Positions 1 through 36,410 of a stretch of DNA of 36,410 nt are shown piece after piece; positions within the stretch are counted from its first letter, which is position 1; each line of letters begins with the position of its first letter. Made by a program: the position numbers and the translations under genes. This DNA comes from Oscillatoriales cyanobacterium Centralia_MAG_596 (GTDB lineage: Bacteria; Cyanobacteriota; Cyanobacteriia; Leptolyngbyales; Leptolyngbyaceae): contig JAJPKC010000104.1 in assembly GCA_021323955.1 (NCBI GenBank), positions 1 through 36,410 of the forward strand. The letters are read 5' to 3'. A model generated the notes under the pieces. It did no database searches and had not been told where the DNA came from. It worked only from the letters and a program-made list of their open reading frames with translations.

Positions 1-606
1 GAAATTGTAATCAAGCAGTTAGAAGGCCCAATTCCGAAGCCTGTCGGTGTGGCGGGTGCCACGGTGCTGGGGGACGGTCGCATCATGCCGATTGCGGACG
101 TACTGGAGCTGATTGACCTCTCAATGGGACGTATCCGCAAGGATGTGGGTGGTTCCCTGTGGGAACAAACTGGCGCAACGATAGTGCAGGAAGCCCCGGC
201 GGCCAAGACCGAACCAACAGTGCTGATTGTGGACGACTCCATTACGGTACGTGAACTGTTGTCGATGACCTTCAACAAAGTCGGCTATCGCGTTGAGCAG
301 GCACGCGATGGGCAGGAGGCCTGGGAGAAGCTCCGCGCTGGGCTGCCGTGCGATATTGTGTTCTGCGACATCGAGATGCCTCGTATGGACGGCCTGGAAC
401 TCCTCTCTCGCATTCAAAAAGACCCCAACCTCAACCACCTCCCGATCGCGATGCTGACCTCGCGGGGGGCCGACCGTCACCGTCAGATGGCGTCATCTCT
501 GGGAGCCAGCGGCTACTTTACCAAGCCTTACCTGGAAGAAGCACTCCTCGACGCGGCTCAACGAATGCTCAAAGGCGAAGTCCTGATTTCCAGCAGCAAC
601 ACCTAG
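1..606 (+). CDS. CheA-like hybrid histidine kinase, C-terminal part (CheW-like end plus receiver)
   Basis: The open frame enters at base 1 and ends at TAG 604-606, so the start lies outside the window. The first ~40 residues, with GATVLGDGRIMPIADVLELI, match the end of the CheW-like regulatory domain of CheA kinases. After a short linker comes a receiver domain: the acidic pair in VLIVDDS, the phosphoacceptor Asp in VFCDIEMPRMDG, the Thr in MLTSRG and the Lys in FTKPY are all present. The order CheW-then-REC is that of cyanobacterial hybrid CheA proteins that control phototaxis or type IV pilus motility, and similar proteins exist for other outputs. The kinase core and Hpt domains should lie upstream. 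The specific pathway cannot be told from this fragment. Confidence 0.9.
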   Translation, partial: EIVIKQLEGPIPKPVGVAGATVLGDGRIMPIADVLELIDLSMGRIRKDVGGSLWEQTGATIVQEAPAAKTEPTVLIVDDSITVRELLSMTFNKVGYRVEQARDGQEAWEKLRAGLPCDIVFCDIEMPRMDGLELLSRIQKDPNLNHLPIAMLTSRGADRHRQMASSLGASGYFTKPYLEEALLDAAQRMLKGEVLISSSNT

Positions 607-642
607 TTTCGGAGATTGTCTCCGTCTTAAAGCAGGCTTACC

Positions 643-1122
643 TTGAATTCAGTCAGGATCGTACCTGGGGTAACTTTTGTGTACTTGTTGTTAACTTGGA
701 AAGACGTTGATTTTGCGTTAGGTAATACGTTCTTCATCGCCGCAATCACGACTCAAATCTTGACTTATTTCTGGTTTGTCACGTTGGGTCTAGTTAGTGC
801 GTGCATTTATCTGCGCTGCATTCAAAAGCCTGCGCCTCAGACACCACTAAGACGGACGCTTCAAATCGCTCCATTTCTGCTGACTTTAGGCATCGTTATT
901 TGTGGTGGTGTGTGGCGCGGCAACCTCCCTCAGAAGTTCTATCCCTGGGCAACAAATATTGTTGTAATGCTGCTACTGCTCCATTTCCCAATTTCAGGGG
1001 TGGCGATCTGGCGATCTAGAGGACGACGCGGATTTGTTGCCGCGTTATCGCTGCTTCAATTGTATTTGTCCTTATGCAGTAGTTTTGTAAGCTCCATGTC
1101 CATAGCAGACACTTGGCTATGA
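643..1122 (+). CDS. hypothetical small integral membrane protein
   Basis: A 159-codon frame beginning 36 bases after the CheA-like stop. It shows about four hydrophobic segments, roughly residues 25-55, 72-88, 98-117 and 130-150, joined by short basic loops, so it is probably a four-helix inner-membrane protein. No ATG exists near the front. The frame opens after TAA at 628, and TTG 643 or GTG 679 are the possible starts, with no good ribosome-binding site at either. It could be a real gene with a rare start codon or an N-terminally truncated remnant. Base composition looks more AT-rich than that of the flanking kinase genes. I do not recognise a family. Confidence 0.5.
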   Translation: MNSVRIVPGVTFVYLLLTWKDVDFALGNTFFIAAITTQILTYFWFVTLGLVSACIYLRCIQKPAPQTPLRRTLQIAPFLLTLGIVICGGVWRGNLPQKFYPWATNIVVMLLLLHFPISGVAIWRSRGRRGFVAALSLLQLYLSLCSSFVSSMSIADTWL

Positions 1123-1143
1123 GCTTTTAAGCCCATGTTTTAA

Positions 1144-1608
1144 TTTCAGGGTATTCAATTTTTAGTCACTAATCTAGCACTAGATCCTATTTCTGCTCAA
1201 GAGTTAAAAGTAGTTGAAAATGAACTAGGTTGTTTATTTCCTGATGACTACCGTGCGTTCATCACAAATTTTGGCTCAGGTGAACTGGACTTGGAGCATA
1301 CACGCATTTGACCCACAAAATATCCTAAAAAATTATCTTCGTGAAGCTTGCGATCGACTGGCAGAATACTGATTTTGGAATCGAAACTTAACAGTCTTGA
1401 TGCAAGCTCATGCAGTCGAATGTGTTCCTTTTTTTATAGTTTCTCTGGTGACGATATCATCTTTCACCCATCTGATTGAGCACGTTGATTCACCTTGCTC
1501 CATGAGGGAGAGGACGTAATGGTCGTTCAATCATTTCTCGATCTTTGTGATCTCTATGCTCGCAAGTGTGATGGACAACCACCCTTTCAATTCTCACGTT
1601 ATAAGTAG
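1144..1608 (+). pseudogene. SMI1/KNR4 (SUKH) family protein, broken
   Basis: Conceptual translation in two frames rebuilds one protein. Frame 1 from 1144 to about 1290 gives ELKVVENELGCLFPDDYRAF and then ITNFGSGEL, the characteristic front of SMI1/KNR4 domains. The match then moves to frame 2 (1292-1369, IHAFDPQNIL...REACDRLAEY), hits TGA at 1370, continues as FWN...QAHAVECVPFF, and returns to frame 1 near 1432 (YSFSGDDIIFHPSD). Two more TGA codons follow at 1477 and 1486 before HEGEDVMVVQSFLDLCDLYA, and the frame ends at TAG 1606. That makes two frameshifts, three stops and no start codon. Intact members include immunity proteins of polymorphic toxin systems, but no toxin gene lies nearby. 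Confidence 0.8.
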
Positions 1609-1780
1609 TCTCTAAGCATTTATGAAGCATAGAGATGCGGGTTGAACTGGACAGTAATCACACAGGTGAAAATGCAAGCGTTGCGATCGCTAGATGTTAT
1701 TTGGAGCTGTAGCCCCGAATAACGTGAGTGTGTTCTTAGAATAGAGTAGGAAACTCGGTTTCTTACTGTGACCCATCGCT

Positions 1781-2005
1781 ATGCTTAATCATCTTCGCTG
1801 GATGGCGATCGCGCCGCCAGCAGTATCCGAAGCGCTAATTGCCCATGCGCTCACCCGCGATTTTTACCGTGAGGTGGAATATCGCGAAGAGTTTGAACAA
1901 TATTGCGATTGGTACCATCGCACGGCAACTGCCAACCGCGAAGAACATCAACGGATGCAGAGAGATTTGAATCTACTGGCGTGGTTTAATCGCGGGCGTC
2001 GATGA
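1781..2005 (+). CDS. hypothetical small protein, 74 aa
   Basis: ATG at 1781 and TGA at 2003-2005. The protein is soluble and rich in charged and aromatic residues: a hydrophobic front (MAIAPPAVSEALIAHAL) is followed by a probable helical segment rich in Tyr, Glu and Arg (REVEYREEFEQYCDWYHR) and a basic C-terminus. It has no signal peptide and no motif I recognise. It converges on ftrV with only nine bases between the stops, leaving no room for a hairpin terminator. Codon choice, including Arg CGC and in-gene GCGATCGC-type sites, fits the host. It is probably a lineage-specific cyanobacterial gene, but coding is inferred only from ORF quality. Confidence 0.5.
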   Translation: MLNHLRWMAIAPPAVSEALIAHALTRDFYREVEYREEFEQYCDWYHRTATANREEHQRMQRDLNLLAWFNRGRR

Positions 2006-2014
2006 AACGTACCG

Positions 2015-2299
2015 TTATGACACCTGTTCCAACTCGTTTTTGTGAAAATGGGCGCGAAACTTTTTGTCGAACTTGACCAGGTATGGCAGGTTAGCGCTCA
2101 CTGGCTTGCCGTGTAGTTCGCGAATTATTTGAATAACTTCCCCTTCCTGCCCCTGTAGATCAAAAGGGGCATTGCGGTGCTCCGGGTGATGGTAAACAAT
2201 AACGGATGTCGCCACACGGACACGACTTCCAACTGGGAAAGTTTCGCCAACTTGCATAACTAGAAATTCCTGGGTAGCAGCCATTGCTGCTGTCAGCAC
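2015..2299 (-). CDS. ftrV: ferredoxin-thioredoxin reductase, variable chain
   Basis: FtrV is the small beta-barrel subunit that caps the catalytic 4Fe-4S subunit FtrC. The heterodimer passes electrons from photosynthetic ferredoxin to thioredoxin and so activates light-regulated enzymes. The family signature is clear: VGSRVRVATSVIVYHHPEHR, then DLQGQEGEV, then SANLPYLVKF and a FRAHFHKNELE end. The usual family length is about 70-80 residues, so the longest frame (94 aa) probably overshoots and ATG at 2257 (MQVGETFP) is a likely alternative start. FtrC is not in the window, as is common because ftrC and ftrV are usually unlinked in cyanobacteria. No signal peptide is seen and the protein should be cytosolic. 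Confidence 0.93.
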   Translation of the reverse strand: MLTAAMAATQEFLVMQVGETFPVGSRVRVATSVIVYHHPEHRNAPFDLQGQEGEVIQIIRELHGKPVSANLPYLVKFDKKFRAHFHKNELEQVS

Positions 2300-2350
2300 G
2301 ACTCAAATACATTGAACAATTTCTTATCTTTGCATAAGACTGTCCCCTTC

Positions 2351-4270
2351 CTACAGTCCTGGTAACACTCGCTCACGGAATTGTTGAAAACTACGCGGGT
2401 TTAATTGCGACCAGGCAATCAGACTAATACCACCACCCAGCAGCAATAGGGCGATTAGCCCGACCCCTGTGAGCAGACGGCGCGAGCCACCGCGTTGAGC
2501 GTTGCTCGTGCTCGCTGGTTCAGGCGTTGCCGGAAAATCTTCTTGTAAGAGCGCTCTGGATGCGGGCGACCACTCAGACTCCTCTCTACGGCTCTCACTA
2601 GCCCTTGGCAGGGATGGCTCTGAGACTGGTGTGGAAACGCTACAGCGGAGCAGCACGACGGACGTATTATCGTGACCGTTCTTCGCATTCGCCAGCTCAA
2701 TCCAGTTCTTGACCGCTAGCTCTAGAGCATGCTTGCCTTTGAGGATAGCGTCTGCATCGGTTGCCCAGGTTTGTTCCACCAGCCCATTGTCGCTAAGTCC
2801 ATCTGAACACAAGAGCAGGATGCCATCCTCTTCCAGAATGAAGCGCTGCACGGTTGGCCGCAGGAACTCAGCGTCGCGCGTACCGATCGCCTGTGTTAAA
2901 GCACCTGCATCAGGGCGTTGCAGCGCTTCACGGTAGAGCGATCGCCCCAGACGCACTTCTCGCGTCACAACATCATCATCGACGGTTAACTGATGACAGT
3001 AGTGGGCTGTGATCCAGTAGGCGCGACTGTCGCCAACATTGACCAGATACAGCTCATGTCCGGTGCCTGCTGTTTCTGCTGCGGTATGGAGATGCTGCGG
3101 CACTTGCAGTGCCATGACCAGCGTTGTCCCCATCCGGCGACGATCCTCACGTCCCTGAGTATCGTTCTGGCTGGCAATCAGGTTATTGACTACGCGTACA
3201 GAAGCTTCTAGCTGCTGCGTGAGTAGTTCGGGAGGCACCAGCTCTGTCTGTTCGGCAATTTCGGCCAGGAGCGCCTGAGCCTGGAGTTTGAGTGACCGCA
3301 CAGCCGTTTGACTGGCAACCTCCCCACCTTCGTGGCCGCCAATACCGTCGCAAACAATTGCCAAGCGCGCGGCGATCGACTCTGATTGGGTCTCCCCATC
3401 GTTGCCAGCCGGATAGCAGGCATCTTCGTTGTGCGATCGCTGTGGGCCAGTGTCTGTTGCGCCGACGATTTTCACCCGGAGTGGTAGTTCAGCAGATTGT
3501 GTCATCAACAGTTGATTGAGCTGAGTTGCGATCGTGTTGAAGGCGGCACCACCTTGCATTTGACGGCAAATGGCCTGCAAGGGCTGCATAACGTCTGGTC
3601 TGGCGTGGACTGTCCATTCCAGCCAGAGATTAGCCAAATCGGTGAGTTCAGGTGGGGAGGGATCTGCTGTTACACCGGGTGTCGCCAGCACATCGGCATC
3701 ATTAAACAACTGGCACAAGCGAACACGCCAGCCTTCGACGCGGATATTATTTGCGGCAAGCATACTAGAGGCGACACCCTGTTCGAGCAGCACGGGCCAG
3801 AGTTGGAGCAGTTGCCAGAGCCAATAGATCTGCCGAATGGCCGTCGCCTGTGGCCAGACAGCAGCGATCGCGGGAAACAGATTGCCCTTCGCATCCAGTG
3901 GCACATTGTCGAGGAGAAAAATTGTCCCCGCCGGGAGCGTCGCCGTTTCAGGGCAAAAGCCATAGACTTCAGGAACGTGCAGCCGCCGTGGGTAAAGATG
4001 CAAATAAGGCAGCACATCATCTGACCAGTCGGTCGGCACATCTGGCATGAGACTCGGTTGCGTGTCGAGCCAGATTTGGGGTGCCTTGACATAATAGCGG
4101 CCAGCAACCTGTGCCTCAGCCGGAAATCGGTTCGCCTCACGCCCCACAGCCCATAAGTAGCGGTAAATGAGCGGTGTCTGGCATGCATCGCATACCAACT
4201 TCCCCAGGGTGTTTAAGGGCGCGGCACAGTTTGGATTGGGGCAGCAAATCTGCGGCTTGGCATCACTCAT
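2351..4270 (-). CDS. PP2C-family Ser/Thr phosphatase with N-terminal zinc-ribbon-like and degenerate middle domain
   Basis: This 639-residue protein has a PP2C (PPM) domain at about residues 267-525. The metal-binding motifs are visible: TDTGPQRSHNED (Asp 283), IVCDGIGGHEGGE (Asp 308), MGTTLVM, LVNVGDSRAY, LLCSDGLSDN and GHDNTS. It should dephosphorylate Ser/Thr phosphoproteins in a Mn/Mg-dependent way. Residues 9-30 hold five cysteines in a zinc-ribbon-like arrangement (CC...C...CDAC). Residues ~90-255 look like a decayed kinase-like fold, with LLEQGVASSMLAANNI where a kinase would carry its HRD loop; this is inference. A single hydrophobic helix near residues 600-622 anchors the C-terminus. 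The gene is monocistronic, 51 bases beyond ftrV on the same strand. It could oppose Ser/Thr kinases such as the one at 16228. Confidence 0.9.
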   Translation of the reverse strand: MSDAKPQICCPNPNCAAPLNTLGKLVCDACQTPLIYRYLWAVGREANRFPAEAQVAGRYYVKAPQIWLDTQPSLMPDVPTDWSDDVLPYLHLYPRRLHVPEVYGFCPETATLPAGTIFLLDNVPLDAKGNLFPAIAAVWPQATAIRQIYWLWQLLQLWPVLLEQGVASSMLAANNIRVEGWRVRLCQLFNDADVLATPGVTADPSPPELTDLANLWLEWTVHARPDVMQPLQAICRQMQGGAAFNTIATQLNQLLMTQSAELPLRVKIVGATDTGPQRSHNEDACYPAGNDGETQSESIAARLAIVCDGIGGHEGGEVASQTAVRSLKLQAQALLAEIAEQTELVPPELLTQQLEASVRVVNNLIASQNDTQGREDRRRMGTTLVMALQVPQHLHTAAETAGTGHELYLVNVGDSRAYWITAHYCHQLTVDDDVVTREVRLGRSLYREALQRPDAGALTQAIGTRDAEFLRPTVQRFILEEDGILLLCSDGLSDNGLVEQTWATDADAILKGKHALELAVKNWIELANAKNGHDNTSVVLLRCSVSTPVSEPSLPRASESRREESEWSPASRALLQEDFPATPEPASTSNAQRGGSRRLLTGVGLIALLLLGGGISLIAWSQLNPRSFQQFRERVLPGL

Positions 4271-4645
4271 GGACGATCGGGGATCTCACGTATTAACGGC
4301 TTTAGTTTGCTGATCTAACGTTGCGTTGCTTGCCCAAACAATTGATGACAGTCAGGACTAGACTGGTGATACGACCACCGCTGTAAGCGTTGACGAACAT
4401 TAAGGGGCTACCACGCAAAGGCCAATCAAGTTGGTCTTATGTAATTTCAGGGAACTCTATTACTAGCGTGTCTTTGGTCAATTTAGACTAATTGCCTATC
4501 AACTATAGGGGGGAAATTGGCAATCACGCGCAATTGCATTCTTAAGAAATTTGTCGTTCTCACAATCCGAAATGTGGTCTTTGCAGACTGGATTTAGTAA
4601 TGGCGATCGCGATCTGTGTTCATTCACACTTTCAGGAATGGTTAT
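4271..4645 (+). other. intergenic region between divergent PP2C and nfeD genes
   Basis: This 375-base stretch separates two divergently transcribed genes and must hold both promoters. It is moderately AT-rich around 4430-4560. I see no convincing gene, tRNA or strong hairpin in it, and no promoter that I could place with confidence. Confidence 0.5.
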
Positions 4646-5071
4646 ATGGCCTTGAATCCAACGGTGATCTGGCTGTTAGTCGGAGCAGTTCTTTGTATTA
4701 TCGAATTTGTTGTGCCCACTGCATTTGTCGCCTGTGTGATGGGCGTGAGTGCGTTTGTGGTTGCAGCCGTGTCGCACGTTATGCCTTTTGGGTTCCAGGT
4801 CGCACTTTGGGTTGTATTATCACTGGCGCTGGTGGTCTATTCCCGTCGTCTGGTGCGGCAAAAGGTAGCGCGCAAGTTCGACGCGACCGAAGCCGAAACG
4901 TTAACTGAAATTGCACCAGGAAAGCTGGGACGCGTTCGATATGAAGGCAACTCATGGGCGGCTCGGTGCGAAGACCATGAGGTGACGATCGCCCCCAATC
5001 AAAAGGTTTACGTTATTGCCCGTCGCGGCACAACGCTGATTGTCATGCCAGAGCATCTACTGCATTCATAA
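4646..5071 (+). CDS. NfeD-family membrane protein (short form)
   Basis: The 141-residue protein starts with hydrophobic helices (about residues 6-25, 27-47 and 50-68) and ends in a small beta-rich OB-fold-like domain (APGKLGRVRYEGNSWAARC...YVIARRGTTLIVMP), the typical short NfeD layout. The frame can be extended upstream to GTG 4616, but ATG 4646 gives the standard start of MALNPTVIWLLVGAVLCIIE and has an AGGA-like site just upstream. NfeD proteins pair with SPFH/stomatin proteins in membrane microdomains, and such a gene follows 60 bases downstream, so the two very likely form an operon. The serine protease domain of long NfeD proteins is absent. Confidence 0.88.
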   Translation: MALNPTVIWLLVGAVLCIIEFVVPTAFVACVMGVSAFVVAAVSHVMPFGFQVALWVVLSLALVVYSRRLVRQKVARKFDATEAETLTEIAPGKLGRVRYEGNSWAARCEDHEVTIAPNQKVYVIARRGTTLIVMPEHLLHS

Positions 5072-5131
5072 AACGCAATCAGCAAATTAAACAAACGTAC
5101 AAAAATAATTACGAACTAGGAGACAACCGCA

Positions 5132-6082
5132 ATGTTTGGTTGGTTTTTGGCCCTATTAATTGGTGGTGGCGGGATCGCGCTCTCGTCCGCCAAAGTCATT
5201 CAGCAGGGGAATGAGGCCCTGGTTGAGCGGCTCGGTGTCTACGATCGCAAGCTGGAACCAGGACTGAAGTTTGTCGTGCCGATGATGGAACGGGTGGCCT
5301 ATCAGGGCACGATCCGGGAGCGCGTTTTGGATATTCCACCGCAGCCGTCCATTACCCGCGATAACGTTTCGATTACGGTGGACGCTGTCGTTTACTGGCG
5401 CATTGTCGACATGGCAAAGGCTTACTACAAGGTGCAAGACCTCCAGTCTGCCATGGTCAACCTGGTGCTCACTCAGATTCGTGCTGAAATGGGCAAAATG
5501 GAACTGGATGAGACGTTTACTGCTCGATCGCAAATCAACGATCTCCTGCTACAAGAACTGGATGAAGCGACCGATCCCTGGGGTGTTAAGGTGACTCGGG
5601 TAGAGTTGCGAGACATCATTCCGTCCCAAGCCGTGCAAGAATCGATGGAACTGCAGATGTCCGCAGAGCGCCGCAAACGGGCGGCTATCCTCACGTCTGA
5701 AGGCGAACGCGAAGCCGCCGTAAACTCTGCCAGAGGTAAAGCAGAAGCACAAGTCCTGGATGCCGAAGCCCGTCAGAAGTCGCTAATTTTGCAGGCAGAA
5801 GCCGAACAAAAGGCAATCGTCCTTCGCGCTCAGGCAGAACGGCAAAATCAAGTCCTGAAAGCTCAGGCAACGGCTGAAGCCATCCAGATTGTCAATCAGT
5901 CGCTCAAATCCGATCCCAAGGCACTGGAGGCCAGCAAAATGCTTCTGGCGCTAAACTACCTGGAGATGGGCAGCACGATCGGCAAGAGCGATAGCAGCAA
6001 AGTCATGTTTATGGATCCGCGTAGCATTCCCGCAACGTTGCAGGGCATGTTGTCGATGGTTGAGAACGGAAAGGAAGGGTAG
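5132..6082 (+). CDS. SPFH/band 7 (stomatin/paraslipin-like) membrane protein
   Basis: The 316-residue protein has an N-terminal membrane helix ([16 protein letters not shown]) followed by the SPFH/band 7 domain: [19 protein letters not shown], then [12 protein letters not shown] and [18 protein letters not shown] long Ala/Glu/Gln-rich helical region (about residues 165-255) follows, as in stomatins and QmcA, and serves for oligomerisation. It should form large cages at the membrane that organise lipids or proteases. The start is well supported by TAGGAGA about nine bases upstream of ATG 5132. It is downstream of nfeD, the usual genetic partner, and a perfect-stem terminator closes the unit at 6106-6137. 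Confidence 0.93.
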
Positions 6083-6105
6083 GAAAACGATCAAAGGCTA
6101 AAGAT

Positions 6106-6137
6106 AAAAGGCTAAAGGATTTATCCTTTAGCCTTTT
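6106..6137 (+). terminator. intrinsic terminator after nfeD-stomatin operon
   Basis: AAAAGGCTAAAGGAT (6106-6120) and ATCCTTTAGCCTTTT (6123-6137) form a perfect 15-bp stem with a two-base centre, 24 bases after the stomatin stop. The right arm ends in TTTT. A partial direct copy (AAAGGCTAAAG) sits just before it at about 6093. The same AAGGATAAAGG/CCTTTAGCC vocabulary recurs inside mfd, so this may belong to a dispersed repeat family that doubles as a terminator. Confidence 0.8.
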
Positions 6138-6473
6138 CTGATTTGATTGCTGCTTCTAGCGCGATCGCTTCTCACTATAAGTTGAGACAAGTTGAGACGA
6201 ATCTGTTACCGCTTACTGGTGTCCACAGCTTTTTCACATTTCTTCTCTAGACTGGAAGCATCAAGCAAGCAGTGACGATATCTCTCTTGCGGTCTGCCCC
6301 CTACAGGAACCGCAACCTTGCCTTGCTTGCAGGACTGCCCACATTGCAGAGAGCAGACTGGCAAAGTAAGCATCCGACAGACGTGGATTGCCTCACCACG
6401 ATGGCTGCTTCAACGGCCTGTTTAGCTTTCCAGTATTACGCTATTGACCTCTACCAAGCAGGATCGTTGCTGT
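6138..6473 (+). other. intergenic region before the multi-PAS kinase
   Basis: About 335 bases with no convincing gene. It includes a short tandem duplication (AAGTTGAGAC twice, about 6179-6199) and a HIP1 site. The promoter of the downstream kinase should be here but I cannot place it. Confidence 0.4.
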
Positions 6474-9407
6474 ATGACGTTAATCATGCCTTCTTTTAGT
6501 TCGCCACAGCATGAACTGGCAGCACTCCGTCAGGAGATTGTATTCTTGCAGCAACAGGTTGACCAAGCGAGACTTGCAGAGCGACGATCGCACGCAAACG
6601 CGCAATGTTATCGAAAAATTTTAGATGCGCTTCCCAATGCCGTTTTTCTGCAAGCAGCAGACTCCCAAGTTCTCTACGGCAACAAGGCATTTCACGATCG
6701 CGATGCTGGATCGGATAACAGCCTATTCGGTGACAACGAGACAATTCAGTGGCTTGAAACCATTGCCTTTTCTAACGGAGAAGATGATCACCCTACGACT
6801 GCCACCGTTGGAGCAGTCATCTCTCTGCCCGAATCATGCCCTACCGCTGCAGCCACCAGAGCGCAGGAAGCGTTCTTAGACAGTGTTTATCATGGCACTG
6901 AGCACTTGATCTGTCTTATCAACGTGCTGGGCGATGACAATTTTCAGTTCGTTGGTTGGAATGATGCAACCGAGCGAGCAACGGGCATTGCCAATGCAGC
7001 AATCGTGGGCAAGACTCCAGAAGACGTTTTTGGCTCTGATGAAGGGGCAAGCGTGCGCCAAAACTACCGCCAGTGCGTGCAGACCGCCGCCGCCATTCAC
7101 TATGAGGAATGTCTGACGTTCAACGGGCAAAAAAGCTGGTGGCTAACCACGTTAAATCCCTTAAAAGATGAATCAGGCAACGTTTACCGCTTAATCGGCA
7201 CAACGTTTGATATCACAAGTCTTAAGCAAACTGAGGAAATTCTACGTCAGAGTGAGAGCAAGAATCGAGCCTTGATCAGTGCGCTTCCTGACCTGATTAT
7301 GCGGATGACGGGCGACGGCATTTATTTAGACTTCTTTGCAGCGTCAGTCTTTAAACCCCACGGTAGCCCTGCCCTGATCGGTAAAGACCTCAGTAGTAAT
7401 TTCCCTGGCGAACTGGCAAGTTTGCGCTTGCAGCACATTCGGCAAGCATTAAAAACTGGCACTATTCAAATCTATGAGCAACAGATTTTAATCGAGGGTG
7501 AGATCCGGACAGAGGAAGTGCGGATTGTGGTTTGTGGCGAAGATGAGACTCTGGTGATTGTCAGAGATGTGACCGACCGCAAGCGCATTGAAGAAGAGCT
7601 GCGCCAAACCAACGAAGAACTGGAACGACGCGTTGAGGAACGTACTCTGCTGCTCCAACAAACCGTTGCGAACCTGGAACAGGAAATGTGCGATCGCCGT
7701 GCCGCTGAAATTGCTTTACAACAGAGCGAGCAGCGCTTCCGAGATGTGAGCGAAGCGGCTGGGGAATACATCTGGGAATTGGATGTCTACGGGATCTATA
7801 CCTTTGTGACAGAGAGGGTAAAAGCTGTGAAAGGCTTTGAGGCTTCGGAACTGCTTGGGCACAGTCCCTTTGAGTTCATGCCGCTTGAAGACATCGAAGT
7901 TGTAGAAGCGATTTTACAAGAGGCATCGGCACGCAAAGGCAGTTTTCAGCTTCAGCATCGCAACATTACGGCTTCAGGCGAGATTGTTTGGGAGGAGGTC
8001 AACGGGGTTCCCCTGCTCAATGACCAGGGTGACATTGTGGGGTTTCGGGGTGCTGGGTTGAGTATCACCGATCGCAAACGAGCGGAGACACAGCTCCAGG
8101 AATCTCGCCAGCTCTTGAAACTTGTGATCGATACCATTCCACAAGCCATTTTCTGGAAGGATCGCCAGTCTATTTTTCTTGGCTGCAACCAACGCTTTGC
8201 GATCCTCTCTGGCTATCACTCGCCCAAAGAGGTCATTGGCAAAACCGATTATGAACTGCTGTTGGAACCAGAAGCCGCCGCCTTTTACCAGGAGTGCGAT
8301 CGACGGGTCATGGCATCCAATACAGCCGAATTAGGCATCCTTGAAGCGAAGCAAACGTCAGACGCAGAGCAAACCTGGACAGAAGTCAATAGGGTGCCGC
8401 TGCATGATACTCAGGGTCATGTCATCGGCATTCTGGGTACTTTCCAAGACATTACCGAACGCAAACAGGCTGAATTAAAGCTGCAAAGCCTCAATACAGC
8501 ACTGGAACAGCGCACCACTCAGCTCACTGATGCCCTCGCCCAACTCAAGCAATCCCAGCAGCAACTGATTCAAACTGAAAAAATGTCCTCGTTAGGACAG
8601 CTGGTGGCTGGGGTCGCGCATGAAATCAATAATCCTGTCAACTTCATCCACGGCAACCTCTCCCACGCTCATGACTACACCCAGGATTTACTGCACTTGA
8701 TCGACCTCTACCAGCAGCATTATCCCAACCCAACCCAGGTGATTGCTGATGAAATTGAGGCGATCGACCTGGAGTTTTTGACCGCGGATTTGACCAAGCT
8801 GTTGCAGTCCATGCGGATGGGAACTGACCGCATCCGCGAGATCGTGCTCTCCCTGCGCAACTTCTCCCGACTGGATGAAGCGGAAGTCAAGGATGTCGAT
8901 ATTCATGACGGTATTAACAGTACGCTGACCATCTTGCACAACCGTCTCAAAGCAGGGGCTGAACGTCCCGAAATCCAGGTGGTGAAAGACTACGGGCAGC
9001 TACCGCTGGTGGAATGTTACCCCGGTCAACTCAATCAGGCCTTTATGAACATTCTGGCAAATGCCATTGATGCGCTGGAAGAAGCCAATGCCAAACGGAC
9101 GTATCAGGAGAACAAGGAGAACCCCAGTCAAATTACCATTCAGACCTCCCTGCTCGACTCAAAGTGGATCAAAATTGTCATTTCTGATAATGGTGTTGGG
9201 ATGCCTGAATCAGTGCGCAAGCGCATTTTCGATCCCTTTTTCACGACGAAAACTGTTGGTAAAGGGACGGGGATGGGGATGTCGATTAGCTACCAGATTG
9301 TGACTGAAAAACATGGGGGGACGTTCGATTGTTTCTCCAGCCCTGGTGAAGGTACAGAATTTATCATGCAAATCCCGATTCAACAGCAAATTCATACTGC
9401 TGTCTAA
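6474..9407 (+). CDS. multi-PAS sensor histidine kinase
   Basis: About 977 residues from ATG 6474; the frame also allows TTG 6444 and ATG 6486, and no ribosome-binding site decides between them. Four to five PAS folds precede the kinase, at roughly residues 35-95 (weak), 125-255, 258-375, 425-545 and 550-675. Their ends carry PAC-type motifs such as GTTFDITSLKQ, VRDVTDRKR, GLSITDRKR and GTFQDITERKQ. A coiled coil of Glu/Arg repeats lies near 378-425. The kinase core has the phosphoacceptor His (~716) in GVAHEINNPVNF, the N-box NILANAIDALEEA, the G-box SDNGVGMP and the F/G2 boxes DPFFTTK...GKGTGMGMSIS. No membrane helix is visible, so it should be a cytosolic sensor. It has no receiver and no adjacent regulator, so its partner is unknown. 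Confidence 0.92.
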   Translation: MTLIMPSFSSPQHELAALRQEIVFLQQQVDQARLAERRSHANAQCYRKILDALPNAVFLQAADSQVLYGNKAFHDRDAGSDNSLFGDNETIQWLETIAFSNGEDDHPTTATVGAVISLPESCPTAAATRAQEAFLDSVYHGTEHLICLINVLGDDNFQFVGWNDATERATGIANAAIVGKTPEDVFGSDEGASVRQNYRQCVQTAAAIHYEECLTFNGQKSWWLTTLNPLKDESGNVYRLIGTTFDITSLKQTEEILRQSESKNRALISALPDLIMRMTGDGIYLDFFAASVFKPHGSPALIGKDLSSNFPGELASLRLQHIRQALKTGTIQIYEQQILIEGEIRTEEVRIVVCGEDETLVIVRDVTDRKRIEEELRQTNEELERRVEERTLLLQQTVANLEQEMCDRRAAEIALQQSEQRFRDVSEAAGEYIWELDVYGIYTFVTERVKAVKGFEASELLGHSPFEFMPLEDIEVVEAILQEASARKGSFQLQHRNITASGEIVWEEVNGVPLLNDQGDIVGFRGAGLSITDRKRAETQLQESRQLLKLVIDTIPQAIFWKDRQSIFLGCNQRFAILSGYHSPKEVIGKTDYELLLEPEAAAFYQECDRRVMASNTAELGILEAKQTSDAEQTWTEVNRVPLHDTQGHVIGILGTFQDITERKQAELKLQSLNTALEQRTTQLTDALAQLKQSQQQLIQTEKMSSLGQLVAGVAHEINNPVNFIHGNLSHAHDYTQDLLHLIDLYQQHYPNPTQVIADEIEAIDLEFLTADLTKLLQSMRMGTDRIREIVLSLRNFSRLDEAEVKDVDIHDGINSTLTILHNRLKAGAERPEIQVVKDYGQLPLVECYPGQLNQAFMNILANAIDALEEANAKRTYQENKENPSQITIQTSLLDSKWIKIVISDNGVGMPESVRKRIFDPFFTTKTVGKGTGMGMSISYQIVTEKHGGTFDCFSSPGEGTEFIMQIPIQQQIHTAV

Positions 9408-9503
9408 GCGGGTGATGCTTCAGGGAGCTGGTGCCGTCTGCTCCTTTTTGGAGCCTTCATAGAACCCCTTTGGCTCAATCAAGCTCAGGCGCATCTTCTT
9501 AAC

Positions 9504-10733
9504 TTAAGCAGGCCCAATCGCCTCGATCGCGGCTTCTAATGCAATCGCCACATGTGTCCAGTGAGTGCCACCCTGACAGAAGACGGTGTAGGGTTCGCGT
9601 AAGGGCCCGTCAGCGGAGAATTCGGAGGTGCTGCCGTCGATAAAGGTGCCGCCTGCCATCACGAGCTGGCTTTCGTAACCGGGCATGGCGGCGGGTACAG
9701 GGTCGAGGTAGGAGCCGATCGGCGAATGTTGTTGAATCGCCCGACAGAAAGCGATGAGCTTTTCGGGGGTGCCAAGCTGAACGGCCTGAATCACATCGCG
9801 TCGAGGGGCTTGCGGGAGAGGGTTGACGGGATAGCCTAACTGGTCAAAGGTATAAGCGGTCAGGTGATTGCCTTTCATCGCTTCGCCCACCATCTGCGGC
9901 GCGAGAAATAAGCCCTGAAACAGCAATCGGTTCTGATCAAAGGTCGCGCCACCGGAACTGCCGATCCCAGGAGCCGTCAGACGGCAGGTTGCGGCTTCAA
10001 CCAGATCAGCACGTCCAGCTACATAGCCACCTGCGGTGACGATCGTGCCGCCTGGATTCTTGATCAATGAACCAGCCATTAGATCTGCTCCCACTGCGGT
10101 CGGTTCTCGATCGGCGACAAACTCGCCATAACAATTATCGACAAAGCACACTGTGTCAGGATTTTGCCGCTTGACAATCGCCACAATTTTTTCGATATCG
10201 GCGATCGCCAAGCTAGACCGCCAGGAATAGCCACAGGAGCGTTGAATCAGAACCATGCGGGTGTCTGGCTTAACGGCAGATTCCAAAGCCTGCCAGTCGA
10301 TCGTGCCCAGTTCGGTCAAAGCCAACTCCCGATAGCGAATGCCAAACTCTGCCAGGGAACCCTGCTGATGGCCCCGCACACCAATGACTTCTTCTAGCGT
10401 GTCGTAGGGGGCACCGGCCACGGCGAGTAGTTCATCACCGGGCCGGAGGATACCATAGAGGGCACAGGCGATCGCGTGCGTTCCCGAGACAAACTGTACC
10501 CGCACCGCCGCTGCTTCCGCACCCACAATTTGGGCAAAAACCTGGTCAAGCACCTGTCTTCCCAAATCATCATGCCCGTAGCCTGAGACGCTGCTAAAGT
10601 GATGCGGTCCCACGCGATGCTCACGAAAAGCAGCCAGCACTCGCTGCAAATTTTCCTTGACCTGCGCGTCAATACCAGAAAAAATCAAAAATAGTGCCTG
10701 CTCTGCTCCTCCTAACGGATGAAAGCTGCTCAT
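9504..10733 (-). CDS. PLP-dependent methionine gamma-lyase/aluminum-resistance family protein
   Basis: The 409-residue protein is a fold-type I PLP enzyme of the group annotated as aluminum-resistance protein or cystathionine beta-lyase family (YnbB-like). Visible features are FSSVSGYGHDDLGRQ, the cofactor-side FVSGTHAIACALYG, the acidic loop VCFVDNCYGEF and the likely Schiff-base lysine in GSLIKNPGGTI. The length fits the family. The true substrate in cyanobacteria is not known to me, and the name reflects homology only. The ATG at 10733 has GAGG a few bases upstream. It is transcribed divergently from desC with about 145 bases between the starts. Confidence 0.88.
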   Translation of the reverse strand: MSSFHPLGGAEQALFLIFSGIDAQVKENLQRVLAAFREHRVGPHHFSSVSGYGHDDLGRQVLDQVFAQIVGAEAAAVRVQFVSGTHAIACALYGILRPGDELLAVAGAPYDTLEEVIGVRGHQQGSLAEFGIRYRELALTELGTIDWQALESAVKPDTRMVLIQRSCGYSWRSSLAIADIEKIVAIVKRQNPDTVCFVDNCYGEFVADREPTAVGADLMAGSLIKNPGGTIVTAGGYVAGRADLVEAATCRLTAPGIGSSGGATFDQNRLLFQGLFLAPQMVGEAMKGNHLTAYTFDQLGYPVNPLPQAPRRDVIQAVQLGTPEKLIAFCRAIQQHSPIGSYLDPVPAAMPGYESQLVMAGGTFIDGSTSEFSADGPLREPYTVFCQGGTHWTHVAIALEAAIEAIGPA

Positions 10734-10879
10734 TAGTGCCTCATTTTTTTCTAGAATACGCTAGGTGCGTTCTGAGCATCGCCGTGATTACCAGCCTCAG
10801 GTTGCATTCACTCTTCTACTAGATGAGTGAAACTGAATTGTCGCGCAGATTGGCACCATATCCACATAGAGATGAATGA

Positions 10880-11698
10880 ATGACTGTTGCAACTTCTAAC
10901 AAATTAAAATTTGACTTCCCCGTGATCCTGTTCATGGCGATCGTTCACGGCGGCGCACTCTTGGCTCTCCTGCCAGCAAACTTTAGCTGGTCAGCAGTCG
11001 GTGTTGCGCTCCTTTTACATTGGGTCACAGGCGGACTGGGAATCACGCTAGGATTTCATCGCCTCTTGACTCATCGCAGTTTTCAGGCACCGAAGTGGTT
11101 AGAGTATTTCCTCGCATTTTGCGGCACATTAGCGTGTGAGGGTGGCGTGATTGACTGGGTCGGAATGCATCGACTGCACCATCTACACTCTGATCAAACG
11201 GCTGATCCACATGACTCAAATCGTGGGTTTTGGTGGAGCCACATGGGTTGGATGCTACGCGAAATTCCGGCACGCGATCAAATCGCTCGATTTACCAGGG
11301 ATCTTTATGATGATCCAGTTTATCAATTCTTAAATACGTTTTTTATTCCACTGCAAATCCTCCTTGCGGCGGGGCTTTACCTGCTTGGTGGCTGGCCCTT
11401 TGTCGTGTGGGGCGTTTTTGTGCGTCTGGTGGCTGTATTCCACTGTACCTGGCTGGTTAACAGTGCCACACATCAATTTGGCTACCGTACGTACGAATCG
11501 GGCGATCGCTCCACTAACTGTTGGTGGGTCGCACTGCTTACTTACGGCGAAGGTTGGCACAACAATCATCATGCCTTTCAACATTCGGCCCGTCACGGGT
11601 TGCAGTGGTGGGAGCTTGATATCACCTGGATGACAATTCAGCTACTTCAAACACTGGGGTTAGCGAAAAAGGTGAAATTAGCCGAGAAAGACGGCTAA
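10880..11698 (+). CDS. desC: acyl-lipid delta-9 desaturase (DesC type)
   Basis: The 272-residue membrane enzyme puts the first double bond into fatty acyl chains, using ferredoxin in cyanobacteria. The three histidine clusters of the di-iron site are in place: HRLLTH (60-65), HRLHH (97-101) and HNNHH (227-231). They are separated by hydrophobic helices near residues 14-32, 38-58, 75-88, 150-170 and 172-192. Spacing and length (about 270-320 in the family) fit delta-9 DesC rather than the longer DesA or DesB. The start ATG 10880 overlaps a run of ATGA repeats, with a GAGATGA stretch just upstream. The gene faces proA, with a hairpin between the two. Confidence 0.9.
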   Translation: MTVATSNKLKFDFPVILFMAIVHGGALLALLPANFSWSAVGVALLLHWVTGGLGITLGFHRLLTHRSFQAPKWLEYFLAFCGTLACEGGVIDWVGMHRLHHLHSDQTADPHDSNRGFWWSHMGWMLREIPARDQIARFTRDLYDDPVYQFLNTFFIPLQILLAAGLYLLGGWPFVVWGVFVRLVAVFHCTWLVNSATHQFGYRTYESGDRSTNCWWVALLTYGEGWHNNHHAFQHSARHGLQWWELDITWMTIQLLQTLGLAKKVKLAEKDG

Positions 11699-11802
11699 TT
11701 GATGAAGGCTGAAGGGAGAGGGATCAGACATTTGACATTAGTTTGATGCATCCTTCCTCCTTCCCCTGCCACTTCTGCCGAAGATCGCTGATGGGTTAAG
11801 GT

Positions 11803-11850
11803 GCAATTTTCTACGTCAGGATGTGATACGCCATGTCCTGACGAAATTGC
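11803..11850. terminator. hairpin between convergent desC and proA
   Basis: GCAATTT (11803-11809) pairs with AAATTGC (11844-11850), and CGTCAGGA (11814-11821) pairs with TCCTGACG (11836-11843), with a four-base bulge and a 14-base loop. It lies about 105 bases after desC and just beyond the proA repeat array, a position that suits a shared terminator. There is no clean U-tract on either strand, so the terminator role is inferred. Confidence 0.5.
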
Positions 11851-11864
11851 TTAATTCGCGATCC

Positions 11865-11936
11865 TTAGAATTGTCCTGTGCCTTGCACTTAGAATTGTCC
11901 TGTGCCCTGCACTTAGAATTGTCCTGTGCCCTGCAC
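11865..11936. repeat. 24-bp tandem triplication covering the proA stop codon
   Basis: Three head-to-tail copies begin at 11865, 11889 and 11913. Read on the plus strand, each starts TTAGAATTGTCCTGTGCC and ends GCAC; the copy at 11865 differs from the other two by one base. The copy at 11913 encodes the last residues and stop of ProA (VQGTGQF then TAA), and the other two lie beyond the stop. The unit is eight codons long, so copy number cannot shift frame, and every copy carries its own stop. Confidence 0.95.
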
Positions 11937-13178
11937 AATGTGCTTAACGGTCGTTAATGTCTCCAGGCTGATCAAGCCGCGGCGGTGTCCTTTCTGGTTC
12001 GACATGCCCAAAAAGATCGAGTCACCCCGTTTCGGATTGCGCGAAAAGCGGGGAGAGGCATTGATGTACGTTGAAGCGCTGTTCACACCGAGCGCAAACT
12101 GACGACTCTCCTGGTAGGACTCTGTCACCAGACAATCAGCATGACCACTGCTATAGAGATTAATCCAGGAAATCGCGGCATCCAGACTGTCAACGACTTT
12201 GAAGGCAACGATTTTGGCCAGGTATGCTTGCCGCCATTCCGCTTCTTCCACAAGCTGAACATCGGGAAATTCGGCAACTAACTCAGCGTCACCCCTGACT
12301 TCAAACCCTTTTTCTCTCAAGCTGTTCCAAAGAACGTTCAGTGATGACGGGTTTTGGTTACGGTGAATCAACACCTTTTCGATCGCATTGACCGGATCAG
12401 GCTCACTTTGATGACTGTCAAAAATCATCCAGCGAACCGCATCCAGGCTCCCCGAAGGAGACCAGTAGAGGTAGCAGTTGCCCATCGCTGACTTCAGCAC
12501 GGGGGCTGTAGACTGCCGCACAATTTGCTGTACCAGGCTCGGACGACCATAGGGAATGATCAGGTTAATGTACTGATCCTGCACGATCAAATCGCGTACA
12601 GAAGCGCCCTGGTCGGACGGCAGAGACTGGAAGCATCCATCGGGTAGACCGAGGCGCTCAAGCGCGCCATACAGCGTTTTGGCAATCACCTGGTTAGAGT
12701 TACTGGCTTCGCTGCCACCCTTGAGGATCAGGCTATTGCCCGTCTTGATACAGAGTCCCGCCGCGATCGCGGCCAGCTCAGGAAACGCTTCGTAGATCAG
12801 CACAATCACGCCTAGCGGCATTAACTGTGAATAGGTCTGACAGTGGTCTATCTGGTAGGTTGCGTTCATGACCCGTCCGATCGGATCGGGCAGTTCGCTC
12901 AATCGTTGCAATATTTGAACAGCCGCCTGAATTCGCTCGGGTGTGAGTTTCAGCCATTCTAAGATTAAGTCGGGCACCGCCATCTCGCGACTGGCTTCAA
13001 GATCCAGCGTGTTGGCATCCAAAATTTCGTCTTGATGGTGTTTGAGCGCTTGTGCCATCGCTTGCACCGCCTGACTGCGCAGGGCACCTTTAGTGATTGC
13101 CATGTCCACAGAGGCGCGATGGGCCCGATGAACAGCCGCAATCGGATCAGACGATAGGCTAGGAAAGTCAGTTGTCAT
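11913..13178 (-). CDS. proA: glutamate-5-semialdehyde dehydrogenase (gamma-glutamyl phosphate reductase), divergent form
   Basis: The 421-residue protein belongs to the ProA branch of the aldehyde dehydrogenase superfamily, which reduces gamma-glutamyl phosphate with NADPH in proline synthesis. It shows PLGVIVLIYEAFPELAAIAA, then KTGNSLILKGGSEASNSN, then LIIPYGRPSLVQQIV and a nucleophile-position Cys 235 (SAMGNCYLYW). The C-terminal segment is unusual: where classical ProA has a GLGAEVAVSTQK-like stretch, this one reads GDSIFLGMSNQKGHRRG. That suggests the second, divergent ProA-like paralogue found in many cyanobacteria, so the activity is less certain than the fold. Its ATG lies four bases after the stop of the upstream membrane protein, so the two are co-transcribed. 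The 3' end lies in a tandem repeat. Confidence 0.85.
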   Translation of the reverse strand: MTTDFPSLSSDPIAAVHRAHRASVDMAITKGALRSQAVQAMAQALKHHQDEILDANTLDLEASREMAVPDLILEWLKLTPERIQAAVQILQRLSELPDPIGRVMNATYQIDHCQTYSQLMPLGVIVLIYEAFPELAAIAAGLCIKTGNSLILKGGSEASNSNQVIAKTLYGALERLGLPDGCFQSLPSDQGASVRDLIVQDQYINLIIPYGRPSLVQQIVRQSTAPVLKSAMGNCYLYWSPSGSLDAVRWMIFDSHQSEPDPVNAIEKVLIHRNQNPSSLNVLWNSLREKGFEVRGDAELVAEFPDVQLVEEAEWRQAYLAKIVAFKVVDSLDAAISWINLYSSGHADCLVTESYQESRQFALGVNSASTYINASPRFSRNPKRGDSIFLGMSNQKGHRRGLISLETLTTVKHIVQGTGQF

Positions 13179-13182
13179 TGAG

Positions 13183-13590
13183 CTAACGCCTGTATGCCAG
13201 CAAAACCATCAATGCCGGAAGCAGCGCTAACAATAGCAGCACGATCGCCCAAAAAAGTAAGCCGGAGCCAGTGGGTGAGTTCAACGCCAGCAACAGCCCA
13301 ATCACCAGCATCATCAAAATGACGCCCAGCGCGATCGACAAGTAGCTGGGCCCCAATCCAGCCGTAGAACCGTGCCATTGATGCCCATTCCAGCGCCATG
13401 TACGCTTGTAACGGTAACTGGTGGAGAGTTCCTCCAAAACGTAACCACCCTCTTCAACCACGAAGATCTGCTGGCAGCGGTTACAGCCAAACGCTTCAGT
13501 GAGCGCAATCTGAGTTAGCTGTCCTCGCCGCCGACAGGGACAGGGATAGTCTTGAGTAAGGTCAATCTTCTGGGATTTTTGAGGTTGCAC
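13183..13590 (-). CDS. small zinc-ribbon-like membrane protein in operon with proA
   Basis: This 135-residue protein has cysteines in CPC and, about 16 residues later, CNRC, a zinc-ribbon-like arrangement in the first 40 residues. A Tyr/Trp/Arg-rich middle (YRYKRTWRWNGHQWHG) follows, and then two membrane helices (about 82-104 and 108-132). The stop precedes the ATG of proA by four bases, so the genes form a tight operon. I know no function for it. The pairing suggests a conserved cyanobacterial neighbour, but the sequence alone does not tie it to proline metabolism. Confidence 0.75.
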   Translation of the reverse strand: MQPQKSQKIDLTQDYPCPCRRRGQLTQIALTEAFGCNRCQQIFVVEEGGYVLEELSTSYRYKRTWRWNGHQWHGSTAGLGPSYLSIALGVILMMLVIGLLLALNSPTGSGLLFWAIVLLLLALLPALMVLLAYRR

Positions 13591-14256
13591 AGGCGGCAGT
13601 AAAAAGCTTCTGGCAAAGGGTTACGCTGATATCCAGACTAGATATAGTGCCGATTTCTTAAGTTCTGCTGGTAGCCACCAATTAGGCACCTGTATTCAGG
13701 TCATCTCCCGTAGTCAGGTCATCTCATTATTACCGAGCGATACGATGGTCATCTGGCGCTTAATCCAAATATTATCATTCTCACTTCAATCTTGAATCCA
13801 CTTTAGCAACACATCGCCGAGATTGACTGGTCGGGCAGGGCCACATTAAGACTGTAGCCCGTTGACTGCCCAATCGACCATCACACCAGCGCTACCGCCT
13901 ATTTGGGAGCCATGCCTGGATACGAGGCTTACTTGCTGTGACTCGGCACTGGCGGGCGACCGTTTCGGTTTACTCTAGGACATTAGGTTGAACGGGCGCT
14001 TGAGGAGCATTGACCCTTGGCTGCTTAGACTATGTACACACGGTTCGCACTCGGATAGCGCTCAATCCGTTACCGCATGATTCCGTTTATGGCGTGATTG
14101 CTAGAAAAACGATGATTGGGGTAGACTCACCCTCCTCAATGTTCCTGACAATCAAGCGAAGCTGAGGCGTGAAATGACGCCTCATGACAATCCAACTGCT
14201 CCACCGTGTAGCTTGCCAGCATTAACCGTGAGGGTTCAGAATGCTGGGGCCAATCC
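13591..14256. other. 666-base intergenic region, no gene recognised
   Basis: All six frames are cut by frequent stops and I recognise no protein or standard RNA here. It contains a direct repeat GTCAGGTCATCTC (near 13697 and 13715) and a perfect hairpin TGAGGCGT-gaaatg-ACGCCTCA at 14163-14184. It should hold the promoter of the zinc-ribbon/proA operon, which reads leftward from its left edge. A structured non-coding RNA is possible but unproven. Confidence 0.4.
14216..14247 (-). terminator. hairpin downstream of the secreted hypothetical gene
   Basis: CCAGCATT (14216-14223) pairs with AATGCTGG (14240-14247), and the inner AACC (14224-14227) pairs with GGTT (14233-14236). The stem lies ten bases beyond the stop of the minus-strand gene at 14257. 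No U-run follows on the minus strand, so it may be a weak or Rho-independent-like terminator or a 3' stabiliser. Confidence 0.5.
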
Positions 14257-14595
14257 TTAAAACGCCTTCTTCAAAGCCTCACGAATTTCGCGGACTTCAG
14301 ATGTATCTGACCCGGTCACCATAATCACGACCTGCGTCTTGCCACCCGATGGAAAGCAGGTAATGGCAGCGGCGGCGTTATCTGTATGACCGTAAACATC
14401 GCTGTTGCCGACCTCAATGCCCTGGAGACCCTGCTGTCTCATGGCTGACTCAGCTTGACTGTAGCACTCGCGCACACTAGAGCTAATCGATTCCCGCCAC
14501 CAAAACAATGCGGGGTAGTCTGCTAGTGCGGGGAGGGACAGGAGGATAGAGCCAAATCCAATCAGTGCAGCAACGCCAGTTTTAGCCGTTTTCAT
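14257..14595 (-). CDS. hypothetical secreted protein, 112 aa
   Basis: The front is a clear Sec signal peptide: a basic start (MKTAKTG), a hydrophobic core (VAALIGFGSILLSLPA) and a cleavage site after ALA near residue 25. The mature part is about 87 residues with two cysteines (RECYSQAE and ITCFPSGG) that could form a disulfide, plus alternating helix/strand character (TQVVIMVTGSD, then VREIREALKKAF). It should be periplasmic or thylakoid-lumenal. I recognise no named family. A hairpin follows the stop. Confidence 0.78.
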   Translation of the reverse strand: MKTAKTGVAALIGFGSILLSLPALADYPALFWWRESISSSVRECYSQAESAMRQQGLQGIEVGNSDVYGHTDNAAAAITCFPSGGKTQVVIMVTGSDTSEVREIREALKKAF

Positions 14596-14819
14596 AGACC
14601 TTAAATATGATTAGAGAAAGGTACTGATGAAAACATTCTGCCCTTAACAACATTGAAGATCGGTGAAATGCTGCACTTCTTAATCAGGCCGTTAACTTAG
14701 CGCAATTGAGTATGAGTTTGCAGTGAATGTTCGCACCATGAAGCGGAATCTACCAATTGCAGGTGTGTGGGTTGGTGACGATCGCCAACAAGTGGAGTAC
14801 GGGATCTGTCCTGCCAACC

Positions 14820-15014
14820 TCAGTTGGTCGAGTCATGATAGATGCTGACGCGGATCTCCTTACCTTCCTTGGCAAGTTTCTCCTCCATCTCGCGGACAAC
14901 TTCCCGAACTGACTTGGTCTTGATACCCAGCGCCTCAGCGGCACGGCGCTTATGACTGAGCGTATTTTCGCGCACAAGTCCGGCGCGTAGCCACATCCAA
15001 AAGTCTCGCAACAT
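14820..15014 (-). CDS. hypothetical small basic/acidic helical protein, 64 aa
   Basis: ATG 15014 is preceded by TAGGAAAT at a good distance for a ribosome-binding site, which supports this frame over the overlapping 75-codon frame in another register. The protein starts with an amphipathic Trp-rich helix (FWMWLRAGL). It continues with a charged region (KRRAAEALGIKTKSVREVVR) that could fold as a helix-turn-helix-like or winged segment, and ends in a short strand. No family is recognised. It is probably cytosolic. Confidence 0.55.
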   Translation of the reverse strand: MLRDFWMWLRAGLVRENTLSHKRRAAEALGIKTKSVREVVREMEEKLAKEGKEIRVSIYHDSTN

Positions 15015-15069
15015 CGGATTTCCTAGCTTATCTCAAAGAATTTAAAGACTCAGCGATCACCGCAGATGC

Positions 15070-15103
15070 GTTTGCAAAACGATTCTGTTTGCAAAACGAT
15101 TCC
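15070..15103. repeat. 17-bp tandem duplication
   Basis: GTTTGCAAAACGATTCT (15070-15086) is repeated as GTTTGCAAAACGATTCC (15087-15103), 56 bases upstream of the 64-codon gene on the minus strand. It could be a simple duplication or a pair of binding sites. Confidence 0.85.
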
Positions 15104-15239
15104 AAAGTAGCGGCTGCATGTGAAGTCGTTGTGTCAATCCTGTGACGATCGCGCCTGAAGCGTCAGAATGACTCTTGGGCAAGCGAAACGCTGCCCTGTC
15201 TCAGGCGCAGAACAAAACCTCTTGACTGTAAGACCTGGA

Positions 15240-15311
15240 AGCGGGTAACGCGATTCGAACGCGCGACATTCACCTTGGCAAGGTGACGCTCTACCACTGA
15301 GCTATACCCGC
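15240..15311 (-). tRNA. tRNA-Gly (anticodon GCC)
   Basis: The minus strand reads GCGGGTATAGCTCAGTGGTA at its 5' end, followed by an anticodon stem-loop with CTTGCCAAG (anticodon GCC), then GTTCGAATC in the T-loop and TACCCGC closing the seven-base acceptor stem, with discriminator U at 15240. The D-loop and T-loop consensus bases are intact and the variable loop is short. The following bases are TCCA rather than CCA directly after the discriminator, so the CCA end is probably added after transcription. No intron is seen. Confidence 0.97.
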
Positions 15312-15440
15312 GAAATTCAGACGATCTTTAGCTTCGCAAACAAGGGGCAGTCTGTCAACTAATTTTTCGATCAATTTTGTCTGAGCCTGTCTGGAGTAAA
15401 TGATCGCCACACTATCTGTCGGCGCTAGTACGGCTTTCAG

Positions 15441-15456
15441 ACCGTTCTGGAACGGT
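15441..15456. promoter_or_regulatory. palindrome upstream of folB
   Basis: ACCGTTC-TG-GAACGGT is a perfect 7-bp inverted repeat about 60 bases before the folB ATG. The size and position fit a dimeric repressor site, but no matching regulator is known from the sequence. Confidence 0.3.
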
Positions 15457-15516
15457 TAGTTTAGTATAGACAACGCCAGTAGCCTCACGACCAGGCTGGC
15501 ATACCTCATTTACCCG

Positions 15517-15909
15517 ATGGATAGCATTCACTTAAGCGGCATTCGCTGTTACGGCTATACTGGCGCGCTGCCAGAAGAGCAAGTTCTGGGGCAATGGTTT
15601 GAAGTCGATCTGACGCTGTGGCTGGATCTGGCGATAGCTGGACAAAGCGATCGTCTGGAAGATACGCTGGATTACCGATCGGTGATTGGGGCCGTGCAAA
15701 CGCTGGTTAAAAGTGCAAAATTTGCTTTGCTTGAACGACTAGCATCCGCGATCGCGGATGCTGTACTGAACCCGGCGTCTAGCGTGCCTTCAATCCCAGT
15801 GCAGAAAGTTCGGGTGCGTCTTTCGAAGCCAGCAGCGCCAATTCCAGACTTTGGTGGCGTGATCGTTATCGACATGGAGCGATCGCGTTTAGCCATGCCT
15901 GACCATTGA
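15517..15909 (+). CDS. folB: dihydroneopterin aldolase
   Basis: FolB converts 7,8-dihydroneopterin to 6-hydroxymethyl-dihydropterin and glycolaldehyde in folate synthesis. The 130-residue protein shows the family order: IHLSGIRCYGYTGALPEEQVLGQ-like N-terminus with the conserved Tyr and Glu, then FEVDLTLWLDL, then DTLDYRSVIGAV, then LLERLASAIADAVL, and the final strand QKVRVRLSKPAAPIPDFGGV that carries the catalytic Lys region. Length matches the family (about 115-130). No other folate gene is adjacent. A nested hairpin follows at 15965-16004. A short palindrome (15441-15456) lies in the promoter region. Confidence 0.93.
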   Translation: MDSIHLSGIRCYGYTGALPEEQVLGQWFEVDLTLWLDLAIAGQSDRLEDTLDYRSVIGAVQTLVKSAKFALLERLASAIADAVLNPASSVPSIPVQKVRVRLSKPAAPIPDFGGVIVIDMERSRLAMPDH

Positions 15910-16227
15910 ACGCCAGTCAATAAAGCCAATAATTGAAACCAATAATAATTGAAACCAATATAGAAGCCTCACTCGCTTGTCAAAGCTGACAATCTAATGA
16001 GGCTAGAGACGCAGTTAGGAGGTATCTTGACCTTCAAGTTACCTAGAGAATTTCGAGTTTGGCGATCTTTTAATAAGTTCTTAAACTGTGTAAAGCAAAT
16101 CTGCACTTCCCTTCACGTGGGTGCACCTTGACCACAACGCTTGTGTGCCACAATCGGTAGCAGCGATGCAATTGCCAGTCTACAGCTATTCCATACGTAT
16201 TGATGCACTTAACCAGGGCTGGACGAC
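15910..16227 (+). other. intergenic region between folB and the kinase gene
   Basis: About 318 bases holding the AT-rich duplication and hairpin listed separately. The promoter of the co-directional kinase-transporter run should be in its right half, where I see no gene. Confidence 0.4.
15965..16004 (+). terminator. nested hairpin after folB
   Basis: AGCCTCA (15965-15971) pairs with TGAGGCT (15998-16004), enclosing TTGTC (15977-15981) and GACAA (15988-15992). It lies 56 bases after folB. There is no U-tract, so the terminator role is a guess from position. Just upstream, AATAATTGAAACCAAT is partly duplicated (15928-15960). Confidence 0.4.
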
Positions 16228-18432
16228 ATGCTAGGAATCCTGTTAAACGGACGCTATCGAGTCATTCAGGCATTAGGTAGCGGTGGGTTTGGCCAAACCT
16301 ATGTCGCAGAGGATATTCTGCAACCCGATTGCCCTAAGTGCGTCATCAAGCAATTTAAGCCTGCCCGACAAGATCAGGAGTTTTTGCACATTGCTCGGCG
16401 TCTGTTTGCAACTGAGGTCGAGACGCTGCGAAAGCTGGGTGGTCATGACCAAATTCCCGCTCTCCTGGATGATTTTGAAGAGAACCAGGAGTTTTATCTG
16501 GCGCAGGAGTATGTGGAAGGACAGGCGCTTAGCGATGAGATTGCGGCTGTGGATCGACTGGATGAATCGATCGTGGTCGATATTCTCAAGGATGTGCTGA
16601 ATGTTCTGGAGTTTGTCCACCAAAATCATGTTATTCACCGCGATATCAAGCCGGGAAACCTGATTCGACGGCGGCGCGACGGCAAGATCGTGCTGATTGA
16701 CTTTGGCGCTGTGAAGGAGATCCAGACTCAGATTACAACGGTGTTTCCAGGACAGACCAATCTCACTGTTGGCATCGGTACTCAAGGGTATGGGCCGAGT
16801 GAGCAGATGATTGGTAAACCGCGTTATAGCAGCGATTTGTATGCCCTGGGCATGACCGCTATCCATGCACTAACAGGGCTGCAACCATTTCAGCTACCGA
16901 CGCACCCTGAAACTGGTGAAGTCATCTGGCGTGACCAGGCTCGGGTGAGCACTGAGCTGGCCGCAATTTTGACTAAAATGACCCGCTATCACTTCAGTCA
17001 GCGCTACCAGTCTGCACAAGCAGCGCTGTATGCACTGGAGCATCCCACGGAAATTGTGGCTGATCAAACGCAGTTACCACAGACATTGCCAGAATACCCA
17101 TCGACGGAGCCCTGGTACATTGCGCCCGATCGCCCCGGCCCCATTCCAGCAGGCCAGTCTGCACTATTGCAGTCGCCGCCTGTCCGGGAAGGATTGCGCG
17201 ATCGCATTGCCGGTAAACGACCGCGCAGCCCAATGCGGGCTTCTCTGTTTATCGGTATGGCCAGCGTGGTTGTGACTGGACTCACTATGGGCATTCGCCA
17301 GATGGGATGGTTGCAGCCATTAGAGCTTGCGGTTTATGACCGTATGGTGCAGTTCCGTCCTGACCCCGGCCCCGATCCGCGGCTACTGGTAGTCGGTATC
17401 ACTGAAGCGGATATTACGGCAGAGAAGCAATTTCCCATATCTGATCGCACCCTGGCGCGTGTGCTAGGCGTGCTTCAACGCAGTAAGCCCAGAGTAATTG
17501 GGCTGGATCTCCTCCGCAACATCCCGCAAGAACCGGGTCGCTCCGATCTGTTAGCGGCACTCAATTCGCCCAACGTCATCGCCATTACTAATTTGGGGAG
17601 TGCAAGTGTGCCAGCAACACCGGCACCAGCCGTCATGCCATTTAGTCGCATTGGGTTTAACGATTTTGTGCTGGATCCAGGTGATATTGTTCGGCGTAAT
17701 TTGCTGTTTGCCGATAGCAATGAAACGGCAGACCAGAGTACGACAACGTTCTACTCATTTTCCCTGCGTCTGGCACTTGCGTATCTGGCAGCGCAGCAAA
17801 TTTCGTTCCAACCGCGCGCCAATAATCCAGACGTGTTTCGGTTGGGCAAAGCCCAATTTAAGCCTTTAGAGAGTCAGTCAGGCGGCTATCAGGCGATCGA
17901 CGCACGCGGCTACCAGATCATGCTTCAGTATCGAAGTCGCACGATCGCGCGGCAGGTAAGCCTGAGTGCCGTTTTGCAGGGCACAGTGCCGATGGAATGG
18001 ATTAAGGATAAGGTCGTCCTGATTGGGACGACGGCTCCCAGTGGCAAGGATCTATTTTCTACGCCCTATAGCTCTGCCAGCGTTGATACACCCAGGATGG
18101 CAGGTGTACTGGTCAATGCCCAGATGGTCAGCCAAATCTTGAGTGCAGCCCTGGATGGTCAGCCGTTGCCCTGGTTTTGGCGCGGGTGGGTGGAGGTTGG
18201 CTGGATTGCAACCTGCGCGGCGATCGGTGGGATGTTGGCATGGTTCGTGCGCCAACCGCTAGCTTTAGGGCTGGCTGGCACAGCGCTTTTGGCGATCACG
18301 ATCGCCGTTGGGTGGGGTATTTTTCTCGATCAAGGATGGATCCCAGTGGTTGCGCCGGTGTTTGCGGCAACGGCTACTGGTGGCGTTGTGATTGCCTACC
18401 GTGGCTACTGGGCACAGCGGGATCTGGCATGA
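16228..18432 (+). CDS. serine/threonine protein kinase with C-terminal CHASE2 sensor domain
   Basis: The 734-residue protein begins with a complete Hanks-type kinase (residues ~10-270): glycine loop GSGGFGQTY, ATP-binding Lys 41 in CVIKQFK, catalytic Asp 139 in VIHRDIKPGNL, metal-binding Asp 158 in LIDFGAVKE, and GTQGYGPSEQ in the P+1 region. A Pro-rich linker leads to a membrane helix near 340-357 and then a CHASE2 domain (~358-640; YDRMVQFRPDPGPDPRLLVVG, GLDLLRN, DKVVLIGTTA). Three more membrane helices follow (~655-725). So a cytosolic kinase is joined to an extracytoplasmic sensor, an arrangement well represented in cyanobacteria. The stop overlaps the ATG of the transporter gene (ATGA), so the two are co-translated. 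The ligand is unknown. Confidence 0.94.
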   Translation: MLGILLNGRYRVIQALGSGGFGQTYVAEDILQPDCPKCVIKQFKPARQDQEFLHIARRLFATEVETLRKLGGHDQIPALLDDFEENQEFYLAQEYVEGQALSDEIAAVDRLDESIVVDILKDVLNVLEFVHQNHVIHRDIKPGNLIRRRRDGKIVLIDFGAVKEIQTQITTVFPGQTNLTVGIGTQGYGPSEQMIGKPRYSSDLYALGMTAIHALTGLQPFQLPTHPETGEVIWRDQARVSTELAAILTKMTRYHFSQRYQSAQAALYALEHPTEIVADQTQLPQTLPEYPSTEPWYIAPDRPGPIPAGQSALLQSPPVREGLRDRIAGKRPRSPMRASLFIGMASVVVTGLTMGIRQMGWLQPLELAVYDRMVQFRPDPGPDPRLLVVGITEADITAEKQFPISDRTLARVLGVLQRSKPRVIGLDLLRNIPQEPGRSDLLAALNSPNVIAITNLGSASVPATPAPAVMPFSRIGFNDFVLDPGDIVRRNLLFADSNETADQSTTTFYSFSLRLALAYLAAQQISFQPRANNPDVFRLGKAQFKPLESQSGGYQAIDARGYQIMLQYRSRTIARQVSLSAVLQGTVPMEWIKDKVVLIGTTAPSGKDLFSTPYSSASVDTPRMAGVLVNAQMVSQILSAALDGQPLPWFWRGWVEVGWIATCAAIGGMLAWFVRQPLALGLAGTALLAITIAVGWGIFLDQGWIPVVAPVFAATATGGVVIAYRGYWAQRDLA

Positions 18433-19304
18433 AACGAATGGTGTCGGCGTTCACCCTTCCGCCTACAGGGTTGGTCTTGCTATCGATTGGCTCAATGCAA
18501 TTGGGGGCTGCAATCGCTAAGTCGCTGCTGCCAATCGCCCATCCCCTGGGGGTCGTTCTGCTGCGGGTTGGGTTTGCCGCGATCGTGCTAATTGCCTGGC
18601 AACGGCCACAACTGAGCGATCGCATCCGGACTAATCTGGGGTTGCTCGTGGCGTTTGGGGGTGCTCTGGCCTCGATGAATCTCTGTTTCTACACAGCTAT
18701 TGAACGGATTCCATTAGGCGTTGGCGTTGCGCTGGAGTTTATTGGCCCGCTTGGCGTGTCGATTGTCTACTCCCGCCGACTGCTCGATGTCCTTTGGGTG
18801 GTGCTGGCTGGGGTCGGCATTCTGCTGTTAACGCCGCTTACAGGAACCGGGCTGGATCCATTGGGTCTGGGGTTGGCCCTGCTGGCTGGTAGCCTGTGGG
18901 CCGCTTACATTTTGCTAACGGCTCGCGTTGGTCGGGTGATTGCAGGAAACGCCGGACTGACGTGGGCGATGGCAATCGCAGCGGTGATTCTGCTGCCTGT
19001 GGGTGTCCTGACTGAAGGCACCGCATTGCTCCAACCACACTTGCTGCTGGTCGGCTTTGGGGTCGCCCTGCTGTCGTCTGCCATCCCTTATTCACTGGAG
19101 CTAGAAGCTCTACGCGGACTTTCTGTACAGGTTTTTGGCATTCTGCTGAGCATCGAGCCTGTGGTGGCGGCTCTGGCCGGTCTGCTGGTGCTCAGAGAAA
19201 CGCTAAAGCCGGAGGCGATCGCCGCGATCATACTCATCACCCTGGCAGCTGCAGGCGCATCTCGATTTGCGCCTCAAATTTCTGATGACAACCAGCCTCA
19301 CTAA
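18429..19304 (+). CDS. EamA/RhtA-like drug/metabolite transporter
   Basis: The 291-residue protein has about ten membrane helices in two EamA halves. Typical segments are QLGAAIAKSLLPIAHPLGVV, FYTAIERIPLGVGVALEFIG and AIPYSLELEALRGL near the second half. This pattern is close to the RhtA threonine/homoserine exporter group, but substrate cannot be read from sequence. The frame is open upstream to 18177, but ATG 18429 overlaps the kinase stop as ATGA, which strongly argues for translational coupling and this start. Being coupled to a Ser/Thr kinase is odd for an exporter and may simply reflect local gene order. Confidence 0.88.
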   Translation: MKRMVSAFTLPPTGLVLLSIGSMQLGAAIAKSLLPIAHPLGVVLLRVGFAAIVLIAWQRPQLSDRIRTNLGLLVAFGGALASMNLCFYTAIERIPLGVGVALEFIGPLGVSIVYSRRLLDVLWVVLAGVGILLLTPLTGTGLDPLGLGLALLAGSLWAAYILLTARVGRVIAGNAGLTWAMAIAAVILLPVGVLTEGTALLQPHLLLVGFGVALLSSAIPYSLELEALRGLSVQVFGILLSIEPVVAALAGLLVLRETLKPEAIAAIILITLAAAGASRFAPQISDDNQPH

Positions 19305-19366
19305 GTCGAGCGATGGGTGTAGGGTGTAGAGAAGGCACCGAAGCACTGCAACTGCAGGATACATCT

Positions 19367-20185
19367 ATGAGCGTTGAAACTTATCATGACCCCGTCGCTA
19401 AACTGCTGACCTATGGCAATTGTCATGAGATGGATCTGAATGACTGGCCTGACTATCCCGCAACCGTTGGCCTTACAGACGCGGATATTCCAGAGCTAAT
19501 TCGCATGGCAACTGATCCAATGCTGTGGGAATTGGAGAGTGAACAGCTTGAAGTTTGGGCACCCATTCATGCGTGGCGATCGCTCGGACAACTGCAGGCC
19601 GAAGCGGCGATCGCTCCACTCACCCAACTATTTCAAGACCGGGACATTGACTGGATGACCGAGGAAATGCCGAAGGTCTATGCGATGTTTGGCCCCAGCG
19701 CCATTCCCGTGTTGGCCGACTATCTTGGCGATCCGACCCACGAGTCGTGGGCACGCAATACGGCGGTTGATTGCCTTAAGGAGATCGCCAAAGCACACCC
19801 CGAACGTCGTGAGGCGTGCATTGCACCCATGCTCAAGCAGTTAGAGGCGTTCACTGACAATGACGATGACCTCAACACGATTTTGATTGGTGACCTGCTG
19901 GATCTCAAAGTAGTCGAAGCCGCACCGCTTATGGAACCTGTGTTTGCCGCCGAGCGCGTTGATGAATTTATGGTGGGCAGTTGGGCCGGGGTGCAGGTAG
20001 AACTGGGACTGAAGCAAGCAACGGACTTTCCACCGGAAGCGCTCAATCCAAAGGTTCCGCCTGCTCTGGCTCAAATGCGACAGTTGCTTGAAACGTTTGA
20101 TGCTCTCAACCAGAAGCCCCAAGGGTTTGGTAAATCGGTGCCGTCAACCGCCAAAAAAAGCGGCAAGAAGAAAAAGAAAAAGTAG
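19367..20185 (+). CDS. HEAT-repeat-like / DUF1186-type protein with lysine tail
   Basis: From ATG 19367 (GCAGGAT just upstream; the frame extends to 19313 without a better start) the protein has 272 residues. Repeated helical pairs such as APIHAWRSLGQLQAEAAIAPLTQLF and PKVYAMFGPSAIPVLADYL resemble HEAT/PBS-lyase repeats. The DWMTEEMPKVYAMFG stretch resembles DUF1186 proteins. The tail is almost pure lysine (KKSGKKKKKK), which could bind nucleic acid or acidic surfaces. It is acidic elsewhere. No signal peptide is seen. It lies 62 bases after the transporter and 64 before the permease start, all in the same direction. Function unknown. Confidence 0.75.
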   Translation: MSVETYHDPVAKLLTYGNCHEMDLNDWPDYPATVGLTDADIPELIRMATDPMLWELESEQLEVWAPIHAWRSLGQLQAEAAIAPLTQLFQDRDIDWMTEEMPKVYAMFGPSAIPVLADYLGDPTHESWARNTAVDCLKEIAKAHPERREACIAPMLKQLEAFTDNDDDLNTILIGDLLDLKVVEAAPLMEPVFAAERVDEFMVGSWAGVQVELGLKQATDFPPEALNPKVPPALAQMRQLLETFDALNQKPQGFGKSVPSTAKKSGKKKKKK

Positions 20186-20249
20186 GTACATGCTTCCCAA
20201 GTGTTGCCGCTATCCTGGAGAATCAAAGCGATCGCATCAATACACTGCA

Positions 20250-21116
20250 ATGGATCCTCAACTTGCTCAACTGGTAGTTAACGGCCTGGCGGTCGGCAGC
20301 ATTATTGCGCTCGCGTCGATTGGGCTGACTCTCACCTACGGCATTCTGCGCCTTTCTAACTTTGCTCACGGTGACTTTATGACCCTCGGCGCGTATCTGA
20401 CCCTGCTGGTCAATACGGCTGGGCTGAATATCTGGCTGTCGATGCTGGTTGGTGCCGGTGTGACTGTATTTGCGGTGCTGCTCAGTGAGCTACTCATCTG
20501 GTCGCCCATGCGCGCGCGGCGGGCAAACTCTACCACGCTGGTGATCATCTCGATCGGGCTGGCACTCTTTGTCCGCAATGGGATTATTTTGGTCTGGGGT
20601 GGTGGTAACCAGAGCTATAATTTGCCCGTTTCAGAAGCGCTGTCGGTCTTGGGGCTACGCATTGCTTACTATGACATTGTAGTCATGGGATTGGCGGTTG
20701 TTGCGATCGCGGCCCTTCATTATCTCCTGCAAAACACGCGCATTGGCAAGGCGATGCGGGCTGTTGCGGATGATATTGATCTCGCTCGCGTCACTGGCAT
20801 TAACGTTGATCGCGTCATTATCTGGACATGGATTATTGCTGGCGGCATGACGGCATTGGGCGGGAGTATGCTGGGGTTAGTAGAAGCTGTCCGTCCCAAT
20901 ATGGGCTGGTTTTTGATTCTGCCCTTGTTTGCCGCCGCCATTCTGGGCGGTATTGGCAACCCTTACGGCGCGATCGCGGGCGCAATTGTCATCGGTATCG
21001 CTCAGGAAGTCAGCACTTACTGGCTACCCCCCGAATATAAACTCGGCGTCGCGCTCATTATTATGGTGCTCGTCCTGCTATTTCGGCCTCAGGGACTCTT
21101 TCGAGGCACCGCATAG
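20250..21116 (+). CDS. branched-chain/neutral amino acid ABC transporter permease, LivH type
   Basis: The 288-residue permease has about eight membrane helices with the LivH hallmarks: LASIGLTLTYGILRLSNFAHGDFMTLGAYL near the front, the cytoplasmic loop TRIGKAMRAVADDIDLARVTGIN, which contacts the ATPase, and GIGNPYGAIAGAIVIGIAQE. ATG 20250 is preferred to the longer frame from 20088 because the added 54 residues overlap the lysine tail of the preceding gene and look non-coding. In cyanobacteria this protein is the NatD-type subunit of the N-I neutral amino acid importer. The partner permease, the ATPases and the binding protein are not nearby, which is common for this split system. Confidence 0.92.
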   Translation: MDPQLAQLVVNGLAVGSIIALASIGLTLTYGILRLSNFAHGDFMTLGAYLTLLVNTAGLNIWLSMLVGAGVTVFAVLLSELLIWSPMRARRANSTTLVIISIGLALFVRNGIILVWGGGNQSYNLPVSEALSVLGLRIAYYDIVVMGLAVVAIAALHYLLQNTRIGKAMRAVADDIDLARVTGINVDRVIIWTWIIAGGMTALGGSMLGLVEAVRPNMGWFLILPLFAAAILGGIGNPYGAIAGAIVIGIAQEVSTYWLPPEYKLGVALIIMVLVLLFRPQGLFRGTA

Positions 21117-21173
21117 ACCGGGACAGCGCTTGGTCAAGCCCTCGCGCCAACCTTAATCGCAGCCAGGGCCGCA

Positions 21174-21276
21174 GTCTGTGGTTGATCGCCCGTAGATGAT
21201 CAGCTAGATGGAACCAGGCGTTATGGCTTTCTGGTTGGCAGCGCTGATCCAAAGCCACCGGCGATCGACCACAGAC
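21174..21276. other. 103-nt nested hairpin between convergent livH and psaX
   Basis: GTCTGTGGTTGATCGCC (21174-21190) pairs with GGCGATCGACCACAGAC (21260-21276) over 17 positions with one wobble. Inside, GATCAGC (21198-21204) pairs with GCTGATC (21243-21249) and AACCAG (21212-21217) with CTGGTT (21231-21236). Three ordered stems make a long rod that folds on either strand. It may be a shared terminator, a small palindromic mobile repeat or a small RNA. No long U-tract is present. Confidence 0.7.
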
Positions 21277-21299
21277 CAAAAGCAACTAAATCTAAGCAA

Positions 21300-21443
21300 C
21301 TAAATCTTTAGATAGCCAGCGTAGATTGCCGCTACCAAGAAATTAACACCCAGGAGCAAAAGCGCCCAAAAGGTGCGAAACGGATAGGGAGGATTTCCTG
21401 TTTTGGTGACAGGAGATGCTGGTTTGTTAGCCCGAGCAGTCAT
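21300..21443 (-). CDS. psaX: photosystem I subunit PsaX
   Basis: A 47-residue frame that is easy to miss because of its size. The sequence ends FRTFWALLLLGVNFLVAAIY then AGYLKI, which closely follows the PsaX protein known from thermophilic and some filamentous cyanobacteria (FRTFWAVLLL...NFLVAA). It is a single membrane helix (about residues 23-44) after a polar, Pro/Thr/Lys-rich N-terminus. PsaX sits at the periphery of photosystem I and binds a chlorophyll there. An AAGGAG Shine-Dalgarno seven bases from ATG 21443 supports expression. It lies 124 bases beyond lipA on the same strand. A palindrome at 21491-21507 lies upstream. PsaX occurs in only some cyanobacteria, so it is taxonomically informative. 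Confidence 0.88.
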   Translation of the reverse strand: MTARANKPASPVTKTGNPPYPFRTFWALLLLGVNFLVAAIYAGYLKI

Positions 21444-21490
21444 AGAAAGGCTCCTTTGAGGTTGACTTCTTAAGACATACCAAAGATTGT

Positions 21491-21507
21491 TGACATTAGG
21501 GATGTCA
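21491..21507. promoter_or_regulatory. palindrome upstream of psaX
   Basis: TGACAT-TAGGG-ATGTCA is a perfect 6-bp inverted repeat 48 bases upstream of the psaX start. It could be an operator. It does not match the direct-repeat HLR1 site of RpaB, so the binder is unknown. Confidence 0.3.
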
Positions 21508-21567
21508 TTGGATGAATCTTAACGTCCCCCAGTAATCTTACTCATCCTACCTTTGGCCAGGTTTTGC

Positions 21568-22596
21568 TCAAGGCTCCTCGCCCGCATGGTAAGAACTCCG
21601 GACGAGCGGCCCTGATCGTACGTGTGCAAAGCCCATGTCACGCGCGATATCGCCCAACCGCTCAAATTCCTCCGGCGTCCAGTATTTCTGCACCGGTAAG
21701 TGCTCCAGCGACGGACGCATATATTGCCCGATCGTCACGCGATCGCAGCCCACGGCCCGTAAGTCCATTAGCGTCTCGATGATCTCGGCATTGGTTTCGC
21801 CATGCCCCAGCATCAGCCCCGACTTGGTAGGAATGGTTGGATCCAGCGCTTTGACTGTCTCTAAAACGCGCAGCGATCGCGCATACTTGGCCCCGCGCCG
21901 CACTGGCCCCTGTAGCCGTTTCACGGTTTCAATATTGTGGTTGTAGCAGGCCGGTCGAGCATTCACCACGACGGCAATTCGCTCCTGCTGCTGCGCATCC
22001 GGGTCGCCACCCTCTCGCCCACCCCAGAAATCAGGCGTCAATACCTCCACCTGTACGGCTGGATTGCTGTGGTGAATCTGGGCGATCGTGCGGGCAAACC
22101 ATTCCGCGCCCTGATCCGGTAAATCATCGCGTGCTACCGAAGTCAGTACGACATAGCGCAAGCCCAGTAGCCTTACCGATTCTGCCACTTTTTGCGGTTC
22201 ATCTGGATCGATCGGCATGGGTGCGTGCCCTTTGTCCACCTGACAAAACCCGCATGAGCGGGTGCAGGTTGGCCCCATCAGTAGAAACGTCGCTGTCTTC
22301 TGGGCATAGCACTCCCCCCGATTGGGACAGCGTCCTTCCTCGCAGATCGTGTGAATCTGACGCTGCTTGATGATTTGCTGTACGGTGGAAAGCTCACTCG
22401 CTTTACCGATCGGACGTCTCAACCACTCTGGCAGGCTACCAACCGCTAAGGGGTGACGCACCGCCAACAAATCAGACGAATTTGTTTCAGTAGTCATAAA
22501 GTTGGGAATACTACCCGTAGAACAGGATGCTGACTCTGGTACTGTCTCAAATTCTAAAGGATTGGAGCTAGTATCAGAGTCAGCTCGATGTCGCAT
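21568..22596 (-). CDS. lipA: lipoyl synthase
   Basis: LipA inserts two sulfur atoms into octanoyl groups on lipoyl domains using radical SAM chemistry. The SAM-cluster motif is C111TRSC115GFC118. The auxiliary cluster cysteines C85, C90 and C96 appear in [12 protein letters not shown], and the C-terminal SSYHA supplies the serine that ligates that cluster. Length from ATG 22596 is 342, longer than the usual ~290-310. ATG 22497 ([11 protein letters not shown]) would give a standard-length protein, so the first 33 residues may not be translated. The gene is transcribed toward psaX. Cyanobacteria often carry two LipA paralogues and only one is here. Confidence 0.95.
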
Positions 22597-22944
22597 GGTT
22601 GAACGAAGGGCTGTTTAGTGGATCCAGATACTGTTGCCGCATCAATGTCTTCAAAGATCGACTGCGCCCAGTTGAGAATTTGCTATATAACTGTGACAAC
22701 AACGATCCGCAGCAATTCTGCCCGGTAGAGGCTAAACTAGTTGATGCCGTGGCAAGATTACGATCCGATCAGAGCACAGTTCCGCATTTAATTGTTACTA
22801 TCTAGTTCTTTCGCCTTCGTAAACCAACCAGTTTTTCAGTTCAGGGTTTCATCCTCTACTCGGATCAAACAGCAACCACGTTGAAAAACTGTGACATCCC
22901 CCCTTACTCGCTAACCTTGCAGTCACCACCAGAGGAGTTTAGTT
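22597..22944. other. intergenic region between divergent lipA and response regulator
   Basis: About 348 bases that must hold both divergent promoters. A 68-codon plus-strand frame (22599-22805) exists but has no recognisable features, so I treat the stretch as non-coding. Confidence 0.4.
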
Positions 22945-23496
22945 GTGGCAAGTCACAAGATCCTGGTCATTGATGACAGCAACGTCATCCGGAACATGGT
23001 TCGGGATATGTTGCCAAAGGGCAATTTTGAAGTCCTGGAAGCCAAAGATGGTGTTCAGGGACTCAATCTGATTCGTCAGGAACGCCCGAACCTGATCATG
23101 TTAGACTTTCTGCTGCCTCGCTTGAGTGGTTGGGAAGTTTACCAGCAAATTCAGACTCAGCAAGACCTACAGGCGATTCCGCTGGTGCTGATGTCCGGGC
23201 GTAAAGAAGAGGTGACTGAAAAACTTCAGGAACCGTTCGAGTTTTTTGAATTTGTCCAGAAGCCGTTTGATCAGAAAGAGTTGATCGACGCCATCAAAGC
23301 CGCCATGGCTAAAGCGAAGCGTCGTCCAATCGGGGTTGTAACGGCACCCCCCGCGGCTGCACCCGTTGAGACTGCCGCTCCTGCGGGTGATATTCAGGCG
23401 TTGACTGAGAAGGTTGCGAAGATGCAGGCTGAGATTGATGGCCTGAAAAAACAGTTGGCTCAGATCTTGGCCTTTATCCGGCAGAAGCTGAAGTGA
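22945..23496 (+). CDS. single-domain response regulator with coiled-coil tail
   Basis: GTG 22945 is used as start, with AGAGGAG about ten bases upstream. Residues 5-120 are a receiver: acidic Asp 10/11, phosphoacceptor Asp 54 (IMLDFLLP), Ser 84 (VLMSGR) and Lys 106 (VQKPFD). Alpha-4 is replaced by a short acidic stretch (RKEEVTEKLQEPFEFFEF). An Ala/Pro-rich linker leads to a heptad-patterned helix (about residues 150-183; ALTEKVAKMQAEIDGLKKQL) likely to dimerise the protein. It has no DNA-binding or enzymatic output, so it probably acts by protein contact. No kinase is adjacent. A bidirectional hairpin terminator follows at 23658. Confidence 0.9.
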   Translation: MASHKILVIDDSNVIRNMVRDMLPKGNFEVLEAKDGVQGLNLIRQERPNLIMLDFLLPRLSGWEVYQQIQTQQDLQAIPLVLMSGRKEEVTEKLQEPFEFFEFVQKPFDQKELIDAIKAAMAKAKRRPIGVVTAPPAAAPVETAAPAGDIQALTEKVAKMQAEIDGLKKQLAQILAFIRQKLK

Positions 23497-23964
23497 CGGT
23501 GCCTTGGCCTGGAGAGTCTGGCACGATCGCGGCGTTGCGCTGATCCCCAACCGCTCATCAGTACTGTCTTTGCGTGAAATACCGCAGGGATCAGCCAGTG
23601 TGTCTGTCTTGGTTTGATCGTTATTGCTCCGATCGATGACAGAGCCTGAACCATAGCAAAAACCGCCCCTCGGCTATCCCAGAAGGTAGGCCAGCGGCGG
23701 TTTTACTGCGTTCAACTAGTCTTTTGTATTGCTTTGGTCAGAACACTGAGGACAAAGCCAACTTCGCACACGAATCTGGGTCGGCTTTCTGACGCGCCTC
23801 TGCCAGTCGTGGTCTGCGACAGCTACATTTTACAATTCGTCTTAAAACTACACCCTGATAATTTGAATGTACGCGCCCTCGCCGTTAGGACACTCGCCCC
23901 GTGTGAACGGGCGATCGCCGAAACGCATTTTAAGAATGAGGGAGCTAGCGCGTGAGTTGTGTGT
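23497..23964. other. intergenic region between response regulator and PEP-CTERM genes
   Basis: About 468 bases between convergent genes. It contains an inverted repeat GCTGATCCC/GGGATCAGC (23539-23547 and 23587-23595) and the terminator at 23658-23704. The right half (23705-23964) shows no gene I can support. Confidence 0.4.
23658..23704. terminator. bidirectional intrinsic terminator
   Basis: AAAAACCGCC (23658-23667) and GGCGGTTTT (23696-23704) form the outer stem. Inner GGCTATCC and GGTAGGCC pair partly. Both strands end in a T-run (TTTT on plus, TTTTT on minus), which fits a shared terminator between the convergent response regulator and PEP-CTERM genes. Confidence 0.75.
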
Positions 23965-24612
23965 TTATTTCTTCGTAGATGCCATTTTTTTCGATGCCAT
24001 TTTTTTCCGTAAGAGACAGCCGGCACCAAATGTGACAGCGCCCAACACGGTTGTCGGTTCGGGGACGCCTTCAGACTGGGGTTGTAATGCCGCAACCCAT
24101 GAGCCAGACTCGTTACTCGAACCTGACGCGATCGATTGGATCCAGGAGCCTCCCCAACCGCCAGATTCTGCTGCTTGGCCATCCAGCAGAAGTTGCTTTG
24201 TGCCAGCAAAGGCATCTCCAAAGAACCAGCTATCCGCTAAAAAGGGTTGGGGTGATTTGCCGAACCGCTGTTGCTCTAAACCGCTGCTTGGATCGAGCCA
24301 GGTGACTCCGACGCCTGCCGAAGGAAGGCTCCACTGATTCCCTAAAATCGTTGCGGCAAAGCTCTTCAGTGCGGTGTGGACATTGAACCCTGAAGGCGGG
24401 AGGGGTGAAGGAATATCTGGACTGGTCTGCACAAAAGTAGTGGTACCAGGGTCATAACTAAACTCGCCGCTACCAACTTGAGTTCCCGCCGCGTTAAAAA
24501 AACTGATTCCCCAGGCAACTTCACTGGCCTGGGCAGAATTTGCCTTGACAACGCTCAAACTCAAGGAGATTGCACCCATGACAATAGCCATCTTTTGATA
24601 TTTGATGCCCAT
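23965..24612 (-). CDS. PEP-CTERM sorting-domain protein
   Basis: The 215-residue protein has an N-terminal signal peptide (hydrophobic core IVMGAISLSLSVV, cleavage near ANSAQA at about residues 25-30). It ends in the PEP-CTERM signal: VPEPTTVLGAVTFGAGCLLRK, i.e. the VPEP motif, a membrane helix and a basic tail. Such proteins are exported and processed by an exosortase, often with exopolysaccharide or surface structures. The middle is Gly/Ser/Trp-rich with no named domain. The basic tail carries KKMAS twice because of a 15-bp duplication. A ribosome-binding-like AGGAGAC lies just before ATG 24612. The exosortase is not in this window. Confidence 0.9.
   Translation of the reverse strand: MGIKYQKMAIVMGAISLSLSVVKANSAQASEVAWGISFFNAAGTQVGSGEFSYDPGTTTFVQTSPDIPSPLPPSGFNVHTALKSFAATILGNQWSLPSAGVGVTWLDPSSGLEQQRFGKSPQPFLADSWFFGDAFAGTKQLLLDGQAAESGGWGGSWIQSIASGSSNESGSWVAALQPQSEGVPEPTTVLGAVTFGAGCLLRKKMASKKMASTKK
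23978..24007. repeat. 15-bp tandem duplication in the PEP-CTERM tail
   Basis: On the plus strand GATGCCATTTTTTTC occurs at 23978-23992 and again at 23993-24007. On the coding strand this is five codons (KKMAS) repeated in frame, with A7 tracts that are prone to slippage. Confidence 0.95.
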
Positions 24613-25580
24613 CTATTGGTCTCCTATATCTCATTCATGAGAGGTCATGACAGGAGTTTAGTTGGATTTACCGATGCTGGATCTGAAGCGAAGACAAAGA
24701 TTTTCTAAATCGAATGAAGCAAAAGTAAAGAACCTTAGAATGCAGATTTAGGTAGCTAAAATGACACGCGTCAGTAATAAAACTTAGTCGTACGTAGACG
24801 GTTGTTCTAATCGTTACACGCTGTTTTTAGGCAATATTTGTGATTAAGGGCGTCACTGTCCTGATCAATTTATGGCTTTCAAACCCTTATGGAGCGAGCG
24901 GTTGAGAATGAAAGCGTCTCTTGGTCATGGTGCGATCGAGGGGATCGATATGATGATATCACCGCTACATTTATGTCAATTAAATGATTTGATCCGCTTG
25001 CTGAAAATCAGCTAATAGTTCCGTGTTTAAGAAAATCGCAGAGTTCAAATGGCCAAGATGCGCTCTTTTGAAATGGTATGAGAAGGGTGTTGATGCGATC
25101 GATGAACGCAACCAATTACAGTCATTCTCAATCGAGTCAGCTACAGTCCTGTCGCGGTGGGTGTGGGCTGTAGACTTCGACGTGAGCTTCGACGTGAGCC
25201 TTCAGTCGAACAATGCTCAGCCGAACGGTGTGGCGGATGCAAATGATGCTGTACGCCCCTGCAAGTGGTCATCTGTATTAGCTATTTTGGGAAACTGGTC
25301 TACGGCATCTTCTAAGACAGATTTTGCAGTGTCGAACTTTTAGTTCCCACGAGTGGAGGCTTTGGCTGCTCCGATAGATTTTTCCGCTCAAGCGCTGAAA
25401 ATCAAGCGATGCACGAAATGTATTGTCGATGTCAAGCCAAATTTTTCACAATAGAAGTAGCGGTGCGTCCGTTCATGAAATGGTGCTGTGGACTCAAGCG
25501 CGGCCTTCAAAAAGGGCGATCGCGGCAGCCAATGATGGGTAAGCAAGCAAGGATCAGCGTAAGGACTGGGAGGTACTGAT
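24613..25580. other. 968-base region without a supported gene
   Basis: The left part (24613-24880) must hold the promoter of the PEP-CTERM gene. A 106-codon GTG frame at 25023-25343 exists but lacks a ribosome-binding site and any family likeness, and it contains a short tandem repeat (GACTTCGACGTGAG/GCTTCGACGTGAG, about 25175-25200). The AGGTACTGAT site at the right end serves the next gene. I see no RNA gene. Confidence 0.4.
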
Positions 25581-26126
25581 ATGAAGCGGCGATTACTGGG
25601 ACTGGGATTAGGACTGGGCCTGTGGATGAGCGCGATCGCACCTGTCCTGGCTGTGCAACCCGCTTCGATTAGTGCCAGCGATAATGTGGCGTGGTCGAAA
25701 GTGGTGGACAATCCGTTCGATGGCAAGGTTGTTTACGATCGAAACTACAAAGATGATTTTGTGCTGGTCAGCAGCTGGTCTAAAAACGGTATTGGTGTGA
25801 CGTATATCCGGCTGCATACCACGTTAATCGGTTATGACTCTTACTACAGCCATCATCGACGGTGGTTTGATCCGTTTCTGGATGAAACTCCGATCTATCG
25901 GCAGTATGCCGTTGATAGCGCACCTGACTCAATTAGCTTAGCGATTAACGGCAAAATCTACACCTATGAGAGTGGCCCTGTGTCACCGGATCTCGCTGCT
26001 GCTTTAGCCAGTGCGCCCTCTGGGAAAGTTCCAATCCGATTGGTATGGCGCGATGGCCGGACTAAAGACACAGAAATTGGCAAAGATACGGTGAAAGCGT
26101 GGAAGACTATTTTTCAGCCCTCGTAA
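25581..26126 (+). CDS. hypothetical secreted protein, 181 aa
   Basis: ATG 25581 has GGGAGGT about six bases upstream. The first 24 residues are a Sec signal peptide: MKRR, a Gly/Leu core (LLGLGLGLGLWMSAIAP) and a cleavage site after LAV. The mature domain is rich in aromatic and polar residues (DNPFDGKVVYDRNYKDDF, YDSYYSHHRRWFDPFLDE) and looks beta-rich, with no cysteines. It ends with KDTEIGKDTVKAWKTIF. I recognise no family. It should be periplasmic or cell-surface. Confidence 0.8.
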   Translation: MKRRLLGLGLGLGLWMSAIAPVLAVQPASISASDNVAWSKVVDNPFDGKVVYDRNYKDDFVLVSSWSKNGIGVTYIRLHTTLIGYDSYYSHHRRWFDPFLDETPIYRQYAVDSAPDSISLAINGKIYTYESGPVSPDLAAALASAPSGKVPIRLVWRDGRTKDTEIGKDTVKAWKTIFQPS

Positions 26127-26272
26127 GGCACTCTTCCTGAAACTGCCTCAACGCGTGTCAGCCTTGGCAGACGCCATCCCTACGAGCCAACGACGACGGG
26201 CACTGCAGGCTGCAAACAGTGGGTAGGGAATAGTCCCAGTCCGCTGCTATAACCGTTGGTGGCGGTTGTCAA

Positions 26273-27679
26273 TCAGGGTTGCCCTTCGGTGTTCTCGATC
26301 TCGGCCAATTGCAGTGCCTTCAGATCTTCGAGCTGTTGCTCAACGCTTTTAAGCACTTGATCAAGCGCCGGTAGAATACTCAATTGATCCGGACTGAGTA
26401 ATGGGTAGAAGCGGGTGCGAACGCGGATTTCATTGACCTTGTGCTGGAGCTCTTGCGCGATCGTGAGCGCGTCTCGGCTGAGGCTTGCTAGCTGCTGCTG
26501 CTGGTAAAATTTTAGTGCGGCCCCCCGTAGCACCTGAACGGTAGCCTCTTCACCATGGGTGCCCGGCATAACGCGCAGGCGAAGCAGCAGCCGATGCTTT
26601 TGATAGAGTCGCTCAATCTCAACCTGCTTCGGTTTTTGTACCGCAATGAGGGGCAGGTGAGTCAGCAGCTTTAGCTCATTAATGATGCCTTGAATCGTAT
26701 CGACTGACAGTTCTTCGAGGACAGACTGTAACACGCCGTTTTGACTCCACAGGATACGCCCGTGGTGTAGCTGGCGCTCAAAATATAACCGTCCGATGCC
26801 ACCAATGAGCAGCCGTCCAAGCAGTTCTTCGAGCAGCTTTGTGGGCGGTAAGGTGGCCAATACCTCAACGGGGTCAGCAAGGTGCTGCGGTTCTACCGAC
26901 AGTTCTGGTAATGCATCGCCAGGTGTCGGAATTTCAGGCGGAGGGGATACCGCCGTTACGGTGTCTGATGCCAGGATGAGCGTTTCTCGGAGTGGATCTA
27001 ACCCGTTCGGTGGTGGCGCGAGAGCGCTGTCAGTGGTGTCTAATGGTTGCTCAACAGCGATCGCCGCATCGACCGCTGGCGACGGCGTACTGGGAGGGGG
27101 TGGTGCTTCGGGGTCAGTAATGTCTAAGTCAAAGAAGTTGAGACTCTCGGGGCTGTCAACCAGGAGCGTTGGGTTAGAGTTTTGGTCGGGTTGAGCCGGG
27201 TGAGCATCGGTCACGTTCCCGTCGGTCTTTGCCGTCCCACTGTTCGTGATGCCATTGTAGACAAAGCGTTGTTTGGGGCGTTTCTCGATCGCGTGGCTGC
27301 TCTCTGCGGGGCTACTGGCTGTTTGTTTCTTGCTGCCAGTGTAGCTGAGGTAGGCAGAAAGTGCCGCGTGGTGTACGTCTGTAGCCAGCGTTTGGGGGAC
27401 TAGCGAGCAATTCATGTAGGCGAGAATGCGCCTTACATAATCTAAAGCAGGGATATCGTCTAAATTAACCATGCCCAGTTTCAGACGACTGCCCTCTAGC
27501 GAGAGCGGCAGGATTTGATGATAGAGACAGGCCTCGAACGGAAGGATGCTATCAATCAGGCGAAAGACCTGTTCGGTATCAATTTGGGTTGTCCAGCTTG
27601 GTTTTGGCTTCGGAAGCGATTTCATATCCTTCGATCCTGCGGCCTGTGCTTCAATGTTGTCACCCGGTGAAGTCACCAT
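26273..27679 (-). CDS. PilB/GspE-like protein with MshEN domain, ATPase motifs missing
   Basis: The 468-residue protein begins with a region like the N-terminal domain of type II/IV pilus ATPases (residues ~35-112; EACLYHQILPLSLEGSRLKLGMVN then VRRILAYMNCSLVPQTL). This is the MshEN/T2SSE_N fold, which binds cyclic di-GMP in some members. A Pro/Ala/Asp-rich linker of ~150 residues follows. The part from ~275 resembles the GspE mid-domain (RILWSQNGVLQSVLEEL, LRLRVMPGTHGEEATVQVLRG), but the protein ends without Walker A, Asp or Walker B boxes. It ends in a helical, possibly coiled-coil tail. So it is probably a non-catalytic partner or regulator of the pilus motor, not a motor itself. Function is inferred. 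Confidence 0.75.
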   Translation of the reverse strand: MVTSPGDNIEAQAAGSKDMKSLPKPKPSWTTQIDTEQVFRLIDSILPFEACLYHQILPLSLEGSRLKLGMVNLDDIPALDYVRRILAYMNCSLVPQTLATDVHHAALSAYLSYTGSKKQTASSPAESSHAIEKRPKQRFVYNGITNSGTAKTDGNVTDAHPAQPDQNSNPTLLVDSPESLNFFDLDITDPEAPPPPSTPSPAVDAAIAVEQPLDTTDSALAPPPNGLDPLRETLILASDTVTAVSPPPEIPTPGDALPELSVEPQHLADPVEVLATLPPTKLLEELLGRLLIGGIGRLYFERQLHHGRILWSQNGVLQSVLEELSVDTIQGIINELKLLTHLPLIAVQKPKQVEIERLYQKHRLLLRLRVMPGTHGEEATVQVLRGAALKFYQQQQLASLSRDALTIAQELQHKVNEIRVRTRFYPLLSPDQLSILPALDQVLKSVEQQLEDLKALQLAEIENTEGQP

Positions 27680-28031
27680 AAAATGACGTGCCTATATGTG
27701 GAATGATCGATTCTGCCTCGATCCAGCGACGTTCCGAAACGTTTACGTTGCCAACAAACCGTCAACCATTTAACATAGCGTTGGGTTCGCTTGGGTCGCT
27801 TCAGACACCCTGAGTCTCCGCTCGCATGCATTCTTTCAACGCAATCACGGCCTGCACGATCCGCGGTATCAGTAAACTAATTGCATCCGGTGATTGTCGC
27901 CATTGGACGTATAAGACTTAGCTTATTTCAAATTTTGGGCGGATGGGTGTCCTCATTGATTACTTCATATTCAACGTTACTTCATAATTTAATTCAACGC
28001 TTGATCATCCTTTTGTCATCGCCGCATCCCC
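27680..28031. other. intergenic region between the PilB-like and hetZ-related genes
   Basis: About 352 bases; the right half is AT-rich. It should contain the promoter of the PilB-like gene and the end of the hetZ-related transcript. No gene or strong hairpin was seen. Confidence 0.4.
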
Positions 28032-28979
28032 TTATGCCGGCGGGTTTCCCAACCAGGTTGTGACCAACTCGCGCTGACTCTTGGACGCGAAGACGCGCAC
28101 GGCGTGGTAATTAATTTTTTCGCGCAGGCGATAGACCTGCCTGACCGGCATGTTTAACGATTCGGCGATCGCCTCTTGCGATCGACCCTGGAGGTATAGT
28201 CGCAACCATTCGGCGGCTGTCGGCCCGATTTTTTCGGTGAGGTAGGCTTCAAACTGCTGTCGGACAGCTGCCCGTAGCTCTTGCTGTTCCTCTGCTGATT
28301 GCGCATCCTGATACTCCATGACAGCCTGCGAATCGAGCAAACTAACAGAGCCTTCAGAGTCATCCGGTGAGATTTCTTCTGAAACCAGCCGAATGAATTC
28401 TTGTGCTGGAACCTGGGTCATACCGCCACGCTGCGATCGTCGCAGGTAGTTGACAAAGCGGTAGGACAACAGTGGTTGATTCCGAATGGGTCGCAGGCAA
28501 TATTCCTCTGTGCTGGCCAACAAAAGCGCGTTGCGCAGCCTGGCATCATCGGTACATTGAGAAATCCAGAGGATTTGCTGCTGCATGTAGGTGTCAGTTT
28601 GCAGCAATTCCTGGATGATTTCTTGCAGGACATCGACAACCGTTCGCTGGCGATCGCGGGACAGTGCAATCCAGGTGCGAATCTTGTTGCGAATGAGGAA
28701 GAGGCTGCTCAATCGCTGAATCAGGCTTTTGTAAGCGCGTTCGGGGCCAAAGTCTAAGTAGCGTTGACGCAAAATTCGATAGCGATAGTCCATTGCCTGT
28801 TCAGCAATCTGCCGGGCGCTGGGAGAAAGGTCAGCAAACCGCAGTGGGTTATCACCAATGAGCCAGCGCACGATACTCTCGCGCGTAGCCGCGCTGTGAC
28901 CGGGGAGGTCTGCTTCTAATCGCGATCGCCAATCGGTTGCCAGTTCCTCAGCCAGTACCATTGTTTCAGTCAACACCAT
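28032..28979 (-). CDS. HetZ-related protein
   Basis: The 315-residue protein matches the HetZ family by its C-terminal part, AAEWLRLYLQGRSQEAIAESL followed by MPVRQVYRLREKINYHAVRVFASKSQRELV, where a helix-turn-helix-like segment is followed by a conserved Arg/Tyr-rich tail. The N-terminal part is helical with ADLSPSARQIAEQAMDYRYR and RTWIALSRDR. In Anabaena HetZ is needed early in heterocyst differentiation, but related proteins are widespread in filamentous cyanobacteria that make no heterocysts, so no differentiation role should be assumed. It is shorter than HetZ itself (about 400), fitting the HetZ-related groups. It has no membrane segment. Cell-filament or morphology control is a fair guess. 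Confidence 0.78.
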   Translation of the reverse strand: MVLTETMVLAEELATDWRSRLEADLPGHSAATRESIVRWLIGDNPLRFADLSPSARQIAEQAMDYRYRILRQRYLDFGPERAYKSLIQRLSSLFLIRNKIRTWIALSRDRQRTVVDVLQEIIQELLQTDTYMQQQILWISQCTDDARLRNALLLASTEEYCLRPIRNQPLLSYRFVNYLRRSQRGGMTQVPAQEFIRLVSEEISPDDSEGSVSLLDSQAVMEYQDAQSAEEQQELRAAVRQQFEAYLTEKIGPTAAEWLRLYLQGRSQEAIAESLNMPVRQVYRLREKINYHAVRVFASKSQRELVTTWLGNPPA

Positions 28980-29307
28980 GAGGTTGTCATCCCAGTCGTT
29001 CTCAACGCCCTCTTATAAAGAGTGTGCCTTACACCACCCACTCAATACACTCACCCACAATGGGTAAACTGGGTTTCCAACTTCAGAAAATAGCTGCAGT
29101 TGGTTGACTGGTTGCCAGCCGTTAGCACAGTCTGCAAACGGTCAGCATAAATAGCATTGTACTGACCTCGTTCCCAAGTTCAGCATTTTGAACGTTGAGT
29201 TTTGCGCGATCTGGTCATTGGTCAGCGGTCAGTGGTCAGCGATCGTACGAATTATGGGTCATTGGTCAGCAGTCAATCATTGGCTTTTCGCGGCTGGCTG
29301 AACAAAC
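28980..29307. other. intergenic region with heptanucleotide repeats
   Basis: About 328 bases between aspA and the hetZ-related gene on the minus strand. Apart from the heptamer array at 29213-29277 I see no gene; the promoter of the hetZ-related gene should be in its left half. Confidence 0.45.
29213..29277. repeat. STRR-like heptanucleotide tandem repeat
   Basis: GGTCATT, GGTCAGC, GGTCAGT and GGTCAGC run in tandem from 29213 to 29240. After a 16-base interruption GGTCATT, GGTCAGC and AGTCAAT follow (29257-29277). Short tandem heptamers of this kind are common and dispersed in filamentous cyanobacteria. The array lies just downstream of aspA. Confidence 0.9.
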
Positions 29308-30714
29308 TTATATTTCTGGAAGTTGGCTCATTTGTTCCAGATTCAGAACTTCTGCCAGTGTCTTAGCGTCCATCAAACCGCGTTCTAGCACAATTTCACG
29401 GAGAGATTTGCCGGTTTCCAGTGATTCCTTGGCTACGGCAGCCGCATTGAGATAGCCGATGTGGGTGTTGAGTGCCGTTACGAGTGCGAGACTGCCTTCC
29501 GCATAGGCAAGACACCGATCGCGGTTGGCCGTAATTCCTTTGATCCCTTTCTCGGCGAGGGCGGCGATCGTGTTGCCCAGAATCTCAATACTGTGAATCA
29601 GATTGTAGGCAATGAGGGGCATCATCACGTTGAGTTCCAGTTGTCCAGCCTGGGCGGCGAAGGCGATCGCGGTGTCATAACCCATTACCTGAAAGCATAC
29701 CTGGGAGGTCATCTCCGCCATCACGGGATTGTACTTTCCGGGCATAATGGATGAACCGGGCTGGACGGGCGGTAGCTGGATTTCCTTAAAGCCCGTTTTG
29801 GGGCCGGAATCGAGCAGGCGAAGATCGTGGGAGATTTTGACGCAATCCTGCGCCAGGTTTCGCAACGAACCGGAGACGTTGACGAACGGAGCCATACTTT
29901 GCATCGCGGCCATCAGATGAGGGGCAGGACGCAACGGCTGATCAATCAGATCCGACAAAATTTCTGCCACCCGAAAGCGATATTGCGGATGGGTGTTGAG
30001 TCCGGTTCCAGCAGCACTGCCACCTAGACCCAGAATCATCAAATCCTTTGATGCCGTTTCAATGCGGAGCAGATGTTCACTCAAAATCTGTGCCCAGGCG
30101 CGGAAGTTATCGCCCAGTCGGACAGGAACTGCATCCTGTAGGTGCGTTCTGCCCGATCGAATCACATCCTGAAATTCTTGCGCTTTGGCTTCCAGTGCCG
30201 CGATCGCGCTTGCCAGTGCTGGATACAGCGATCGCTCCAGCGCCAGCAGCCCTCCAATGCGAATGGCAGTCGGAATCACATCGTTCGTCGATTGTCCATA
30301 GTTCACATGGTCGTTGGGATTCAGCCGCTTGTAGTTGCCCTTCACGTCGCCCAGAAGTTCCAGAGCCCGGTTTGCCAAGACTTCATTCACGTTCATGTGG
30401 TGCGACGTACCCGCACCCGCCTGATACACATCCACTACGAACTGATCGCGCAGTTTCCCGTTCAGCACTTCATCCGCTGCCTGCACGATCGCCTGACTGA
30501 TTTCAGGCGTGATGCAGTTGAGTTCTCCATTGGCGATCGCGGTTGCCTTTTTGATCAGCACGCAGGCATCCACATAGGTCGGCAAGGGCTTCAAGCCGCT
30601 AATGGGAAAGTTCTCGATCGCCCGCAGCGTTTGAATGCCGTAGTACGCGGTGTCGGGAATCTGCCGATCGCCCATCGAATCTTTCTCGACGCGATACGCT
30701 TCTGGGTTCGTCAT
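29308..30714 (-). CDS. aspA: aspartate ammonia-lyase
   Basis: The 468-residue enzyme belongs to the aspartase/fumarase superfamily and should convert aspartate to fumarate and ammonia. The conserved elements are visible: AGAGTSHHMNVNEVLANRA, then DHVNYGQSTNDVIPTA, then SGRTHLQDAVPVRLG with the catalytic-region His, and the mobile SS-loop GSSIMPGKYNPVMAEM. Class II fumarase is the main alternative. Length and the TGLNTHPQY segment fit the AspA group better, but the two can be hard to split by eye. The ATG at 30714 is not backed by a strong ribosome-binding site. It could feed fumarate to central metabolism in nitrogen-rich conditions. Confidence 0.88.
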   Translation of the reverse strand: MTNPEAYRVEKDSMGDRQIPDTAYYGIQTLRAIENFPISGLKPLPTYVDACVLIKKATAIANGELNCITPEISQAIVQAADEVLNGKLRDQFVVDVYQAGAGTSHHMNVNEVLANRALELLGDVKGNYKRLNPNDHVNYGQSTNDVIPTAIRIGGLLALERSLYPALASAIAALEAKAQEFQDVIRSGRTHLQDAVPVRLGDNFRAWAQILSEHLLRIETASKDLMILGLGGSAAGTGLNTHPQYRFRVAEILSDLIDQPLRPAPHLMAAMQSMAPFVNVSGSLRNLAQDCVKISHDLRLLDSGPKTGFKEIQLPPVQPGSSIMPGKYNPVMAEMTSQVCFQVMGYDTAIAFAAQAGQLELNVMMPLIAYNLIHSIEILGNTIAALAEKGIKGITANRDRCLAYAEGSLALVTALNTHIGYLNAAAVAKESLETGKSLREIVLERGLMDAKTLAEVLNLEQMSQLPEI

Positions 30715-31105
30715 AGGTTGTTCCGGGATGCTGATCTACTTATCCCACCAATATTCCACAAGTTAGTGCCGAAGCGGTTACTTGCGATACTCGCACTCCA
30801 GAATCAGCTCATGTTTGGGTTGAGGTTGGGGTTAATCGCTCTGCAATGCGAATGTGAGGCGATCGATTCGTAATGAATGCGGTGATATTGGCAATGGATG
30901 GGGCGGCAATGGTGATCGATGACTACACCTTCGTTGTGGATCGTCATCCCTTCGTGATCGCAGCTCTGACATTGGCAATGCATAAAGCGACATACAAGTG
31001 CAGTGTACAAATAACCTCGATCGCCTCACTCAAACCTGAAGCCACGCAAGAAGTTCTCTATTATGAAGATAGGTAACTCTTCCCAACAGGCTTCGCGGTT
31101 TCAAC
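30715..31105. other. intergenic region between divergent aspA and mfd
   Basis: About 391 bases that must contain both promoters. Repeated near-copies of TTGGCAATG (about 30889, 30908 and 30973) and GTGATCG fill 30870-30990. They create overlapping open frames on both strands, one of them His/Cys-rich on the minus strand (30804-30983). I treat these frames as unproven. Confidence 0.4.
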
Positions 31106-34100
31106 ATGGCGTTTTCTTCCATTACTCGTGCGCTGGGGCGATCGCCCCTCACGACCGAACTCTTAGCCAAACTTCAGCAGCATCAACACCTGAAGCTGAA
31201 TGGCTTAGCGCGGTTGCCGAAAGGATTGGTCAGTTCTGCCCTGGCGCAGGCACAGTCCCGCAACCTGCTGGTCGTCACCGCCACGCTCGAAGAAGCCGGA
31301 CGCTGGACTGCTCAATTGGACGCCATGGGCTGGCAAACCGTCCACTTTTATCCCACATCCGAATCGTCGCCCTACGAGCCGTTTGATCCGGAATCGGAGA
31401 TGGTTTGGGGGCAGTTGCAGGTGTTGGCAGACCTGATAAAGGATAAAGGCGAAAGGATAAAGGATAAAAGTGAAGCCAATTCATCCGTTAGCCTTCAGCC
31501 TTCAGCCTTCGCGATCATCACGACCGAACGCGCCCTCCAACCCCACCTCCCCCCTGTTGCTGCCTTCAAGCCGTACTGTTTGACGTTGACGCGAGGCAAA
31601 GAATTAGATCTGGAGACGTTGGGACATGAACTAGCGCGGTTGGGCTACGATCGCGTCCCGTTGGTCGAAACAGAGGGGCAATGGAGTCGGCGCGGCGACA
31701 TTATCGATGTGTTTCCCGTTGCGTCGGAATTGCCTGTGCGACTGGAGCTATTTGGGGACGAGCTGGATCAGATTCGGGAGTTTGACCCAGCGACGCAACG
31801 ATCGCTCGATCGCATCGAACAAATTGTCCTCACACCAACCAACTTTGCGCCCATTATTCAGTCTGCACTGGTTGGTAAGCAAGCCGATGCAATGAAGGCA
31901 TTTCTGTCTGAAGAAGATCAGGAAAAATTTGATCAGGGGCAAATGCCGGAAGGATCGCGTCGCTTTCTGGGCATTGCGTTTGATAAACCGGCGTCGTTGC
32001 TGGATTATTTGCCCGAGAACACCCTGATTGCGATCGATGAACCCGACCAAGCAAAGGCACACGGCGATCGCTGGTTTGAGCATGCGGAAGAGCAGTATGT
32101 GGAATTGGGGAGTCGGGAGTCGGGAGTTGGGAGTCGGGAGTTACCTCGCATTCATCGATCGTTTGCGGAATCGCTGACAGAAGTGGAGTTGTTCGATCGC
32201 CTCTATTTATCGGAACTGGCAGAAGAGCCGAAAGTTCGCACAATCCAGGAAAAAGGTCCGGCTCCCATTAATCTGGCGAGTCGTCCAGTGCCTGCGATTC
32301 CGCATCAGTTTGGCAGGTTGGCAGAAACGTTGCGGGATGAACGCGATCGCGGCTTTTCGATCTGGCTGGTGTCGGCGCAACCGTCGCGGTCGGTGTCGCT
32401 GCTGCAAGAACACGATTGTCCGGCACAGTTTATCCCTAATCCACGCGATTATCTGGCGATCGACAAACTCCAGGTGCAGCATGTTCCCGTAGCGGTAAAA
32501 TATTCTGGCTTGGCGGAACTCGAGGGCTTTATTCTGCCCACGTTCCGTCTGGTGGTCGTGACCGATCGAGAGTTTTTCGGTCAGCATTCCCTGGCAACGC
32601 CCAGCTACGTGCGAAAGCGGCGACGGGCAGCCTCCAAACAGGTTGACCCCAATAAACTGCGCCCAGGCGATTTTGTAGTGCATAAAAATCACGGCATCGG
32701 GCGCTTTCTCAAACTCGAAAGCCTGACGCTCAACCACGAAACCCGTGAGTATCTGGTGTTGCAGTACGCCGATGGGCTGCTGCGAGTGGCGGCGGATCAA
32801 CTCAGCTCGCTGTCACGCTTTCGGGGGGCAGGCGACACCGCACCCGAACTCAACAAGATGTCCAGCAAAGCCTGGGAGAAGACCAAGAGTAAGGTTCGTA
32901 AAGCCATCAAAAAAGTGGCGGTGGATCTGCTTCAGCTTTACGCGCAACGGGCACAGCAGATCGGGTTTACCTATCCGCCGGATATGCCCTGGCAGGAAGA
33001 AATGGAAGAGTCCTTTCCCTACCAGCCAACCCCCGATCAGCTCAAAGCAGTGCAGGACGTGAAGCTGGACATGCAGAGCGATCGCCCGATGGATCGGCTT
33101 GTGTGCGGTGATGTCGGCTTCGGCAAAACCGAGGTAGCAATCCGCGCTATTTTTAAAGCGGTGACGGCAGGGAAGCAAGTGGCAATGCTGGCTCCCACGA
33201 CGATTCTGACGCAACAGCACTATCACACGTTGAAGGAACGCTTTGCGCCCTACCCCATCCAGATCGGCTTGCTGAACCGCTTTCGCACCCCGCAAGAACG
33301 CAAGGACATCATCCAGCGGCTCAAAACAGGCGAACTGGATATTGTCGTGGGTACTCATCAACTGCTGAGCAAAGACGTGCAGCCCAAATCTTTGGGCTTG
33401 CTGGTCGTGGATGAAGAACAACGGTTTGGGGTCAATCAAAAGGAAAAAATTAAATCCTTGAGAACCCAGGTGGATGTCCTCACCCTCAGCGCTACACCGA
33501 TTCCACGGACGCTCTACATGGCGCTTTCGGGCGTGCGCGAGATGAGCCTCATTACCACCCCACCCCCATCTCGTCGTCCCATCAAAACCCACCTCTCGCC
33601 CTACGACCCCGAAGTGGTACGCACTGCTATGCGACAGGAACTCGATCGCGGTGGGCAGATCTTTTACGTGGTGCCCCGTGTGGAAGGCATTGAAGAAATT
33701 GCGGCCCGTATTCGTGAAATGGTGCCAGGCATCCGGATTGCGATCGCGCACGGTCAAATGCCCGAAGCCGAACTCGAAACCACCATGCTCACCTTTAGCG
33801 AAGGCGACGCCGATATTCTCCTCTGTACCACCATTATTGAATCGGGGCTGGATATTCCCCGTGTTAACACCATCTTGATTGAAGACGCCCAACGGTTTGG
33901 CTTGTCGCAACTCTACCAGCTTCGCGGACGAGTCGGGCGAGCGGGCATTCAAGCACACGCATGGCTGTTTTACCCCAAGCAAAGCCAACTGACGGATACA
34001 GCGCGCCAACGGTTACGAGCCATTCAAGAATTCGCGCAGCTTGGCTCTGGCTACCAGCTTGCGGTGCGTGATATGGAGATTCGTGGGGTGGGCAATTTAC

Positions 34101-34672
34101 TCGGTGCCGAACAGTCAGGACAACTGGACGCGATCGGCTTCGACCTCTATATCGAAATGCTGGAAGAGGCGATCGGTGAAATTCGTGGCCAGGAAATTCC
34201 GAAAGTGGACGATACCCAGATTGACCTCAACCTGACCGCCTTCATTCCCGCCGACTACATCCCTGATCTGGATCAGAAGATGAGTGCGTATCGCGTTGTG
34301 GCGTCTGCGAACAGTAAGCAAGAGTTGGCTCAGATCGCGGCAGACTGGAGCGATCGCTATGGCACCATTCCAACCGCGGCTCTCCAGTTAATCCGTGTTG
34401 TGGAACTGAAGCAGATTGCGAAAAAGCTCGGCTTCTCGCGCATTAAACCTGAGGGCAACCAGCACATCGTGCTTGAAACCCCAATGGAGGAGCCTGCCTG
34501 GAACTTGCTGAAGGCCAACCTGCCGGATCATTTGCACTCGCGGTTTGTCTATACTCCCGGCAAGGTCACGGTGCGGGGACTGGGTGTGCTCAATGCCGAT
34601 CAACAGCTTGATAACTTGCTTAACTGGTTGAGTAAGATGCAAGGAGCTTTGCCAGAGCCTGCGATCGCGTGA
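31106..34672 (+). CDS. mfd: transcription-repair coupling factor
   Basis: Mfd pushes stalled RNA polymerase off damaged DNA and recruits UvrA. The 1188-residue protein shows the UvrB-like N-terminal region ([38 protein letters not shown]), the RNA-polymerase interaction domain ([20 protein letters not shown]) and the translocase with Walker [43 protein letters not shown] and [10 protein letters not shown]. The TRCF C-terminal domain follows. Two in-frame stretches look repeat-derived: residues ~111-135 ([14 protein letters not shown]...) and ~335-346 ([12 protein letters not shown]). UvrC begins 1.2 kb downstream. The ATG is fourteen residues into a hydrophobic front, without a strong ribosome-binding site. 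Confidence 0.96.
31436..31510 (+). repeat. repeat-derived in-frame insertion in mfd
   Basis: The DNA runs ATAAAGGATAAAGGCGAAAG, then GATAAAGGATAAAAG, and after a gap TTAGCCTTCAGCCTTCAGCC. The two halves are an AAGGATAAAGG block and a CCTTCAGCC block, like the arms of the terminator at 6106-6137. The stretch sits between the conserved [11 protein letters not shown] and IITTERAL parts of Mfd, where most family members have a much shorter linker. Confidence 0.7.
32107..32142 (+). repeat. heptanucleotide repeat inside mfd
   Basis: Five 7-bp units (GGGAGTC, GGGAGTC, GGGAGTT, GGGAGTC, GGGAGTT) run from 32108 to 32142 and are translated as [12 protein letters not shown]. Such arrays are normally intergenic in cyanobacteria. 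Confidence 0.92.
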
Positions 34673-35044
34673 GGTGTCGATTGATAACACGATTACTGGC
34701 CGCACGTAGGCTGGCTGCTGTTTAGACGCGTTCTATAAGACCTATACCCAGTAATACGGGTTATGATTGAGACACTAGCGGTGATGGGATTACTGATGTG
34801 ATCTCGATCGTAGACATCCCTTCTAATAAGGTGTATATCTACAGTCTCTACTGTTCCAAGGCCGAATGAAGTGGCCTCTAAGTGGAGACAAATACATCAG
34901 CATCGTACGATCGCTCGCCTGAAGGGGCGAACGGCATACCTATGCAAATCGCAGCCGATATTCCAGCGATTGCTTAACCGGAATATTTGATTGCCGTCAC
35001 TGCAGCCAACATTCCGCTTGGTTGGTTATAGAGCAACAAGACCC
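34673..35044. other. intergenic region between mfd and response regulator
   Basis: About 372 bases without a supported gene. The upstream part (34740-34850) is AT-rich and may hold the promoter of the response regulator. No terminator hairpin is obvious after mfd. Confidence 0.4.
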
Positions 35045-35461
35045 ATGTATTCAATGATCGCTGCCCCAGTGCCTAGCCTAAACTCCACCATCCGCATTCT
35101 GCTAGTTGAGGACAACGACATCAGCCGCCAACTCATGAGCGACTTTTTGGGACATTGTGGTTATAGCATTCGCGCTCTATCCAGCGGCTCTGATTTTGCT
35201 CAAACCATGACGCAGTTTCGTCCGCATCTTGTTTTGCTTGATCTCAAGCTGCCGGACATTGATGGCTTTATGCTTTTGGAGCAGCTACAGCGATCGTCGG
35301 AGTGGGCAAACATCCCTGTCATTGTGGTTTCAGCATTTGCGTTCCAGGTCGATCGTCAACGGGCGTTAGAGTTGGGGGCACGGCAGTATCTTGTTAAGCC
35401 TGTGGTATTACCACAAATCCAACAGGCGATTAACGATGAACTCAAGTATCTGACCAGTTAA
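35045..35461 (+). CDS. single-domain response regulator (CheY-like)
   Basis: ATG 35045 gives 138 residues; the open frame reaches TTG 34991, and ATG 35054 is also possible. The receiver is complete: acidic Glu/Asp in LLVEDNDISRQ, phosphoacceptor Asp 66 (VLLDLKLPDIDG), Ser 96 (VVSAFAF) and Lys 118 (YLVKPV). There is no output domain, so signalling goes through protein contact. No kinase lies next to it. A short tandem repeat follows the stop. Confidence 0.88.
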   Translation: MYSMIAAPVPSLNSTIRILLVEDNDISRQLMSDFLGHCGYSIRALSSGSDFAQTMTQFRPHLVLLDLKLPDIDGFMLLEQLQRSSEWANIPVIVVSAFAFQVDRQRALELGARQYLVKPVVLPQIQQAINDELKYLTS

Positions 35462-35476
35462 CGCGCCGCTAAAATC

Positions 35477-35530
35477 TGGGACTGACTAAAATTTGGGGAC
35501 TGGTTAAACCTTGAGGACTGGTTAAACCTT
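35477..35530. repeat. 18-bp tandem repeat after the response regulator
   Basis: Three 18-base units start at 35477, 35495 and 35513. The last two (GGGGACTGGTTAAACCTT and GAGGACTGGTTAAACCTT) differ by one base, and the first is more diverged. A partial fourth unit begins at 35531. It starts 16 bases after the response regulator stop. Confidence 0.85.
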
Positions 35531-35587
35531 GGGGATTGGGGGCTACAGCATGATTACACAGTGCCGCAATGTTCCACGTCGGTACCG

Positions 35588-35764
35588 TTAGCTTCTTTGT
35601 TGCGCCACAAATGTTTCGATCGAACGGCTGAGCAAATGTACTGTACGGCCAGTTTCAGCGATGCGGGTTTCTAGCTCGGCAATTAGAAGGGTTGCCGCTT
35701 GAAGCTGATTGAGGGTCTGTTCTAGCTCATCGCGGGTTTGGGATTCGAACTCTTCAAGCGTCAT
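35588..35764 (-). CDS. small coiled-coil protein, 58 aa
   Basis: A 58-codon frame from ATG 35764 to TAA 35588-35590. The protein is strongly helical with heptad-like spacing of Leu/Ile: EEFESQTRDELEQTLNQL, then LLIAELETRIAETGRTVHLL and SRSIETFVAQQ. It is acidic and has no Cys, Trp or membrane segment. It is divergent from uvrC with 139 bases between the starts. No good Shine-Dalgarno is seen, so coding is inferred from composition and clean heptads. I do not recognise a named family. Confidence 0.65.
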   Translation of the reverse strand: MTLEEFESQTRDELEQTLNQLQAATLLIAELETRIAETGRTVHLLSRSIETFVAQQRS

Positions 35765-35903
35765 GGCGCAGACTATCAGTATAGGTGTTTAATTGAATAC
35801 ATCTTTATCCTATCAATTACGGAGATGATCGTCGCGAGGTCTGTTTGAAGTCTCCAGCAATTCGTTTAAAATTGAGATAAAGCTTCACCCTTCATTCCTG
35901 CTT

Positions 35904-36410
35904 GTGACATCTGCTAAAAGCTTGCCGCTGGTTAAAGACCCAGACCGTCTGGAAAGCCGTCTCAAAGAGATTCCACCGGAGCCGGGTGTATATTACATGC
36001 GGGATGCAACCGATCAAATTCTCTACATCGGTAAGTCAAAGAAGCTGCGATCGCGGGTTCGTTCCTACTTTCGTGATAGTCAGAGCCTCAGTCCCCGCAT
36101 TGCTTTGATGGTCAAGCAGGTTGCTGAGATTGAGTTCATCGTCACAGACACGGAGGCGGAAGCGCTGGCGCTGGAAGCCAATCTTGTGAAGCAGCATCAG
36201 CCGCACTTCAATGTGCTGCTGAAAGATGACAAAAAGTATCCTTACCTCTGCATTACCTGGTCAGAGGACTACCCGCGTATCTTCATCACCCGTAAACGGC
36301 GGGTGGGCCGTGAGAAGGATCGGTACTACGGGCCGTATGTGGACACGGGATTGCTCCGGCGCACGCTGCACCTGGTAAAGCGCATCTTTCCTTTGCGTCA
36401 ACGGCCTCAA
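35904..36410 (+). CDS. uvrC: excinuclease ABC subunit C, N-terminal part
   Basis: The frame runs from GTG 35904 to the window edge, 169 codons, so the gene is cut at its 3' end. UvrC makes both incisions in nucleotide excision repair. The N-terminal GIY-YIG nuclease is clear: PGVYYMRD..., then [20 protein letters not shown] with the catalytic Arg region, and [20 protein letters not shown] with its Glu. [24 protein letters not shown] follows as in all UvrC proteins. GTG is the first plausible start and gives a normal N-terminus ([19 protein letters not shown]). Its closeness to mfd joins two repair genes in one region, but they are not in one operon. Confidence 0.95.

Follow-up and report, generated by a model that had tools for sequence, protein, structure and literature searches.

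A conserved psaX gene beside lipA in a Stenomitos/Leptolyngbya-like cyanobacterium

Introduction

The locus described here raises the question of whether a 47-codon open frame in the gap between lipA and a permease gene encodes PsaX, a small subunit of photosystem I (PSI). It lies in a 36,410-nucleotide stretch of DNA from Oscillatoriales cyanobacterium Centralia_MAG_596 (contig JAJPKC010000104.1), which is called the window. Its nearest named relatives are Leptolyngbya sp. FACHB-321, Stenomitos frigidus ULC18, Stenomitos rutilans and Leptolyngbya sp. ES-bin-22, and the host is therefore a Stenomitos/Leptolyngbya-like cyanobacterium. In published structures PsaX sits on the PsaB side of PSI, where its neighbours are a cluster of chlorophylls and a phosphatidylglycerol, and it has been proposed to help stabilise red chlorophylls (PMC7940658, PMC8689207, PMC3903132); in PSI lacking PsaX its place is occupied by chlorophyll B40 (PMC3903132).

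Results and discussion

Identity of the 47-residue protein

The frame occupies positions 21300-21443 on the minus strand and comprises 47 codons and a stop, with an ATG start (translation MTARANKPASPVTKTGNPPYPFRTFWALLLLGVNFLVAAIYAGYLKI). The Shine-Dalgarno sequence AAGGAG can be read 7 bases 5' of the ATG (minus strand, 21456-21451), and a site of this kind is kept at the same start position among relatives of the genus. A preliminary description made from the letters of this DNA had reported a 47-codon minus-strand frame with an AAGGAG site next to lipA; its coordinates were exact, and lipA, read from the same strand, indeed ends 124 bases 5' of the frame. The gene is present as a single copy in the whole genome.

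Frames of 47 codons are short, and the window holds many unrelated ones of such length, as would be expected if this one were a chance frame in the lipA-permease gap that only resembles psaX. However, the product matched the Pfam family PsaX (PF08078) with 60.8 bits and E = 1.2e-16 over profile positions 3-31 of 35 (curated cut-off 25 bits), and no PsaX match was found in 14 control genomes. Among the PsaX chains in the PDB, nine distinct sequences were matched at E values of 5.7e-11 to 3e-9 and a tenth, a short chain, at 3e-4; all but one of these matches are named PsaX or photosystem I 4.8K protein. The product has a single hydrophobic helix of PsaX length, in keeping with membership of PF08078. 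A search of the frame against NCBIfam returned no matching model, and pipelines relying on NCBIfam alone could therefore miss genes of the psaX type.

The exception among the matched PDB sequences, chain W of 8vu3, has 36 residues and a Thermosynechococcus-like PsaX sequence yet is named 'Phosphorylase', apparently a naming error at deposition.

The likeness to PsaX proposed in the preliminary description held, while its restriction to the second half of the protein did not: residues 11-46 span full-length Thermosynechococcus PsaX (36-39 residues, with the whole of 10eg_W/6tra_X aligned), and only about ten N-terminal residues, common to the genus, are additional. With PsaX of Thermosynechococcus elongatus/vulcanus (1JB0, 6TRA, 6K33), whose 36 residues are aligned in full, the product shares the single hydrophobic helix, the chlorophyll-ligand Asn and the entry motif PxYxFRxxWA, whereas its C-terminus reads GYLKI instead of FGILK. 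N-termini of other PsaX proteins are often longer as well, and the Nostocaceae type also has 44-45 residues; Anabaena/Nostoc PsaX (6JEO, 6TCL) likewise carries the longer N-terminus but ends in FHII(E/D/Q), where the present product has AGYLKI.

Conserved residues and purifying selection

Residues Y20, R23, A27, L30, L31, N34 and Y41 did not vary among 31 PsaX sequences, which came from several families. The helix has no Asn other than Asn34, a candidate chlorophyll ligand that aligns with the PsaX residue Asn23, which ligates a chlorophyll in the structure of the thermophilic Thermosynechococcus PSI-IsiA complex (PMC7214436). Within the genus, psaX is under strong purifying selection: among seven genomes dN was 0.04-0.12 and dS 0.5-2.8, dN was well below dS in all pairs (21/21), and substitutions fell mostly at third codon positions.

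Membership of the family leaves room for a protein with another placement or role. Acaryochloris marina NIES-2412 has a PsaX2 of about 20% identity to PsaX, which is tilted and forms Trp hydrogen bonds; its published place at PsaB is similar, a role with red forms is suggested for it, and it shows that the family position can host variants (PMC13251853). Compared by its description, PsaX2 has two Trp contacting chlorophyll d, while the present product has one Trp and is a typical PsaX. The product is, moreover, about 46-73% identical to typical PsaX outside the genus, Asn34 is invariant, this psaX copy is not a divergent one, and the same genome carries a PsaB loop of the PsaX type (see below). 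We therefore regard a PsaX2-like placement or role as extremely improbable and a typical PsaX as the preferred reading.

Gene order and upstream elements

Upstream of psaX lies lipA, encoding lipoyl synthase (21568-22596, minus strand; TIGR00510, 352.1 bits against a cut-off of 310.25), which is the conserved upstream neighbour. Convergent to psaX is a livH-like gene for an ABC permease of the branched-chain amino acid/urea type (20088-21116, plus strand; PF02653, 179.8 bits), whose product scored under the equivalog cut-offs of both UrtB and LivH. The order of lipA and psaX facing a convergent permease gene was found at 28 of 58 loci in one psaX set and at 54 of 80 in another, the two sets overlapping partly, and further psaX loci have just one of the neighbours, lipA or the permease. 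Nostocaceae-type loci share the complete order, whereas neither lipA nor the permease adjoins psaX at loci with the Thermosynechococcus-type sequence. In the examined genomes of the same family that lack psaX, neither psaX nor the permease gene was detected behind lipA.

The presence of psaX at this position in further genera and families, taken together with the profile match and purifying selection, rules out the chance-frame explanation, to which we assign practically no probability. The frame is almost certainly psaX and its product the single-helix subunit PsaX of PSI, an identification first made in the preliminary description and now backed by PF08078, solved PsaX chains, the ligand Asn, purifying selection, gene order and the PsaB loop. 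It is a genuine conserved gene and an ordinary member of a known, patchily distributed family. That PsaX occurs in only part of the cyanobacteria, as had also been stated, agrees with our sample, where 112 of 390 genomes of the class scored above the cut-off.

Two conserved elements precede the gene on the minus strand. The first, TTTGGTATGTCTTAA (21470-21484), is promoter-like and conserved in the genus and in other families; the window has one copy of it, where 0.02 would be expected with one mismatch allowed. Its counterpart at two Thermosynechococcus-type loci reads TTTGGTATAAT, which suggests that it is a probable extended -10 element. The second, GACGTTAAGATTC (21514-21526), was identical at 13 of 13 bases across seven genus members while its flanks had diverged, and may be a regulator site. 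A scan with the sigma-70 consensus found no promoter for psaX, and the case for a promoter is therefore one of conservation only; psaX would have a promoter to itself, some 30-45 bases before the start codon, and would probably not depend on lipA for its transcription. The terminator scan returned a single terminator-like site, inside psaX on the opposite strand and at chance level.

Concordance with a loop of PsaB

The genome contains one psaA-psaB pair, on a contig (C235) separate from that of psaX. Its PsaB (P0002, used for residue numbers) is closest to PsaB from PsaX-containing PSI (9l0a, 1jb0), and its loop, SKKGLLSPSSEGQFNLPHQ, contains the PsaX-type stretch SEGQFNLPHQ. The Glu-Gly motif of PsaB loop D has been proposed as a predictor of PsaX (PMC8689207), and this signature is present here.

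A conserved gene could still be intact but disused, or be expressed under special conditions only. Set against this are strong purifying selection among seven members of the genus, the conservation of the start, ribosome site and upstream elements, and a PsaB loop of the PsaX type in this genome, and we consider it very unlikely in comparison with a psaX in ordinary use.

Every one of the 31 PsaX-positive genomes in which the PsaB loop is covered carries a wider loop signature (M297, K301, E310, N314, L/M315, P316 and Q318), against none of 26 PsaX-negative genomes; one row, L153, is a PsaA and was left out. On a tree of PsaB from which the loop was excluded, the loop trait changes five times, always jointly with psaX, and three of these changes are forced by well-supported branches. 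The well-supported independent pairs number three, all concordant for psaX and the loop (sign test, p 0.25); the concordance thus extends the published sample and is not significant once relatedness is counted. Another loop, PsaB 490-496, which supports red chlorophyll B1233, was considered as a PsaX marker and rejected, as PsaX-positive and PsaX-negative genomes alike vary in it.

One reading, to which we give even odds, is that cyanobacteria at large gain and lose psaX jointly with the PsaB loop, the two forming one exchangeable antenna module whose psaX part resides at the lipA-permease site; if it is true, the state of the red-chlorophyll edge of PSI could be read from a genome. The co-occurrence of Glu-Gly with PsaX is already published (PMC8689207); the novel parts would be the wider signature of the loop, its clean concordance with psaX inside one family, and the conserved locus with its promoter element.

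Proposed role in photosystem I

The coding gene, its family membership, the conserved ligand residue and the concordance in PsaB loop type are established for psaX and add one more firmly supported case, in a Leptolyngbya-like genome. From published PsaX structures we infer the position of the product, its chlorophyll and lipid contacts and its effect on red chlorophylls. Its single helix most likely spans the thylakoid membrane on the PsaB side of PSI, packed against a phosphatidylglycerol and loop 306-320 of PsaB, with Asn34 most likely ligating one chlorophyll. In this position it would most likely steady adjacent low-energy ('red') antenna chlorophylls and hold the PsaB-side antenna cluster. 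Inside this one family, psaX is present in some genera and absent from others, and such close relatives with and without PsaX, each with the matching PsaB loop, would be useful material for relating PsaX to red chlorophylls.

Additional observations

In a genome of the same family (G017), a divergent PsaX-like frame (MTKTKSIGNVTPHTSDVITGLIIFLSINFLVAAMYHHIINP, L030:1495-1647) scored 27.4 bits with PF08078, just above the cut-off; its first half is unmatched, and the PsaB loop of that genome is of the PsaX-negative type. This frame may encode a second PsaX-like subunit of divergent sequence, for which Acaryochloris PsaX2 is perhaps a parallel. Genome G061 has a similar partial PF08078 match, and three genomes of family f25 (G058, G072 and G085) have two psaX-family matches each, a typical one of 59-64 bits and a weaker one of 31-39 bits, the latter in an 82-residue frame.

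Elsewhere in the window, a 215-residue protein encoded at 23965-24612 (minus strand) has a C-terminal VPEP motif, is without a Pfam match and scored 21.3 bits, just below the NCBIfam cut-off of 21.6, for the cyanobacterial PEP-CTERM sorting domain. A 734-residue protein encoded at 16228-18432 (plus strand) combines a serine/threonine kinase domain with a CHASE2 sensor domain.
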